A DNA stretch of 64,000 bases from Bacteroidales bacterium (GTDB lineage: Bacteria > Bacteroidota > Bacteroidia > Bacteroidales > UBA932). Below, piece after piece: positions 1 to 64,000 of the stretch (position 1 is its first letter; each line of letters begins with the position of its first letter). The notes below the pieces were generated by a model that was not told where the DNA came from, ran no database searches, and saw only the letters and a list, made by a program, of their open reading frames with translations. The position numbers and the translations under genes were made by a program. Location: assembly GCA_017620335.1 (NCBI GenBank), contig JAFZQO010000017.1, positions 45,369-109,368 of the forward strand, in the 5' to 3' direction.

Positions 1-1082
1 CAGCCTGCCTGCTGCTCGCCTCCTGGATGCTGTACCATTCCATCACAGGCGGGCGGCTGGCAGGTTGCGGCGCAGGAAATCCCTGCGACAGCGTCCTCGG
101 AAGCCCCTGGGCCAATTTCCTGGGTATACCCGTAAGCCTGCCTGCGGCCGTCACCTACCTGCTCCTGATACTCTGCCTGGCCTTCCTGGGAGGGAAAACC
201 GAGGAAGACCGCTCCCTTGACCGCCTGCTATGGCCCCTGATGCTGTTTCTCGGGGGATGCATCGCGGGCGCAGCGCTTTGGTTCTGCTGGTTGCAGGCCG
301 GAGTGCTGCACACCCTCTGCAAGTATTGCACGGCCATGCACCTCATGGGATGCATAGCGGCCGTATTGATATTCCTCCAAGCCCGGAAGAAGAGGACAGT
401 CCGCTCCCCTCTCGTGCCGTTCGCCGCGGGACTTGCCGTAGCCGCGGCGTTCGCCGTCACCCAATCGCTCACGAAGCCTGATTCCGTCTATGACAGCGGC
501 AGCGCCTCCGCCGCGCTGCCGGCATTTACGGAAGAGGAGGTCCCTGTCATCCGCGGGGACGAAGGTTCAGTCCCCCTCACCCTGCTTTTCGACTTCCAAT
601 GCAGCCACTGCCGGCGGCTTCACCATATGCTCCCGGAGCTCATGGAACGCTCCGGCGGACAGTACAGCATCCTTCTCGCCCCGGTACCGCTGAGCAGCGC
701 ATGCAACCCTTACATCCCGGCGTCGGGCATAGACCGCTTCGAGGGCTCCTGCCGCCTCACGCGCCTTGCCCTGGCCGTCTGGTATGCCAGTCCGGGGACT
801 TATGAGGACTACTGGGACTGGATGCTGGGGGACGGCGACGGGCCGCCGCCCTCAACGCAGGAAGCTGAAAAACGCGCCCGGGAGCTTCTGGAAAGCGATT
901 TTGAAACAGCCATGGCCGATCCGAGGATCGAAACGTACCTCAAGAAAGCCGAAGACCTTTTCGGCCGTACCTCCGCAGGAGGAAGCGGCGGAGTACCCCG
1001 CTTCATTAGCGGACAGCAATGGCTGGTTCCTGAAACCGACGACATGGACGAGCTGCTACGGCTCATCCGGGAAGAACTGTGA
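1..1082 (+). CDS. VKOR-DsbA fusion disulfide-forming membrane protein (5' partial)
   Basis: The gene runs off the left edge: the frame is open from base 3 and the first in-frame ATG at 27 already lies inside the first membrane helix, so the true start is outside the window. The N-terminal part is a vitamin K epoxide reductase-like four-helix domain. Numbering from the ATG at 27, it has the loop cysteine pair C14 and C20 six residues apart, the following Ser/Trp region, and the quinone-side CxxC (C98-K-Y-C101). After a linker at about 145-175 comes a thioredoxin-like domain with a C191-S-H-C194 active site and a Val-Pro cis-proline candidate near the C-terminus. In known bacterial VKOR fusions the thioredoxin domain oxidises exported proteins and VKOR passes the electrons to quinone. 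The stop overlaps the GTG at 1079 of the next frame, so it is probably cotranscribed with the GH54 enzyme, whose cysteines could be substrates. Confidence 0.88.
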   Translation, partial: ACLLLASWMLYHSITGGRLAGCGAGNPCDSVLGSPWANFLGIPVSLPAAVTYLLLILCLAFLGGKTEEDRSLDRLLWPLMLFLGGCIAGAALWFCWLQAGVLHTLCKYCTAMHLMGCIAAVLIFLQARKKRTVRSPLVPFAAGLAVAAAFAVTQSLTKPDSVYDSGSASAALPAFTEEEVPVIRGDEGSVPLTLLFDFQCSHCRRLHHMLPELMERSGGQYSILLAPVPLSSACNPYIPASGIDRFEGSCRLTRLALAVWYASPGTYEDYWDWMLGDGDGPPPSTQEAEKRARELLESDFETAMADPRIETYLKKAEDLFGRTSAGGSGGVPRFISGQQWLVPETDDMDELLRLIREEL

Positions 1083-1096
1083 ACAAACATAACCAT

Positions 1097-3544
1097 ATGA
1101 AAAAGAGCCTTTTATTCCTGTTGACCGCCGCAGCGGTACTGGCGGCGGGGACTATCCTCGCCATACGCTGCACCACCTCCGGTTCCAAAGCCGGCCCGTG
1201 CGACATATATGAGCGGGGCGGTACGCCCTGTGTCACGGCCCACAGCACCACCCGCATACTGTATTCCCGCTATCGGGGGCCGCTATACCAGGTGCAGCGC
1301 GACTCCGACGGAGCGACGCTCGACATCCGGGCCCGCGACGGCCGTGCAGACGCGGCGTTACAGGACGCGTTCTGCGCCGGGACCGTCTGCCGCATCACGG
1401 TGATCTACGACCAGTCCGGGAAAGGCAACGACCTGCTTCCCGCTCCGCCGGGAACCTTCCAGGGTCCCGACAAGGGCGGATTCAACAACCCGGCCCTGGC
1501 CGACATGGCACCTGCCCTGCTGGACGGCTCCAAGGTCTATGGAGTGTACATCATGCCCGGCATGGGCTACCGCTGCAACAACGCGCGCGGCCTTGCCGTC
1601 GACGACGAGCCTGAGGGGATGTACTACGTCATTGACGGCACGCACTACGACAGCGGATGCTGCTTCGACTACGGCAATTCCTCCACCAACGGACGCGCGG
1701 TCGGAACCGGCACGATGGAGACCACCTATTTCGGCACGTCCACGGCCTGGGGACGCGGCAACGGCGAAGGTCCCTGGATCATGTCCGATATGGAAGCGGG
1801 GCTCTTCTCCGGCTACGGAGCCAAGCAGAACGATGTCCCGACCATCGACGGCTGGCGCTTCGTGAGCGTCTTCGTCAACGGTGGAGGCGGCAACCGGTGG
1901 GACCTGCGCGGCGCCGACGCCACACAGCCGGAAGTCACCACGTTCTACAGCGGCGTGCGTCCCGGGACCCCGGACAGCGACGCCTACTTCCCCATGCACA
2001 AGAAGGGCGGAATGCTCCTTGGCAACGGCGGCGACAACGGCAACGGCTCTGCAGGAACGTTCTATGAGGGCGTGATGACCGTCGGCTACCCGTCCGACGA
2101 GACGATAGCGGCTGTACAGGCGAATATCGCCGAAGCGAATTATACCGCCTATCCGCTCGAGCTGTCGCGGATCACTTCCTTCCGCCCGGGCGAAAGCCGG
2201 CAGGTGGGAGTGTTCGTGGATAACACGACGGGGAAGACCATGACCGGCCTTGCCCTGGAGCCGGAATTACCCGATGGCTGGACCGTCCGGTCGGAAAGCG
2301 ACAGGGTTGACCGGCTGGAGCCGGGCGAAAGGATAACCGCCATCTACACTCTGACGGCTCCTGAGGGACGTTCATCCGGAGAATTCCGGATAACGGCCCG
2401 CTCCCAGGCAGGACCCATGTCCATCTCCACGCGCATCAGGTGTTCTGAAGCCCTGAAAATCAATGAAATAGGATTGACAACGCCTTTCGTTGAACTGTAC
2501 AATGCCGACGAAGCGGAGGCTGATTTGTCAGGATTGGAGGTTTACATCCGCCGCAGCGGCTGGGCTCCCGTCAAGGCCCTGGCCTTCCCGGAAGGGACGC
2601 GGCTCGCCGCCGGGGCGCATCTGCTCCTGGAAGTGGATCCCGCCGCCCCGGCCGCCCCGGCCACGACGGTATTCATTCCCGTGTCTACGGGGCCCAGACT
2701 CAGCTTCCACGCAGGCAGTACCAACCTTCCTGCAACTTCCGTGGCGGGATTCGCCGTCGGGGAGAAGATGGGCATAGACCTGGGAGGACGGTATGAGGAG
2801 GTTACGGTGACGGCCGTCGGCTCTCCCGCCACCCAGAGCAGCCTGTCCGCTGCGGCCAAGGCCGGCGACACGCAGCTTCTCATCGAGGCCACCGCCGCAT
2901 TGCCGCCTGGCTCGCAGCTTACGGTGGACACCGGAGACCGCATCGAAACCGTCACGGTCAAGACGCTCGTACGCGCAAGCGAGGCGCCGGTGCGGGGCTT
3001 CGGCCGGCAGCAGGCGCCGCATGAGCCGGGTATCGTCGAACTTGAGCGGCCGCTAAAGGGCGACCATGCAGTCGGAGTGGATGTCTCATGTCCCGGAGGC
3101 GGCATCAGTTTCACGCCCGCAACGCGTTTCGCACACGCCAGCGGCGACGCCCTGCAGCCCCTCGGTTCAGGATGGAAACCGACAGAAGGCATGTATCTCA
3201 GTTATGCACCTTCCGCTACCGCAGGTTCTGTGGCGCTTGTCGATCCTGCCACAGGGACGGTCCTGGACGCCGTCGTGTACGGCTCCCAGCAGAGCAACTC
3301 CAGCGCCAACGGCACAATAGCCAGCCCCGCGCTGGCAGTCCTTGAAGGCGACCAGCGCGGAGGCGGCTGCATAGCCGTGGCCCCGGGCGCGGTTTCGCCG
3401 TTCATGCTGGCGCGCAATCCCGGGCTGACCGACGTCAGGCGCAGCCTCGTACGTATGCCGGACGGTGCTGACACGGACGTCCTCAGCGAGGATTTCCGCA
3501 TAAGCGAAGAGCCCACCCCGGGTTATCCGAACACGGGGGAATAG
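1097..3544 (+). CDS. secreted GH54 alpha-L-arabinofuranosidase with NEW3-like and lamin-tail-like domains
   Basis: The ATG at 1097 is preferred over the overlapping GTG at 1079 because it begins a normal signal/anchor (MKKSLLFLLTAAAV). Residues 30-350 closely resemble the catalytic domain of fungal AbfB (GH54): the N-terminal GPCDIYERGG, the adjacent cysteines in CCFDYGN, the nucleophile motif MSDMEAGLFSG (Glu233 from this start) and the acid/base motif GNGGDNGNG (Asp313). The family releases arabinofuranose from arabinan and arabinoxylan. The usual C-terminal CBM42 is not visible. Instead there is an Ig-like NEW3-type domain (about 350-450), then a lamin-tail-like domain starting KINEIG, apparently interrupted by two tandem beta modules of the GFxxGxxxxIDxGxxxE type and ending PTPGYPN. 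GH54 is mainly known from fungi, so transfer is possible but not shown. It is convergent with the ACT gene, 11 bp away, with no clear terminator. Confidence 0.9.
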   Translation: MKKSLLFLLTAAAVLAAGTILAIRCTTSGSKAGPCDIYERGGTPCVTAHSTTRILYSRYRGPLYQVQRDSDGATLDIRARDGRADAALQDAFCAGTVCRITVIYDQSGKGNDLLPAPPGTFQGPDKGGFNNPALADMAPALLDGSKVYGVYIMPGMGYRCNNARGLAVDDEPEGMYYVIDGTHYDSGCCFDYGNSSTNGRAVGTGTMETTYFGTSTAWGRGNGEGPWIMSDMEAGLFSGYGAKQNDVPTIDGWRFVSVFVNGGGGNRWDLRGADATQPEVTTFYSGVRPGTPDSDAYFPMHKKGGMLLGNGGDNGNGSAGTFYEGVMTVGYPSDETIAAVQANIAEANYTAYPLELSRITSFRPGESRQVGVFVDNTTGKTMTGLALEPELPDGWTVRSESDRVDRLEPGERITAIYTLTAPEGRSSGEFRITARSQAGPMSISTRIRCSEALKINEIGLTTPFVELYNADEAEADLSGLEVYIRRSGWAPVKALAFPEGTRLAAGAHLLLEVDPAAPAAPATTVFIPVSTGPRLSFHAGSTNLPATSVAGFAVGEKMGIDLGGRYEEVTVTAVGSPATQSSLSAAAKAGDTQLLIEATAALPPGSQLTVDTGDRIETVTVKTLVRASEAPVRGFGRQQAPHEPGIVELERPLKGDHAVGVDVSCPGGGISFTPATRFAHASGDALQPLGSGWKPTEGMYLSYAPSATAGSVALVDPATGTVLDAVVYGSQQSNSSANGTIASPALAVLEGDQRGGGCIAVAPGAVSPFMLARNPGLTDVRRSLVRMPDGADTDVLSEDFRISEEPTPGYPNTGE

Positions 3545-3555
3545 CCAAAAGAAGC

Positions 3556-3984
3556 TTAAAGGAGCTTGGAGAGATCCTTTTCGCGGATGATCTTTAGGTC
3601 GTTGGCGGAAATGATCTCCGCGGCCTTCTCGGAGTTGTCGGTACGGAAGATCAGCACGCCCTTGCCATTGAGGAGGAAGGAATAAAGGTAAGCGATGCTG
3701 ATGCCTTCGCCGGCGAAGATCTCGATGGCGTCGGCGGCCTTGCCGGGACGGTCGTCAAGCTCAACGGCGAACACCTCGCAGAGCGAAACGGCCACGCCGG
3801 CCTCCTTGAGGACGGTGTACGCCCTTTCAGGCTCCGAGCAGATGATACGGCAGATACCGTAGTCGGCGGTATCGGCGATGGTGGAAGCGATGAGCTGGAT
3901 GTCTTCCTGCTTGAGGAGTTTCAGCACTTTCACGAGAGTGCCCGACTTGTTCTCGATGAAGACGGAGAGTTGATGGACTGTCAT
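3556..3984 (-). CDS. tandem ACT-domain protein
   Basis: A 142-residue protein made of two ACT repeats: residues 1-67 begin VHQLSVFIENKSGTL and residues 70-142 contain FAVELDDRPGKAADAIEIF, both with the usual beta-alpha-beta-beta-alpha-beta pattern and the glycine-containing effector loop. No catalytic domain is attached. ACT domains bind small ligands, often amino acids. This type of stand-alone double ACT protein commonly sits beside paaK and ior genes in anaerobes. It is the last gene of the minus-strand amidase-ior-paaK run, 12 bp after the paaK stop. A role as sensor or allosteric partner for the aromatic amino-acid or arylacetate enzymes is inference. The family assignment is secure; the ligand is unknown. 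Confidence 0.85.
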   Translation of the reverse strand: MTVHQLSVFIENKSGTLVKVLKLLKQEDIQLIASTIADTADYGICRIICSEPERAYTVLKEAGVAVSLCEVFAVELDDRPGKAADAIEIFAGEGISIAYLYSFLLNGKGVLIFRTDNSEKAAEIISANDLKIIREKDLSKLL

Positions 3985-3996
3985 AGTGTCTGCAGA

Positions 3997-5304
3997 TTAG
4001 TATTTCTTCCTTAAATCTTTTACGCGCACGGCCTTGCCCTCGCTCTTGGGGAGGCTGTTCTTGGGTACGAGACGGACCTTCGGGGTGACGAGGATCTCGT
4101 CACGGAGCTGGCGCGTGATCTCCCGGCTGAGGGCCTGGAGCTTGGTGTAGTCGTCGATGTGGAGGTCTTTCATCTCCACGTCGACTATCATGACGTCGTT
4201 GTCTTCCTGGGTGTCCAGGGTGATGAGATAATCTGATGCAAGCTCCTGGAACTGCATAAGGATGGTCTCGATCTGGATGGGGAAGATGTTGACGCCCTTG
4301 AGGATGATCATGTCGTCGCTGCGGCCCTTCATGCGGTCGAGGCGGCGGTGATGGCGTCCGCACGGGCATTCGCCCGGCAGGATGCGGGTCAGGTCGCGGG
4401 TGCGGTAGCGCAGCAGCGGCATGGCCTCGCGGTTGATGGTGGTGAGCACCAGCTCGCCCACCTCACCTTCCGGGACGGGCTCCAGGGTATCCGGATCCAC
4501 GATCTCGACGATGTAGTAGTCCTCCCAAATGTGCATTCCGTTCTGCTCAAGGCACTCGAAGGCTACACCGGGGCCGCACATCTCCGACATTCCGAAGGAG
4601 TTGTAGGCCTTGACACCGAGCATGTTCTCGATACGCTTGCGGGTATCCTCGGAGTGCGGCTCCGCACCGATTACGAGGGTGCGCAGCTTGGTGTCGCGGC
4701 GCGGGTCGATGCCCTTCTCGCACATCACTTCATAAATACGGGCCGCATATGACGGGATGGCGTGAACCACCGTGGTGCCGAAGTCCGTGAAGAACTTGAT
4801 CTGGCGGAGGGTATTGCCGGCTGCGGCCGGAACGGTCAGCATGCCGACCTTCTCCGCTCCGTACTGGAATCCGAGGCCGCCGGTGAACATGCCGTAGCCG
4901 GAAGAATTCTGGAACACGTCCTCCGGACGGCAGCCCACCATCCACAGGCAGCGCGCCACGGCGTTGGCCCACTGGTCGAGGTCCTTCTGGGTGTGGAGGA
5001 TGACGGTGGGGTTGCCGGTCGTGCCGCTGGAGGAATGCAGGCGGACACACTTTTCAAGCGGAACGGAAGCGATGCCGAAGGGATAGGTGTCGCGGAGGTC
5101 CTGCTTGGTGGTGAAGGGTATCTTCCGAAGGTCGTCAAGCGTACGGATGTCAGAGGGCGAAAGCCCGATGCTGCGGAACCTTTCCTTATAGAAAGGGGAA
5201 TTCATGCAATGCTTGACCGTAGCCTGCAGCCTTTCCAGCTGCAGGGCCTCTATTTCTGAACGGGAGAGGCATTCCTCCGGATTATAGAACTTCGAATAAG
5301 ACAT
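3997..5304 (-). CDS. paaK: phenylacetate-CoA ligase family protein (copy 1)
   Basis: A 435-residue AMP-forming arylacetate-CoA ligase. The ATP-binding P-loop SSSGTTGNPT lies near residue 94, the adenine-binding region reads NSFGMSEMCGPG, and the hinge/C-terminal part contains RMKGRSDDMIILKGVNIFP, all typical of PaaK. A CPCGRHHRR segment lies just before the hinge. The enzyme would activate phenylacetate, indoleacetate or a related acid with ATP and CoA in the cytoplasm. It follows a second paaK copy by 3 bp and lies downstream of iorAB. The set can be read as oxidation of aryl-pyruvates to arylacetyl-CoA with ATP recovery, or as reductive carboxylation of arylacetates to make aromatic amino acids, a route known in rumen Bacteroidetes. 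The substrate cannot be read from the sequence. Confidence 0.9.
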   Translation of the reverse strand: MSYSKFYNPEECLSRSEIEALQLERLQATVKHCMNSPFYKERFRSIGLSPSDIRTLDDLRKIPFTTKQDLRDTYPFGIASVPLEKCVRLHSSSGTTGNPTVILHTQKDLDQWANAVARCLWMVGCRPEDVFQNSSGYGMFTGGLGFQYGAEKVGMLTVPAAAGNTLRQIKFFTDFGTTVVHAIPSYAARIYEVMCEKGIDPRRDTKLRTLVIGAEPHSEDTRKRIENMLGVKAYNSFGMSEMCGPGVAFECLEQNGMHIWEDYYIVEIVDPDTLEPVPEGEVGELVLTTINREAMPLLRYRTRDLTRILPGECPCGRHHRRLDRMKGRSDDMIILKGVNIFPIQIETILMQFQELASDYLITLDTQEDNDVMIVDVEMKDLHIDDYTKLQALSREITRQLRDEILVTPKVRLVPKNSLPKSEGKAVRVKDLRKKY

Positions 5305-5307
5305 GGT

Positions 5308-6618
5308 TTATTGGATTTTTCGATTGTCTATGACGAACTTGCTCTTGCCCTGGCTGCGCTCGATGGTGTTCGGGGCCTTGACCTTGACCTTGACGCTGAT
5401 GCTGAGGACGCTGCGGAGCTTCTCCGCGACCTTCTTCTCGAGGTCGGTGATCGGGGTGAGGGTGTCGAAGCCGGCGTCGAAGTACTCCTGGCGCACCTCC
5501 ACCTCGACGGTGAGGGTATCGAGGTTACCCACGCGGTCCACGATGAGCAGGAAGCGCGGCGCGCACTCGGGCATGCCGAGGATGACGCTCTCCACCTGCG
5601 ACGGGAAGACGTTGATGCCCCTGATGATGAGCATGTCGTCGCTGCGGCCCATGATGCGGCCCATGCGCACGGAGGTTCTGCCGCATTCGCACTCCCCGTC
5701 CATGAGGGAGCAGAGGTCGCGCGTGCGGTAGCGCAGCAGCGGCATGCCCTCCTTGGTGAGGGTGGTGAAGACCAGCTCACCGACCTGTCCGTGCGGGAGT
5801 GTCTCGAGGGTGTTGGGATCCACGATCTCAGGGAAGTAGTGGTCCTCGCAGATGTGCGAGCCGTTCTGGCACTCGCACTCGTAACTAACGCAGGGGCCCA
5901 TGATCTCGCTGAGGCCGTAAAGGTTGTAACCCTTCAGGCCGAGACGGCGCTCGATCTCCTGGCGCATGTTCTCGGTCCAGGGCTCGGCGCCGAAAGCTCC
6001 GACCCTGAGCTTGATCATGTCGGGGGTGATGCCCATCCTCTCCATGGTCTCCGCCAGGTAAAGGGCGTAGGAAGGGGTGCAGGCGATGCCCGTGACCCCG
6101 AGGTCGCGGAGAAGGCGGACGTGCTTCTCGGTATTGCCGGTGGAGGTGGGCAGCACGGCGGCGCCGAGGTGCTCGACACCGTAATGCACGCCGAGGCCGC
6201 CGGTAAAGAGTCCGTAGCCGTAGGCGACGCTGAAGACGTCGTCACGGGTAACGCCGTAGGCTGTCAGGCAGCGTGCCATGCACTCGCTCCATACGGAAAC
6301 GTCCTTGCGGGTATAGCCCACGATGGTGGGATTGCCGGTGGTGCCAGACGAGGCGTGGAAGCGGATGATCTCGCTCGCCGGGGCGGCCTGCAGGCCTGTG
6401 GGATAATTGTCACGAAGGTCCTGCTTGGTGGTGAAGGGAAGCTTGACAATGTCGTCGATGGAGCGGATGTCATTGGGGTTGATATCCATCTCCTGCATCT
6501 TGTTGCGGTAGAACGGGACGTTGTGGTACACATAGTCCACGACCTTGTGCAGGCGTTTTCCTTGAAGTTCGCGCATCTGTTCGCGCGGCATGCTTTCCTT
6601 GTTGGGGTTCCAGATCAT
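5308..6618 (-). CDS. paaK: phenylacetate-CoA ligase family protein (copy 2)
   Basis: A 436-residue PaaK paralogue of the next gene. The start is placed at the ATG at 6618 (MIWNPNKESMPREQ). The open frame continues upstream to 6753, but that extension overlaps iorB and is a low-complexity S/P/R-rich stretch with no family similarity. Diagnostic motifs are SSGTTGNPT, NLYGLSEIMGPC and MGRSDDMLIIRGINVFP. A CECGRTS segment replaces the CPCGRHH of copy 1. The two copies are clearly related but diverged, so they probably act on different acids (for example phenyl versus indolyl or branched) rather than being a recent duplication. The gene lies 19 bp after iorB and 3 bp before copy 1, within one operon. 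Confidence 0.9.
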   Translation of the reverse strand: MIWNPNKESMPREQMRELQGKRLHKVVDYVYHNVPFYRNKMQEMDINPNDIRSIDDIVKLPFTTKQDLRDNYPTGLQAAPASEIIRFHASSGTTGNPTIVGYTRKDVSVWSECMARCLTAYGVTRDDVFSVAYGYGLFTGGLGVHYGVEHLGAAVLPTSTGNTEKHVRLLRDLGVTGIACTPSYALYLAETMERMGITPDMIKLRVGAFGAEPWTENMRQEIERRLGLKGYNLYGLSEIMGPCVSYECECQNGSHICEDHYFPEIVDPNTLETLPHGQVGELVFTTLTKEGMPLLRYRTRDLCSLMDGECECGRTSVRMGRIMGRSDDMLIIRGINVFPSQVESVILGMPECAPRFLLIVDRVGNLDTLTVEVEVRQEYFDAGFDTLTPITDLEKKVAEKLRSVLSISVKVKVKAPNTIERSQGKSKFVIDNRKIQ

Positions 6619-6637
6619 ATAAGTTCGTTTAGGGGAA

Positions 6638-7219
6638 TCATTTGACCAGACCTGCTTCCAGGCCGATGTCGAAGGCTTTCTGGTTGGAGGCGACGATGGC
6701 GTCGCCCTTGCGGGCGAACACGCGGCCGATGGCCGCACGGAGTTCGTCCGCACCGAGGATGCCTATGGCCGGAGCGGCCATGCCGAGAAGGACCATGTTG
6801 GCGCCCTTGGGATTGCCGCAGGCACGCGCCGCCTCCTCGATGTCCAGGCGGACGACATCCGGAAGGGAGTCCAGCTCAGCGAGGAGGACGTCCTTGTCGG
6901 GATAGTCGGGGATATTGACGAAAGGCTTGGAAGAAGTGACTACGCGGCCGTTGCGCGACAGGTAAGGCAGGTATCTCAGGGCCTCCATGGGCTCCATGGA
7001 AATGATTAGGTCGGCAGAGCCCGTGGGGATCAGGTCACTGTAAATAACCTCATCGGAAAGACGGAGGTTGGACTGTACGTCGCCGCCCCTCTGGCTCATG
7101 CCGTGGACCTCCGCCTGCTTGAGGAAAAGTCCTGCCGCAGTGGCGGCCTCACCTATGACAGTGGCGATGGAGAGGATACCCTGGCCTCCCACGCCGGATA
7201 ATATGATGTCCTTTTTCAT
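6638..7219 (-). CDS. iorB: indolepyruvate ferredoxin oxidoreductase, beta subunit
   Basis: A 193-residue gamma-domain subunit of the 2-oxoacid:ferredoxin oxidoreductase family. It opens with MKKDIILSGVGGQGILS, the nucleotide/CoA-contact glycine loop of IorB, and has the family motif HGMSQRGGDVQSNLRL. The ATG at 7219 is chosen over one 30 bp upstream because it forms a tight ATGA overlap with the stop of iorA (7216-7219), typical of translational coupling in this pair. With IorA it would convert aryl-pyruvates plus CoA to arylacetyl-CoA, CO2 and reduced ferredoxin, or the reverse. No cysteine cluster motif is present, as expected for this subunit. Confidence 0.93.
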   Translation of the reverse strand: MKKDIILSGVGGQGILSIATVIGEAATAAGLFLKQAEVHGMSQRGGDVQSNLRLSDEVIYSDLIPTGSADLIISMEPMEALRYLPYLSRNGRVVTSSKPFVNIPDYPDKDVLLAELDSLPDVVRLDIEEAARACGNPKGANMVLLGMAAPAIGILGADELRAAIGRVFARKGDAIVASNQKAFDIGLEAGLVK

Positions 7220-8775
7220 TTCTTGTGGCGTCTGAGGGTCTGCATGCATTCGCGGCGCGGGATGATCACCGACACGCCGTCGTATTCTATCTCCTCCCGT
7301 ATGATGCGGGTGATCTCAGGCATGTTGGCCGGGAGCGGCACTACGACGCGCACGTGCTCAGGTTCCACGCCGAGGCCGAGGCAGATCGCCTCGAACTTGC
7401 TGGTGCCGGCAGAATCCTGACCGCCAGTCATGGCGGTGGTGAGGTTGTCGGAGATAACCACGGTGATGCGGGAATGGTCGTTCACGGCGTCCAACAGGCC
7501 GGTCATGCCGCTGTGCGTGAAGGTGGAGTCGCCGATGATGGCGATGGCGGGGAAGACGCCGGCGTCGGCAGCGCCCTTGGCCATCGTGATGGAGGCGCCC
7601 ATGTCAACGCAACTGGCTAGCGCGCTGAACGGAGGAAGGGCTCCGAGGGTGTAACAGCCGATGTCGCCGAAGATGCGGGCGCCGGGATACTCCGCGGCGA
7701 CCTGGTTCAGCGCGGCGTAGACGTCGCGGTGGCCGCAGCCCGGACAGAGCTGCGGGGGACGCGGCGCAAGGTTCTGCGCACTGCCGAAGGCACGTGACGC
7801 GGGAACTCCAAGCGCCGACGCGACATTGTCCGGGGTAAGCTCGCCCGTGCGGGGCAGCCGGCCGGTAAGGCGGCCTTCGACGGGGTAGCCGGCCCCGAGG
7901 AGGGCCTTCACGCCCTGCTCCACGACCGGCTGTCCGTCCTCGACGACGAGGATGGAGGAGCAGCGGGCCGCGAGGGCCTTGACCTGTGCTTCAGGCAGGG
8001 GATATTGCGAGACTTTCAGGACGGTGACGTCCTGGATGCCGGCTTCCTTGACGTAATTGTAGCCGATGCCGCAGGCGATGACGCCGCGCGGTCCCGTTCC
8101 TTCGAGGCTGTTGTGCGGCGTGCGCTCGGATGCTTCGAGCAGACGCGGCTGCTTGTCGATGAGCTTGAGGTACTGCCTGCGCGCAATGGCGGGAAGCAGG
8201 ACCCAGCCGCGGTCGGAGGAAGGATCCAGTGCGTTCTGCCCGCCAGCCTCCCCGGTAAGGACGGCTGCGCGGGAATGGGCCAGACGGGTCACCACACGGA
8301 AAAGCACCGGCAGGCCGAGTTCCTCTGAAAAAACGAACGCCTCGCGGATCATATCATAAGCCTCCTGCTGGTCCGATGGCTCGAACACCGGTACCATCGC
8401 GAACTGCGCGTAGAAACGCGAATCCTGCTCGTTCTGGGACGAATGCATGGAGGGGTCGTCCGCGGCGAGCACGACCAGGCCACCCTTAACGCCGGTGACG
8501 GCGGAGTTGACGAAGGCGTCGGCACATACGTTCATGCCCACGTGTTTCATGCAGACCAGGGCGCGCTTGCCGGCATAGGACATGCCCAGCGCCGCTTCCA
8601 TGGCGGTCTTTTCATTGGTGCACCAGCGGCTCCGCACTTCCGGAGCATTGGCCTGGATAAACTCGGTCACTTCCGTGGAAGGCGTGCCGGGATACGCATA
8701 GACGCCGGACAATCCCGCGTGCAGCGCTCCCAAAGCAATCGCCTCGTCTCCGAGCAGCAATCTTTTCTCTGACAT
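7216..8775 (-). CDS. iorA: indolepyruvate ferredoxin oxidoreductase, alpha subunit, short form
   Basis: A 519-residue thiamine-diphosphate enzyme. The N-terminal pyrimidine-binding domain begins LLLGDEAIALGAL and has GVYAYPGTPSTEV. The TPP domain has LCPGCGHRDVY, the Mg/TPP motif GDIGCYTLG, and IIGDSTFTHSG with the following NDHSRITVVISDN. The protein stops at RRECMQTLRRHKK, the place where longer IorA proteins continue into a two-cluster ferredoxin domain. That domain is missing and is not encoded separately nearby. Cysteines of CPGCG and GDIGC could still bind one proximal 4Fe-4S cluster, as in related oxidoreductases. It is the second gene of the operon, 7 bp after the amidase gene. The function is secure; the electron exit route is less clear. 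Confidence 0.92.
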   Translation of the reverse strand: MSEKRLLLGDEAIALGALHAGLSGVYAYPGTPSTEVTEFIQANAPEVRSRWCTNEKTAMEAALGMSYAGKRALVCMKHVGMNVCADAFVNSAVTGVKGGLVVLAADDPSMHSSQNEQDSRFYAQFAMVPVFEPSDQQEAYDMIREAFVFSEELGLPVLFRVVTRLAHSRAAVLTGEAGGQNALDPSSDRGWVLLPAIARRQYLKLIDKQPRLLEASERTPHNSLEGTGPRGVIACGIGYNYVKEAGIQDVTVLKVSQYPLPEAQVKALAARCSSILVVEDGQPVVEQGVKALLGAGYPVEGRLTGRLPRTGELTPDNVASALGVPASRAFGSAQNLAPRPPQLCPGCGHRDVYAALNQVAAEYPGARIFGDIGCYTLGALPPFSALASCVDMGASITMAKGAADAGVFPAIAIIGDSTFTHSGMTGLLDAVNDHSRITVVISDNLTTAMTGGQDSAGTSKFEAICLGLGVEPEHVRVVVPLPANMPEITRIIREEIEYDGVSVIIPRRECMQTLRRHKK

Positions 8776-8782
8776 ATATTAG

Positions 8783-9544
8783 TTACTTTATCTCAAAATC
8801 TTCGGCATCGTCGAGCACCGGGAATTTGGCCCGGAAAGCCTCGAGGACACCCATGTCCAGGTCCGTGACGAGAATTTGCTCCGCGCCGGGGACGCAGGCG
8901 GTGAGCGTCGCCCCGTAGGGGTCGACGGCCGCCGTCCCTCCGGCGTACACGCAGGACGGATCCTTCCCCACCCTGTTCACTCCAAGCACATAGCATTGAT
9001 TCTCGATGGCCCTGGCGCGCAGCAGCGTGTCCCAGGGGAACTGGCGCACGCTCGGCCAGCTGGCGACATATATCGCGGCATCGTAATCCTTACGGTTGCG
9101 GCTCCAGACCGGGAAACGCAGGTCGTAGCACACGTTCAGCAGGAACCTGAAACCGCGCCATTCCACCACCACACGCTCTTCACCGCGCGTAAAACGGTGG
9201 TGCTCGCCGCTGTAAGTGAACAGGTGATGCTTGTCGTACGCCGTGACTTCACCGTCAGGCTTAACGAACCAGAACCTGTTGTAAAAGTTCCCTCCCTCGT
9301 GCAGCGCTACGCTTCCGGCTACGGCACAGTCCTTTTCCTGAGCCTTGGCCTTCATCCACTCCAGCGTGACGGACGGGGACTCCTCGGCGACTCCTTCAGG
9401 CTGCGTGGCGAACCCGGTCGAGAACATCTCCGGCAGGACGATGAGATCGACCTCGGGGATGCTTTCCAACAAGGCGTCCAGCCGCCTCCGGTTCGCCGCC
9501 GGATCGGCCCACACGATATCATATTGTACCAGGGCTGTCTTCAT
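8783..9544 (-). CDS. nitrilase-superfamily amidohydrolase (omega-amidase type)
   Basis: A 253-residue carbon-nitrogen hydrolase with the complete catalytic triad: Glu39 in VLPEMFSTGF, Lys105 in YDKHHLF and Cys139 in NVCYDLRFPVW. Length and motifs match the YafV/omega-amidase branch, which hydrolyses amides of 2-oxo acids such as 2-oxoglutaramate. It is the first gene before iorA, with a 7-bp spacer, so it may handle products of glutamine-dependent transamination of aryl-pyruvates. That would link transamination to IOR but is inference. The start is the only good ATG (MKTALVQYDI). The substrate is not proven by the sequence. Confidence 0.88.
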   Translation of the reverse strand: MKTALVQYDIVWADPAANRRRLDALLESIPEVDLIVLPEMFSTGFATQPEGVAEESPSVTLEWMKAKAQEKDCAVAGSVALHEGGNFYNRFWFVKPDGEVTAYDKHHLFTYSGEHHRFTRGEERVVVEWRGFRFLLNVCYDLRFPVWSRNRKDYDAAIYVASWPSVRQFPWDTLLRARAIENQCYVLGVNRVGKDPSCVYAGGTAAVDPYGATLTACVPGAEQILVTDLDMGVLEAFRAKFPVLDDAEDFEIK

Positions 9545-9634
9545 ATTTGCAATACACTACTATGCCGTTCGGCAATTGACCGCTAATTTAAGAAATTTTA
9601 ATTACATTTCCATCCGCTTTCAGCCATAAATACA

Positions 9635-9669
9635 TTAAAAGGTCCCGCCCTCATACCAGAGCGGGACCT
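9635..9669 (-). terminator. rho-independent terminator after nfnB
   Basis: A perfect 9-bp stem, AGGTCCCGC at 9640-9648 with GCGGGACCT at 9661-9669. Read on the minus strand it is followed by TTTTAATG. It lies 24 bp past the nfnB stop and also separates that operon from the amidase-ior operon. The rest of 9545-9634 holds no gene. Confidence 0.85.
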
Positions 9670-9692
9670 GCTGCAGTTAATTGGTTGGTATA

Positions 9693-11084
9693 TTACGCCT
9701 TTGCGGCGAGGTATGCATGGATGGCGGCTGCGGCCTTGCGGCCGGCGCCCATTGCGAGGATCACGGTCGCCGCACCGGTGACGGCGTCACCGCCGGCAAA
9801 TACGCCCTCACGGGTGGTCGCGCCGTTCTCGTCCGCGACGAGGCAGCCGCGACGGGTCATCTCAAGACCTTCCGTGGTCTTGGCGATGAGCGGGTTGGGC
9901 GAGGTACCGAGGGCCATGATGACGGTGTCGGCCTCGATCTCGAACTCCGAGCCCTCCACGGGGACCGGCGAGCGGCGTCCGCTGGCGTCGGGCTCGCCGA
10001 GCTCCATGCGGATGCACTTGACGGCGCGGACCCAGCCCTTGTCGTCCTCGAGGATCTCGACGGGGTTGGTCAGCATGCGGAACTCGACACCCTCTTCATG
10101 GGCGTGGTGGACCTCCTCCTTGCGGGCTGGAAGCTCCACCTCAGTGCGGCGGTAGACGATGGTGGTCTCGGCGCCGAGGCGCAGCGCGGTACGCGCCGCG
10201 TCCATGGCGACGTTGCCTCCACCGACCACGATGGCCTTCTTGCCGGCATGGATCGGGGTGAGGTAGTCGTCGCGGAACGCCTTCATGAGGTTGTTGCGGG
10301 TGAGGAACTCATTGGCGGAGAAGACTCCGTTGGCGTTCTCGCCGGGGATGTTCATGAAGCGCGGCAGTCCGGCTCCGGAACCCACGAATACGGCCTCGAA
10401 GCCCTCCTTGTCCATCAAGGAGTCGATGGTGACGGTGCGGCCGATGATGACGTCCAACTCTATCTTGACGCCGAGGGCCTTGACGGCCTCGATCTCGGCG
10501 GCCACGACCTTGTCCTTCGGCAGACGGAACTCGGGGATGCCGTACTCCAGCACTCCGCCGGGCCTGTGAAGGGCCTCGAAGATGGTAACGTCATAGCCGA
10601 GCTTGGCCAGGTCGGCGGCGCAGGCCAGGCCCGAGGGGCCGGAGCCTATGATCGCGACCTTGCGCCCGGACTTCTCCGCGGCGGGGGCGGCAGGGGCCTT
10701 GCCCTGCTCGCGCGACCAGTCGGCGACGAAGCGCTCGAGCTTGCCGATGGCGACGCTCTCGCCCTTCACGCCCAGGACGCAGCGGCCTTCGCACTGGGTC
10801 TCCTGCGGGCAGACGCGTCCGCAGATGGCAGGCAGCGAGGAATCTTCGGCGATGACGGCCGCGGCCGCGGCGAAATCTCCGTCCTTGACCTTCTCGATGA
10901 ACTCGGGGATCTTGATGCCCACGGGGCAGGCGCCCACGCAGCGGGGATTCTTGCAATGCAGGCAGCGCGTGGCCTCCAGCATCGCCTCCTCGACATTGTA
11001 ACCGTAGCAGACCTCCTCGAAATTGGTCGCCCTTACTTTAGGGTCCTGTTCCCTGACGGGAACCCTTGGTATCCTGTTTGCCAT
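9693..11084 (-). CDS. nfnB: NADH-dependent reduced ferredoxin:NADP+ oxidoreductase, large subunit (GltD-like)
   Basis: A 463-residue flavoprotein of the small-subunit glutamate synthase family. The N-terminal iron-sulfur region has CLHCKNPRCVGACP and CGRVCPQETQCEGRC. A first dinucleotide fold starts AIIGSGPSGLACAADLA, and the second (NADPH) fold contains VVGGGNVAMDAARTALRLG. The C-terminal FAD region has FAGGDAVTGAATVILAMGAGRKAA. Because it directly follows an NfnA-type subunit (6-bp gap) and no glutamate synthase large subunit is nearby, NfnB of the electron-bifurcating transhydrogenase is more likely than GltD. In that complex it holds the bifurcating FAD and two 4Fe-4S clusters. It would couple NADPH to NADH and reduced ferredoxin. 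Confidence 0.85.
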   Translation of the reverse strand: MANRIPRVPVREQDPKVRATNFEEVCYGYNVEEAMLEATRCLHCKNPRCVGACPVGIKIPEFIEKVKDGDFAAAAAVIAEDSSLPAICGRVCPQETQCEGRCVLGVKGESVAIGKLERFVADWSREQGKAPAAPAAEKSGRKVAIIGSGPSGLACAADLAKLGYDVTIFEALHRPGGVLEYGIPEFRLPKDKVVAAEIEAVKALGVKIELDVIIGRTVTIDSLMDKEGFEAVFVGSGAGLPRFMNIPGENANGVFSANEFLTRNNLMKAFRDDYLTPIHAGKKAIVVGGGNVAMDAARTALRLGAETTIVYRRTEVELPARKEEVHHAHEEGVEFRMLTNPVEILEDDKGWVRAVKCIRMELGEPDASGRRSPVPVEGSEFEIEADTVIMALGTSPNPLIAKTTEGLEMTRRGCLVADENGATTREGVFAGGDAVTGAATVILAMGAGRKAAAAIHAYLAAKA

Positions 11085-11090
11085 AGCTGA

Positions 11091-11948
11091 TTATCCTCTA
11101 CCGATTTTACAAACATGTTTCTCACGGGCCTCCGCCTCTTCGGTGCGGTACTGGCCCTGACGGCGCATGGCTTCGTTGAAGTCCACCTCGTAGCCGTCGA
11201 ATTCAGGTCCCTCGACGCAGGCGAAGCGGGTCTTGCCGCCGACCGTGACGCGGCAGGCGCCGCACATGCCGGTGCCGTCCACCATCAGGGTGTTCAGGCT
11301 GACGACGATGGGGAGACCGAGCTTCTTGGCGGTGAGGGTAGTGAACTTCATCATGATCATCGGGCCGATGGCTACGGCCTGGGTGTACTTGTTACCATCA
11401 TTGACGAGCTTCTCGAGCAGGGCGGTGACCATGCCGTGGAAGCCCTCGGAGCCGTCGTCGGTGCAGATGTGGAGCGCGTCGCAGACCGCGGCCATCTCCT
11501 CCTTGTAGATGAGGAGGCCGGCGGTCTTGGCGCCTATGATGACGTCCACCTTGGCGCCGTGATTGTGCAGCCACTTGGCTTGAGGGTACACTGGAGCCGT
11601 GCCGACGCCGCCGGCGATGAAGATGTAGTGGCTGGCGGCAATTTCCTCGGGGGACTTCTCAATAAAGTCGGAAGGGTTGCCGAGAGGGCCTACGACATCG
11701 GCGAAGGACTCGCCCTCCTCGAACGCAACGATATCCTGGGTGGACGCGCCGATAGGCTGCGTCACGATGGTAACCGTACCTTTCTCCGTATCGAAATCAC
11801 TGATGGTCAGAGGGATACGCTCCCCTTTCTCATCAGCCCTCACGATGAGGAACTGTCCGGGCTGCGCGGCGGCGGCAAGCCTCGGTGCCTCCACCACCAT
11901 CCGGCAGATGGTAGGCGTCAGCATTTCCTTTCTGATGATCTTGAACAT
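11091..11948 (-). CDS. nfnA: NADH-dependent reduced ferredoxin:NADP+ oxidoreductase, small subunit
   Basis: A 285-residue protein of the sulfide dehydrogenase/dihydroorotate dehydrogenase electron-transfer family. The FAD-binding beta-barrel contains the ERIPLTIS motif, followed by an NAD-binding Rossmann region (FIAGGVGTAPVYPQ). The C-terminal [2Fe-2S] cysteines lie in GMCGACRVTVGGKTRFAC. The order nfnA-nfnB and the length agree with Nfn complexes of anaerobes. It is first in a two-gene operon with a promoter-like box at 11981-11988. Together with Rnf, encoded next door on the same strand, it would balance NAD(H), NADP(H) and ferredoxin. Confidence 0.86.
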   Translation of the reverse strand: MFKIIRKEMLTPTICRMVVEAPRLAAAAQPGQFLIVRADEKGERIPLTISDFDTEKGTVTIVTQPIGASTQDIVAFEEGESFADVVGPLGNPSDFIEKSPEEIAASHYIFIAGGVGTAPVYPQAKWLHNHGAKVDVIIGAKTAGLLIYKEEMAAVCDALHICTDDGSEGFHGMVTALLEKLVNDGNKYTQAVAIGPMIMMKFTTLTAKKLGLPIVVSLNTLMVDGTGMCGACRVTVGGKTRFACVEGPEFDGYEVDFNEAMRRQGQYRTEEAEAREKHVCKIGRG

Positions 11949-11980
11949 ATGTAAGTCGTCTGATAATAAGCGTATTTGAA

Positions 11981-11988
11981 CAAAGTTA
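11981..11988 (-). promoter_or_regulatory. candidate -7 box upstream of nfnA
   Basis: On the minus strand this reads TAACTTTG, matching the Bacteroidetes TAnnTTTG -7 consensus, 33 bp before the nfnA ATG. No good -33 TTG at 19-20 bp is seen, so support is moderate. Confidence 0.5.
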
Positions 11989-12030
11989 ACAAATAATTTT
12001 TAAAATCTTTAAAAAACTGCCTAAAATGCA

Positions 12031-12059
12031 GTCGAGGGTCCAAAAGTCGGACCCTCGAC
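12031..12059 (-). terminator. terminator hairpin after rnfA
   Basis: A perfect 11-bp stem (GTCGAGGGTCC at 12031-12041 with GGACCCTCGAC at 12049-12059). On the minus strand a T-rich tail follows after a short gap (ATTTTAGGCAGTTTTTT). It would end the long zinc-ribbon/dnaB/rseC/rnf transcript. Confidence 0.75.
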
Positions 12060-12099
12060 AACACTGATATGGTAAATGACAAGTCAGGACAGCCTCACG

Positions 12100-12699
12100 C
12101 TACACGATGCCCGAGAAGCCCAGGAAGGCCAGGGCGAGTATGCCGACAGTGATAAAGGCGATGGGCAGGCCGCGGAAGGACTTCGGGACCTCGTTCAGGG
12201 CCAGGTGCTCGCGGAGGCCGGCGAAGAGCACCATAGCGAGGCCGTAGCCTATCGAGGTGGCCACGGCGTAAACGATGGCCTGACCCAGGTTGAGCATGTG
12301 CGACTCCGCGCCGAAGGTGAAGTCCTTGGTGACCACGGTGATGGCGACGCCGAGGACGGCGCAGTTGGTGGTGATCAGCGGGAGGAAGATGCCCAGGGCC
12401 TGGTACAGGGACGGGCTGATCTTCTTGAGCACGATCTCGACCATCTGCACGAGTGATGCGATGACGAGGATGAACGCGATCGTCTGGAGGAACTCCAGTC
12501 CGAAGGGCACCAGCAGGTACTTGTTCAGCAGATAGGTGACCAGCGTGGCGAGGGTGATGACGAAGCATACGGCCCCGGACATGCCCGTGGCTGTGGAAAG
12601 CTTGTTTGAAACACCCAGGAAGGGACAAACGCCGAGGAACTGCGACAGTACGATATTGTTGACGAATATCGCCGAGATAATGATGATGATGTATTCCAT
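12100..12699 (-). CDS. rnfA: Rnf complex membrane subunit A
   Basis: A 199-residue integral membrane protein with six predicted helices. It starts MEYIIIIISAIFVNNIVLSQ and contains the conserved cysteines in LGVCPFLG and TTNCAVLG, which in Rnf/Nqr structures ligate an intramembrane iron-sulfur cluster shared with RnfE. It is the last gene of the rnf run in the order B-C-D-G-E-A, 6 bp after rnfE. Rnf moves electrons from ferredoxin to NAD+ while pumping Na+ or H+ out of the cell. Confidence 0.95.
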   Translation of the reverse strand: MEYIIIIISAIFVNNIVLSQFLGVCPFLGVSNKLSTATGMSGAVCFVITLATLVTYLLNKYLLVPFGLEFLQTIAFILVIASLVQMVEIVLKKISPSLYQALGIFLPLITTNCAVLGVAITVVTKDFTFGAESHMLNLGQAIVYAVATSIGYGLAMVLFAGLREHLALNEVPKSFRGLPIAFITVGILALAFLGFSGIV

Positions 12700-12705
12700 A
12701 AGGCG

Positions 12706-13290
12706 CTAACTTCTTTTCAGATACTTGTTGAACAGGACCATGAGATAGCCCAGGACCAGGAAGGCGCCGGGGGCCATGACGAAGGCGAGGATGCCGTCGC
12801 CGGGGATGAATTTCCAGCCGAACACCGAGCCGCTGCCGAGGATTTCGCGTACGATGCCGATGACCGTCAGGGAAACGGTGAAGCCGAGGCCGACTCCGAT
12901 GCCGTCGAGCAGGGAGTCAAGCACGCCGTGCTTGTTCGCGAAGGCCTCCGCGCGGCCGAGGACGATGCAGTTCACCACGATGAGCGGGATGAAGAGTCCG
13001 AGGGTCTTGTAGGCGTCGGGGGTATAGGCCTGCATGATGAACTGGAGCACAGTCACGAAGGTGGCGATGACCACGATGTAGACCGGGATGTGGACCTTGT
13101 CAGGGACCATCGGGGCTATCAGCGAGATGACGATGTTGGAGAGGACCAGGACGAAAAGCGTGGCCAGGCCCATCTCAAGACCGTTGATGGCCGAGGTGGT
13201 CGTCGCGAGCGTCGGACACATGCCGAGCACGAGGACGAAGGTGGGGTTGTTCTTGACGAAGCCGTCAGTAAATGTTGACCATTTGCTCAT
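12706..13290 (-). CDS. rnfE: Rnf complex membrane subunit E
   Basis: A 194-residue multi-helix protein homologous to RnfA/NqrD. Residues near the start read NNPTFVLVLGMCPTLA and the second half-repeat has LIVVNCIVLGRAEAFA, giving the two cluster-binding cysteines that mirror those of RnfA. It lies between rnfG (3-bp gap) and rnfA (6-bp gap). With RnfA it forms the inverted pair at the centre of the membrane domain that carries electrons across the membrane. Confidence 0.95.
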   Translation of the reverse strand: MSKWSTFTDGFVKNNPTFVLVLGMCPTLATTTSAINGLEMGLATLFVLVLSNIVISLIAPMVPDKVHIPVYIVVIATFVTVLQFIMQAYTPDAYKTLGLFIPLIVVNCIVLGRAEAFANKHGVLDSLLDGIGVGLGFTVSLTVIGIVREILGSGSVFGWKFIPGDGILAFVMAPGAFLVLGYLMVLFNKYLKRS

Positions 13291-13293
13291 ACG

Positions 13294-13863
13294 CTATTCC
13301 TCCTCTGCTTTTACGATGGATTTGACGAAAGCCACGGCATTGCTCACCGCCAGCGAGTATGCGCGGGAGGTGATGGTCGAGGCCGTGATGGCGTCGATGT
13401 CGCCTCCGTCCTTGGTCACCTTGATGACCTTGTCGGGGCCGAGGCCCTCCCACTGCGACATGAACTTGGCGTCGGTGTTGCACTTCGCGCCGAGTCCAGG
13501 GGTCTCAGAGTGCGAAAGCACGGACGTGTTGTAGACGGTACCGTCGGGAAGGACTCCAACCATGAGGGTGAGGGGTCCGCCGAAGCCGACGGTCGTGGAC
13601 TTCACGGCATAGGCGGCAGGGGTGCCGTCAGCAGTGGAGACATAGTAGTCGAACTTCTGGCCGCCGAACTCGGCGGTGGAGACGTCGGAGAGTTCTCCGC
13701 CGTCCGGAAGCACGCGGCCTATCGACTCCTCCAGAGCCTTTTTCTCGGCAGCCTGGATGGGGTCATAGGTCACGGCGTACACCACTGCGAGGATGGCCGA
13801 GCAGACAAGGCAGACCAGCGTGAGGCACAGGGCCATGTTCTTGAGATTGGATTTCGCTGCCAT
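13294..13863 (-). CDS. rnfG: Rnf complex FMN-binding subunit G
   Basis: A 189-residue protein with one N-terminal membrane helix (about 8-31) and a periplasmic FMN-binding domain. The conserved SHSETPGLG lies near residue 117. The covalent flavinylation site is a variant: DAITASTITSR at about 157-167 where the textbook motif is S/T-G-A-T-x-T, with Thr163 the likely FMN attachment point. The gene sits 2 bp after rnfD and 3 bp before rnfE. The flavin transferase ApbE needed for attachment is not in the window. Confidence 0.94.
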   Translation of the reverse strand: MAAKSNLKNMALCLTLVCLVCSAILAVVYAVTYDPIQAAEKKALEESIGRVLPDGGELSDVSTAEFGGQKFDYYVSTADGTPAAYAVKSTTVGFGGPLTLMVGVLPDGTVYNTSVLSHSETPGLGAKCNTDAKFMSQWEGLGPDKVIKVTKDGGDIDAITASTITSRAYSLAVSNAVAFVKSIVKAEEE

Positions 13864-13865
13864 GG

Positions 13866-14849
13866 CTATGCCCTCCCGTATTTTTTCTGGTGACAGAACC
13901 TGTTGATGAGCGGGACCGCCGCATTCATCAGCAGGATGGCGAAGGAAACGCCTTCAGGATATGACCCGAAGTAACGTATCAGCATGGCTATCAAACCGAT
14001 ACCCACACCGAAGATGATGCCTCCCTTGTTGCTCATGGGAGACGTGACATAGTCGGTCGCCATGAAGCAGCTTCCGAGTATCATACCGCCGGTGAGGAGG
14101 TTGAAGACAGGGTCGGTGAAGCGGGCGGGGTTGATCAGCCACATTATGCCGGCGAACACGAACACCGTTGCCCAGATGGACAGGGTGATGTGGGGCTTGA
14201 TGACGCGGCGGACCAGCAGATAGACGAAGCCGACAAGCAGGGCGATCGCGGAAATCTCGCCGGCGGAGCCGCCGAGGTTCGCGAAGAGCATCTGGCCGTA
14301 AGAATAGCCGCCCGCGGACATGATGTCCTGGACGGACGCACCCTGCAAAAGGCCTTCCTTGATGGCGCCGAGCGGCGTGGCGCCCGTGACGGCGTCAGCG
14401 CCCCACAGGCCGCCGGGAATCTCCCAGTGCGTCATGTAGGTAGGGAAAGATACGAGCAGGAACACGCGGCCGGTGATGGCCGGGTTGAAGACGTTCTGGC
14501 CGAGGCCTCCGAAGCTCATCTTCGCCACGCCGATGGCGACGAGGGCTCCGATGAACACCACCCACCAGGGGGTGGTGGCGGGGAGGTTCATGGCCAGGAG
14601 CAGGCCGGTCACCAGGGCGGAGGAGCCGCTGAACAGGCGGATATCCTTCATGAGCCAGCGGGCGATGGCATACTCCAGCAGTACGCAGGACAGGGCGCTC
14701 ACCGCCAGGACCAGCAGCTCGGACCAGCCGTAGAAGACTACCGAGACCACTATCGCGGGCAGCAGGGCGATGATGACGTCACGCATCAGGGAGTCCGAGG
14801 ACACATCTGCGTGTACGTGCGGGTTGGGTGAAACTAAGTGTTTGTCCAT
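13866..14849 (-). CDS. rnfD: Rnf complex membrane flavoprotein subunit D
   Basis: A 327-residue membrane protein with about nine helices. Conserved RnfD elements include GGLGQNVFNPAITGRVFLL and the covalent FMN motif AVTGATPLG with Thr158. A C-terminal helix pair includes GVSFAILLMNAAVPLINR. It is placed 9 bp after rnfC and 2 bp before rnfG. It would relay electrons between the cytoplasmic RnfB/C side and the periplasmic flavin of RnfG and form part of the ion path. Confidence 0.95.
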   Translation of the reverse strand: MDKHLVSPNPHVHADVSSDSLMRDVIIALLPAIVVSVVFYGWSELLVLAVSALSCVLLEYAIARWLMKDIRLFSGSSALVTGLLLAMNLPATTPWWVVFIGALVAIGVAKMSFGGLGQNVFNPAITGRVFLLVSFPTYMTHWEIPGGLWGADAVTGATPLGAIKEGLLQGASVQDIMSAGGYSYGQMLFANLGGSAGEISAIALLVGFVYLLVRRVIKPHITLSIWATVFVFAGIMWLINPARFTDPVFNLLTGGMILGSCFMATDYVTSPMSNKGGIIFGVGIGLIAMLIRYFGSYPEGVSFAILLMNAAVPLINRFCHQKKYGRA

Positions 14850-14858
14850 AACTGTCTA

Positions 14859-16229
14859 CTATTTGGCGGCAGCGGCCTTGGCGGCGGCAGCGCGGGCCTT
14901 GAGGATGCCGATGACCTGGCCCTTGACAATGTTGATCTGGTCGAGCAGAGGCAGGAAGGCAGGACAGCTGAACGAGCAGCAGCCGCAGGAGATGCAGTCC
15001 TGGACGGCGTTTGCTTCAAGCTGGTCCATGTCCCCGACCTTTGCGAGTTTGTAGAGCAGGAACGGCTCCAGGCCCATGGGGCAGGCATCGGCGCAGCGTC
15101 CGCAGCGGATGCAGTTGCCGGGAACGTTGCGCTTGGTGGAGCCCTCGGAGAGGTAAAGGAGCGAGGAGGAGCCCTTGACGGTGCATGCGTCCATGTTGGA
15201 GACGGCACGGCCCATCATGGGACCTCCGCTGATGATCTTGGCGGCGCCTTCCGGCACTCCCCCGGCATACTCCGCGATGTAACTGAGCGGCATGCCGATG
15301 CGGAAAAGGTAATTGTGCTGCTTCTCCACGGACAGGCAGTCGCCGGTGATGGTCATCACGTTGGTGACCAGGGGCTTGTTCTTCTGGACGGCCTCGTAGA
15401 CCGCAAGGGAGGTGGCGACGTTCTGCACCACGGCGCCAACGCTGATGGGCAGTCCTCCGGAACCGACCTGGCGGCGCATCACGGCGTCGATGAGCTGCTT
15501 CTCACCGCCCTGCGGGTATTTCTTCTTAAGCGAAAGCACCTCGATGCCCTTGTAGCCGAGCTCAGCCACGGCCTTGGACATGGACTCCAGGGCCTCGGGC
15601 TTGTTCTCCTCGATGCCTATCACGCAGCGGCAGCCTCCGAGGACCTTCTGCATGATGGCTGCGCCGACGACGATCTCCTTCGGGCGCTCGACCATGATGC
15701 GGAAGTCGCTGGTGAGGTAGGGCTCGCACTCGGCGCCGTTGATGATGAGGCACTCGGCCACGCTCCCGGGAGCGGGATTGAGCTTCACGTGCGTGGGGAA
15801 CGTGGCGCCTCCCAGGCCGACGACGCCGCAGGCCTTGATGCGGTCGAGGATGGCGGCCCTGTCTTCAGGAATCTCGGTGACAAGGGTGTCGGAGAGGTCG
15901 ATACCCTCGGCCCACTCGTCGCCGTCGACGGTGATCTCGACGTGCATGAAGTTATTGCCGGCGATGTCCTTGCGCGGGGCGATGGACTTGACCTTGCCGC
16001 TCACCGGGGAATGGACGTTGGCGGAGATGAATCCGCCGGCCTCGGCGATGAGCTGCCCGGCCTTGACTTCGTCGCCGACGGCGACGACCGGCTTGGCCGG
16101 AGCGCCCAGATGCTGGGCCATGGATACATAGACGGTCTGCGGGAGAGGAAGGACCTCTATCGTGCAGCCGCGGGAGAGCTTGGCATCGTCCGGATGCACG
16201 CCTCCGATACGGAATGTTGTCTTAGCCAT
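14859..16229 (-). CDS. rnfC: Rnf complex NADH-binding subunit C
   Basis: A 456-residue soluble subunit. The FMN/NADH domain contains GVVGLGGATFPTHVKL and INGAECEPYLTSD. The C-terminal ferredoxin part has CIRCGRCADACPMGLEP and CISCGCCSFSCPAFLPL, giving two 4Fe-4S clusters. The N-terminal part has a biotinyl-like barrel (VGDEVKAGQLIAEAGG). It overlaps the end of rnfB by 8 bp, suggesting coupled translation. This subunit is where NAD+ is reduced. Confidence 0.95.
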   Translation of the reverse strand: MAKTTFRIGGVHPDDAKLSRGCTIEVLPLPQTVYVSMAQHLGAPAKPVVAVGDEVKAGQLIAEAGGFISANVHSPVSGKVKSIAPRKDIAGNNFMHVEITVDGDEWAEGIDLSDTLVTEIPEDRAAILDRIKACGVVGLGGATFPTHVKLNPAPGSVAECLIINGAECEPYLTSDFRIMVERPKEIVVGAAIMQKVLGGCRCVIGIEENKPEALESMSKAVAELGYKGIEVLSLKKKYPQGGEKQLIDAVMRRQVGSGGLPISVGAVVQNVATSLAVYEAVQKNKPLVTNVMTITGDCLSVEKQHNYLFRIGMPLSYIAEYAGGVPEGAAKIISGGPMMGRAVSNMDACTVKGSSSLLYLSEGSTKRNVPGNCIRCGRCADACPMGLEPFLLYKLAKVGDMDQLEANAVQDCISCGCCSFSCPAFLPLLDQINIVKGQVIGILKARAAAAKAAAAK

Positions 16230-17139
16230 TGTTCACCTCCTTCTTTACGGGTTCGGCGGCGGGAGCGGCCGGGGCCGCAGGCGCGGGAGCGGGCTTGGGC
16301 TCGACCTTCTTCGGGGTGAAACCGGCCACATGGATGGCGCCGGTGGGGCACTCGAAGAAGCACTGGCCGCAGGCCTTGCACTTCGCGTAATCAATGTAGC
16401 AGAGATTGTCCGCGACGGTGATGGCGTCGAACTTGCAGACCTTGGCGCACTTGCCGCAGCCGATGCAGGCTGCCTTGCACGCCTTGCGGGCGATGCCGCC
16501 CTTCTCCTTGTTGCTGCAGGCCACGTACACCCTCCTCTGGTTCTTGGGGGTGGTGCCGATGTTGCGGAGCTCGATGATGTGCCTCGGGCAGGCCTTGACG
16601 CAGGAGCCGCAGGCAGTGCACTTGGTCTCGTCCACGACCGGCAGGCCGGTGACGGGATCCATGCTCAGGGCGCCGAACTGGCAAGCGGCGACGCAATCGC
16701 CGCAGCCGAGGCAGCCGAAGGAACAGCCGGTGTCACCGCTGTACAGGGCGGCCTTGACCTTGCAGGAAGGGTAGCCGTCGTAGGAGTTGGTCCTGGGGCG
16801 GTTCTCGCAACTGCCGTTGCAACGCACCACAGCGACCATCGGAGCCTTCTCCTTGACCTCATGGCCAAGGATGGCGGCGACCTTCTTCATCACCTCGTTC
16901 CCCCCTACCGGGCAGAACTGCGAGTCGAGGTCGGCGGCCTTGACGGCCGCGTCCGCGAACGCACGGCAGCCGGCGAAGCCGCAGCCTCCGCAGTTGGCGC
17001 CCGGCATCACTTTCTCCACCTCGTCGATGCGCGGGTCCTCCTCGACCTTGAACTTCTTCGCTATGAAGAAGAGGACGAGGGCCAGCAGCAGTCCGAGGAC
17101 TGAGATGATGACGATGGTCCAGATAATAGTCTGTGTCAT
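16222..17139 (-). CDS. rnfB: Rnf complex ferredoxin-accepting subunit B
   Basis: A 305-residue protein with an N-terminal membrane helix (about 5-27), the NCGGCGFAGC motif of the Fe-S domain, and four ferredoxin-type motifs: CLGCGDCVAACQFGA, CTACGSCVKACPRHI, CIGCGKCAKVCKFDA and CKACGQCFFECPTGA. The C-terminus is an Ala/Pro/Lys-rich tail of about 30 residues that looks unstructured. RnfB takes electrons from reduced ferredoxin and passes them to the membrane subunits. It is the first rnf gene, 23 bp after rseC. Confidence 0.95.
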   Translation of the reverse strand: MTQTIIWTIVIISVLGLLLALVLFFIAKKFKVEEDPRIDEVEKVMPGANCGGCGFAGCRAFADAAVKAADLDSQFCPVGGNEVMKKVAAILGHEVKEKAPMVAVVRCNGSCENRPRTNSYDGYPSCKVKAALYSGDTGCSFGCLGCGDCVAACQFGALSMDPVTGLPVVDETKCTACGSCVKACPRHIIELRNIGTTPKNQRRVYVACSNKEKGGIARKACKAACIGCGKCAKVCKFDAITVADNLCYIDYAKCKACGQCFFECPTGAIHVAGFTPKKVEPKPAPAPAAPAAPAAEPVKKEVNNG

Positions 17140-17162
17140 TATTTATAGTGGTTTTTGATTGA

Positions 17163-17573
17163 TTAATTCTCTATGGTGAACACGTATTGGTTCCGCAGCC
17201 TGTCCCTGAACAGCCAGAGGAACAGATAATACACCGCCACTCCTCCGACGGCGCCCAGCCCTGCGGCCAGTTCGCCGGCCCCGAGGCCGAGCGACACGAG
17301 CAGGACTGCAAGCAGGACCACCAGGGGGGCGACATATGCGAGCCACACGGCCTTGTGACCCATCGAGGCCTTGAGCAGGACGTTCACCTCCTGCCCGGGC
17401 TCGAAACGGTCCCAGGACCTTGTGGGTACCTCTATCGCTTTCTTAGTGTATTCGGACATGCCGCAAAGGCCGGAGGCATGGCAGGTCGAGCAGGCCGATC
17501 CGGAGATGATCTCAACCGTCGTGAACTCCGGCGTGACCTGCACTATCCTTCCCTTATGAGAGACGGTCTCCAT
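17163..17573 (-). CDS. rseC: RseC/MucC-family membrane protein
   Basis: A 136-residue protein with a cysteine-rich N-terminal domain (SACSTCHASGLCGMSE) and two membrane helices at about 75-120, the standard RseC layout. In gammaproteobacteria RseC takes part in envelope stress and in the SoxR-reducing system together with Rsx/Rnf. The gene here lies directly upstream of rnfB and 6 bp after dnaB, so an accessory role in the Rnf complex is likely, although its exact biochemical task is not known. Confidence 0.88.
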   Translation of the reverse strand: METVSHKGRIVQVTPEFTTVEIISGSACSTCHASGLCGMSEYTKKAIEVPTRSWDRFEPGQEVNVLLKASMGHKAVWLAYVAPLVVLLAVLLVSLGLGAGELAAGLGAVGGVAVYYLFLWLFRDRLRNQYVFTIEN

Positions 17574-17579
17574 GCTGCA

Positions 17580-19046
17580 TCAGAATGCGGGATTGTAGAA
17601 CTCGCTGTTCATGCCGGACTCGAAGGTCCTGGCCTGCACGTCGAGCGAATCGTCCATCTCCATGAACTTGATCTGCTCGCTCTTGAACCTCATGTCGATG
17701 TCTGCGGTCTCGCCGTTGCGGTGCTTGGCGATGATGATCTCGGTCGCCTCCTTGTCCCCCTCATTCTGCGACAGACCCACATAATCAGGCCTGTGGATGA
17801 AGATGACCATGTCGGCGTCCTGCTCGATGGAGCCGGACTCACGCAGGTCGCTCAATTGCGGCTTACCGCTGCCGCCCTGACGCTGCACGGCATTTCGTGA
17901 CAGCTGAGAGAGGGCGATGATGGGGACGTTGAGTTCCTTGGCCGTGGCCTTGAGGGTGCGGGAGATCGCGGCGACCTCCTGCTCGCGCATGCCGCGCAGT
18001 TCAGCAGGTCCCTGCATAAGCTGGAGATAGTCCACGAACACGATGCGCACTCCCCTGTTCTTCACCAGGGTCTTGACCTTGGTGCGGAACTCCATGACGG
18101 GGATGCCGGGGGTGTCGTCGATGTACAGGGGGGCCTTTGCGAGGGCCTTCAGCTTGTACTCGAGCTGCTCCCACTCGTAGGATTCCAGCTTGACTCCGCC
18201 TTTGATCTTGTCGGCGCTGAGGCCTGACTCGCTGGTCATAAGTCGCTTGGCAAGCTGAATGGCGGACATCTCAAGGGAGAAGAACGCCACCGGCATGTGG
18301 TGGATGACCGCGGCGTTGCGGGCGAGGTTGAGCGCGAAGGCGGTCTTACCTACCGAAGGGCGGGCGGCGAGGATGATGAGGTCCGAAGGCTGCCAGCCCT
18401 GCGTGATGCGGTCTATGGACGCGAAGCCCGAAGGGACGCCCGTGGGGCCTTCGCTCCCCTGGAGCTTCTCGATGTCGCTGAGGGCGGTGTTGATGATGGA
18501 GCCTATGTCCTGGACCTCCTTACGGACGTTGTTCTGGATGGCGGCATACACCTCGGTCTGCGCCATGTCGATCAGGTCGTCCACCTTGACGGAGTCGTCA
18601 TACGACTTCTTGAGGATGTCGTATGACGCCTTGATAAGGTCCCTCTGGATAGTCTTCTGCTTGAGGATCTTGATGTGGAACTCCATATTGGCGGCGGCGC
18701 CGACCTTCTGCGAGAGGTCGGCCAGCGCCACGGGGCCGCCCACTTCTGCGAGCTGCCCGTTCGCCTTGAGCTTGTTGGAGACCGTGATGAGGTCCACGGC
18801 GACATGCTCCGTGACCAGGGAGGACATGGCCTCGAAGATCATACGGTGGTGAGGGTCGTAGAAACACGACGGGGAAAGCTCCTCCATGGCCTCGTCCACG
18901 CAGGACGGCTCGAGGAGCATCGCTCCCAGGACGGACTCTTCAGCATCAAGAGCCTGAGGCGGGATATTACCCATCTCAAGCCCAAGTGCATCCAGGTTGA
19001 CCGCCTGTTCCTTCTTCCGGTACGGTCTGCTTTTCTGGTCAGGCAT
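17580..19046 (-). CDS. dnaB: replicative DNA helicase
   Basis: A 488-residue DnaB. The N-terminal helical collar domain covers about residues 25-130 (PPQALDAEESVLGAMLLEP). The RecA-like C-terminal domain carries Walker A ARPSVGKTAFALNLARNAA near residue 230, Walker B VRIVFVDYLQLMQG, and the arginine-rich SQLSRNAVQRQGG. No intein or insertion is seen. It unwinds DNA at the fork. It lies between a zinc-ribbon gene (12-bp gap) and rseC-rnf (6-bp gap) on one strand, so the helicase seems to be cotranscribed with a redox pump operon. Confidence 0.97.
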   Translation of the reverse strand: MPDQKSRPYRKKEQAVNLDALGLEMGNIPPQALDAEESVLGAMLLEPSCVDEAMEELSPSCFYDPHHRMIFEAMSSLVTEHVAVDLITVSNKLKANGQLAEVGGPVALADLSQKVGAAANMEFHIKILKQKTIQRDLIKASYDILKKSYDDSVKVDDLIDMAQTEVYAAIQNNVRKEVQDIGSIINTALSDIEKLQGSEGPTGVPSGFASIDRITQGWQPSDLIILAARPSVGKTAFALNLARNAAVIHHMPVAFFSLEMSAIQLAKRLMTSESGLSADKIKGGVKLESYEWEQLEYKLKALAKAPLYIDDTPGIPVMEFRTKVKTLVKNRGVRIVFVDYLQLMQGPAELRGMREQEVAAISRTLKATAKELNVPIIALSQLSRNAVQRQGGSGKPQLSDLRESGSIEQDADMVIFIHRPDYVGLSQNEGDKEATEIIIAKHRNGETADIDMRFKSEQIKFMEMDDSLDVQARTFESGMNSEFYNPAF

Positions 19047-19058
19047 GGCCAGTGAGGT

Positions 19059-19868
19059 TTACTCGAATTCGGAGTTTACGATAATGCGTCCGCAGTGCTC
19101 GCAGATGATGAGCTTCTTGTTGGAAGCGATCTCCAGGAGACGCTGGGGGGTAATGGTATTGAAGCATCCTCCGCAGGAGTCGCCGTTGTACACCGACACC
19201 ACGGCGAGATGGTTGTGGACGCTCTTGCGGATGCGGTCGTAAGCGCTCATGGTCCTGGCGTCGATCTTGGCGGCGCAGGCGTTGCGCTTCTCGATGAGTT
19301 CCTTCTCCTCGTCGGCGGTGGACTCGACGATGCTCTCAAGCTCCTGCCTCTTGGCCTTGAGGTCCTCGCTGCGCATTGCAATGACGTGCTTGAGGTCCTC
19401 GATGGCGGCCTTCTTGTTGGCGATGGCCATCTTGGAGTCGTTGATGTTTTTCTCCGAGATCTGGCGGAGGTAGCCCTGGTTCTCGATCTCCTTGTTGATG
19501 GAATCGAACTCGCGGCTGTTGGAGATGTTGTTCAGCTGCTCCTGATACTTGGCGATCTCCTCGTCCAGGTCGATGATGTTCTGCTTGTTGGCGGCGATGG
19601 ACTTGTTGAACCTGTCGATGACCTCGGTCTCCTGGGCGACCTTGGCCTTGAGGTCGGCGACCTCGTTCTCGAGCGCCTCGACCTCGTCCGGGAGCTCGCC
19701 ACGGAGCTGGAGGATCTTGTCGATGGCCACGTCGGCCTTCTGGAGGTCATAGAGGACCTTGAGTTTCTCCTCTACGCTGAGCTCCGAATCTGCGAAGTTC
19801 TTCTGCAGGGAGACGAAGGTTTCCCTCTGGTCTATGGGTGTCTCCACCTTCTTGATTTTCTTAGCCAT
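19059..19868 (-). CDS. coiled-coil protein with C-terminal C4 zinc ribbon
   Basis: A 269-residue soluble protein. Residues from about 40 to 205 are a long charged coiled coil (Glu/Lys/Ile/Leu heptads), followed by a zinc-ribbon with SCGGCFNTI and CEHCGRIIV as the two CxxC knuckles. This is the family annotated as C4-type zinc-ribbon protein (COG1579-like), conserved in Bacteroidetes and thought to bind nucleic acid or act as an adaptor; the function is not established. It is the first gene of the run leading to dnaB and rnf, with a good -7 box 38 bp upstream. Confidence 0.85.
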   Translation of the reverse strand: MAKKIKKVETPIDQRETFVSLQKNFADSELSVEEKLKVLYDLQKADVAIDKILQLRGELPDEVEALENEVADLKAKVAQETEVIDRFNKSIAANKQNIIDLDEEIAKYQEQLNNISNSREFDSINKEIENQGYLRQISEKNINDSKMAIANKKAAIEDLKHVIAMRSEDLKAKRQELESIVESTADEEKELIEKRNACAAKIDARTMSAYDRIRKSVHNHLAVVSVYNGDSCGGCFNTITPQRLLEIASNKKLIICEHCGRIIVNSEFE

Positions 19869-19905
19869 ATTAAAAAGCTGTTTATTCTTATTCTGTTAGG
19901 AACTG

Positions 19906-19913
19906 CAAAAGTA
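19906..19913 (-). promoter_or_regulatory. -7 box upstream of the zinc-ribbon/dnaB/rnf run
   Basis: On the minus strand it reads TACTTTTG, an exact match to TAnnTTTG, followed by C. It lies 38 bp before the ATG at 19868 in a 61-bp AT-rich gap. It would drive transcription through the zinc-ribbon gene, dnaB, rseC and rnfBCDGEA. The -33 element is not clear. Confidence 0.6.
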
Positions 19914-19929
19914 CAAAATAATTTCCTGT

Positions 19930-20247
19930 TTATAAAGCCTTTTTCACCTCGGTCAGCTGCTCGCGGATCTTTTTAAGCGATTCCAACACCTTTACGTCCT
20001 TGTCTACGGCCCTTTTGCTGTCCTTGAGGGCCTTGTCGACGCCCTCCAGGGTCATGCCCTTGACGTTCACCAGATAATGGATCTGCTTCAGGGTCTCGAT
20101 GTCGGCGGCGGTGTATTTGCGGTCGCCGCGCGAGGAGCGTCCGACCTTGAAGTGCCGGTCGAACTCGTTAGTCCAATATCTTACCAGGGACGTGCTCTCC
20201 CCGATGGCTTGTGCGGCTTCGCCGATGCTGAAGTACAACTTGTCCAT
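19930..20247 (-). CDS. MerR-family transcriptional regulator
   Basis: A 105-residue protein with an N-terminal winged helix-turn-helix of MerR type (YFSIGEAAQAIGESTSLVRYW followed by the wing GDRKYTAADIETLKQI) and a short C-terminal helical region (about 75-105) for dimerisation. There is no effector domain and no metal-binding cysteine, so this is the small MerR group common in Bacteroidetes with unknown signal. It lies 18 bp after an M23 peptidase gene and probably belongs to that operon. Confidence 0.88.
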   Translation of the reverse strand: MDKLYFSIGEAAQAIGESTSLVRYWTNEFDRHFKVGRSSRGDRKYTAADIETLKQIHYLVNVKGMTLEGVDKALKDSKRAVDKDVKVLESLKKIREQLTEVKKAL

Positions 20248-20265
20248 ATAGCTTTAGTTTTTGTG

Positions 20266-21216
20266 TTAGTCGAGCGACTGGCCCGTCCGGGAGGCCATCA
20301 GTTTCATTCCTGCATATGCGTCCGGCGTCACGCCGGCGAAGAAACAGTCCACGGGATCCATGTATTGACCGTCCTTCAGGAGTTCGAAATGCAGGTGGGG
20401 GGCGAAGGAGTTGCCGGAGATGCCCACGGAGGCGATTTTCCGGCCGCGCTGCACCCTCTGGCCGCGCGAGACGGTGATGTCCGCCAGGTGAGCATAGCGG
20501 GTGACGTAACCTCCGGGATGGGTGATCTCAACCACGTTGCCCAGGCCCTTTCTCGAAGTGACCACGTCCGTGACGGTGCCGTCGGCAACGGCAAGGACCG
20601 GATCCCCCTGCGGAGCTATCAGGTCCACCCCGTTATGCGCGGTCTCCACCTTGTAGAAGGGATTGACCTTCTGTCCTACCGATGCGCCCACCTGGGCGAA
20701 GGAGACGGTGGACAGCGGCAGGGACATGGGAGGGAGGGCGCGGTCCCCGGAGGCCACCAGCCCCAGGGCCCTGCGGAAATTGTCCTCCACGCGCGCCGCG
20801 CGTCCCTCGGCGGCGACGACCTTGCCGTACGCGTATTCCACCATCTCGTAGTCCGGGACAGTGTCCGCGGCGGCGAGGTAGTCCTCGGAAAGGAGGGCGT
20901 CCATCTGAGGGGCTCGGGCATGGAAGATCTCCTCGTAGATCTGGTCGTCCTTGACCTCGAGACCCGCGATGACGTCCGAAAGGAGCCTCTCACGCTTCAG
21001 CATGTCCTGGTAAGTACGCTCGTAGAGGCGGTTCTCGCGGATGAGACGGCGCTCGGAGTCGGTGTTGACCACAAGGGCGAAGACGATGTAGTAGAAGACT
21101 GCCAGCGACACGGTCGCAACGGTGTATTTCAATATGCTCTTCACCACGTTCCAGACGGTCCTTGTGGAGCGCCTGAAGCGGAGGTTCCTGTCGATTATGT
21201 ACTGCTCCCTGCTCAT
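20266..21216 (-). CDS. membrane-anchored M23 (LytM) peptidase, copy 2
   Basis: A 316-residue protein: a short cytoplasmic arm, one membrane helix at about 33-52, a helical region to about 190, and a C-terminal LytM domain. Zinc ligands are intact: AHNGVDL (HxxxD) and APHLHFEL (HxH), with the catalytic TRYAHL histidine. It is predicted to cut, or help organise, peptidoglycan cross-bridges in the periplasm. The start overlaps the previous gene's stop in an ATGA (21213-21216). The two M23 proteins share architecture and may act as a pair. Confidence 0.9.
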   Translation of the reverse strand: MSREQYIIDRNLRFRRSTRTVWNVVKSILKYTVATVSLAVFYYIVFALVVNTDSERRLIRENRLYERTYQDMLKRERLLSDVIAGLEVKDDQIYEEIFHARAPQMDALLSEDYLAAADTVPDYEMVEYAYGKVVAAEGRAARVEDNFRRALGLVASGDRALPPMSLPLSTVSFAQVGASVGQKVNPFYKVETAHNGVDLIAPQGDPVLAVADGTVTDVVTSRKGLGNVVEITHPGGYVTRYAHLADITVSRGQRVQRGRKIASVGISGNSFAPHLHFELLKDGQYMDPVDCFFAGVTPDAYAGMKLMASRTGQSLD

Positions 21217-22223
21217 CTCCTTCTCACTCTGAATGACTGCTGGAGCAGTTCCTTGGTTTCGTCGCCGCGCTTGCGGACCATCTCTGCATATTCCTTCACG
21301 GGCATGTCCATGTCCAGGTAGTTCATCGGATTGACCCTTTCACCCCGGTATAGCACCTCGTAATGCAGGTGCGGTCCCGTGGACTTTCCGGAGTTGCCGC
21401 TTTCGCCTATGCAGTCACCGCGCTTGAGCTTCATGCCCTCAGCCACGCTGATGACGCTCATGTGCGCATAGCGCGTCTTGTAGCCGAAGCCGTGGTCGAT
21501 GAGTATTTCGTTGCCGTAGCCGGTGAAGCTGAATTTCACGTATTCCACCACTCCGTCGCCCGTGGCGTAGACAGGTGTGCCGGGCTTCATCGCGAAATCC
21601 TGGCCGTCGTGATACTTGGTCGTGCCGGAAATGGGGTCGCTCCTGTATCCGAAGGGGCTGGAGAGGGTGTATTTGCCTTTCTCGGGACTGAAAGGAGGGA
21701 TGGCGGGGATGCAGGAAGCCATGTCGCCGGCCCTCTTGGAAAGGGTCGCGACCTCGTCGAAGGACTTGCTCTGTACGTATGTCTCCTTGGTCAGGTGGTC
21801 GAGGCGCTCGGCAGTGCCCCGGAGCGGGCTTCCGGGCTGAGCGTCAGCGAGATAGTCGTAGCGGTTCAGGCCGCCGAAGCCGGACTCGCGGAGCTCCTGG
21901 GGGATCTCGTTCATTCCGAAGATCGAACGGTATATGTCGTCGTTGCGCGTCTCCAGGGCCTTTAGTGTCGTTTCGTAGCTGTCGAGGCGGCGGTTGAGCA
22001 CCTCCATGCGCGACACCCAGCGGGCGTTTTCCAGCTTCAGGATGGCCATTTTGGGCGACTCGTTTCCGAGGACGGAGGTGTAGAGGAAGAAATACAGAAG
22101 GGCAAGGGCCACGCTGCCGAGGAACACGAGGGTGGCCTTGGCGAAGATGGTCCTCCTGGAAACCTCCCTCAACTCGTACAACAAGGTATCGGGATTGAGG
22201 CTGTACTTGCGGAACTTGGACAT
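21213..22223 (-). CDS. membrane-anchored M23 (LytM) peptidase, copy 1
   Basis: A 336-residue protein with an N-terminal cytoplasmic segment, one membrane helix at about 30-50, a helical middle part and a C-terminal LytM domain. The zinc site is complete (KYHDGQDFA and GPHLHYEVL) together with TRYAHM, so it is expected to be an active endopeptidase. It leads a small operon of two M23 genes and a MerR regulator. Its -7 box (22231-22238) lies only 8 bp before the ATG, implying a very short leader. Confidence 0.9.
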   Translation of the reverse strand: MSKFRKYSLNPDTLLYELREVSRRTIFAKATLVFLGSVALALLYFFLYTSVLGNESPKMAILKLENARWVSRMEVLNRRLDSYETTLKALETRNDDIYRSIFGMNEIPQELRESGFGGLNRYDYLADAQPGSPLRGTAERLDHLTKETYVQSKSFDEVATLSKRAGDMASCIPAIPPFSPEKGKYTLSSPFGYRSDPISGTTKYHDGQDFAMKPGTPVYATGDGVVEYVKFSFTGYGNEILIDHGFGYKTRYAHMSVISVAEGMKLKRGDCIGESGNSGKSTGPHLHYEVLYRGERVNPMNYLDMDMPVKEYAEMVRKRGDETKELLQQSFRVRRR

Positions 22224-22230
22224 ATCCGGG

Positions 22231-22238
22231 CAAATATA
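22231..22238 (-). promoter_or_regulatory. -7 box for the M23 operon
   Basis: Minus-strand TATATTTG, an exact TAnnTTTG match followed by C, just upstream of the ATG at 22223. It is part of a 71-bp divergent intergenic region shared with alaS. Confidence 0.6.
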
Positions 22239-22260
22239 CTCTTTTTTGAGGAAAAAGTGC

Positions 22261-22268
22261 TAATTTTG
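22261..22268 (+). promoter_or_regulatory. -7 box for alaS
   Basis: Plus-strand TAATTTTG matches TAnnTTTG, followed by C, 26 bp before the alaS ATG. It lies back to back with the M23 promoter. No T-box or other leader structure fits in the short leader. Confidence 0.6.
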
Positions 22269-22294
22269 CAGTCTGTGTTATTATTAAGAGTATT

Positions 22295-24913
22295 ATGACT
22301 TCCAAAGAAATCAGGCAGAAATTCCTGGATTATTTCTCTTCCAAGGGGCATACCGTGGTCCCTTCGGCTCCGATGGTCGTGAAGAACGACCCCACCCTCA
22401 TGTTCACCAATGCCGGCATGAACCAGTTCAAGGATATTTTCCTGGGCAATACCAAGTCCAGGTTCAACCGCGCCGTCGATTCGCAGAAATGCCTCCGCGT
22501 GAGCGGCAAGCACAACGACCTCGAGGAAGTGGGCCACGACACCTACCATCACACCATGTTCGAGATGCTTGGCAACTGGAGTTTCGGAGACTATTTCAAG
22601 GTGGAGGCCATCGACTGGGCCTGGGAACTGCTCACCGAAGTATATGGCATAGATAAGAAGGAACTCTACGCCACCGTTTTCGAGGGCTCGGCCGACGACG
22701 GCACCGCCATGGACGAGGAGGCCAGGCAGGCCTGGCTCAAGCACCTGCCGGAGGACCACATCGTCCTCGGCAACAAGCACGACAATTTCTGGGAGATGGG
22801 AGATACGGGACCGTGCGGTCCCTGCAGCGAGATACACATCGACATCCGTACCGCCGGGGAGCGTGCCTCCGGAGTTTCCGGGCGCGACCTCGTCAATACG
22901 GGCGACCCTCACGTCATCGAGATCTGGAACCTCGTGTTCATGGAGTTCCAGCGCCTCTCCGACGGCCACCTCGAGCCGCTTCCGGCCAAGAACATCGACA
23001 CCGGAATGGGCTTCGAGCGCCTCTGTGCCGTCCTCCAGGGCAAGAATTCCAACTACGATACCGACGTGTTCGGCGGGATGCTCGCCCGTATCGGCGAGCT
23101 CTCCGGGCATAAATACGGCGAGTCGCACGACACCGACGTGGCCATGCGCGTGATCGCCGACCACATCCGCGCCATCAGCTTCTCCATCGCCGACGGCCAG
23201 CTGCCGTCCAACGTCAAGGCCGGCTACGTGATCCGCAGGATCCTGCGCCGCGCCGTCCGCTACGGCTACACTTTCCTCGGGCTTTCCGAGCCCTTCCTCT
23301 GCCGCCTCGTGCAGCAGCTCGTCGACGACATGGGCGAATCATATCCCGAGATCAAGGCGCAGCAGAAACTCATCGAGAACGTCATCCGCGAGGAGGAGCT
23401 CGCCTTCCTGCGCACCCTCGACCGCGGCATCAAGCTCCTGGGCGACTACATGGCGGCCGATTCCGGCACCAAGGTGCTCGGCGGCGTGAACGCCTTCACC
23501 CTTTACGACACTTACGGATTCCCGATCGACCTCACCCAGCTCATCGCGGCCGAGAACGGCTTCACCGTGGACATGGAAGGTTTCCAGGAGGAACTGCGTA
23601 AGCAGAAGGAGCGCGCGCGCAACGCCACGGCCAACACATTCGGCGACTGGGTGGAGTACCACGGAGGCGAGGAGGTCGAGTTTGTCGGCTTCGACACCAC
23701 CGAGGTGGAAGGCGCCCTGCTGCTCAAGCAGCGCACGGTCGTCCAGAAGAACAAGGAGATGCTCCAGCTCGTCTTCGACCGTACTCCGTTCTACGGCGAG
23801 ATGGGCGGCGAGATCGGCGACACCGGAGTCCTCGAGACTGAGGACGGCGAGGTCATCCGCATCCTCAACACCGTCAAGGAGAACAACCTCACGATACATA
23901 TCGCCGAGCAGCTGCCGCAGGACTGTACCGGGGCCTTCAAGCTCACCGTCGACGCCGCCCGCAGGCAGCGCATCGCCAACAACCACAGCTGCACGCACCT
24001 GATGCACCGCGCGTTGCGCGAGATCCTCGGCACCCATGTTGAACAGAAGGGTTCTTATGTCTCCGACAAGGGATTCCGTTTCGACTTCTCGCATTTCGAG
24101 AAACTCTCGGACGAGCAGGTCGCCCAGGTAGAGCACCGGGTCAATGAACTGATACGCAGCAACTTCCCTCTGGACGAGAACCGTTCCGCCACCATGGAGG
24201 AGGCACGCGGCATGGGCGCCATGGCCCTTTTCGGGGAAAAGTACGGCGACCGCGTCCGCGTGGTCAGGTTCGGTCCCAGCGTGGAGCTCTGCGGCGGATG
24301 CCACACTTCCGCCACGGGCAACATCGGATTCTTCAAGATCGTCAGCGAATCGGCCATCGCCGCCGGCATCCGCCGCATCGAGGCCGTGACCGGAGCCGAG
24401 GCTGAAGACTTTGTCGGCGGCATCCAGGAGATGCTCAGGACCGCCAGGTCATTCTTCAACAACGTCCCTGACCTTACCGGAGCCATCTCCAAACTAATCG
24501 AGGACAACGCTTCGTTCAAGAAACAGGCGGAGGAATTCGCCCGCCAGAAGGCTGCGGAGTTCGCCGCCAGACTCTCCGAGAAGGCGGAGGACGTCAACGG
24601 CATCAAGCTGATTGTCAGCCAGATATCGGTCGACCCTGCGATGATGCGCAACGCCGTGCTGTCGCTGCAGAAGGGCATGAAGAATACAGCTGTCGCCGCG
24701 GCTTTCGAATATGAAGGCAAGCCGCAGCTGCTTCTGGCTTACTCCGACGACCTCGTCGCCGCCGGGCACAACGCCGGCAAGGAGATCCGCGATGCGGCGA
24801 AGTTCATCAAGGGCGGCGGCGGCGGACAGCCCGTCCTGGCCACCGCAGGTGGCAAGGATGTTGCAGGTCTGTCCGATGCCCTCGACACCCTCAGGGCCCT
24901 CGCCACGAAATAG
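22295..24913 (+). CDS. alaS: alanine--tRNA ligase
   Basis: An 872-residue class II synthetase of normal length. The N-terminal catalytic core has VSGKHNDLEEVGHDTYHHT and the motif regions TNAGMNQFKDIF and PCGPCSEIH. The editing domain has the zinc ligands NNHSCTHLMH and CGGCHTS. The C-terminal Ala region has the glycine-rich GGGGGQPVLA. It charges tRNA-Ala and clears Ser/Gly mischarging. Its stop is 18 bp before the permease-Fmt fusion on the same strand, so the two are probably cotranscribed. Confidence 0.98.
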   Translation: MTSKEIRQKFLDYFSSKGHTVVPSAPMVVKNDPTLMFTNAGMNQFKDIFLGNTKSRFNRAVDSQKCLRVSGKHNDLEEVGHDTYHHTMFEMLGNWSFGDYFKVEAIDWAWELLTEVYGIDKKELYATVFEGSADDGTAMDEEARQAWLKHLPEDHIVLGNKHDNFWEMGDTGPCGPCSEIHIDIRTAGERASGVSGRDLVNTGDPHVIEIWNLVFMEFQRLSDGHLEPLPAKNIDTGMGFERLCAVLQGKNSNYDTDVFGGMLARIGELSGHKYGESHDTDVAMRVIADHIRAISFSIADGQLPSNVKAGYVIRRILRRAVRYGYTFLGLSEPFLCRLVQQLVDDMGESYPEIKAQQKLIENVIREEELAFLRTLDRGIKLLGDYMAADSGTKVLGGVNAFTLYDTYGFPIDLTQLIAAENGFTVDMEGFQEELRKQKERARNATANTFGDWVEYHGGEEVEFVGFDTTEVEGALLLKQRTVVQKNKEMLQLVFDRTPFYGEMGGEIGDTGVLETEDGEVIRILNTVKENNLTIHIAEQLPQDCTGAFKLTVDAARRQRIANNHSCTHLMHRALREILGTHVEQKGSYVSDKGFRFDFSHFEKLSDEQVAQVEHRVNELIRSNFPLDENRSATMEEARGMGAMALFGEKYGDRVRVVRFGPSVELCGGCHTSATGNIGFFKIVSESAIAAGIRRIEAVTGAEAEDFVGGIQEMLRTARSFFNNVPDLTGAISKLIEDNASFKKQAEEFARQKAAEFAARLSEKAEDVNGIKLIVSQISVDPAMMRNAVLSLQKGMKNTAVAAAFEYEGKPQLLLAYSDDLVAAGHNAGKEIRDAAKFIKGGGGGQPVLATAGGKDVAGLSDALDTLRALATK

Positions 24914-24931
24914 CCATCCCGGGGTCACCGC

Positions 24932-27514
24932 ATGAAACGACTGGACAGGTTCATACTCAAATCCTTCATAGGACCGTTCGTAGCGATCCTCCTGGTCGTC
25001 ATGTTCATCCTGGTGATGCAGTTCCTTTGGGTGTACATCGACGAGCTTGTAGGCAAGGGCCTGTCATTCAGCGTCATCCTGGAGTTCCTGATGTGGGGCG
25101 GCTGCACCATCCTTCCGCTGGCCATGCCGCTGGCGACGTTGCTCGCGTCGATGTGGACCATAGGCCAGATGAGCGAGAACAACGAGCTCATCGCGGTCAA
25201 GAGCGCGGGCATATCGCTGGTCCGCATCATGACCCCGCTGTTCCTCGCTTCGGCCGTCATCAGCGTCCTGGCGTTCTACTCCGCCAACGACCTCGTGCCC
25301 GTCGCCTACGACAAGATCTACACTTTGCGCGACGATATCAACAAGACCAAGGACGAGATCAAGATACCCTCCGGTATTTTCTACGACGGCATTGAAGGCT
25401 ACATACTCCGCGTGGACGACCGCGACGACAGGACCGGGATGATGCACGGTGTCATGGTATATGACCATACCGGCAACAAGGGCAACACCAGCGTCACCCT
25501 GGCGGACTCCGCACTGATGAAGATGTCTTCATCCAAAGAGTATCTGACCTTCACCCTGTACAACGGCACGAACTACCAGGAGACAAATACCAAGCAGTAC
25601 CGTGACACCACCCTCGAGCTGCAGAAGTTGTTCTTCGCCCGCCAGGAGCTCCTGATCCCCTTGGAGAACTATTCCTTCGAGAAATCCGACAGCACCAGGT
25701 TCAGCGACCAGATCAAGTCCATGGACCTCGAAGACCTGTCAAGCTTCAGGGACTCGATCCACATCAGGTTCGACAGGGCGTACGACGCCCAGATGAAGAT
25801 GTTCAACTCCGCCATCGGAATGAACAAGAGGGAGCAGCTCGACACCTCCGTAAGGCGCAAGAACCTCAGGAATTTCGAGGATGAGAGCTATCTGGTATGG
25901 GATGACATCGAGTCCAAGATCGCAGCATACACCATGGCGTCGGAAAGGGCGACGATGGTGCAGAACGAGATGCTGAACATGAACCGCGACGTGTACGAGA
26001 ACCTGTTCTACATCCGCCGCGCGGACCTGGAGATCATGAGGCGCTTCGTGCAGGCCCTGGCCTGCCTCATACTCTTCTTTTTCGGCGCTCCGCTGGGATC
26101 GTTCGTCCGCAAGGGAGGCCTTGGTACGGCCGCCATCATCTCCGTCCTCTTCTTCGTCCTTTACTGGGTCGTTGACCTGACCGGCCAGAAACTGGCCAAG
26201 GACGGTGCGGTCTCCCCCCTCACCGGCGCTTTGATACCGCTTTATGTTCTTGTCCCGATTGCAGTGTACCTCGTATGGAAGGCATCGCACGACAGCGCCT
26301 TCAACACCGACTCGGTCAAGACCGCCTGGAGGGCCCTGAAGACGCGGGTCGCGGGATTCTTCAGGAAGACGCGCATCGTGTACATGGGTACGCCGGAGTT
26401 CGCCGTCGCACCGCTGGAGGCCCTTATTGCCAGGGGATACAAGGTCGTGGGCGTGGTGACCGTCGCCGACAAGCCCTCGGGACGCGGCCTCAAGGTGAAC
26501 GAGAGCGCGGTGAAGAAGTACGCCGTGGAGCACGGGATCCCGGTGCTGCAGCCTGTGAAGCTGAAGGATCCGGAGTTCCTTGACGCCCTCCGCTCATGGA
26601 AGGCCGACCTCTTCGTGGTCGTGGCCTTCCGCATGCTTCCGGAGGAGGTCTGGGCCATGCCTAAACTCGGCACCTTCAACCTCCACGCGGCGCTGCTGCC
26701 GCAGTACCGTGGCGCCGCCCCCATCAACTGGGCGGTCATCAACGGAGAGAGGGTGACGGGCGTGACCACGTTCATGATAGACCATGACATCGACACGGGA
26801 GGCATCATCCTGCGTGAGGAGTGCCGCATCAACGACACCGACACGGCGGGAGACGTCCACGACAGGCTCATGGCCATGGGCGCCGAACTGGTGACCCAGA
26901 CCGTGGAAGGACTCATCCAGGGAAATGCCGAGTTACGTGTGCAGCGGTCCTTCATCCAGGGTTCGGAAGTCCTCAAGCCCGCGCCCAAGCTCACCAAGGA
27001 GCTATGCCACATCGACTGGACGGACACCACCGAGAACATCTACAACCTCGTCCGCGGCCTCAGCCCCTACCCCGCCGCCTTCACCGAAATCCTTCCCGCC
27101 TCGCGGCAGGTGTCCTCCCGGACGTCCTGCTCTGCAGGACCCCTCCCGTCTGACGACGGGCCCCTCCCTCTTACGATGCCGAGGGTGGCACGGTCCGGGA
27201 AGACACCTGCCGACGAGGCGGGGAAGGCCGTACAAATGAAGATCTACAGGGCGGAGCGGATGACGGCTGCAGAGGTCGAAGCCGTCTGCGGCGAGACGAT
27301 GCCGACGCCGGGCACCGTCCTGTCGGACGGGAAGGCGCTGCTGGCCGTCACCACGGCCGACGGCGCGCTCCGCATCCGCGAGCTCCAGCTCGCGGGCAAG
27401 AAGCGCATGGACGTGGAGGCCTTCCTCCTCGGCTTCCGCGACCCGCAGTCATACGTCTGCACCCCCGGCACCTCCCGCGCCGTCCTCGCCTCCGTCCGCC
27501 AGGTCGAAGGTTAG
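24932..27514 (+). CDS. LptF/LptG-type permease fused in frame to methionyl-tRNA formyltransferase
   Basis: An 860-residue open frame joining two normally separate proteins. Residues 1 to about 478 are a YjgP/YjgQ permease: six membrane helices (three N-terminal, three near 365-460) around a periplasmic beta-rich domain, as in the lipopolysaccharide transport ABC permeases. Residues 480-860 are Fmt: RIVYMGTPEFAV, the catalytic Asn583/His585 (TFNLHAALLPQYRG) and Asp621 (DHDIDTGG), and a C-terminal OB-like domain. At the residue where a separate Fmt would begin, the codon is ACG (26369-26371) instead of ATG. There is no stop codon between the parts. The Fmt C-domain carries a roughly 45-residue insertion (about 720-766) encoded by a palindromic repeat. 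A sequencing error at the junction or internal initiation remains possible. Confidence 0.85.
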   Translation: MKRLDRFILKSFIGPFVAILLVVMFILVMQFLWVYIDELVGKGLSFSVILEFLMWGGCTILPLAMPLATLLASMWTIGQMSENNELIAVKSAGISLVRIMTPLFLASAVISVLAFYSANDLVPVAYDKIYTLRDDINKTKDEIKIPSGIFYDGIEGYILRVDDRDDRTGMMHGVMVYDHTGNKGNTSVTLADSALMKMSSSKEYLTFTLYNGTNYQETNTKQYRDTTLELQKLFFARQELLIPLENYSFEKSDSTRFSDQIKSMDLEDLSSFRDSIHIRFDRAYDAQMKMFNSAIGMNKREQLDTSVRRKNLRNFEDESYLVWDDIESKIAAYTMASERATMVQNEMLNMNRDVYENLFYIRRADLEIMRRFVQALACLILFFFGAPLGSFVRKGGLGTAAIISVLFFVLYWVVDLTGQKLAKDGAVSPLTGALIPLYVLVPIAVYLVWKASHDSAFNTDSVKTAWRALKTRVAGFFRKTRIVYMGTPEFAVAPLEALIARGYKVVGVVTVADKPSGRGLKVNESAVKKYAVEHGIPVLQPVKLKDPEFLDALRSWKADLFVVVAFRMLPEEVWAMPKLGTFNLHAALLPQYRGAAPINWAVINGERVTGVTTFMIDHDIDTGGIILREECRINDTDTAGDVHDRLMAMGAELVTQTVEGLIQGNAELRVQRSFIQGSEVLKPAPKLTKELCHIDWTDTTENIYNLVRGLSPYPAAFTEILPASRQVSSRTSCSAGPLPSDDGPLPLTMPRVARSGKTPADEAGKAVQMKIYRAERMTAAEVEAVCGETMPTPGTVLSDGKALLAVTTADGALRIRELQLAGKKRMDVEAFLLGFRDPQSYVCTPGTSRAVLASVRQVEG
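27091..27227 (+). repeat. in-frame palindromic repeat element, copy A (inside fmt)
   Basis: About 137 bp with nested inverted repeats. The outer arms are CCTTCCCGCCTCG and CGAGGCGGGGAAGG. The next arms, CGGCAGGTGTC (27104-27114) and GACACCTGCCG (27202-27212), are perfect. Inside are three hairpins: GTCCTGC-tct-GCAGGAC (27125-27141 region), CCCGTC-tgac-GACGGG and TGCC-gagggt-GGCA. It encodes residues about 720-766 of the permease-Fmt fusion at a point where E. coli Fmt has only a 4-residue turn, so it adds about 44 residues without breaking the frame. A second copy is in atpG at 55917-56058. The block 27166-27194 is identical in both copies. Confidence 0.85.
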
Positions 27515-27538
27515 CCCTCATTACACCAAAAAACAACA

Positions 27539-27616
27539 CATCCTTCGACCGCGGGTCGAAGGATGCGCATGAAAACGGCAAAAACGCCAGTATCCTTCTA
27601 CCTCAGGTCGAAGGAT
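27539..27616. repeat. two tandem short hairpin repeats at the fmt/aldo-keto reductase junction
   Basis: Unit 1 (27539-27565) is a perfect 12-bp inverted repeat, CATCCTTCGACC and GGTCGAAGGATG, with a 3-nt loop. Unit 2 (27592-27616) is ATCCTTCTACC and GGTCGAAGGAT with a 3-nt loop and one mismatched pair. The stop codon of the aldo/keto reductase (27603-27605) is exactly the loop of unit 2. A half-site, AGGTCGAAGG at 27501-27510, also forms the end of the fusion gene. They may act as a bidirectional transcription barrier between convergent genes, but lack a T-tract, so a repeat family is equally likely. Confidence 0.75.
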
Positions 27617-28958
27617 GAAGGGTTTCCTGCTTGAGGGATTCGATGTAGTTGTCGATGCGGCGCAGCTCGCGAGGGATGCGGATCCCCTGCGGACAGCGGG
27701 GGGCGCACTGGTTGCATGAGATGCAGTGGTCCGCCTGGCGTACAGACTCTATGGCCTTGTCGTATGAGGTCAGATATGCCTTCTTCAGCTTCCTGAAATC
27801 CTTCTGGTCTGTGCTCTGGGCGATGGAGCCGTCGTTGACGCTGCCGTTGTAGTGTTTGAAGATGCCGGGGATGTCGATGCCGTAAGGGCAGGGCATGCAG
27901 TATTGGCAACCGGTGCAGGGCACCAGCGGATAGTCGCTGATCAGGCCCGCCATCTCCTCCAGGAATCCGAGCTCCTCCTCTGTGAGGGGCTTGAAATGCT
28001 CGAAGGTAGAGACATTGTCCTGGAGATGCTCCATGTAGGTCATTCCGCTCAAGGCGGTGAGGACTCCGGGCATCGTGCCGCAGAAGCGGAACGCCCAGGA
28101 GGCGACGGAGAGCGAAGGCTCCCTCTCCTTGAACCGCTCGGCGACGGGCACGGGGACGTCGCTCAGGCGCCCGCCGAGCAGCGGCTCCATTATGACGACA
28201 GGAATCCCCCTGGCGACAAGCTGTTCGTACGCGTACTTAGCGCTGTAGTTGCCATGGGTCCAGTCGACATAGTTCATCTGGATCTGGCAGAAATCCCAAT
28301 GATAGGTGTCGTGAAGCGCCAGAAGTTCGTCCAAGCCCTTCTCAGTGCCGTGGAACGAGAATCCCAGGTTGCGGATGCGGCCTTCGGCACGTTCCCTGAG
28401 CAGGAAATCAATCAGTCCGTTGTCCAGGAAACGCTGCCTGAAAGCATCCAGGCCGCCGACATTGTGCAGAAGGTAATAGTCGATGTGGTCGGTATTGTAA
28501 TAACCGAGCGAACGCCTGTACATCTCTACGCCCGCCTCATATGTCGGCTCGAAACCGCGGTGGTTGGACAGTTTGGTAGCGATGTAATAGCTGTCGCGGG
28601 GATGGCGGCTCAGGGCCTTTGCCGTAGCCGCCTCGCTCTGCCCCTGGAGATACACCGGCGCGGAATCGAAATAATTGACACCGTGCTCGATGGCATAGTC
28701 CACCATCTCGTTAACCTTCTCCTGGTCGACGACCTCGTTACCGTTTTCGTCATTTATCATCGGCCAGCGCATGCAACCGTAACCGAGGAGCGAAACCTTG
28801 TCGCCCGTATTGGGATTGGTGCGGAGCGGCATCCCTTCGGACACCTCGGCATCCTTCGCATTGCCGCCGGGACCGGGCTTGCACGCCGCAGCGGCGCCAA
28901 GCGCCACCGCGGCGGTCCCGGTCACCTTCAAGAAACGCCTTCTGGAAATGTCTTCCAT
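27603..28958 (-). CDS. Tat-exported lipoprotein aldo/keto reductase with C-terminal 2x[4Fe-4S], copy 2
   Basis: A 451-residue protein. The start is set at the ATG at 28958 (MEDISRRRFLKVTG), which gives a twin-arginine signal ending in a lipobox-like AAAC; the frame extends to 29060 but that part overlaps the upstream gene. The aldo/keto reductase barrel keeps the tetrad: Asp and Tyr in NYFDSAPVYL, Lys in YYIATKLSNH, and His in YYLLHNVG. The C-terminal part has CTGCQYCMPCPYGIDIPG and CISCNQCAPRCPQGIRIP. It is a tandem paralogue of the next gene, 10 bp downstream of it. Its C-terminus has four extra residues (HPST) encoded by the hairpin repeat. The substrate is unknown. Confidence 0.87.
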   Translation of the reverse strand: MEDISRRRFLKVTGTAAVALGAAAACKPGPGGNAKDAEVSEGMPLRTNPNTGDKVSLLGYGCMRWPMINDENGNEVVDQEKVNEMVDYAIEHGVNYFDSAPVYLQGQSEAATAKALSRHPRDSYYIATKLSNHRGFEPTYEAGVEMYRRSLGYYNTDHIDYYLLHNVGGLDAFRQRFLDNGLIDFLLRERAEGRIRNLGFSFHGTEKGLDELLALHDTYHWDFCQIQMNYVDWTHGNYSAKYAYEQLVARGIPVVIMEPLLGGRLSDVPVPVAERFKEREPSLSVASWAFRFCGTMPGVLTALSGMTYMEHLQDNVSTFEHFKPLTEEELGFLEEMAGLISDYPLVPCTGCQYCMPCPYGIDIPGIFKHYNGSVNDGSIAQSTDQKDFRKLKKAYLTSYDKAIESVRQADHCISCNQCAPRCPQGIRIPRELRRIDNYIESLKQETLHPST

Positions 28959-28968
28959 CGCCTTTCCA

Positions 28969-30300
28969 TTAAAGGGTTTCCTGCTTGAGCTGCTCGATAT
29001 AGTCGTCAATGCGGCGCAGCTCGCGGGGGATGCGGATATGCTGCGGGCAGTGCGACACACAGGTATTGCACGAGATGCAGTGGTCTGCCTGGCGGACGGT
29101 CTCTATGGCCTTGTCGTAAGAAGCGAGATAGGCCTTCTTCAGCTTCTTGAAGTCTTTCTGCTCGGTGCTCTGGGCGATGAAACCGTCGTTCACGCAGCTG
29201 TTGTAATGCTTGAAGATGCCGGGTATGTCGATGCCGTAAGGACAGGGCATGCAGTACTGGCAGTTCGTGCAGGCCACGAGCGGGTACTTGCTGATGAGGC
29301 CGGCGGCTTCCTTGAGGAAGTCCATCTCCTCGTCCGTTAGAGGCTTGAAATGCAGGAAGGTCTTGAGGTTGTCCTGAAGATGCTCCATGTATGTCATGCC
29401 GCTCAGGGCGGTGAGCACGCGGGGCTTGGTGCCGCAGAAGCGGAACGCCCAGGAGGCCACCGAAGCGTCGGGCTCGCGCTCCTTGAACCTCTCGGCGACC
29501 ACCTTGGGGACACTGCTCAGACGGCCTCCGAGCAGGGGCTCCATGATGACGACGGGAATCCCGCGCTTGTCCAGCTCGTTGTAAAGGTACTCTGCATCGC
29601 CGGTATACCAGTCGACGTAGTTCATCTGGATCTGGCAGAAGTCGAAGTGGTACTTGTCATGGTACGTCATCACGTCGTCGAATCCGGGACGCGTCGGATG
29701 CACGGACAGGCCCAGGTTGCGTATGCGTCCGGCCTCGCGCTCCCGCATGAGGAAATCCATCATGCCGTTGTCCACCGCACGGCGGCGCCAGTCGTCCCCG
29801 TCGCGGACGATATGGATGAGGTAATAATCGATATAATCAGTCTGGAGATTTTTGAAAGAGTCGCGGTACATCTGTACGGAGCGCTCGAAGGAAGGATCTC
29901 CGGACTGGTTTGAAAGCTTGGTCGCGAGGAAATAGCTGCTGCGGGGATGGCGCGAGAGCGCTATACCCGCCGCGGCCTCGGACTGGCCCTGGAGATACAC
30001 GGGGGACGTGTCGAAATAGTTGACACCATTTGCGAGGGCATAGTCAACCAGTTCATTCACGGAATCCTGGTCCACTATCTGTTTCCCGTCAGGACCCTGG
30101 ACCATCTGCCAGCGCATGCAGCCGTAACCAAGGATGGAAACCTTGTCGCCGGAATTCGGATTGGTGCGGAGGGGCATGCCTTCGGACACCTCGACGTCCT
30201 TGTCCCTCTTCTTTGCGCCGGGGGCGCAGGCCGCTGCGGCGCCGAGGGCGACCGCCCCTGCGCCGGCCTTGAGGAAATCTCTTCTGGAAAAGTCTTTCAT
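28969..30300 (-). CDS. Tat-exported lipoprotein aldo/keto reductase with C-terminal 2x[4Fe-4S], copy 1
   Basis: A 443-residue protein starting at the ATG at 30300 (MKDFSRRDFLKAGAGA), just after the stop of the polyferredoxin gene. The Tat motif SRRDFLK and the lipobox-like AAAC suggest a folded, lipid-anchored envelope protein. Catalytic residues are kept: YFDTSPVYL, FLATKLSNQ, DYYLIHIV. Ferredoxin motifs are CTNCQYCMPCPYGIDIPG and CISCNTCVSHCPQHIRIP. The second aldo/keto reductase follows at 10 bp. Iron-sulfur aldo/keto reductases of this type are common in anaerobes but poorly characterised. Electron supply from the upstream membrane Fe-S protein is inference from operon context. Confidence 0.88.
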   Translation of the reverse strand: MKDFSRRDFLKAGAGAVALGAAAACAPGAKKRDKDVEVSEGMPLRTNPNSGDKVSILGYGCMRWQMVQGPDGKQIVDQDSVNELVDYALANGVNYFDTSPVYLQGQSEAAAGIALSRHPRSSYFLATKLSNQSGDPSFERSVQMYRDSFKNLQTDYIDYYLIHIVRDGDDWRRRAVDNGMMDFLMREREAGRIRNLGLSVHPTRPGFDDVMTYHDKYHFDFCQIQMNYVDWYTGDAEYLYNELDKRGIPVVIMEPLLGGRLSSVPKVVAERFKEREPDASVASWAFRFCGTKPRVLTALSGMTYMEHLQDNLKTFLHFKPLTDEEMDFLKEAAGLISKYPLVACTNCQYCMPCPYGIDIPGIFKHYNSCVNDGFIAQSTEQKDFKKLKKAYLASYDKAIETVRQADHCISCNTCVSHCPQHIRIPRELRRIDDYIEQLKQETL

Positions 30301-30304
30301 AGCC

Positions 30305-31840
30305 CTACTCATGAATGTGTGAAACGAGTCCTTCGACATGGATGGCGCTTATCGGGCGCGAAGGGCACAGATACTCGCACTTGCCGCAGCCTATGCAGCG
30401 GTCCTCGATGACGCTCGGAATGAGCGGCGAGCTCCGGTCGGACGCGTCCCTGCGGACCATCGATACGGCTCCCGCGGGGCAGCTTGCGGCACATTTCCCG
30501 CAGCTGGCTTCGCCCTTGGCGGCGACGCAGAGATCGTAATCCACCACGGCGCGGCCGATATGGACCATGGTCTTCTCCTCCTTGGTGATCGGGAGGATGG
30601 CGCCTGCAGGACAGACCTGCGAGCAGGTCGTGCACTCGGGACGGCAGAATCCGCGGTCGAAGTCCATCTTCGGCTGCATCAGGTGCGCAGGATCGGTGCT
30701 GGGGCGCAGGACGTTGTTGGGGCAATTGGCCACGCACAGCTGGCAGGCGGTGCAGTGCTTGTAGAAATTCTTCACGCCCTTGGCTCCGGGAGGGACCAGA
30801 CGGTTCTCACGTTTGGGAGCCTTCTTGGGGATGACGACGGCGAATCCTCCGTCGGTCTTCTCCCCTTCCTGGGCATGCAGCAGGGCCGAGGAACCGGCCA
30901 TCAGCGCTCCCAGCATGAAAGCGCGCTTGCCGAGGTCGGGGGACTCGGGGGCGGACTCCTTCGCTTTGCTCGGAGTGACAGGAGAGGCTTCGCCCTGAAT
31001 GGCAGGAGCGGGCGCGGCCTTGGACTTGGGGCCATAGGCGAAGCGGAGCCTGAGGGCGCCTTCAGAGCACTGTTCGATGCAGTCGAAGCAGACGACGCAG
31101 CGCGAGCAGTCGACCTTGTGGGCCTCCCCGTCGATGCAGGAGGCCTTGCAGTTCTTGTAGCACTTGCCGCAGGCGATGCACTTGCTCTCGTCGATGGTCA
31201 TGCGGAAGAGCGAGAAACGCGAGATGAAGCTGAGAGTCGTGCCGACGGGGCAGATGTTGTTGCACCACGAGCGTCCGTCGGTCCAGGCCAGGTAAGTCAC
31301 GCAGGCCAGGGTGAGGAACGCGATCAGCGGAACCACCCATCCGTTGGGATGCACGATGCTGGTGACGATGCGCCCGTAGGCGCTGTAAGGAGCTATCAGG
31401 GCCACAAGCACCTGTATACCCAGGATGAGGCACAGTACGAACACCGCCCAGACTCCGTAGCGAAGGGCCTTGTGTTCGGATTTGTAACCGAAAGTCTTGC
31501 CTATGCGGCATTTCAGTTTAGGTACGGGCTTGCCCGCGGCTTTTGCCTTCGCGGCCCGGCGGGCGAAGCTCTTCATCTGCAGCTTCCCGAGGGTGCGGCG
31601 CACCCAAAGGACGATGTCCTGCCATACACCGAGAGGGCAGATGACGGAGCAGTAGATCCTGCCGCAGACGAAGGTCAGCAGCACAAGCGCGACGATCACG
31701 GCCACGTTGAGCGCAAGGCAGGCAGGAAGGAACTGGAGCTTGGCCATCCATCCCCACCACTGCTGTCCGATACCGGCGAGAAGCAGGGTGATGCCGATGA
31801 AGAAGACGGCTGCAAGCGCGATTCTGATTTTCTTCAACAT
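30305..31840 (-). CDS. membrane-bound polyferredoxin (NapH/NosR-like N-terminal part, NapG/MauM-like C-terminal part)
   Basis: A 511-residue protein; the ATG at 31840 leaves a 28-nt leader after a strong promoter, whereas the upstream in-frame ATG at 31867 would be almost leaderless. The N-terminal half has four to five membrane helices, with CGRIYCSVICPLGVWQDI and CNNICPVG as in NapH-type quinol-side proteins, and the cluster motifs CIACGKCYKNCKASC and CVVCFDCIEQC. After a linker an internal hydrophobic segment (FMLGALMAGSSALLH) precedes four more motifs: CTACQLCVANCP, CTTCSQVCP, CGKCAASCP and CIGCGKCEYLCP. It probably carries electrons from the quinone pool or cytoplasm to exported partners such as the two downstream reductases. 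The linker includes a short repeat (30954-30981). Confidence 0.83.
   Translation of the reverse strand: MLKKIRIALAAVFFIGITLLLAGIGQQWWGWMAKLQFLPACLALNVAVIVALVLLTFVCGRIYCSVICPLGVWQDIVLWVRRTLGKLQMKSFARRAAKAKAAGKPVPKLKCRIGKTFGYKSEHKALRYGVWAVFVLCLILGIQVLVALIAPYSAYGRIVTSIVHPNGWVVPLIAFLTLACVTYLAWTDGRSWCNNICPVGTTLSFISRFSLFRMTIDESKCIACGKCYKNCKASCIDGEAHKVDCSRCVVCFDCIEQCSEGALRLRFAYGPKSKAAPAPAIQGEASPVTPSKAKESAPESPDLGKRAFMLGALMAGSSALLHAQEGEKTDGGFAVVIPKKAPKRENRLVPPGAKGVKNFYKHCTACQLCVANCPNNVLRPSTDPAHLMQPKMDFDRGFCRPECTTCSQVCPAGAILPITKEEKTMVHIGRAVVDYDLCVAAKGEASCGKCAASCPAGAVSMVRRDASDRSSPLIPSVIEDRCIGCGKCEYLCPSRPISAIHVEGLVSHIHE
30954..30981 (+). repeat. short dispersed-type repeat inside the polyferredoxin gene
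   Basis: On the plus strand it reads GGACTCCTTCGCTTTGCTCG, continuing GAGTGACA. From general knowledge this matches the common intergenic repeat of the form ATTCTTCGCTTCGCTCAGAATGACA seen in many genomes. Here it is read in frame on the minus strand and encodes the linker around VTPSKAKE between the membrane and C-terminal ferredoxin parts. Only one copy is seen in the window. Confidence 0.5.
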
Positions 31841-31874
31841 AGAAAGTCTGTATTTGAGGTTAAGCAATTATCTA

Positions 31875-31904
31875 CAAATATAAGACTTTATGCCAGATAA
31901 TCAA
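31875..31904 (-). promoter_or_regulatory. promoter of the polyferredoxin/aldo-keto reductase operon
   Basis: On the minus strand, a TTG (31902-31904) is followed by 19 bp and the exact -7 box TATATTTG (31875-31882). This is the best match to the Bacteroidetes consensus in the window, and it supports the ATG at 31840 as start. Confidence 0.72.
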
Positions 31905-32264
31905 TGACCTGGAAACTACATCTTATACTACGCACGCGCGAGGCAGTAACAGACCGTAAAGCAGGCGGGACGACATCCTTAACCACATGAATTAATGCCT
32001 TTCAGATTTGGATAAATGAAAAATTAATCACATTTTTGTAGCTTGAATAATGTATCCACTTCCGGGAAAGGGCGAATTGTACCCAAAAAACGCCGTTTTC
32101 CGGTCGTTGGGACACTGTTATTCCGGCCGTTTTGAAAGGGATGCTTAGGATTTGAAAGCATTTGCGGAAAATCCGGTTTTTTCCCAGAAAGACGCCCGAT
32201 TGGTTAAAGACTATAATCGTGTTAGTTACGTATTAGTATTTATGTTTAATTAATCGCTACGCTT
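31905..32264 (+). promoter_or_regulatory. intergenic region with candidate susC promoter and long leader
   Basis: 360 bp with no gene. The plus strand has TTTG (32007-32010), 20 bp and CATTTTTG (32031-32038), a 7 of 8 match to the -7 box, which would leave a leader of about 220 nt before the susC ATG at 32265. The leader has GC-rich patches such as CCGGTCGTTGGGACACTG but no clear riboswitch. No terminator, tRNA or regulator gene is seen. Confidence 0.4.
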
Positions 32265-35258
32265 ATGAAAAAAGCAAAACTGTTCTTAAGCTCTTTGTTC
32301 CTGCTCCTCGCAGTGGCGGCTTCCGCACAGAACGTCACGGTCCGGGGTACAGTCAAGGACGCTTCAACTGGAGAGGCCATTCCTTTCGCCGCCATCCAGG
32401 TCAAGGGCACGAGCACGGGTAACGCCACCGACATCAACGGTGCTTACTCGATCACCGTTCCGTCCAGCGCTACGCTTGTCTTCTCCTCCGTCGGTTACCT
32501 CACCACCGAGGTCGCTGTTGCAGGACGCAGCACCGTAGACGTACAGCTGGAGCCCGATTCCGAGGCACTGGAGAACGCCATCGTCGTGGGTTACGGTTCC
32601 GCCAGGAAGGTGGGTAACCTCGTCGGTTCCGTCACCACGGTCCGTTCGGACATCGTCAAGAATGCACCTTCGGCATCGGCCCTCGACCAGCTGCAGGGTC
32701 AGGTCGCAGGTCTTTCGGTCCTCACCACCGGCGGTATGGCCGGTAACAACGCGACTTCGATGCGCCTCCACGGTATCGGTTCGCTCGACGCTTCCTCCAC
32801 GCCCCTCTACATCATCGACGGCGTGCCTTCATCGAGCTACACCATCCAGTCGCTGAACCCTAACGACATCCTCACCGTCTCGGTCCTCAAGGATGCTTCG
32901 TCCACCTCCATCTACGGATCCCGTGCGGCTAACGGCGTCGTCTACATCACCACCAGGAGTGGTGCGTACAACTCCGACGCACACATCACCGTCCGTTCCC
33001 AGTACGGTATCTCGACCCTGGCCAGCAAGGCCATCTACGAGAACGTCATGACCGGCGACGAACTCCGCGACTTCTGGATCAGGGCCGGTATCTACACCCC
33101 CGCACAGATCCAGTCCAACTACCTGAACAACGGCTACACCTATAACACCGAGTGGTACAAGTTCTACCAGAACCTCAACACCCCTCAGTACCAGAACGAC
33201 GTCACCGTCGAGGGCGGCGGACAGAAGGTCGCTTACGTCATCAGTGCCTCCCAGTTCCACCAGCAGGGTACCGCCATCGGCAACTACTATGACAGGTATA
33301 CCGTCAGGACCAACCTCCAGGGTCATCCCAAGAACTGGCTCAAGCTCGGTATCAACCTCAACCTCACCTTGGACGAGCAGGAGGGCAACCAGTACTGGAG
33401 CACCTACAACCTCAACGGTGGTCTGTCCTACCTCCAGAACCCTATGTATCCTGCAAAGGACGAGAATGGCGAACTCTATTATCCGAAGTTCCCCAACGGT
33501 ATGAACAACCCCAACGTTCTCCTCGAGTCCTATCCCCGCATCAACAACAACTACGTGCTCAACGGCGGCGCCTTCGTCGAGATCGAGCCCATCAAGAACC
33601 TCAAGATCCGCTCGCAGATCGGTACCGACTCGCGTCTCACCCTCTACGATCAGAGGAACAACGTTTCCAGCCCCATCGTCACCTCGGGTGCACACTCCAA
33701 GAGCAGCACCGTCAGGAGCAACAACACCCTCACCAACACCATCGAGTATTCGATGAACTTCAACGGCGACCACGATGTGACCGTTCTTGCAGGTCATGAG
33801 GGCATCAGCAACCATTCCGAAGGCCTCTCCGCATCCTCAAGCGGCCAGACCGAGCAGCGACTCTTCCGTCTCCAGGATGGTAAGCAGTCGACGTATTCCA
33901 TCTCCAACTCCCTGTCCGAGAGCAAGTTCAACTCCTTCTTCGGCCACGTTGACTACAGCTATCAGGGCAAGTACAACATCGATCTCGCTGTCCGCGACGA
34001 TGCTTCGTCCCGTTTCGGTAAGAACGTCCGTCACGCCCAGTTCTGGTCCGCAGGTGCCAAGTGGAACGCCCGCAAGGAGCGTTTCGTCCAGAACACCCCC
34101 TGGCTCGACGACCTGTCCCTGAAGGCCAGTTACGGTACCCAGGGTAACGCCTCCATCGGTGACTACACCCACCTCGGTCTCATCGGTTCCTCCACCGCTT
34201 ATGCAGAGGACCCGAACTCCTGGGTCATCTCGCAGCCGGCCAACAAGGACCTCACATGGGAGAAGCAGAGCCTCCTCACCCTCGGTGTCAACACCCGCGT
34301 GTTCAACAGGATCAACCTCGAAGTCGAGTGGTACTATCGTAAGACCACCGACATGCTCCTTGACGTTCCTTATCCTTACACTTCCGGATTCAGCAGCGTG
34401 ACCGCCAACGTCGGCGGACTCAGCAATACCGGTGTGGACGTCACCCTCGGTATCGACATCTTCAGGAAGAACGACGCATATCTCCGCACGAACTTCGTGT
34501 TCAACTACAATAAGCAGAAGGTCACCGAACTCTTCGACGCCGCTTGGGACGAAGACCTCCAGCGCTACCGCTGGGAGATGCCTTCCTACGGTATGGCATA
34601 CGTCCAGGGTCTCCCGATCATGTTCTACGCCCCTATCTATGCAGGTGTCGACCCTGCTGACGGAGCCCCCATGTGGTACCTCCCCGGCGACGACCCGGAT
34701 GTCCCCACCAAGGATCTCAGCAGGACTACCAAGACCTTCGACGAGGATGCCCTCATCCAGAACACCGGCTTCACCTATGATGCCCCCATCAACGGCGGTT
34801 TCGGTATCGAAGGCGGATGGAAAGTCTTCTCCCTGCGCGCCGACTTCTCGTACGTGCTTGGCAAGACCCTCCTCAACAACGATATGTACTTCTATGCGAA
34901 CCCTGCGAACTTCGCCGGTTACAACACCTACCGCGGAGTCTCCGACTTCTGGACGCCCGAGCACACCGACGCCAAGTATCCTGACTGGTCCAAGGGTTAT
35001 ATCCTCCAGTTCGACACCCACCTCTATGAGAACGCCTCGTTCCTCCGTCTGAAGAACCTCCAGTTCGGTGTCGAGCTTCCCAACAGGTGGATGGAGTCCT
35101 CCAAGCTGTTCAACAAGGTCAAGTTCACCTTCACGGGCCGCAACCTCCTCACCTTCACCAAGTTCACCGGTATCGACCCCGAGGTTGACTCCAACCTCTC
35201 CATGGGTATCGTCGGTAACTCCAAGCAGTTCCTCTTCGGTGTTGAACTCGGCTTCTAA
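32265..35258 (+). CDS. SusC/RagA-family TonB-dependent outer membrane transporter (pair 1)
   Basis: A 997-residue transporter. It has a Sec signal ending ASAQN at about 22, a CarboxypepD-regulatory-like domain (TVRGTVKDASTGEAIPFAAI) to about residue 100, a TonB plug (AIVVGYGSARK through ANGVVYITTRSG, about 105-225), and a 22-strand-type barrel ending in an aromatic residue (LFGVELGF). SusC proteins import ligands captured by the SusD lipoprotein, powered by TonB. Pair 1 is followed by a Calx-beta-like lipoprotein and a terminator at 37697, so it forms a three-gene unit. No glycan-degrading enzyme or sigma/anti-sigma pair flanks it, so the substrate cannot be named; peptides are a possibility given the nearby proteases. 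Confidence 0.95.
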   Translation: MKKAKLFLSSLFLLLAVAASAQNVTVRGTVKDASTGEAIPFAAIQVKGTSTGNATDINGAYSITVPSSATLVFSSVGYLTTEVAVAGRSTVDVQLEPDSEALENAIVVGYGSARKVGNLVGSVTTVRSDIVKNAPSASALDQLQGQVAGLSVLTTGGMAGNNATSMRLHGIGSLDASSTPLYIIDGVPSSSYTIQSLNPNDILTVSVLKDASSTSIYGSRAANGVVYITTRSGAYNSDAHITVRSQYGISTLASKAIYENVMTGDELRDFWIRAGIYTPAQIQSNYLNNGYTYNTEWYKFYQNLNTPQYQNDVTVEGGGQKVAYVISASQFHQQGTAIGNYYDRYTVRTNLQGHPKNWLKLGINLNLTLDEQEGNQYWSTYNLNGGLSYLQNPMYPAKDENGELYYPKFPNGMNNPNVLLESYPRINNNYVLNGGAFVEIEPIKNLKIRSQIGTDSRLTLYDQRNNVSSPIVTSGAHSKSSTVRSNNTLTNTIEYSMNFNGDHDVTVLAGHEGISNHSEGLSASSSGQTEQRLFRLQDGKQSTYSISNSLSESKFNSFFGHVDYSYQGKYNIDLAVRDDASSRFGKNVRHAQFWSAGAKWNARKERFVQNTPWLDDLSLKASYGTQGNASIGDYTHLGLIGSSTAYAEDPNSWVISQPANKDLTWEKQSLLTLGVNTRVFNRINLEVEWYYRKTTDMLLDVPYPYTSGFSSVTANVGGLSNTGVDVTLGIDIFRKNDAYLRTNFVFNYNKQKVTELFDAAWDEDLQRYRWEMPSYGMAYVQGLPIMFYAPIYAGVDPADGAPMWYLPGDDPDVPTKDLSRTTKTFDEDALIQNTGFTYDAPINGGFGIEGGWKVFSLRADFSYVLGKTLLNNDMYFYANPANFAGYNTYRGVSDFWTPEHTDAKYPDWSKGYILQFDTHLYENASFLRLKNLQFGVELPNRWMESSKLFNKVKFTFTGRNLLTFTKFTGIDPEVDSNLSMGIVGNSKQFLFGVELGF

Positions 35259-35285
35259 TCGAGAACGATCAAAGGATTGTTAAAT

Positions 35286-36809
35286 ATGATGAATATGAAA
35301 AGAAATATTATAAGATTGTTCGCGGCAGCCGCATCGCTTACGGTGCTCATCTCCTGCAATCTGGACCTCTACCCCATCAGCGCTATCGCCCTTGAGGAAG
35401 ATGCCGCCCTCATTCAGAACGCCACCAACCTTTCCGCCATCGAGAACGGAATCCTCTCGTCATACCGCTCCCTCCAGAACGGTGACAACATGATCGTCGA
35501 GGATCTCATGTTCAATGCTTTCAACGCCACCGTCGACTTCGGAAACAACTATGGTGCAGTCCATAAGACCGACTACAACTTCACTTCTTCCGACTATGAC
35601 GTGGAAGACTTCTGGAGCAGCCACTACACGGCCATCAAGAACTTCAACATCGCCATCGCCAACACGGCTGAGGACAAGGTCGGCGAGGACATCGCCGCCG
35701 CCGCCAAGCTCGTCCAGGGTGAGGCCTACTTCTTCCGCGCCGCCGCTTACCTCCAGCTGGTCCGCCACTTCGCAAAGGCATACTCCTCCAGCGCATCTTC
35801 CGACCCCGGAGTTCCGCTCGTGCTCGTCTACGACCAGAACGAACTTCCCGCAAGGGCTTCCGTGGCAGAGGTTTACGCTTCCATCAAGTCTGACCTTGAC
35901 CAGGCCGCTTCCATCCTCGGAAACGTTGCCGGTTCCGCCGGTGCACAGAAACCCACCATCGACGCCATCAACGCGCTCTATGCCCGTTACTATCTGGACA
36001 TCGCCGACTACAGCAACGCCGCCGCCTATGCCCACAGGGTGATCGATTCCGGCAAGTACAAACTGGCCGCCACTGCAGATGACATGGAGAAGGTCTATGT
36101 GTACGACAACAAGATGGAGTCCATCTACCAGTGCTTCATCAACATGTCCGAGTTCACCGGCAACACCGTGACCTGCTTCACCCTCGAGAACACCGACAGC
36201 AAGTACACCAACATCTTCCGTCCGTATTATATCCCCAGCCAGACCCTCATCGGGCTCTATGAGGCCGATGACCTCCGTCTCGCCACCTGGTATGACAACA
36301 AGACCGCGGTCCTCCTGTCCGGTAACTACTTCAACGTTCCCGACGCTCCCAGTTTCTACTGCTTCGTCAAGTTCCGCGGCAACTGGGACCTCACCACTTC
36401 GACAGTCGTCCTCAACGGCCGTACTGCTCCGAAGCCCTTCAAGATCGCCGAGCAGTATCTCATCGCCGCCGAGGCCGAATTCAAGGCCGGCAATGCCAAT
36501 GCCGCCACGGCTGACCTGAACGCCCTTCAGGCCGCCCGCGGCGCCAGCCAGACCAGCGCTTCGATGGAGAACATCCAGAACGAGTGGTTCAAGGAGACCG
36601 TCGGAGAAGGACTCCGCCTCAGCTGCCTCAAGAGATGGGGAACCGGCTTCAGCGGCCGTCCCTGCCAGCCTACCGCCGAGAATGTCGTCCAGCAGGGCGA
36701 TGCCTTCCTCGGAAAGGTCTTCTCGAACACCGACTACCATTTCCAGTGGCCCATTCCCGCCCACGAAATGAACATCAACAAGAATCTCGTGCAGAACGAA
36801 GGCTTTTAA
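35286..36809 (+). CDS. SusD/RagB-family nutrient-binding lipoprotein (pair 1)
   Basis: Starts are possible at 35286, 35289 or 35295; 35286 is given because AGGA lies 9 bp upstream, but the ATG at 35295 (MKRNIIRLF) gives the most compact signal. The lipobox LISC is followed by NLDLYPIS. The remaining sequence has the SusD tetratricopeptide-like helices (ATAKLVQGEAYFFRAAAY-type segment at about 150) and the C-terminal motif of the family (EWFKETVGEGLRLSCLKRWG). It sits on the cell surface as the lid of the SusC barrel. It begins 27 bp after the susC stop. Confidence 0.94.
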   Translation: MMNMKRNIIRLFAAAASLTVLISCNLDLYPISAIALEEDAALIQNATNLSAIENGILSSYRSLQNGDNMIVEDLMFNAFNATVDFGNNYGAVHKTDYNFTSSDYDVEDFWSSHYTAIKNFNIAIANTAEDKVGEDIAAAAKLVQGEAYFFRAAAYLQLVRHFAKAYSSSASSDPGVPLVLVYDQNELPARASVAEVYASIKSDLDQAASILGNVAGSAGAQKPTIDAINALYARYYLDIADYSNAAAYAHRVIDSGKYKLAATADDMEKVYVYDNKMESIYQCFINMSEFTGNTVTCFTLENTDSKYTNIFRPYYIPSQTLIGLYEADDLRLATWYDNKTAVLLSGNYFNVPDAPSFYCFVKFRGNWDLTTSTVVLNGRTAPKPFKIAEQYLIAAEAEFKAGNANAATADLNALQAARGASQTSASMENIQNEWFKETVGEGLRLSCLKRWGTGFSGRPCQPTAENVVQQGDAFLGKVFSNTDYHFQWPIPAHEMNINKNLVQNEGF

Positions 36810-36832
36810 TCAACAATTAAAGGAAGTATAAA

Positions 36833-37678
36833 ATGAAAAATACTATAAAAGTTCTTGCAATTGCACTCCTTGCTGCCGGACTCGTCTCCTGCGTTGACAA
36901 GCCCGAGTTCACCAAAGTGCCTTACGTCACCATGTACAGGACTTCTGCCTCTGTAGCCGAGTCGGCTGCAGGCACCACATACAACATTCCTGTAAAACTT
37001 TACAACACGACCGAGGGCACCAGTGTCTCCTATTCCATCAGCGGCACTGCCAAGAACGGAGTCGACTATACCCTGGCGGACCAGAGCGGCGTGCTCAACT
37101 TCCCTGCCGGAACCGACTCCCTCGCCATCCCTGTGAGAGTGACCGGACAGCCCGGTGTCTTCACCGGCAGCGTCAACATGAGGGTCACCCTCGAGAGCGC
37201 GACCAACGGCGTCAACCTCGGAAACTTCAAGAGTTTCAACCTGACGATCTCCGACAAGGACCTCCACGTGGACTGGAAGTATCTGGAAGGTAAGTGGAAG
37301 GCCCAGGACTATGACAACGGTCAGAAAGACGGTGGCGTCTATGAGGTCACCATCACCAAGGTCAACGACACTACGCTCGAACTCTACAATCTGTGGGGCG
37401 GAGAAGAGACCATCACCGGCACCGTCGCCTTCGATGCAACCGCTACCAGCGCCACGATATCCTTCGCAGACCGTCAGGTCGTCATGGACGCCAGCGCCTA
37501 TGGCTACGGCAACCTCATCCTCCTCGGCCAGAGCGGCGGCCAGTGGGCCTATGCTCCCGCCATCGCGACCGTCTCTGCCGATGGATTCGTCCTCGGTCCC
37601 TGGAACCTGCTCATAACTGCGGGAGACTACTCCGGCTACCTTTATGGCAATTCCTACACCACTGAGTTTACGAAATAA
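36833..37678 (+). CDS. surface lipoprotein with Calx-beta-like domain (SusE-like position)
   Basis: A 281-residue protein with a lipoprotein signal (LLAAGLVSC, Cys20). Residues 25-145 form an Ig-like beta domain with the Calx-beta pattern (GVDYTL, SGVLNFPAGTDSLAIPVRV). The C-terminal 140 residues are beta-rich and end GNSYTTEFTK, with no recognised fold. As the third gene after susC and susD, before a terminator, it takes the place of a SusE-type surface ligand-binding lipoprotein. The ligand is unknown and no catalytic motif is seen. Confidence 0.75.
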   Translation: MKNTIKVLAIALLAAGLVSCVDKPEFTKVPYVTMYRTSASVAESAAGTTYNIPVKLYNTTEGTSVSYSISGTAKNGVDYTLADQSGVLNFPAGTDSLAIPVRVTGQPGVFTGSVNMRVTLESATNGVNLGNFKSFNLTISDKDLHVDWKYLEGKWKAQDYDNGQKDGGVYEVTITKVNDTTLELYNLWGGEETITGTVAFDATATSATISFADRQVVMDASAYGYGNLILLGQSGGQWAYAPAIATVSADGFVLGPWNLLITAGDYSGYLYGNSYTTEFTK

Positions 37679-37696
37679 GGTCAACATTTATTCAAT

Positions 37697-37728
37697 GAGC
37701 CCGTCTATGTCCGGACGGGCTCATTTTT
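37697..37728 (+). terminator. rho-independent terminator after SusCD pair 1
   Basis: A perfect 9-bp stem, GAGCCCGTC (37697-37705) with GACGGGCTC (37714-37722), followed by ATTTTTCT. It lies 19 bp past the lipoprotein stop. Confidence 0.9.
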
Positions 37729-37741
37729 CTTGCTGATGAAC

Positions 37742-38464
37742 ATGAAAAAGACCATAACCATCCTCGCCATACTGTTTGCATCATACCTGACGGCAGGTGC
37801 ACAGCAAGCCATCGGACAGAAAGACGACTGGGCACATCCCTACGTGCCCCGTGAGACGTGGCCCTTCCTCTACGAAGAATTCACGGAAGGCACCACCAGG
37901 ACGAGGTCCGGTGAGCTGTTGTCGGGGGAGTCATTCAACATCACCGCCACCGACAACAAACTCCTCTTCATCAAGGACGACACGATAATGCTTGCGGACA
38001 TGAACTCTATCTATACTGTAAAGATAGGAGACGACGTCTACGTGAACGTCATGGGCCGTCTGTACAAGGTGCTGTCCGAACTCGACAAAGGGCTTGTCCT
38101 GATGCAGGAGTCGCTGGACGAGGACAAACTCAACAAGGTGGACATAGGTTATGGAGTGTCCTCCGCGGCCGGTTCGGCCCAGGGTCTCCAGGTCTCGCTC
38201 GACGGCCGTTTCAACTTCGTGAACAGGCCTGTCCAGCTGACCCGGCACGACAAGGATTCGGGGCTCGAGTTACCGATGAAGGAAACGTTGTACTTATATG
38301 TCAACAACACCCTCATCCCCGCCACACAGCACACCGTGACCACTTGGCCCGGAGTGGACAAGAAGGAAGCCAACGCCTTCATCAAGCAGGAGAAAATCAA
38401 ATGGAAACAGACCGAGTCGCTGGAAAAGGTCATAATTTTCCTCGACAGTCAAATTAACAAATAG
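37742..38464 (+). CDS. secreted protein of unknown function
   Basis: About 240 residues. The ATG at 37742 (MKKTITILAILFAS) starts a clean Sec signal ending AGAQQ; an ATG at 37736 is an alternative. The mature part begins with a Trp/Pro-rich stretch (WAHPYVPRETWPFLYEEF). It has a beta-rich middle part with repeated D-x-I/V elements, and ends in a Lys-rich helix (WKQTESLEKVIIFLDSQINK). I do not recognise a domain. It lies between the pair-1 terminator and the subtilase gene (48-bp gap) on the same strand, so it is probably cotranscribed with the subtilase and PorV-like gene. Confidence 0.7.
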   Translation: MKKTITILAILFASYLTAGAQQAIGQKDDWAHPYVPRETWPFLYEEFTEGTTRTRSGELLSGESFNITATDNKLLFIKDDTIMLADMNSIYTVKIGDDVYVNVMGRLYKVLSELDKGLVLMQESLDEDKLNKVDIGYGVSSAAGSAQGLQVSLDGRFNFVNRPVQLTRHDKDSGLELPMKETLYLYVNNTLIPATQHTVTTWPGVDKKEANAFIKQEKIKWKQTESLEKVIIFLDSQINK

Positions 38465-38512
38465 GCCCCCGTTCCCCGGAATGTCGCGCTGATACGCCAA
38501 AAGCGAAACGTT

Positions 38513-41158
38513 ATGATGAAGAAGACATCTTGGGCATTGATCCCCATTGCCTCGCTACTGCTTTTTTCGTGTACCAGGGACATCGGGCAGCCCGTCGATC
38601 CCCCTCAGGAGACGGCGGACGCGCAGAAGCAGGAAAACCTCTCCTCGGCGAACCTCTATGTCGACGAGGAGACGGCAGTCCTGCTTGACGCGTCCCTTGG
38701 CCCTGTCACCAAGTCCGGCCTTCTGGGCGGATTCTTCGACGAGTTGGGCGTAGTGACGGTGGAGAGGCTCTTCCCCGACACCGGGGAGTTCGACGAGAGG
38801 CACAGGGCTGCCGGCCTCCACAGATGGTACAGGATCAAATACGATCCGTCCGTCCCGGTCACCAAGGCCGGGGACGCCGCCGCGCTTTCCGCAGGGATCA
38901 GGGTTTTCGAAGTCGACAGGCCTATAAAGCTTTACGACGAGCTGCCGTTCGACGATCCCCTGCTCCCCGAACAGTGGCAGTATTACAACGACGGCTCCGG
39001 GGCCGCCTGGAAGGAAGGGGTCGACTTGAACGTCCTGCCGGTCTGGAAGGACTACACCACCGGAAGAAGTGCCGTCGTAGTGGGCGTCATCGACACCGGC
39101 GTGGACTATGCCCACGAGGATCTGGCCGGTGTCGTCAACAGGACGGACAGTTGGAATTTCTGTGAATACAGCGCCCGCATCGTGCCCCAGGACCACGGGA
39201 CCCACGTAGCAGGCATAATCGGCGCCATAAACAACAACGGCATAGGCGTTTCCGGACTCGCCGGAGGCGATGCCAAGGCCGGCATCAAAGGCGTGACGAT
39301 CATCTCCTGCCAGATATTTCAGGACGAAAAGATAGGTGGCGACGCCGCCCGCGCCCTCGTCTGGGCGGCGGACCACGGCGCGGTGATCGCCAACAACAGT
39401 TGGGGTTACGACTACGAAAACGACGACGGCACGTACGACACGGTCTCCGCGAAGGAGGACCACGAGTTCTTCGAGCAGCCCAACGAGGGTGATTTCAAGC
39501 ACTCGATGAAGGATGCCATCGACTATTTCAACAAATATGCAGGCATCGACGAGAATGGCAACCAGACCGGCCCCATGGCGGGCGGTGCAGCATTCTTCTC
39601 TGCAGGCAATGATGGCTGGGAATACGGCGCTCCTGGCTGCTATCCCGGAGCCATAGCCGTAGGTTCCTACGGGCCTCAAGGCACCAAGGCCTACTATTCC
39701 AATTTCGGCACGAAGGCCGATGACTGGGTGGACATAGCCGCACCCGGCGGCGATTACCGTCAGGCACAAGTACTGAGCACGGTCACCGGCAATTCCTACG
39801 CCGCGAAGCAGGGTACTTCCATGGCCTGCCCGATGGCCTCGGGAGTCGCCGCGCTCGTCGTTTCCGCTATCGGAGGTCCCGGATTCACCCGTGGAATGCT
39901 CGTCGAGAAGATGCTCGGCGCGGAGAATCCCAAACTCAACATCACGACGGCCAGGATAGGCATTCCCCTCGACGCCCTGGGAGCGGTCACCTACGGAGCC
40001 GATCCCGAAATCCCGGCGGATGTCACTACGCTGAAAGCTTCGGCACAATCCAACACGATCACGGCCACCTGGGACGTCACCGAGTCTGCTAACAAGGTGA
40101 CGGCATTCGCCTACAGGCTTTTCTACGGGACCGACAGGGACGCCGTCGTGGCGGCGACCGCCACCAATCCCGGTGATGGCGTGTCCTCCATCGTGGTGGA
40201 GACCGGCATGGCCGAAACGGGAGAAACCCTGACCGCCAGCGTTAACGCCGACTTCGAAAAGACTTATTTCCTGAAAGTGACCGGTTACGACTACGGGCTC
40301 AACTATTCCGGCAACTCCAACATAGTCAGCGTGAAGACCCCGGTCAACAACGCTCCGGTCGTCGAATGCTCCACGGACATCTCAAACCTCGTCCTCAGGG
40401 CATCGCAGACGCTTACCCTCAACTTCACCGTGGAGGACCCTGACGGGCACGACGTCACCGTGACGTACGAGGCCGGCTCGAAGGCGGAGGATTTCAACAC
40501 TACGTCGCTTGGCTATTCCCTCAAGATAAGCGCCCCGGAGACCGATCCCGGGACATATGAGGGCAGGCTTACAGCCACGGACTCCTACGGCAAGGCTTCG
40601 ACCTTGGACATCCGTTACAAAGTTCTGGAGAATACTGCTCCAGAGAGTACCGGCACGGTCCCGAACATACTGATTCCGGTATTGAACGAGACCAGGACCA
40701 TTTCCCTGTCCGACTATTTCAAGGACAGCGACGGTGACGAACTGACGTTCGCGTTCCAGAACAGCGCCCAGTCCGTCGTACACATCACGGGAGGCACCGA
40801 CGATACCGCATATCTGACTTCCATGGGATATGGTCTCGCCACCATCACCATCACGGCGGCGGATGCGAAGAACGCCACCGCAACGCAGAGTTTCAAGGTG
40901 CTGGTCAGGGACGGTTCGCGTCCAGTGGACCTGTTCCCCAACCCCGTGAAGACAACGCTGACCGTTCTGCCCGGAGACTCGGGCGAGGTCACGTACAGGC
41001 TCAGCAACAAGGCCGGCGCTGTCGTACGCTCAGGCAAGGCCGCCCTCTCTCCTTTCGATCCCCTGTCACTGGACATGGGCGACCTGGCTGCAGGCACGTA
41101 TTACCTTTACCTTAAGGGAGCCGGGCTTGATGACACCTACACCATAGTCAAGATCTGA
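38513..41158 (+). CDS. subtilisin-family (S8) protease with type IX secretion C-terminal domain
   Basis: An 881-residue exported protease. The N-terminus has a lipobox-like LLLFSC (Cys20), and residues 21-150 look like a propeptide. The S8 catalytic triad is Asp194 (VGVIDTGVDYAHE), His228 (DHGTHVAGI) and Ser436 (GTSMACPMASG), with oxyanion Asn366 (SAGND). Beyond residue 500 come a fibronectin-III-like domain and two cadherin/Ig-like domains. The last 80 residues (DLFPNPVKTTLTV through LAAGTYYLYLK to TIVKI) form a type A sorting domain of the type IX secretion system. It should be delivered to the cell surface. The gene right after it, 5 bp away, encodes a PorV-like protein, consistent with that route. 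Confidence 0.92.
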   Translation: MMKKTSWALIPIASLLLFSCTRDIGQPVDPPQETADAQKQENLSSANLYVDEETAVLLDASLGPVTKSGLLGGFFDELGVVTVERLFPDTGEFDERHRAAGLHRWYRIKYDPSVPVTKAGDAAALSAGIRVFEVDRPIKLYDELPFDDPLLPEQWQYYNDGSGAAWKEGVDLNVLPVWKDYTTGRSAVVVGVIDTGVDYAHEDLAGVVNRTDSWNFCEYSARIVPQDHGTHVAGIIGAINNNGIGVSGLAGGDAKAGIKGVTIISCQIFQDEKIGGDAARALVWAADHGAVIANNSWGYDYENDDGTYDTVSAKEDHEFFEQPNEGDFKHSMKDAIDYFNKYAGIDENGNQTGPMAGGAAFFSAGNDGWEYGAPGCYPGAIAVGSYGPQGTKAYYSNFGTKADDWVDIAAPGGDYRQAQVLSTVTGNSYAAKQGTSMACPMASGVAALVVSAIGGPGFTRGMLVEKMLGAENPKLNITTARIGIPLDALGAVTYGADPEIPADVTTLKASAQSNTITATWDVTESANKVTAFAYRLFYGTDRDAVVAATATNPGDGVSSIVVETGMAETGETLTASVNADFEKTYFLKVTGYDYGLNYSGNSNIVSVKTPVNNAPVVECSTDISNLVLRASQTLTLNFTVEDPDGHDVTVTYEAGSKAEDFNTTSLGYSLKISAPETDPGTYEGRLTATDSYGKASTLDIRYKVLENTAPESTGTVPNILIPVLNETRTISLSDYFKDSDGDELTFAFQNSAQSVVHITGGTDDTAYLTSMGYGLATITITAADAKNATATQSFKVLVRDGSRPVDLFPNPVKTTLTVLPGDSGEVTYRLSNKAGAVVRSGKAALSPFDPLSLDMGDLAAGTYYLYLKGAGLDDTYTIVKI

Positions 41159-41163
41159 CAAGC

Positions 41164-42015
41164 ATGAAACGACTGGTTATCTGCATATTGGCCGGGCTCG
41201 CGGCGGTCGGCGCAGCGCGGGCGCAGAGCGCCCCGGCGCTGCTCGTGCCCGGTGACGCCCGGACCCTTTCGCTCGGCATGACAAAGGCCCCGCCGGGCTC
41301 TTTCGAGACTGTCAGGACCGCTGTTACGGGAGGCCTATGGGCTCCCGGAAGCGCATCGAACACCTATCTCGGCGCGGATGTCGCGCTGAAGCTGTCGCCT
41401 GGCTTCACCCTTTTCGTCGACGGAAGATATTTCCGCGACAAACCTTATGACATCACCAATGCGCAGGGCTCAGTTTCGGGAACTTACACCCCTGCCGACA
41501 TGTTCTTCTCGCTGGGAGGCTCGTTCAACGTCTCGGAAGCTCTCGCACTGAGGCTGGACGGCCGCGTGATCTCATCCTCCATAGCTCCCTCGGCCAAGGC
41601 CACGGGGTTCTGCGGGGACCTCTCGGCCATCTACGGCGGGGACGGTTTCCAGGCCTCCCTGGCCGTCAGGAACCTTGGACCAGGCCTCGACTACGGCGGC
41701 GGCTCCAACCCCCTCCCCTCCCTCGTCTCGCTAGCCGGGGCATACTCCCCCATGGCAGCGCTGACGCTGAACCTTGAAGCGGATTATCTCTTCAGCGGCG
41801 CGCTGATGGCGGGCCTGGGCGTCGAATACGGCATCGCGGACATCGCCTTCCTGCGCGCAGGATTCCACTACGGAGACGCCGCAAAGGCCCTTCCGTCATA
41901 TGTTTCCCTCGGTCTCGGCCTGGAGTTTACCGGGATTACGTTCGACCTGGCCTACCTTACCGCCTCGGAAACCCTTGGCAATACAGTCATGGTCGGGTTG
42001 GGGTATTCCTTCTGA
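41164..42015 (+). CDS. PorV/PorQ-like outer membrane protein
   Basis: A 283-residue protein with a signal peptide (ends ARAQS) and then a FadL/UPF0164-like beta barrel: opening ALLVPGDARTLSLGMT, alternating hydrophobic strands, and an aromatic C-terminus (VMVGLGYSF). PorV and PorQ belong to this fold and shuttle type IX cargo to the sortase or anchor lipopolysaccharide. Assignment rests on fold-like pattern, length and position directly after a type IX cargo gene; other FadL-like porins cannot be excluded. It ends a transcription unit marked by the terminator at 42051. Confidence 0.68.
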   Translation: MKRLVICILAGLAAVGAARAQSAPALLVPGDARTLSLGMTKAPPGSFETVRTAVTGGLWAPGSASNTYLGADVALKLSPGFTLFVDGRYFRDKPYDITNAQGSVSGTYTPADMFFSLGGSFNVSEALALRLDGRVISSSIAPSAKATGFCGDLSAIYGGDGFQASLAVRNLGPGLDYGGGSNPLPSLVSLAGAYSPMAALTLNLEADYLFSGALMAGLGVEYGIADIAFLRAGFHYGDAAKALPSYVSLGLGLEFTGITFDLAYLTASETLGNTVMVGLGYSF

Positions 42016-42050
42016 CAGCGTTTCTCCTGTTATTCACCAGGACCCATATT

Positions 42051-42084
42051 CCGGAGAGAATCGAGCGGTTTTCTCCGGTTTTTT
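42051..42084 (+). terminator. rho-independent terminator after the PorV-like gene
   Basis: The stem CCGGAGA (42051-42057) with TCTCCGG (42072-42078) is followed by six T. A TATATTCG at 42088-42095 just behind could be a weak -7 box for the next susC gene. Confidence 0.85.
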
Positions 42085-42142
42085 GTTTATATTCGCAACC
42101 TAAAACGATTAAACTCTTTTTGATCACTTTTAACCAGTACTT

Positions 42143-45100
42143 ATGAAAAGATTGATCCTTTTCCTGGCCACCGTCGTGGCCTTGACAAGTACCGTTTTCG
42201 CTCAGGCGCCCTCCACGATACGTGGTACGGTCACCTTCGACGAGGACGGAGCACCCCTTCCGGGAGTCTCCGTGTTCGTCCAGGGCACCCAGACAGGCGC
42301 AGTGACCGACCTCAACGGTAACTACGTCATCAACAACGTACCTTCCAGCGCGAGGGTCCTTGTTTTCTCATTCATCGGCATGGAGACGCTCGAGCTGCCC
42401 GTCGCGGCGGTCGTCAACGCCGTGCTTTCCTCTGACAGCGAAGCGCTGCAGGAGGCCGTCGTGACCATCGCCTACGGCGCCGCCAAGAGGTCCACCCTCA
42501 CGGGGGCCATCGCGTCGGTCGATGCCGAAAAGATCGTCAACCGCCCGACCTCCAGCGTCGCCTCGGCCCTTGAGGGCTCAGTCTCCGGCGTCCAGGTCAA
42601 CTCCACCTACGGCTCCCCTGGTGACGACCCGAGCATCCGCATCCGCGGTATCGGCACCATCAACGGCTCCGCCTCCCCTCTCTACGTCCTCGACGGCGTA
42701 CCGTATTCTGGCAACATCTCCGACCTCAACCCTGCTGATATCGAGTCCATGACCGTCCTCAAGGACGCAGCCTCCGCCGCCCTCTACGGCAACCGTGCAT
42801 CCAACGGCGTCATCCTCATTACCACCAAGAAGGGCATCCAGGGCCGTCTCTCCGTTTCCCTCGACATCAAACAGGGTACCTACACCCGCGGTATCAAGGA
42901 GTATGAGACGGTGACTCCCCAGGAATTCATGGAGGTTTCCTGGCAGAACATGTACAACAACCTCGTCTATGCCGACAATCCCACCGACCCGGGAAAAGCT
43001 GCCGAAATCGTCAACAAGACCCTTGTCGAGGACCGTCTGGGTATCAATATCTTCAACGTTCCGGACGACCAGCTGTTCACCGGTACTAACGGAAAGTTCA
43101 ACCCCAACGCCCAGATCCTAGCCCCCTACGCCGAGGACCTCGACTGGTACAGCCTCGCGATCCGCAGGGGCTACCGTCAGGAATATAACCTCAACGCCAG
43201 CGGCGCCACAAACGACAGTGACTATTATTTTTCCGTAGGCTACCTGGATGAGAACGGCTACGTGACCAACTCCGGCTTCAAGCGTCTCACCGCCCGCGCC
43301 TCTGTCAACGTCCGCCCCGTCTCCTGGTTCAAAACCGGCCTCAACGTGTTCGGCTCGCACCAGAACTACATGAACACAAACGGCGACTCGAGCGGAAGCT
43401 ACACAAACGCCTTCATGTACTGCCGTCAGATCGCTCCGATCTATCCCGTTCACCTACACGACATCTTCACCGGCGAATACATCCTTGATGCAAACGGCAA
43501 CAAGCAATACGACTCCGGCCAGTATATAGACGCCAATGGCGCCGTCCAGAGCACCCGTACCCAGTATCCCGACCGCCATGTCATCTGGGAGAACGAGCTT
43601 AACAGTGACGATACCGTCCGCAACACACTGCAGGGCACCTTATACGCCGACATCTATTTCCTCAAGGACTTTACCTTCACGCTGACAGGCGACCTCAATG
43701 TCCGTAACAACGAGAACTTCACCTACGGCAGCGCAGTGATTGGCGACAGCAAAGGTAACCTTGGCCGCGCCAAGCGCGTGGACTACCGCTACAAGCGCTG
43801 GAGTTTCCAGCAGCAGCTCCGCTGGAGCCATCAGTTTGGCGACCATGGCGTCAGCGCGCTTCTCGGCCACGAGAACTATTATTTCAACAGGGATTATCTC
43901 TACGGGTACAAGGGTACCGAAGTGTTCCCCGGAAGCCCGAACATGAGTAACTTCACCAATATTATGTCCCTCGACGGATACCAGGACAACGACCGCACCG
44001 AGAGTTACCTCGGCCGCGTCCGCTACAATTACATGGACAAGTACAACCTGGAGGCTTCGTTCCGCCGCGACGGTTCCTCGCACTTCTCCCGCAATTTCCG
44101 CTGGGGTAACTTCTGGTCCGTCGGCGCCAACTGGATGATCTCCAGGGAGCCGTTCATGCAGGCAGTCCCGTGGGTCAACACCCTCAAGCTCCGCGCCGAC
44201 TTCGGCCAGGTGGGTAACGACTCCGGTTCCGGATACTACGGATACATGGCTTTGTACGAGGCAGAGACCCACGCCAACAAGGGAGCCTACTACGTCACCC
44301 AGCTCCCGAACGAGGAGCTCAAGTGGGAGACCGGTGAGTCCTGGGGCGTCGGCATCGAGTCCCGCCTGTTCAACCGGCTGAACTTCAACATCGAGTACTT
44401 CGACCGTGTCAACAAGGACCTTCTCTTCAGCGTGCCGCTCCCGCTTTCCGCAGGTGCCACGACCACTTCCGGTTCCCCGACTGCAGCCGTGACCAAGAAC
44501 ATCGGATCCATCGCCAACCGTGGTATCGAGGTCGAGATGGACGTCGACGTCGTCCGTACCCGTGACTTCCGTTTCAACGTCGGCGCAAACGCCACGCTCC
44601 TGCGCAACAAGGTCCTCTCCCTGCCTGAGGAGGTCAAGACCAACAAGGGCGGTTTCATCGACGGCAACAAGAAGATCATGGAAGGCCACGACCGTTACGC
44701 TTTCTATACCTACACCTTCGTGGGCGTCGACCAGATGACCGGCCGCTCCCTCTACAAGTTCAACGACGAGGATTTCTTCATCGCCGAGCTGGATGACAAG
44801 GGCAACCCCGTCACCGACGCCAACGGCAACTACAAGATCCTCTTCGGTTCCGAGAAGAACTCTGACGGTGAGCCCAACTCCATGGCCACCGCAGGCAACT
44901 ATGTCATCATCAATGGCAAGCCTTATGCCTTGAACACCTCCAACGCCCTCCGCGAATGGCATGGATCCTCCATCCCTAAGGTTTACGGCGGATTCAACTT
45001 CGACTTCGGTTACAAGAACCTCAGCCTCTCCGCAGTGTTCACCTACTCGCTCGGCGCAGTAATGATGGATGGAGTCTATTCCAACCTCATGGACGTCGGT

Positions 45101-45493
45101 TCCACCGTCCCTCACAACTACCACAAGGACATAATGAACTCCTGGATGGGCGTTCCCGCCGGAATGACCGAGACCTCGCCGGACCGTATCGACCCGAACG
45201 GTATCCCCGAGATCAACTCGAACGACAGCAACTACAACAATGCCACCTCGTCCCGCTGGCTGGTCTCCGCAGACTACCTGATCTTCAAGAACCTCGCCAT
45301 CACGTATCAGTTCCCGAGGGCTTTCGCCCAGAAGCTCACCCTCTCCGGCATCAGCCTCTCCGCCTCCTGCGAGAACCTTTTCACCCTGACTGCACGCCAG
45401 GGCATGAACCCTCAGCAGTCCTACAGCGGCAGCCAGTCCAACTACCTTGTGACTCCGCGCGTGTTCACCGCCTCACTCAAACTCAACTTCTAA
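42143..45493 (+). CDS. SusC/RagA-family TonB-dependent outer membrane transporter (pair 2)
   Basis: A 1116-residue transporter. The signal peptide is MKRLILFLATVVALTSTVFA. A CarboxypepD-like domain (RGTVTFDEDGAPLPGVSVF) follows, then a plug with VVTIAYGAAKRSTLTGAI and RASNGVILITTKKG (to about 235), and a long barrel ending FTASLKLNF. The insertion around 850-920 is longer than in pair 1, suggesting larger extracellular loops. It is paired with the SusD gene 4 bp downstream. The ligand is unknown. Only a weak -7 box (42088-42095) is seen upstream. Confidence 0.95.
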   Translation: MKRLILFLATVVALTSTVFAQAPSTIRGTVTFDEDGAPLPGVSVFVQGTQTGAVTDLNGNYVINNVPSSARVLVFSFIGMETLELPVAAVVNAVLSSDSEALQEAVVTIAYGAAKRSTLTGAIASVDAEKIVNRPTSSVASALEGSVSGVQVNSTYGSPGDDPSIRIRGIGTINGSASPLYVLDGVPYSGNISDLNPADIESMTVLKDAASAALYGNRASNGVILITTKKGIQGRLSVSLDIKQGTYTRGIKEYETVTPQEFMEVSWQNMYNNLVYADNPTDPGKAAEIVNKTLVEDRLGINIFNVPDDQLFTGTNGKFNPNAQILAPYAEDLDWYSLAIRRGYRQEYNLNASGATNDSDYYFSVGYLDENGYVTNSGFKRLTARASVNVRPVSWFKTGLNVFGSHQNYMNTNGDSSGSYTNAFMYCRQIAPIYPVHLHDIFTGEYILDANGNKQYDSGQYIDANGAVQSTRTQYPDRHVIWENELNSDDTVRNTLQGTLYADIYFLKDFTFTLTGDLNVRNNENFTYGSAVIGDSKGNLGRAKRVDYRYKRWSFQQQLRWSHQFGDHGVSALLGHENYYFNRDYLYGYKGTEVFPGSPNMSNFTNIMSLDGYQDNDRTESYLGRVRYNYMDKYNLEASFRRDGSSHFSRNFRWGNFWSVGANWMISREPFMQAVPWVNTLKLRADFGQVGNDSGSGYYGYMALYEAETHANKGAYYVTQLPNEELKWETGESWGVGIESRLFNRLNFNIEYFDRVNKDLLFSVPLPLSAGATTTSGSPTAAVTKNIGSIANRGIEVEMDVDVVRTRDFRFNVGANATLLRNKVLSLPEEVKTNKGGFIDGNKKIMEGHDRYAFYTYTFVGVDQMTGRSLYKFNDEDFFIAELDDKGNPVTDANGNYKILFGSEKNSDGEPNSMATAGNYVIINGKPYALNTSNALREWHGSSIPKVYGGFNFDFGYKNLSLSAVFTYSLGAVMMDGVYSNLMDVGSTVPHNYHKDIMNSWMGVPAGMTETSPDRIDPNGIPEINSNDSNYNNATSSRWLVSADYLIFKNLAITYQFPRAFAQKLTLSGISLSASCENLFTLTARQGMNPQQSYSGSQSNYLVTPRVFTASLKLNF

Positions 45494-45497
45494 TCAA

Positions 45498-47072
45498 ATG
45501 CTAGCGAATATGAAAAATATCATACTGAAAGCTGCACTTGCAGTGCTGGCAGGACTCCTGACCTGTTCCTGTGCCAAGGAGTATCTTGACACCCTTCCCG
45601 AGGACGCAACCTCACCCGGAACCATCTTCGAGACCACCACTAACGCCAAGCTCGCCATCAACGGCCTGTCCCGTCTGATGACCAAGCAGTACATGTCCAA
45701 TCAGGGCTACAACGGAGAGGGCACCATCATGTCCCACTACGGCAACTGGCCCGGCAACGATCTCCAGCGCGTAAACAACACCGGAAACGACTACATCATC
45801 AACCATGAGGCCCACGACCAGGTGTCTTACTATGTCGACATCTTCGCTTGGTTCTATTACTACAAACTCATCAACAACGCCAACCAGATTATCCACAACA
45901 TCGACAACGCAGAAGGCTCCGAGTCCGAGAGGCAGTTCATCCGCGCCCAGGCACGCGTGTTCCGTGCCTATTCGTACTTCATGCTTTCGCAGATCTACTG
46001 CTACCGCTGGGACGACCGCAACTCCGCAGTCAATGAGGGCGTCGGCTACGGCCTGCCGCTGAGGCTCGACGATTCCACCGGTCCCCTCGAGAAGACCAGC
46101 CTCGAGGATATCTACAAGTTCATCTACGAAGACCTTGACGCCGCCATCGCCGACTTCAAGGCCTCCGGCCTGAAGCGCGCCTCTGACGAGTTCTACCTCC
46201 CTGACATCGATGTCGCCTGCGCCGTATACGCCCGTGCGGCACTCACCCGCCAGGACTGGGGCAAAGCCGCCGAGATGGCCCGCCAGGCCCGCCAGGGACA
46301 TGCCCTGATGAGCGCCAACGACTATATGGAAAGCGGTTTCAGCGTTCCTAACAACGAGTGGATCTGGGGCGTGTATGACGCTTCCGACCAGACCCTCTAC
46401 TACTACTCCTACTTCGCCTATCTCGCATCCAACGGAAGCTCCGGCAACTGCCGCAACTATCCGAGCGCCATCAGCCAGGAACTGTATGAGCAGATTCCCG
46501 AGACCGACGTGCGCAGAGGCCTATGGATCGAGCCCACCGACGCCGAGCGCAAGGAATGTAACTCCGCCGGCATCAGCACGAAGACCCTGTCCAAGCGCGC
46601 CTTCGCCGAGCACGGTGACAAACTCTTCAGCACCAGCAAGATAGCCATGTACATGCAAATCAAATTCCAGAATCAGGACCAGCCCGGTGTAGGAAGTTTC
46701 AACTTCTTCCGCGCCGCCGAGATGTACCTGACCGAGGCCGAAGCCCTCTGCATGCAGGGCGGACACGACAACGAGGTGCAGAAGCTCCTGAATGAGGTGA
46801 ACAAGAACCTCGACCCTGCCTACTCCTGCGACAAGACGGGCGCCAACCTCCTCAACGAGGTCAAGCTCTACCGCCGTCTCGACCTATGGGGCGAGGGCCA
46901 GAACTGGTTCGACTTCAAGCGCTGGAACCAGCCCATCGTACGCAAGTCCATCAGCGACGGAGGAAGCTGGCACATGACCTTTGCGAAGACCATCGCTCCC
47001 GAGGACAATTACAAGTGGACGTTCTTCATCCCCCAGAAAGAGCTCGATTATAACAATCTCGTACGTAACTAA
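45498..47072 (+). CDS. SusD/RagB-family nutrient-binding lipoprotein (pair 2)
   Basis: A 524-residue lipoprotein; the ATG at 45498 is used, with a second ATG at 45510 (MKNIILKAALAVL) equally good. The lipobox LTCSC comes before AKEYLDTLPEDA. Family motifs include QFIRAQARVFRAYSYFMLSQ and the C-terminal YRRLDLWGEGQNWFDFKRWN, followed by a region rich in aromatic residues near the end (FFIPQKELDYNN). It is the surface partner of the SusC barrel 4 bp upstream, and the unit ends at the terminator at 47145. Confidence 0.94.
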   Translation: MLANMKNIILKAALAVLAGLLTCSCAKEYLDTLPEDATSPGTIFETTTNAKLAINGLSRLMTKQYMSNQGYNGEGTIMSHYGNWPGNDLQRVNNTGNDYIINHEAHDQVSYYVDIFAWFYYYKLINNANQIIHNIDNAEGSESERQFIRAQARVFRAYSYFMLSQIYCYRWDDRNSAVNEGVGYGLPLRLDDSTGPLEKTSLEDIYKFIYEDLDAAIADFKASGLKRASDEFYLPDIDVACAVYARAALTRQDWGKAAEMARQARQGHALMSANDYMESGFSVPNNEWIWGVYDASDQTLYYYSYFAYLASNGSSGNCRNYPSAISQELYEQIPETDVRRGLWIEPTDAERKECNSAGISTKTLSKRAFAEHGDKLFSTSKIAMYMQIKFQNQDQPGVGSFNFFRAAEMYLTEAEALCMQGGHDNEVQKLLNEVNKNLDPAYSCDKTGANLLNEVKLYRRLDLWGEGQNWFDFKRWNQPIVRKSISDGGSWHMTFAKTIAPEDNYKWTFFIPQKELDYNNLVRN

Positions 47073-47144
47073 TACGGTTTGGCATGGAAATCGCAAAAGA
47101 TTCAAATGCGATTGATTAAACATTGTATTTGACTTAAACATATC

Positions 47145-47178
47145 CCGGAGAAAGTCGTGAGATTTTCTCCGGTTTTTT
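47145..47178 (+). terminator. rho-independent terminator after SusCD pair 2
   Basis: A 9-bp stem, CCGGAGAAA (47145-47153) with TTTCTCCGG (47164-47172), is followed by six T and G. It is very similar to the terminators at 42051 and 52237. Confidence 0.9.
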
Positions 47179-47450
47179 GTCATTTACCTTCCCGTTTCAC
47201 TTTATCACTATCTCGGTGATTATTCTATCAATTTAAAAGCACTTTTTGCCGCTTGGTTATTAGAATTGCACCTGAAGGCTTAGTATCAAACAATTCCGAC
47301 CTTTCAAACCATAAGAAAAAATTTTAAAAACTTTGTATTGCTCGATTTTCTTTGTATTTTTACATGAAAATACGTGAATCCGACGCTTTTTCAACGTAGT
47401 AAGCTTACACTTTAGTCAGTTTATATTATTGTTTAATCAAAATTCAACTT
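47179..47450 (+). promoter_or_regulatory. AT-rich intergenic region with promoter of SusCD pair 3
   Basis: 272 bp without a gene (378 bp in total from the susD stop). A TTTG (47332-47335), exactly 19 bp and TATTTTTA (47355-47362) give a good -33/-7 pair, leaving a leader of about 80 nt. No terminator, riboswitch or small gene was recognised in the rest. Confidence 0.6.
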
Positions 47451-50400
47451 ATGAAGACATTCAAAGTTCTTCTTTCCGTGCTGCTTCTCTTCGCAGGCCT
47501 GACGGCATCCGCCCAGACCATCAGCGTGAGGGGTGTCGTCAAGGACTCAACTACCGGTGAAACCATCCCGGCAGCATCAGTCCTCGTGAAGGGAACCTCG
47601 AACGGAACCATTACGGACAATGATGGTAATTATACCATCTCCGTCGCTTCGAACGGATCCCTTGTCGTTTCATCCATCGGATATCGCACTCAGGAAGTAG
47701 CCGTCGAAGGCCGCAGGTCCATCGACGTAGAGCTCATCCCTGACATCGAGTTCCTCGATGAGGTCGTCGTGACCGCCATGGGTATCTCCCGTGAGAAGAA
47801 AGCCCTTGGATACGCGGTCCAGGACCTCAAGTCCGACGAGCTCGTACACGCGGCCAGCGCCAGCCTGAGCTCCGCCCTCCAGGGCAAGCTCTCCGGCGTT
47901 GAGATCTCTTCCTCGTCCGGTATGCCGGGCGCATCTTCCAAGATCGTCATCCGCGGCGCACGTTCGCTCGACGGCAACAACACCCCTCTGTACGTCGTGG
48001 ACGGAATGCCCGTGGCTTCCACCCCTGACCTCAGCACCGGCAACTCCGTGACCGGTTCCGACTATGCCGGCCGTTCGCTGGATATCGATCCCAATGACAT
48101 CGAGAGCATCAACGTGCTGAAGGGCCAGGCCGCTTCCGCCCTCTACGGAATGCGCGCCTCCAACGGTGTCATCATCATCACCACGAAGAAGGGTTCCAGC
48201 GCCCAGGCGGGCAAGACCAACGTCACCCTCACCACGAACTATTCCTTCGACACGCCTGCCATCTATCCCGAGGTCCAGTACAAGTACGCCCAGGGCTCCA
48301 GCGGCAAGTACAGCCCGAAGTCCTCACTCTCCTGGGGTCCGCTCATCTCCGAGCTGCCCAACGATCCCAACTACGGCGGAAATGTCGCCAACAGCTACAC
48401 CAACGCCCTCGGCCTGCACCAGGGCATGTACTACCAGCCTCAGCGTGCTGAAGCGGGCCTCGATCCCTGGACCACGCCCGGTGTCTATGACAACATCAAG
48501 GGCTTCTTCCAGACCGGCCACACCTTCAGCAACAACGTCACTGTTGCCCACAATGCAGGCACGGCGAACTTCATCTTCTCCCTCGGCAACACCGACACCA
48601 GCGGTATTATCGACGGCACCTACCTGAAGCGCTACAACGCCCGCTTCGCCTCCGACGCCAAGCTCAACAAGTACTTCACCATGGGCTTCAGCGGCAACTT
48701 CGTGCAGTCCGACATGAACAAGCAGTCCGGTGCTAACGACGGTATCACCGCAGGCCTCTACCACGTTCCCGCCAACTACGACCTCATGGGACTTCCCACC
48801 CATGTCCCCGGAGATCCCTATACCCAGGTGAACTTCCGTAACCTCACCTTCAACAACCCCGTCTGGGCCACCACGAACAACTTCTTCGGTGAGAAGTCCC
48901 AGCGCTTCTACGGTAACGCCTACCTCGATTTCAAGACCCAGTTCGGCGGAGCCCACACGCTTGACATTAAGTACCAGGTCGGTGCAGATGCCTACACCAC
49001 CGCGTATCAGGACATCTTCGGATACGGCAGCAAGGGCACCGACGGCGAGATTACCGAGCGCACCCTCACAGAGAACCAGACCAACTCGCTGCTCACCGCC
49101 AATTACACCTGGGCCATCAGCGACGACCTGAATCTCACCGCCCTCCTCGGTAACGAGATCGTGTACGGCAGGGAGAAGTACCTCTATGCCTACGGCAACC
49201 ACTTCAACTTCGCAGGCTGGAACCACCTCAACAACGTGGCTTCCTACTCGTCTTCCGAGTCGTACTCCAAGAACCTCACCTTCGGTACCTTCGGTGAAAT
49301 CGCACTCGACTGGAAGAGCATGCTGTTCTTCAACGCGACCTTCCGCTCGGACTATGTATCCTCGATGCCTCACGGAAACAGGACCTTCACCTATCCTTCC
49401 GCTTCCCTGGGCTTCATCTTCACAGAGCTTGACGGCCTGAAGAACAACTTCCTCACTTACGGTAAGATCAGGGCTTCCTACGCCGAGGTCGGCCAGGCAG
49501 GTACCTATCACGAGTCGTTCTATTCCACTCCGGGATTCGGCGGCGGCTTCTCCAGCGGTACCCCGGCTATGTATCCTACCAACGGTGTCGTGGCTTACAC
49601 TCCGTACGGCAGGGTTTACGACCCCAACCTCCGTCCGCAGAACACTAAGTCGGTTGAAGGCGGTATCGACCTCGCATTCTTCGACGGCCGCATCACCTTG
49701 GAGTACACCTTCTCCCGCCAGGACGTGAAGGACCAGATCTTCGCCGTCCCGATGGCATCCTCCACCGGATATTCCGAGAAGATGACCAACGCCGGAAAGG
49801 TCCACACCAACGCACACGAGGTCACTCTCGGATTCATCCCCGTCCAGACGAGGAACTTCTCCTGGGATGTGAACGTCAACTTCACCAAGATCGACAACTA
49901 TGTGGATGAGCTCGCCGAGGGTGTCTCCAGCATCATGCTCGGAGGTTTCGTCGAGCCTCAGGTCCGTGCCGGTATCGGTGACAAGTATCCAGTCATCTAC
50001 GGTATCGACTACGTCCGCAATGAGGACGGCGTCGTCATCGTCGATGAGGACGGTTTCCCGATGGCCGGCGACAACGCCGTCCTCGGCGCCGTCTCCCCTG
50101 ACTTCCAGCTCGGTCTCAGCACCGGTTTCGACTGGAAGGGCCTCAGGCTGAACATGGTCTTCGACTGGAAGAAGGGCGGCAAGATGTATGCCGGCTCCGC
50201 TGCCATGATGGAGTACTACGGTACCGCACTCACCTCCCAAATCTACAGGGAGAAGGACTACTTCATGTTCGACTATGAGCCTTCGGTCAAGATTACCGGC
50301 TATGACGCTTCCGGCAACGCGATTTACGCTCCCAACGATATCCAGATCGAAGGCAAGTACGCCCAGTCCTACTTCTCCACGCTCAACGATATCTCCAAGT

Positions 50401-50642
50401 ATTTCGTAAGGGACGCTTCCTACGTCAAGCTCCGCGAGATCTCCCTCAGCTATCCCGTCGTCAAGGCCAAGTGGGGTTCCATCTCCGCCAGCCTCTTCGG
50501 CAGGAACATCCTTCTCTGGACCGCCATCGCGGGATTCGATCCCGAGGCTTCCCAAGGTAACAACAACATGGCCGGCGGCTTCGAGCGTTTCTCCCTGCCT
50601 GGCTCCTCGAGCTACGGCGGTGGTCTCAAGTTCAATTTTTAA
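47451..50642 (+). CDS. SusC/RagA-family TonB-dependent outer membrane transporter (pair 3)
   Basis: A 1063-residue transporter. The signal is MKTFKVLLSVLLLFAGLTAS with ASAQT cleavage. A CarboxypepD-like domain (SVRGVVKDSTTGETIPAASV) follows, then a plug (VVVTAMGISREKKALGYAV to RASNGVIIITTKKG) and a barrel ending SSYGGGLKFNF. The AMGISREKKALGYA signature is typical of the SusC group paired with SusD-like_2 proteins, which fits the neighbour. A clear promoter lies at 47332-47362. The substrate is unknown. Confidence 0.95.
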   Translation: MKTFKVLLSVLLLFAGLTASAQTISVRGVVKDSTTGETIPAASVLVKGTSNGTITDNDGNYTISVASNGSLVVSSIGYRTQEVAVEGRRSIDVELIPDIEFLDEVVVTAMGISREKKALGYAVQDLKSDELVHAASASLSSALQGKLSGVEISSSSGMPGASSKIVIRGARSLDGNNTPLYVVDGMPVASTPDLSTGNSVTGSDYAGRSLDIDPNDIESINVLKGQAASALYGMRASNGVIIITTKKGSSAQAGKTNVTLTTNYSFDTPAIYPEVQYKYAQGSSGKYSPKSSLSWGPLISELPNDPNYGGNVANSYTNALGLHQGMYYQPQRAEAGLDPWTTPGVYDNIKGFFQTGHTFSNNVTVAHNAGTANFIFSLGNTDTSGIIDGTYLKRYNARFASDAKLNKYFTMGFSGNFVQSDMNKQSGANDGITAGLYHVPANYDLMGLPTHVPGDPYTQVNFRNLTFNNPVWATTNNFFGEKSQRFYGNAYLDFKTQFGGAHTLDIKYQVGADAYTTAYQDIFGYGSKGTDGEITERTLTENQTNSLLTANYTWAISDDLNLTALLGNEIVYGREKYLYAYGNHFNFAGWNHLNNVASYSSSESYSKNLTFGTFGEIALDWKSMLFFNATFRSDYVSSMPHGNRTFTYPSASLGFIFTELDGLKNNFLTYGKIRASYAEVGQAGTYHESFYSTPGFGGGFSSGTPAMYPTNGVVAYTPYGRVYDPNLRPQNTKSVEGGIDLAFFDGRITLEYTFSRQDVKDQIFAVPMASSTGYSEKMTNAGKVHTNAHEVTLGFIPVQTRNFSWDVNVNFTKIDNYVDELAEGVSSIMLGGFVEPQVRAGIGDKYPVIYGIDYVRNEDGVVIVDEDGFPMAGDNAVLGAVSPDFQLGLSTGFDWKGLRLNMVFDWKKGGKMYAGSAAMMEYYGTALTSQIYREKDYFMFDYEPSVKITGYDASGNAIYAPNDIQIEGKYAQSYFSTLNDISKYFVRDASYVKLREISLSYPVVKAKWGSISASLFGRNILLWTAIAGFDPEASQGNNNMAGGFERFSLPGSSSYGGGLKFNF

Positions 50643-50655
50643 GGAGGGCTAGATT

Positions 50656-52212
50656 ATGAAAAAAATATACAGAATTATCAAGACCGGTCTCATCCTCTCC
50701 GTTGCGGCAATTTCATTCGCTGCCTGCTCCGAGGACTTCATGGATGAAATCAACAAGGACCACAGCGTCTCGACGAACGTCACCGCGAAGTTCATCATTC
50801 CCGACCTGGAGCTCCGTACTGCCCAGAACATCGTCGGCGGTGACTTCAACACCTATTTTGGTTCTTATGTAGAGTATTGGGCGGGTACGCACAACCAGCT
50901 CTACAAGGCTGAGAACAGGGATGCGGAGGTACGCGTCGCATCCACCTTCAACAACAACTGGGGTTCCATTTACGAGAATATCCGCAACGGCAAGCTCGTC
51001 CTCGCCAAATGCGCTGACGACGCCGAAGGCACCGATGCCGGCGACGCCGGAGCAAGGGGCATCGGCGAGATCCTCCTCGCCTACAACCTCGCAGTAGCCA
51101 CCGACGTGTTCGGCGACACCCCTTACACCCAGGTGGGCGACATCGTCGCTTTCCCTTATCCTGAGGCTGACTCCCAGGAGAGCATCTACAAGGAGATCTT
51201 CAATCTCCTCGATGCCGGTATCAAGGACGTCACCAGCGGCGGCAACACCGTCGGACAGTATGACCTCATTTACAACGGCAACCCCCAGAGGTGGGTCGAG
51301 CTCGCCAACGGTCTGAAGGCCCGTTACACCCTGAGGCTTCTCAACCGTTCCGGCAGCAAGGACTCGGACTATGCCAAGATCCTCCAGTATATCGACGCTT
51401 CCTTCAAGTCCGCAGCCACCCAGTGTTCCATGCTTTATGACGGCAGCAACCAGAACCCCATGTTCGACTTCGAGTGGAGCCGCGACGGCATCTCCTCCTG
51501 TACCAGCATGTATGGCAAGCTGATGGCGCGCAACGATCCCCGTGCCGAAAGGGCTTACTGGGGCTCCGGCAGCTGGGCACACTACTCTGCAGCGGACGTC
51601 GTTGCAGACCTCGCTCCTACCGGTGAGCCTGAGGAGTGCCAGTATGTCTATGCCTATGATGTGTTCGCCTTCTCCGAGCTCGCTCCCGTACACCTCCTCA
51701 GCTATCATGAGCTTCTCTTCATCAAGGCCGAGGTTCTCGTAAGGCTCGGCAGGACCGACGAGGCCAAGGATGTCCTCAAGCAGGCCGTAGAAGCTGCTTT
51801 CGCCAACTTCGAGGTGAATGTGGACGGTGCCCTCAACTCCCCTTCCGTGAATGCATACGGTGGTATTGAGCCGCTTGACAGCGATCCCCTTACCGCAGCT
51901 GACGCCGACGCTTACTTCGACAGCGAGGTCGCTCCCCTGTTCGACGCCGATCCTTTCAAGGAGACCATGCTCCAGAAGTACATCGGTCTGTGGGGCGCCA
52001 ACGGCGAGACCGTCGAGACCTATGCCGACATCCGTCGCCTGAAAGCTGAGGGCAAGGATGTCTACGGGCTCCTCAACACCGGCAAGTTCCCTCTCAGGTG
52101 CCCTTACGGCCAGGATGACGTCGTAGCCAACCCCAACATCGCCAAGATCTACACCGATGCGGGCAACTACGTGTTCAGCGAGAACGTCTGGTGGGCCGGC
52201 GGAAACCGCTAG
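50656..52212 (+). CDS. SusD/RagB-family lipoprotein, SusD-like_2 type (pair 3)
   Basis: A 518-residue lipoprotein with the lipobox SFAAC (Cys23) followed by SEDFMDEINKD. It has the group's motifs: ARGIGEILLAYNLAVATDVFGDTPYTQ near residue 150, RWVELANGLKARYTLRL, and a C-terminal PLRCPYGQDDVVANP. This is the SusD-like_2 family and matches the SusC type of the gene 13 bp upstream. It would capture its ligand at the cell surface. The terminator at 52237 ends the unit. Confidence 0.93.
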   Translation: MKKIYRIIKTGLILSVAAISFAACSEDFMDEINKDHSVSTNVTAKFIIPDLELRTAQNIVGGDFNTYFGSYVEYWAGTHNQLYKAENRDAEVRVASTFNNNWGSIYENIRNGKLVLAKCADDAEGTDAGDAGARGIGEILLAYNLAVATDVFGDTPYTQVGDIVAFPYPEADSQESIYKEIFNLLDAGIKDVTSGGNTVGQYDLIYNGNPQRWVELANGLKARYTLRLLNRSGSKDSDYAKILQYIDASFKSAATQCSMLYDGSNQNPMFDFEWSRDGISSCTSMYGKLMARNDPRAERAYWGSGSWAHYSAADVVADLAPTGEPEECQYVYAYDVFAFSELAPVHLLSYHELLFIKAEVLVRLGRTDEAKDVLKQAVEAAFANFEVNVDGALNSPSVNAYGGIEPLDSDPLTAADADAYFDSEVAPLFDADPFKETMLQKYIGLWGANGETVETYADIRRLKAEGKDVYGLLNTGKFPLRCPYGQDDVVANPNIAKIYTDAGNYVFSENVWWAGGNR

Positions 52213-52236
52213 TCCTTTCAGACTTTGCAATCAAAA

Positions 52237-52267
52237 AACCGGGAGATGAATAATCTTCCGGTTTTTT
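52237..52267 (+). terminator. rho-independent terminator after SusCD pair 3
   Basis: The stem AACCGGGAGAT with ATCTTCCGGTT (one wobble pair) runs into a six-T tract at 52262-52267. Confidence 0.88.
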
Positions 52268-52296
52268 GTTTTGTATGTTATAAATCCTTACCTTTA
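52265..52296 (+). promoter_or_regulatory. candidate aspA promoter
   Basis: TTTG (52265-52268), 20 bp and TACCTTTA (52289-52296, 7 of 8 match) lie 37 bp before the aspA ATG. The -33 element overlaps the T-tract of the preceding terminator. Confidence 0.45.
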
Positions 52297-52333
52297 TGGC
52301 CCTATTTGGATAACAACTAAAAGCTGAATAACC

Positions 52334-53746
52334 ATGGCAGAACAGAATTACAGGGTCGAAAGCGACCTCCTCGGCGAGCTGAAGGTCCCCGCGGAAGCCT
52401 ACTACGGCGTACAGACCCAGCGCGCGCTCAACAACTACAAGATCTCCAACACCCGCATGTGCGACTACCCTGATTACGTGATCTCCATCGCGTACGTCAA
52501 GATGGCCGCTGCGGCAGCCAACGCCGAGCTCGGAGTGCTGGACAAGACCATCGCCAACGCCATCATCGCGGCATGCTGCGAGATCGTGGACGGAAAGTTC
52601 CACGACCAGTTCCCCGTCGACATGATGCAGGGCGGAGCCGGAACCTCGGTCAATATGAACGCCAACGAGGTTATCGCCAACCGCGCCCTCGAACTCATGG
52701 GCCACAAGAAGGGCGAGTATCAGTACTGCTCCCCCAACGACCACGTGAACTGCGCCCAGTCCACCAACGACGCCTATCCCACGGCATTCCGCTACACCTT
52801 CGTGCGCATGAACAAGCACCTGGTCGCCAGCCTTCAGGCCCTGATCGCAGCCTTCCGAGCCAAGGGCGTGGAGTTCAAGGATTTCATCAAGATGGGCCGT
52901 ACTCAGCTTCAGGACGCCGTCCCTATGACCGCCGGACAGGAGTTCAACGCCTTCGCCAACAACCTCGAGGAGGAGATCGCCAACCTCGACCGCAACGCCG
53001 TGCTGCTGCGCGAGATAAACATGGGCGGCACCGCCATCGGTACCGGCCTCAACGCCGTACCGGGTTTCGCCGACCTCTGTACCCGCAAGATATCGGAGTT
53101 CTGCGGCGACGAGCTCATCAAGGCCCATGACCTGGTCGAGGCCACGCCCGACACCGGTGCGTACGTAAGCTATTCCGCAGCCCTCAAGCGCCTGGCCATC
53201 AAGCTCTCAAAGATCTGCAACGACCTCAGGCTCATGGCTTCCGGCCCCCGCTGCGGCCTGCATGAGATCAACCTTCCTCCCATGGCCCCCGGCTCATCCA
53301 TCATGCCCGGAAAGGTCAATCCCGTCATCCCCGAGGTCACCAACCAGGTCTGCTTCAAGGTCATAGGCAACGACACCACCGTGGCATTCGCCGCGGAGGC
53401 CGGACAGCTCCAGCTCAACGTAATGGAGCCCGTGATCGCCGAGTCCATCCTCGAGAGCGTCACCTGGCTGCGCAACGCCATCGACACCCTCCGCACCAAG
53501 TGCATCGAGGGCATCACCGTAAACGCCGACCATTGCTACGACATGGTCAGGAACTCCATCGGCATCGTCACCGCCCTCAACCCCTACATCGGCTACAAGG
53601 GCAGCACCAAGGTCGCCAAGGAAGCTCTGGAAACAGGCCGCAGCGTCTATGACATCGTGCTCGAGAAGGGCCTGATGACCAAGGAGAAGCTCGATGAGGC
53701 CCTCAACCCCGCCGCCATGCTCGGTTCGCACACCCTGCTTAAATAG
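52334..53746 (+). CDS. aspA: aspartate ammonia-lyase
   Basis: A 470-residue class II fumarase/aspartase. The signature GSSIMPGKVNPV carries the catalytic Ser loop. Other family motifs are GTSVNMNANEV, SPNDHVNCAQSTNDAYPTA and MGRTQLQDAVPMTAGQEF. The length and the NDHVNCAQSTND form favour aspartase over fumarase. It converts aspartate to fumarate and ammonia, feeding fumarate reduction in anaerobes. It stands alone between the SusCD pair-3 terminator and a promoter for the S41 gene. Confidence 0.94.
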   Translation: MAEQNYRVESDLLGELKVPAEAYYGVQTQRALNNYKISNTRMCDYPDYVISIAYVKMAAAAANAELGVLDKTIANAIIAACCEIVDGKFHDQFPVDMMQGGAGTSVNMNANEVIANRALELMGHKKGEYQYCSPNDHVNCAQSTNDAYPTAFRYTFVRMNKHLVASLQALIAAFRAKGVEFKDFIKMGRTQLQDAVPMTAGQEFNAFANNLEEEIANLDRNAVLLREINMGGTAIGTGLNAVPGFADLCTRKISEFCGDELIKAHDLVEATPDTGAYVSYSAALKRLAIKLSKICNDLRLMASGPRCGLHEINLPPMAPGSSIMPGKVNPVIPEVTNQVCFKVIGNDTTVAFAAEAGQLQLNVMEPVIAESILESVTWLRNAIDTLRTKCIEGITVNADHCYDMVRNSIGIVTALNPYIGYKGSTKVAKEALETGRSVYDIVLEKGLMTKEKLDEALNPAAMLGSHTLLK

Positions 53747-53757
53747 AATCTTTTTCT

Positions 53758-53765
53758 TATATTTG
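53758..53765 (+). promoter_or_regulatory. -7 box of the S41 protease gene
   Basis: TATATTTG, an exact consensus match followed by C, lies 14 bp before the ATG at 53780 and just after the aspA stop. No clear -33 element. Confidence 0.6.
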
Positions 53766-53779
53766 CGAAAAGTGCAGAT

Positions 53780-55261
53780 ATGAGAAGATTCATAATATAT
53801 ATGATGTTGATGCCCGCCATTCTGGTGGGCATCAACGCTTGCGGACATAAGCAGGACCCGGAGTCGACGGAGGAGGAATGGCCTTATGGGGCAAAGGACA
53901 GCCTCAATGCCATCAATACGTTTGCCTACAACGCGATGAGTGTCTATTACCTGTGGAAGGACGAGGTTGCAGACGACCTGGCCACGTGGAAGAGATATGA
54001 GAATCCCATTGACAAGGTCAAGAGCGTACGCTACAAGGACTCGAGCGGCAAGGACATCGACAAGTGGACCATGCTCACCGAGGACATCGAGGACATGAAG
54101 AAATCGACCGCAGGCGTCAGTACCACATACGGATTCGATTTCAAGCTGTATTACACCGATTCATCGCAAAAGGAGATATGCATGGTCGTGACCGTGGTCT
54201 ATCCGGGAGGACCGGCGGAGAAGGCGGGATTCAAGCGCAGCGACATCATCACCAAAATAGGCGGCAAGGTCATGACCTCCGACAACTATTCCACCCTCCT
54301 CTATGATGGATTCCTTTACGCCCCGAAATGCACCCTGACGGATTCCGCAGGCAAGACTTACGACCTCACCGCGGTGGAGATGTACGAGAATCCCGTGCTC
54401 CTGGCCAAGGTATTCGAGTTCGGCGGGAAGAAGGTGGGATACCTGCTGTTCAACCGCTTCACCCTTAACGCCTGCTACGACCTGGTTGAAGCCGGGAAGT
54501 TCTTCACTTCGGAGGGCATAGACGACCTCATCCTCGACATGCGCTACAACGGCGGCGGTTATGTCGTTACCGAGTCCGTGCTGGCCTCCATGCTGGCTCC
54601 CATCGAAGAGGTCAAGGCCGGAAGCGTCTTTGAGACAGCCGTTTACAATGACATTCTCGCCAGGACATGGGGAAAGGACGACAGCCACTTTGCCGAGGAG
54701 TTCACCTTCAGCGACTCGAACGGAGAGCATAAGGTCAACCTCGAAGGAGCCAATCCCGGCATTAAACACTTGTATGCCATTCTCACCGAGGACAGCGCCT
54801 CCGCTTCGGAAAGCGTCCTGGTCGGGCTCATGCCTTATCTCGACGTCAAGATATTCGGGCAGCAGTCCTACGGAAAGTACTGCACCGGTGTCATGTACAG
54901 CGCCAAGGACTGGTACAATGACTACGACGAAGTGCTGGATGACAAACAGAGGAAACTCGGGGAGGAATTCGCCGGCAAATGGGGCATCTACGTGATGATA
55001 TCCCGCTATGCCGACAAGAACGGAAATACCCCCTGCATGCCGGACGGATTCAAGCCTGACTTTTACGTGAACGACAATCCCGTAGAGTCGTACCAGCTCG
55101 GAGACGAGCGGGAGGCGATGCTTTCCGCGGTGCTGTCGTACCTGGGCGCCGACACCGGACGCCTGGGCCGCACGGCGGCCAGGGCGCCCGAACGGACGCT
55201 CGGAGCGGAAGTCCCGCTCGGGCACGACCCCTTCTGGGGTGCGCATATCCTGTTGAGATAA
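53780..55261 (+). CDS. S41-family (C-terminal processing type) lipoprotein protease
   Basis: A 493-residue lipoprotein (lipobox GINAC, Cys21). Residues 30-110 form a helical N-terminal domain. A PDZ domain follows (PGGPAEKAGFKRSDIITKIGG, about 135-215), then the S41 fold with IDDLILDMRYNGGGY and the nucleophile motif EDSASASESV, with the candidate catalytic Lys about 25 residues further on (QQSYGKYC). The C-terminal 40 residues (after about 450) are Arg/Ala-rich and poorly conserved. It probably trims or degrades proteins in the periplasm or at the surface. Its stop is 1 bp from the stop of the convergent atpG. Confidence 0.9.
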   Translation: MRRFIIYMMLMPAILVGINACGHKQDPESTEEEWPYGAKDSLNAINTFAYNAMSVYYLWKDEVADDLATWKRYENPIDKVKSVRYKDSSGKDIDKWTMLTEDIEDMKKSTAGVSTTYGFDFKLYYTDSSQKEICMVVTVVYPGGPAEKAGFKRSDIITKIGGKVMTSDNYSTLLYDGFLYAPKCTLTDSAGKTYDLTAVEMYENPVLLAKVFEFGGKKVGYLLFNRFTLNACYDLVEAGKFFTSEGIDDLILDMRYNGGGYVVTESVLASMLAPIEEVKAGSVFETAVYNDILARTWGKDDSHFAEEFTFSDSNGEHKVNLEGANPGIKHLYAILTEDSASASESVLVGLMPYLDVKIFGQQSYGKYCTGVMYSAKDWYNDYDEVLDDKQRKLGEEFAGKWGIYVMISRYADKNGNTPCMPDGFKPDFYVNDNPVESYQLGDEREAMLSAVLSYLGADTGRLGRTAARAPERTLGAEVPLGHDPFWGAHILLR

Positions 55262-55262
55262 G

Positions 55263-56237
55263 CTACTGCATGGAGCCGCCGACGAGGTCGAGGATCTCGC
55301 TTGTGATCTTCTGCTGGCGGCCCTTGTTGTATTCGAGGGTAAGCTCCTGAAGTATATCCTCGCCGTTGTCCGTGGCGGTCTGCATGGCCACTGTGCGAGC
55401 GGCGTGCTCGGCTGCGAGGCTGTCGAGGATGACGGTATAGATGCGCAGGGAACGGACGCGCGGCATCAGGTCCGCGAGCATCTCCTCCGCCGAAGGCTCA
55501 ACGATAAGGTCCTCCGGCCATTCGCGGGAAACTCCCCCCTCCACATTCAGCGGAGCCATCGGAAGGAAGGTCTCGCACACGACCTTTTGAGTGGCAGTGG
55601 AAACGAAATGATTGTATATCAGCTCAATGCGGTCATACTTCCCGGCATCGAAATCCTTTTGGAGCCTCTTCGCCAGGTCATCCGCGCCGGCATAGGAAGA
55701 ATGGGCGACAAGCTCGTTCCAGTCTTCAGGCGAGGGATAGCCCGCCTTGCGCAGCGGGTCGGCAATCCTCTTTCCAACTGAAATCACTTCAACCTTGCAG
55801 CCCTGTGCCTTCAACGCATTGATGCGGGCCTTGACCTCGCGCAGGACATTGCCGTTGAACCCTCCGCACAGCGACGAATTCGACGCCACCGCCACGATCG
55901 CAATAGTCTTCCCCGCCCCTGTTGATACGGCAGGTGTCCCGCCCCCGAAAACGTCCTGCTCCGCAGGACCCCCCCCAAGCAAGCTTGGGTCCCCCCCTCT
56001 TACGATGCCGAGGGTGGCACGGTTTTCGGGGGCGGGCACCTGCCGTTTTTCAGCAGGGACGGTAGCCAGAAGAAGCTGGAGCATCTCGCGGAGCTTGCGC
56101 TCGTAGGGCGTCATGTTCGCGATGGCGTTCTGCGCCTTGTGAAGCTTGGCGGAAGCCACCATCTTCATCGCCGAAGTGATCTTCAGCGTACTCTTCACGG
56201 AAGCGATGCGTCCCTTTGTCTCCTTGAGCGATGCCAT
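55263..56237 (-). CDS. atpG: ATP synthase gamma subunit with repeat-encoded insertion
   Basis: A 324-residue rotor subunit, about 35 residues longer than usual. Both conserved ends are present: the N-terminal helix MASLKETKGRIASVKSTLKI with SAMKMVASAKLHKAQ, and the C-terminal helix NGEDILQELTLEYNKGRQQK. The core has VASNSSLCGGFNGNV. Between the first helix and the core, residues about 60-107 are a Gly/Pro/Ala-rich stretch encoded by palindromic element copy B (55917-56058). This lies in the loop that leads into the globular domain, away from the rotor shaft, so function can be kept. It is the last gene of the atp operon, 13 bp after atpA. Confidence 0.95.
   Translation of the reverse strand: MASLKETKGRIASVKSTLKITSAMKMVASAKLHKAQNAIANMTPYERKLREMLQLLLATVPAEKRQVPAPENRATLGIVRGGDPSLLGGGPAEQDVFGGGTPAVSTGAGKTIAIVAVASNSSLCGGFNGNVLREVKARINALKAQGCKVEVISVGKRIADPLRKAGYPSPEDWNELVAHSSYAGADDLAKRLQKDFDAGKYDRIELIYNHFVSTATQKVVCETFLPMAPLNVEGGVSREWPEDLIVEPSAEEMLADLMPRVRSLRIYTVILDSLAAEHAARTVAMQTATDNGEDILQELTLEYNKGRQQKITSEILDLVGGSMQ
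55917..56058 (+). repeat. in-frame palindromic repeat element, copy B (inside atpG)
   Basis: About 142 bp. The outermost arms are CCCTGTTGA (55917-55925) and TCAGCAGGG (56050-56058). The next arms are ACGGCAGGTG (55927-55936) and CACCTGCCGT (56037-56046), then CCCGCCCCCGAAAA with TTTTCGGGGGCGGG. Inside are hairpins GTCCTGC-tcc-GCAGGAC and CCCAAGC-aa-GCTTGGG, and the block 55995-56023, identical to 27166-27194 of copy A. The element lies in the same plus-strand orientation as copy A, but its host gene is on the minus strand, so the two host proteins read opposite strands of the element. Both frames are open. Confidence 0.85.
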
Positions 56238-56250
56238 GGCCGGAAAGGAT

Positions 56251-57837
<1,587 letters not shown>

Positions 57838-57849
57838 TCAGAAACTTTT

Positions 57850-58326
57850 CTAAACGATTCTTTTATTCTTTTCCATTAACTGGCGGCGTATCTCCTCGAG
57901 CTGGCGGGACACGCTCGCGTCGAGCAGCTTGTCATCGATGGTCAGGGTGAAGCCTCCGATAAGGGAGGGGTCCACTTCGACATCCAGGACTATCTCACCC
58001 CCGATCCTTTCCTGCAGCAGCTCCTTGACGCGCTGCTGCATCTCCGGCGCAGGCACGGCCGTCCTCAGGGTAGCCAGCCTGCGTCCGCGGGAGGTATTGT
58101 ACAGTTCGGTGAAACGGTGCAGGATGAACCTGACGTACTCCATGCGCTTGTTTTCAACGAGCAGCTCAACCAGGCGGGAAAGCTCAGGCTCAAGCTTCTT
58201 GGGCACGGAATCGTGGTCCTTGAGTATCCGGACCACCTGGGCATACACGGCCTCGCCGTTACCGGTCTCATCGACCAGCCGGAGCAACGCCTTGGCGTAG
58301 CGCGAGGAAATGATGCCTGTGTTCAT
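57850..58326 (-). CDS. atpH: ATP synthase delta subunit
   Basis: A 158-residue delta subunit (peripheral stalk/OSCP). It begins MNTGIISSRYAKALLRLVDE and has the C-terminal signature DPSLIGGFTLTIDDKLLDASVSRQLEEI, which is the usual DELTA C-terminal motif. It joins the b subunits to the top of F1. It starts 3 bp after atpF. Confidence 0.94.
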   Translation of the reverse strand: MNTGIISSRYAKALLRLVDETGNGEAVYAQVVRILKDHDSVPKKLEPELSRLVELLVENKRMEYVRFILHRFTELYNTSRGRRLATLRTAVPAPEMQQRVKELLQERIGGEIVLDVEVDPSLIGGFTLTIDDKLLDASVSRQLEEIRRQLMEKNKRIV

Positions 58327-58329
58327 GCC

Positions 58330-58836
58330 TTAACTGGGATTGTCCGTCTTGGTGACCTCGTCCAGCATGCGGTTGATAAGGTCGAGCTGAGTCTTGCTGT
58401 CGGAGAGCTTTTCGCGGAGTATCTTCTCCGCTACGTCGACGGACATGGCGGCCACCTGGCTGCGGATGTCCATCAGGGCGCTTTCCTTCTCGGCGGCGAT
58501 CTGCGTGCGGGCGTGATCGAGCAGCTTGGCGGCCTCTTCCTGCGCCTGCTGCTTCGCCTGCCCCACCATGGTGTCGCGCGCCTGGGCCGCCTCCTTCAGG
58601 ATGCGGGCCTGCTCCGCTCGCGTCTCGTCGAGCATCTTGTTGTGCTCCACCGTCATCTCGGCCAGCATCTTCTCGGCCTTGCGGGCCTTTTCTATGCTCT
58701 CCTCGATACGGTCCGCACGCTTGTCCACCATTCCCGTTATGGCCGGGAAGCCCCACTTCGCCAGTATGAAGAACACGATGGCGAAGATGAGCGTCATCCA
58801 GAAAAGAAGGCCGAAATCGGGTGTTACAAGGGACAT
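58330..58836 (-). CDS. atpF: ATP synthase b subunit
   Basis: A 168-residue subunit with one N-terminal membrane helix (FGLLFWMTLIFAIVFFILAK) and a long amphipathic helix rich in Ala, Glu, Arg and Lys, as expected for the peripheral stalk. It lies between atpE (6-bp gap) and atpH (3-bp gap). Confidence 0.96.
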   Translation of the reverse strand: MSLVTPDFGLLFWMTLIFAIVFFILAKWGFPAITGMVDKRADRIEESIEKARKAEKMLAEMTVEHNKMLDETRAEQARILKEAAQARDTMVGQAKQQAQEEAAKLLDHARTQIAAEKESALMDIRSQVAAMSVDVAEKILREKLSDSKTQLDLINRMLDEVTKTDNPS

Positions 58837-58842
58837 ACCGGA

Positions 58843-59097
58843 TTACTTGTTGATACCGATGAGACAGACGAGGATGGCGAACAGGCAGGCGCCTTCCACG
58901 AGGGCGCCGATGATGATGGCGGTCATCCTGTAGTGACCGGCCTGCTCGGGCTGGCGGGCACCGGCCTCAAGGGAGGCGGCACCGATCTTGCCGATACCGA
59001 TGGCTGCAGCGATGGCGGCAACAGCGGCACCGATGGCCGCACCTGCTTTTCCAAGAGCAGCACCTGCGGCTGCCTGAAGAATCATTAAAGGTAACAT
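58843..59097 (-). CDS. atpE: ATP synthase c subunit
   Basis: An 84-residue hairpin of two membrane helices joined by the loop ARQPE. The ion-binding carboxylate is the Glu in GALVEGACLF of helix 2. The helix-1 Gln and the Ser/Thr after the Glu that are typical of Na+-binding c rings are missing (Ile and Gly instead), which favours H+ specificity. It lies 28 bp after atpB. Confidence 0.96.
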   Translation of the reverse strand: MLPLMILQAAAGAALGKAGAAIGAAVAAIAAAIGIGKIGAASLEAGARQPEQAGHYRMTAIIIGALVEGACLFAILVCLIGINK

Positions 59098-59125
59098 AAC
59101 TTATTGTTTTTTAGTTGATTAAATT

Positions 59126-60154
59126 CTAATCTCCCTGCCGGCTCAGCCCTATGAACACGGCCGACAGCATTGTAAATACATATGCCTGAAGGAACGCCAC
59201 CAGCAGTTCCAGGATGTCCAGGAACACTCCGAACAGCACTGAAATGGCGCTTAGCCCCGCGTTCATGCCCACCCCGAGTTTCGCCGTCAGGAACACAACC
59301 GCCACGACTCCCAGCAGCATGACATGGCCTGCAAGGATGTTGGCGAAGAGTCGGATCATGAGGCTGAAAGGCTTCGTGAACAGGCCGATGATCTCTATGA
59401 GCGGCATGAGCGGTATGACCTTGAGGAACATCGGCACGTCAGGCCAGAATATCTCCTTGTAGTAATGCTTGTTTCCGAAGCAGTTCACGGCGATGAAGGT
59501 ACACATCGCAAGCACGAAGGTGACGGCGATGTTGCCCGTGACGTTGGCACCGCCCGGGAAGAACGGGACAATGCCCATCAGGTTATTGATGAATATGAAG
59601 AAGAATGCCGTCAGCAGGTATGGCGAATAACGCTTGTATTCCTTACCTATGCATTCCTTGATGATGTCGTCCTCGACCATCGTTATCATCATCTCCATGA
59701 TGCCTGCAAGGCCCTTGGGGGCCTCCTCGCGGGCGTCGTGCTTCTTATACCAGCTTGCGGTGAAGAGCACCAGGAACACCAGCAGGAGGCTGTTGAAGAT
59801 GAGTCCGGCGACGTTCTTGGTGATGGAGATGTCGAGCGGCCGGACCTCCTCGCCGGAGGGACCCCGCTCGACAATCTTGCCGCTGTATTTCTCGCTGTCA
59901 GATATGTAGAAACCTTCATGCTCTCCCTCCTCCAAATGCTTGGAACTGAAGACATGCCAGCCCGTGGTCTTGCTGTGGACGATGACCGGCAAAGGGATGC
60001 TCACCGGATGTCCGTTGATGGTGGTGATATGCCACTCGTAGGAGTCTCCCACGTGTCCGAAGAGATACTCGTTCATGTCCAGCTCCTCCGCACCCAGTGG
60101 GACGGAGAAAAGTGCCAGGAACAGGAACGTGAATATGTATCTCAACCCGCGCAT
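59126..60154 (-). CDS. atpB: ATP synthase a subunit (long, with signal peptide and periplasmic N-domain)
   Basis: A 342-residue subunit. The N-terminal signal (IFTFLFLALFSVPLGAEE) is followed by a periplasmic domain of about 90 residues, a feature of the Bacteroidetes a subunit, and then the channel helices. The essential arginine lies in SLMIRLFANILAGH. The start overlaps the end of atpC by 13 bp. It forms the ion half-channels next to the c ring. Confidence 0.95.
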   Translation of the reverse strand: MRGLRYIFTFLFLALFSVPLGAEELDMNEYLFGHVGDSYEWHITTINGHPVSIPLPVIVHSKTTGWHVFSSKHLEEGEHEGFYISDSEKYSGKIVERGPSGEEVRPLDISITKNVAGLIFNSLLLVFLVLFTASWYKKHDAREEAPKGLAGIMEMMITMVEDDIIKECIGKEYKRYSPYLLTAFFFIFINNLMGIVPFFPGGANVTGNIAVTFVLAMCTFIAVNCFGNKHYYKEIFWPDVPMFLKVIPLMPLIEIIGLFTKPFSLMIRLFANILAGHVMLLGVVAVVFLTAKLGVGMNAGLSAISVLFGVFLDILELLVAFLQAYVFTMLSAVFIGLSRQGD

Positions 60155-60381
60155 ACGGTTATCTCATCATTTATGACCTCCACGAAACCTCCGCTGATGG
60201 GAAGTTTCTCGCGGGCATTGCTGTCAAGGGGGTCGTAGCGTACCAGTCCTTCCGTCAGCGAGCTGAGGAGTGGGGCGTGACCGGGCCAGATCATGAAACG
60301 GCCTTTGGTGCCGGGCACCTCCACAGCAGTAACCTCGCAGTTGACCAGTTCCTTTTCGGGAGTGAGTACGACCAGTTTCAT
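60142..60381 (-). CDS. atpC: ATP synthase epsilon subunit, short form
   Basis: A 79-residue protein covering only the N-terminal beta sandwich (MKLVVLTPEKELVNCEVTAV to FVEVINDEITVCAG). The C-terminal helical hairpin that inhibits ATP hydrolysis in E. coli is absent, which is usual for this phylum. It lies 4 bp after atpD. Confidence 0.94.
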   Translation of the reverse strand: MKLVVLTPEKELVNCEVTAVEVPGTKGRFMIWPGHAPLLSSLTEGLVRYDPLDSNAREKLPISGGFVEVINDEITVCAG

Positions 60382-60385
60382 TTCG

Positions 60386-61915
<1,530 letters not shown>

Positions 61916-61926
61916 TTATCGATTAG

Positions 61927-61934
61927 CAAAGATA
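61927..61934 (-). promoter_or_regulatory. -7 box of the atp operon
   Basis: Minus-strand TATCTTTG, an exact consensus match followed by C, 24 bp before the atpD ATG. The divergent gene at 62057 has a weaker GAAATTTG at 62021-62028. Confidence 0.65.
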
Positions 61935-62056
61935 ACAAAAAAACAGGCACCTTGTCCCTTTTATTCACTTTAAGGACATAGCCGTAAGCGAAAGTATATT
62001 AATTTCTGCAACATTTTTACGAAATTTGCGTCAGATATACAGAACAGCTCAAAGAC

Positions 62057-62950
62057 ATGAAACGGTTTTCGACAATCCTCGCCTTCGTGGCGGCCTTCAT
62101 ATTGACAGCTTCATCCGTCTGCGCACAGACGGTGAAGAGAGATTTCGACCTCAAGGGCTTCACCTCCCTGGAGATTTCGAACGACTTCAAGGCCACCGTC
62201 CAGAGATCGAACGACTTCAGCGTATCGGTAGAGCTTTCCGAAGAGCTGGTTCCCTACCTCGACGTTCGCGTCAGCAAGGGAGTCCTCATCGTTGCGCTCA
62301 GGAACGTCCCCACCAAGCTCACCCTCCTCAAGAAGAATGTCATCGAGGCCAGCATCTCCATGCCGGACCTCAGGGGGGTCAGCCTCAATGACGGCGTGAA
62401 ACTCACCGTGGCCGGCAGGTTCGATCTCGGCAACAACGATTTCGCCCTGTCCACGGCCGGAGCCAGCGAGGTCAAACAAATGGAAATACATGCCAAAAAT
62501 GCGACGTTATCCCTTGCAGGAGCGTCCAGGATACATCTCAGTGGAGATTTCGCGACTGTTGACATCACTTCCGCCGGCACTTCCCGGCTGGATCTGGGTG
62601 CCGACGCCGACGAACTCTTCGTCAAGTCGTCCGGAACTGCCGTTTCCGAGATTGAAGGTTCTTTCGATACCATTGACCTTGATCTCGGCGGCACCTCCAA
62701 CGTCACCCTGAAGGGGAAGGCGGACGGCCTGAAGGTGAAAGCCTCCACCGCTGGCAGCGTCGACGCCCTGAGGATGCCCGCAGCCACGGCTGACGTGTCC
62801 CTCTCCGGAGCCGGAGTATGCAAGGTCTATGTAAAGGAAGCGCTCGAGGTCCAGTGTACAGGAGCCTCGACCTGCAGTTACAAGGCCGACGGCGAGATCA
62901 GGATGAACCCTAAAGAGATAGCGCGCACTGCAACCTTGAAAAAACTATAA
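62057..62950 (+). CDS. exported DUF2807 beta-helix-like protein
   Basis: A 297-residue protein with a signal peptide (ends SVCAQT) and a repetitive beta-structure of the DUF2807 (head GIN/auto-transporter adhesin-like) family: DLKGFTSLEISNDFKATV, then regular strand repeats such as LSLAGASRIHLSGDFATVDI. The family is widespread in Bacteroidetes, at the envelope, without a known function. It is followed by a terminator at 62972, so it is a single-gene unit. Confidence 0.86.
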   Translation: MKRFSTILAFVAAFILTASSVCAQTVKRDFDLKGFTSLEISNDFKATVQRSNDFSVSVELSEELVPYLDVRVSKGVLIVALRNVPTKLTLLKKNVIEASISMPDLRGVSLNDGVKLTVAGRFDLGNNDFALSTAGASEVKQMEIHAKNATLSLAGASRIHLSGDFATVDITSAGTSRLDLGADADELFVKSSGTAVSEIEGSFDTIDLDLGGTSNVTLKGKADGLKVKASTAGSVDALRMPAATADVSLSGAGVCKVYVKEALEVQCTGASTCSYKADGEIRMNPKEIARTATLKKL

Positions 62951-62971
62951 TCGTTCTTGTTTTTGGGAGGA

Positions 62972-63004
62972 GGGCCCGCCGGATCGTTTCCGCCGGGCCC
63001 TTTT
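62972..63004 (+). terminator. rho-independent terminator after the DUF2807 gene
   Basis: A GC-rich stem with core GGGCCCG (62972-62978) and CGGGCCC (62994-63000), followed by TTTT. Confidence 0.85.
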
Positions 63005-63031
63005 GCGTTTGATTATTATTGCCTATCTTTG
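63001..63031 (+). promoter_or_regulatory. promoter of the LysE-type gene
   Basis: TTTTG (63001-63005), 18 bp and the exact -7 box TATCTTTG (63024-63031) lie 18 bp before the ATG at 63050. The T-tract of the terminator doubles as the -33 region. Confidence 0.65.
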
Positions 63032-63049
63032 CTGTCCCAATTTACGGTC

Positions 63050-63673
63050 ATGGGCAGTCTGACATTCATATTGAAAGGATTCCTGATCGGTATCATATCT
63101 GCGATACCGGTGGGACCGGTCCTCATGCATACCCTGCAGAAGTCCGTCAGTGACGGACGGAAGGCGGGATTCTCCAGCGGACTGGGCGGGACCGCCGTCG
63201 ATACGGTCTGCGGCATCATCTCCGCCTTCGCCCTTTCGGGCATCGGAGATTTCGTGGACAAGTATACCACGGCTATCGAGATCGTCGGCGGACTTTTCAT
63301 CATGCTGGTGGGATTCAGGATGTTCCTCAGCCGCCTGCCCAAGGAAAGGAGGAAGAAGTCGTGGTCGGCTGGCAATTTCATCAAATCGGCCTCGATGGGG
63401 TTCTCCAACCCGGCGGCCCTTGCTGTCATGCTGGCCCTGTTCGCAACTTTCAGGATGGACATGGGCGGCCAGCCAGCATGGGTTCCGGTACTGGCCATAC
63501 TCGCCCTCGCCACCGGATCCGCCATCTACTGGTTCTGCGTATCAGGAATCGTCGCCCGCCTGGGTGACCGCTTCAACTTCAAGGTCCTGGTCGTCATAAC
63601 CAAGATTGCCGCCGCCGGCATCTTCGCCTTCGGTGCCATCCTCCTCGTCAAGGGCATCATCTCATTATTCTAA
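63050..63673 (+). CDS. LysE/RhtB-family amino-acid exporter
   Basis: A 207-residue membrane protein with six helices. The start at 63050 (MGSLTFILKGFLIG) is preferred because the longer frame to 62957 runs through a terminator and the promoter. The N-terminal motif GIISAIPVGPVLMHTLQKSVSDGRKAGFSSGLG is the LysE-family signature. Members export basic or neutral amino acids. The substrate here is unknown. The last helix (AAAGIFAFGAILLVKGI) completes the fold. Confidence 0.85.
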   Translation: MGSLTFILKGFLIGIISAIPVGPVLMHTLQKSVSDGRKAGFSSGLGGTAVDTVCGIISAFALSGIGDFVDKYTTAIEIVGGLFIMLVGFRMFLSRLPKERRKKSWSAGNFIKSASMGFSNPAALAVMLALFATFRMDMGGQPAWVPVLAILALATGSAIYWFCVSGIVARLGDRFNFKVLVVITKIAAAGIFAFGAILLVKGIISLF

Positions 63674-63700
63674 CCCCTGCGGACACTCCAGCCGGTCATA

Positions 63701-63736
63701 AACAAAAGATCCGGGCCAACATCGTTGGTCCGGATC
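63701..63736 (-). terminator. terminator of the rRNA operon
   Basis: The stem GATCCGGGCCAAC (63708-63720) with GTTGGTCCGGATC (63724-63736), one G-T pair, is followed on the minus strand by TTTTGTTT. It lies directly after the 5S gene. Confidence 0.9.
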
Positions 63737-63743
63737 TCGAAGA

Positions 63744-63854
<111 letters not shown>

Positions 63855-63954
63855 ATATATTACTTGAGAGAGATTCATACGAGATAATACCTCGTCGTCG
63901 ATCAAATCGCTTCGTTTACACTTGGCGTTGCAATCCCCTTCCTGGCTTATTTTT

Positions 63955-64000
63955 CCCTCAGGAAAGATTTCGGGCTATTAGTACAGGTCGACTGAAGACA
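63955..64000 (-). rRNA. rrl: 23S ribosomal RNA, 3' end (partial)
   Basis: Minus-strand TGTCTTCAGTCGACCTGTAC followed by TAATAGCCCGAAATC matches the 3' terminal region of 23S rRNA (compare the GGTACTAATGAACCG end in E. coli). The gene continues beyond the window. Its 3' boundary, about 63955, is an estimate. The 100-bp spacer to 5S holds no tRNA. Confidence 0.8.

Follow-up and report, generated by a model that had tools for sequence, protein, structure and literature searches.

A probable mobile palindromic element, maintained by its fold, lies in frame within conserved genes of a Bacteroidales genus

Two palindromic copies found in one stretch of Bacteroidales DNA probably represent a non-autonomous mobile element of about 105-146 bp, which has spread among genomes of a single Bacteroidales genus and is preserved through its fold, not its sequence. 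The stretch analyzed, hereafter called the window, is 64,000 nucleotides long. Its genus would be Cryptobacteroides, judging from the names of related Fmt loci: a search of named genomes returned 80 Bacteroidales loci, mostly sampled from rumen and horse, and three of them carry the name Candidatus Cryptobacteroides. The material consists of metagenome assemblies and combines distant species with related copies. The most unusual feature of the element is a split between arms that are bound to the site and cores that are bound to the genome and can be inverted.

Copy A (27091-27227) occupies a conserved turn of Fmt and copy B (55917-56058) lies within atpG. An earlier note on this DNA had ascribed a series of sequence features to these copies, and each of them is present. 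The hairpin GTCCTGC/GCAGGAC is common to both copies, a block of 29 nt is identical (27166-27194 in copy A, 55995-56023 in copy B), and the central hairpin is paired in both despite reading CCCGTC/GACGGG in copy A and CCCAAGC/GCTTGGG in copy B. The arms CGGCAGGTG, described as shared, are indeed found in both copies, but they are untypical of the family, since most of its copies have differing arms. When up to 3 mismatches are allowed, a 25-nt core pattern is found at two places in the window and in none of 100 shuffles. The predicted fold is a long outer stem around three hairpins; its z score ranges from -8.0 to -10.3 for the two copies on each strand, a value equaled by none of 200 shuffles.

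Positions in the window of the parts of both copies and of the open reading frames that host them
Feature	Positions	Strand	Basis
Copy A, left arm, within fmt; pairs with the right arm	27091..27123	+	sequence and fold
Copy A, hairpin 1, GTCCTGC-TCT-GCAGGAC	27124..27140	+	sequence, fold, two-sided changes
Copy A, hairpin 2, CCCGTC-TGAC-GACGGG	27145..27160	+	sequence, fold, two-sided changes
Copy A, hairpin 3, CCCTC-TTACGATGCC-GAGGG, best-conserved section	27166..27185	+	sequence, two-sided changes
Copy A, pseudoknot TGCC (27177-27180) / GGCA (27187-27190)	27177..27190	+	covariation, 181 copies
Copy A, right arm	27193..27227	+	sequence and fold
LptG-Fmt fusion ORF, host of copy A; frame continues through the element	24932..27514	+	
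Copy B, left arm, within atpG (gene on the - strand)	55917..55952	+	sequence and fold
Copy B, hairpin 1	55953..55969	+	sequence, fold, two-sided changes
Copy B, hairpin 2, CCCAAGC-AA-GCTTGGG	55974..55989	+	sequence and fold
Copy B, hairpin 3 and pseudoknot partner GGCA (56016-56019)	55995..56019	+	
Copy B, right arm	56022..56058	+	sequence and fold
AtpG ORF, host of copy B; residues 3-322 aligned to 282 profile positions	55263..56237	-	

What had been presented as a two-copy family occupies 18 places in its own genome (G000). A first covariance model, built from 10 copies of this genome, gave 20 matches there at E <=1, two of which are the opposite strands of others. The search for further copies that the earlier note had proposed was thus productive throughout the genome and the genus, and the possibility that no further copies exist can be discarded. 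With strict filters and a ceiling of 34 scored candidates for each genome, the element was matched in 83 of the 101 genomes of the genus, its own genome included (E <=0.01). A second covariance model, based on 57 copies, produced 19-38 matches in each of seven genomes. An order-wide scan, again with strict filters, matched 4 of 198 genomes; besides the element's own genome, these are one genome from another genus of the same family and two genomes from other families. The length lies between 105 and 146 bases in 174 of 183 model matches, for a full range of 107-207. The core pattern was absent from viral contigs in a scan limited to the exact pattern.

The in-frame insertion proposed for fmt can be extended to other conserved genes, which are hit in frame and by both orientations of the element. 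Among the 18 copies of the own genome, 12 were examined with Pfam and 11 of them lie in matched ORFs, the copy at L009 having no match. In nine of the eleven, the domain matches flank or surround the insert; the hosts are an M16 peptidase, UvrA, TilS, TruB, UvrD, RibF, MiaB, Fmt and AtpG. The copy in DnaX follows the last clear domain and the copy in a GHMP kinase precedes the first one. At another locus (L058), two in-frame copies are found within one methyltransferase-like gene. A codon-usage score, trained on the ORFs of the window, was applied to both flanks of 183 copies. It classified 31 copies as in frame and open and 4 as in phase with a stop; 20 lie between coding flanks that differ in strand or phase, 70 have one coding flank, 50 have none, and 8 were too short. 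Phase is kept in 35 of the 44 copies whose flanks are both coding on one strand (p 4e-10 against an expectation of 1/3). This score is conservative, as it places in frame 7 of 17 copies of the own genome, below the Pfam result. The 31 open in-frame copies, drawn from 14 of 45 sources, are divided 16:15 between the two orientations and use several reading frames.

In Fmt, the net size of the insert is about 39 residues and not 44 as given in the earlier note. The motif-to-motif distance across the turn is 56 residues in the window for a commonest value of 17, and it is 16-21 residues in 72 of the 81 sequences compared, window included. In a predicted model of the protein (19 sequences, mean pLDDT 77), the insert, residues 248-282, falls under pLDDT 50, as would be expected for a flexible loop, and is bracketed by confident strands at 236-242 and 287-296. 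None of the 80 related Fmt loci contains the element inside fmt. Other short palindromic inserts are present at the same turn in several other species, which designates this turn as a tolerant site. Elsewhere, matching of the flanks provided 133 comparisons between filled and empty sites, many of them against the same copies, and some sites other than fmt are filled in more than one species. With no filled relative in fmt and many empty sites elsewhere, the idea that the insert is an ancestral, conserved protein segment, considered in the same note, does not hold.

Empty sites also bear on the borders of the element. When L105 is compared by eye with L097, L082 and L103, both arms are located within the insert and no duplication is evident. 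The target duplication that the earlier note suggested looking for is not clearly present, as flank repeats are near chance over 180 copies; direct repeats of 6-7 bp next to the arms occur in 5 of these 180 copies for 0.6 expected. The hypothesis of arms copied from the target was considered and dropped on the basis of the position of both arms in the L105 comparison; in addition, 15 of 16 hand-picked empty sites have no perfect palindrome arm of at least 8 bp.

On the window strand, the element reads from 5' to 3' as a left arm, three successive hairpins and a right arm. Hairpin 1 is of the GTCC..GGAC type, hairpin 2 is flanked by C-rich blocks, and hairpin 3 corresponds to CCCTC-TTAYGNTGCC-GAGGG and its variants. 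The proposal that this fold is what is being kept is supported, since two-sided changes preserve the pairing, at orthologous sites included. Such changes affect 26 of the 42 pairs predicted from the first ten copies. Over 183 copies, the arms contain 4836 Watson-Crick, 44 G-T, 82 A-C and 118 other pairs, bulges apart; the Watson-Crick share of the aligned positions therefore reaches 95% even though the arm sequence varies between most copies, a figure obtained with arm ends set at the best-pairing extent, a choice biased toward pairing. Mismatches cluster 5-7 positions from the inner end, where they are mostly pyrimidine-pyrimidine, and a bulge recurs in the left arm at positions 15-17 (46 cases over the 183 copies). 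A pseudoknot joins the end of the hairpin-3 loop to the bases directly 3' of this hairpin. Among 181 parsed copies, 169 have a Watson-Crick combination at its variable pair 4 (T-A in 89, G-C in 60, A-T in 20), against a mean of 72.5 and a maximum of 94 after shuffling; C-G is found in one further copy.

The mismatches are informative about the strand involved. In a window strand selected as RNA, G-U pairs are expected to outnumber A-C pairs. The opposite is observed, both in the arms (44 G-T against 82 A-C, p 0.0009) and in hairpin 2 (8 G-U against 40 A-C, p 3e-6), although these p values overstate the significance because the counted copies are related. The A-C pairs of hairpin 2 are all at one position and come from 11 sources; the same position shows other mismatches in 29 of 136 copies (C-T in 20, C-C in 7, A-G in 1, T-T in 1). 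Since an A-C pair on the window strand is a G-U or G-T pair on the other, it is the minus strand (reverse complementary to the window as given) that seems to be folded. For 181 of 183 copies, the inner part also has the better fold on the minus strand, which is weak evidence because the G-rich strand has more wobble options. The wobble data fit a folded RNA and a folded single-stranded DNA alike.

Sites that are filled in two species allow the evolution of the arms to be followed directly. By flank matching, 26 pairs of orthologous sites were identified as filled; their orientation is the same in 16 and inverted in 10. Of these 26 pairs, 15 were retained as well matched (arm identity of at least 0.73). 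Over the inner 14 columns of these 15 pairs, 157 positions are paired and unchanged, 30 have changed on both sides and are still paired, pairing is confined to one of the two species at 19, and 4 are unpaired in both. For all 26 pairs, the corresponding values are 228 unchanged, 92 two-sided, 40 one-sided and 4 unpaired in both; the selection of pairs with similar arms gives the stricter figure for two-sided versus one-sided changes. Four of the 15 well-matched pairs have their cores in opposite orientations. In the six remaining inverted pairs the arms match poorly, and separate insertion events could account for these pairs. The cleanest inversion is provided by L149 and L159, where the flanks are about 92% identical, the arms are the same and the core is turned. 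A misassembly could possibly produce such an inversion, but so short an element can presumably be spanned by ordinary reads.

The cores behave differently from the arms. In 35 core comparisons, the closer sequence is a copy from the same genome 29 times and the orthologue 3 times; the other 3 are ties. As choosing the best of many favors paralogues, the arms were used as a control. In these 35 comparisons, the fraction of copies of the same genome that come closer than the orthologue has a median of 0.31 when cores are compared and of 0.04 when arms are compared, and the orthologue is closer than every paralogue for 3 cores and for 10 arms. Cores therefore tend to resemble those of their own genome, and arms those of their own site. 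Cores at least 97% alike were found in 57 within-genome pairs; the identity of the variable arms is at most 0.81 in 40 of these pairs and at least 0.90 in 17. These 17 pairs, together with three copies of one genome (G278) that have common arms, indicate that whole elements move too. Finally, a palindrome devoid of core is found in L093 at the site where L108 carries the element.

A candidate for the mobilization of the element emerges from the gene content of the genus. A Y1 transposase (PF01797) is detected in 78 of the 101 genomes at E <=0.001, and over the curated cut-off in 70. It is present in 75 of the 83 genomes that bear the element and in 3 of the 18 that do not (Fisher 1e-9, phylogeny being ignored). 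DDE_Tnp_1, used as a control, is present in 36 of 101 genomes, 27 of the 83 with the element and 9 of the 18 without it (hand-counted, p 0.18). Eight genomes carry the element with no Y1 gene detected, among them a genome that is 70% complete and has 14 copies (G014). In 20 fetched Y1 regions, the element is near the Y1 gene in one only (L293, a single copy), and the other regions show, by eye, different hairpins at the flanks. Because the Y1 gene co-occurs with the element but rarely lies next to it, the Y1 transposase is only a putative mobilizer. An integron integrase was over the TIGR02249 cut-off in none of seven genomes.

On these bases, the following scenario can be proposed. The element would be recognized in trans as a folded single strand, and the most likely enzyme is a RAYT/TnpA-REP type of Y1 (HUH) transposase. 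Insertion would leave no clear target duplication. Within genes, the insertions expected to survive are those that are in frame, free of stops and placed at tolerant turns, where they would be translated as extra loops. After insertion, each arm may be corrected from the other, by template switching or by a repair process that spans the palindrome; selection may also, or instead, favor pairing of the arms on the minus strand. Cores from one site would take the place of those at another, and the arms would serve to turn them round.

Four other readings have to be weighed against this probable mobile element. Arms that follow the site under cores that follow the genome could betray a system in two layers, in which each locus holds fixed docking arms and a recombinase recognizing the structure inverts the core cassette or exchanges it between loci. 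The 40 within-genome pairs of 57 with nearly identical cores and arm identity of at most 0.81, the turned core between unchanged arms in L149/L159 and the core-less palindrome of L093 facing the element of L108 would all be explained in this way. If true, essential proteins would carry exchangeable and invertible peptide inserts. No recombinase was identified, however, with no integron integrase over the cut-off in the seven genomes; gene conversion combined with recombination through the inverted arms could produce the same pattern, and the 17 of 57 pairs with arm identity of at least 0.90 and the G278 trio indicate movement of whole elements. Such a system is possible but rather unlikely. 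A bacterial MITE of the classical type, with conserved terminal inverted repeats on which a DDE transposase acts to move it, would have the size, the inverted arms and the many copies observed. It is nevertheless very unlikely, given that the arms vary between most copies, that no clear target duplication exists and that DDE_Tnp_1, the only DDE family compared, is not associated with the element.

The covarying pseudoknot, the strand-biased wobble and the better folding of the inner minus strand in 181 of 183 copies (with more wobble options on the G-rich strand) would also suit a structured RNA, either regulatory or excised like an intron or a bypass element, and scattered in genes by chance. 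This is even less probable, because sense and antisense insertions are equal in number (16:15), and because phase is kept and the frame stays open, which an excised segment does not need. Furthermore, no Rfam family reaches the gathering score: only a 5S rRNA does so in the window, and nothing in seven element loci. At a relaxed threshold, mir-431, mir-3138 and isrG were returned far under their gathering scores and were rejected as chance matches due to the long stem. As for ancestral protein loops or assembly artifacts, they would account for the 26 orthologous filled pairs, but their probability is close to nil: none of 80 relatives is filled in Fmt and empty sites count against them for the family overall, several frames and both orientations are read, and identical sites are filled in separate assemblies.

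In-frame palindromic inserts are known from Rickettsia and from some REP-rich genomes (PMC2229807, PMC3733652). Their mechanism of movement is unsettled. Here the family is abundant, and its large gut genus offers many species for comparison; both the copying and the upkeep of the fold become directly testable, as filled and empty sites, co-evolution of arms, exchange of cores and inversion are all readable from sequence. The position of the inserts also suggests that Fmt, AtpG, TruB and UvrA tolerate additions of about 40 residues.

The element can be compared with several known systems. The likeness claimed in the earlier note, that with the palindromic elements of Rickettsia, is supported as a likeness of behavior. 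According to the sections consulted, RPEs are palindromes of 105-146 bp found in frame in conserved genes and between genes (PMC2229807); size, palindromic build and in-frame position are thus common to both. RPE-1 is reported in truB and REPs in uvrB of Rickettsia, in the passages available (PMC3733652), so that truB and excision-repair genes are hit in both cases. REPs are described there as well within the uvrA, UvrD-type helicase and truB genes of several species (PMC3733652). The hosts, however, belong to different phyla. In addition, the build of several hairpins with a covarying pseudoknot, the copy-specific covarying arms, and the inversion and homogenization of cores are particular to the present element, as far as the consulted descriptions of RPEs extend.

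REPs are hairpins of 20-65 nt that carry a foot of four nucleotides, for example GTAG or CGTC, in the parts of the reports consulted (PMC3733652, PMC6006769). The likeness with REP/RAYT (TnpA-REP) systems lies in the many palindromes, some of them in genes, and in the co-occurrence of Y1 genes. The element, by contrast, measures 107-207 bp, its shortest form being 107. No base is conserved past position 27 in the core register (at most 0.19 bits); as the arms vary in length, a foot may lie at a varying distance. Unlike in REPtrons, the copies do not flank Y1 genes (one of 20 regions, with one copy). Bacterial MITEs such as ERIC or Correia are presented, in the text consulted, as small mobile repeats able to form in-frame fusions (PMC2229807). 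The element differs from them in showing neither universal terminal repeats nor a general target duplication; conserved terminal inverted repeats are limited to recent groups, such as the three G278 copies.

The attC sites of integrons are a useful analogy. The excerpts consulted describe poorly conserved, imperfect palindromes whose bottom strand is recognized through extrahelical bases (PMC2727003), of which the recurrent left-arm bulge at positions 15-17 is reminiscent. The element differs in its dispersion and its frequent position within genes, and no integron integrase was over the cut-off in seven genomes. No description of it was found in the accessible parts of the literature on RPEs, REP/RAYT/REPIN systems, Bacteroidales MITEs and palindromes, and Cryptobacteroides repeats; within the same limits, the arm/core split and the core inversion are not found in the descriptions of known relatives. 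The element is best read as a new family of its own that works like the RPEs, these being compared by description only.

In 79 of the 80 related loci compared (L081-L160), the start of Fmt is preceded by more than 300 in-frame open codons. Judging from these reading frames, the LptG-Fmt fusion, carried in the window by a single open reading frame, is common to the whole genus.

Features located in the window, with their basis
Feature	Position in window	Strand	Basis
lptG and fmt as a single ORF	24932-27514	+	ORF reading; related loci L081-L160 compared
5S ribosomal RNA gene	63742-63854	-	

In the genome of the window itself, a copy of the palindromic element located in a uvrD-like gene (locus L043, 1490-1696) is enlarged around the loop of hairpin 3 by roughly 78 nt of additional inserted sequence, and the inner part of the element measures 147 nt there versus 69 in locus L001. 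The site that holds the element in L108 and L131 contains, in locus L093 (near position 4770), just a core-less palindrome with 10-bp arms; this palindrome is a remnant or a precursor of the element. An unlike hairpin-rich insert lies in L119 (about 14130-14250), at the gene position where L105 and L029 have the element. In genome G278, which belongs to another family of the order, the same arms are found in the three copies seen (L161, L164 and L168), and this sharing contrasts with most copies of the main genus.

The Y1 transposase genes of the genus, inspected by eye in 20 regions (L292-L311), have their own simple hairpins at their borders; TGATAATCA-like words adjoin several of these hairpins. 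A tyrosine recombinase gene match was found within about 60 bases of two element copies, L236 (G113:C1, ~87435) and L255 (G016:C3, ~105600), a proximity that may be due to chance.

At the Fmt turn, the fmt site that holds one of the window copies, seven loci (L086, L097, L125, L092, L103, L105 and L115) display different short palindromic inserts, also in frame, encoding peptides such as CHPERSEGS, RHSGLDPES and similar ones. In most of these inserts the first bases are CGTC or TGTC, and AT comes next. By eye, this CGTC/TGTC start resembles that of the CGTC REPs described in PMC3733652.
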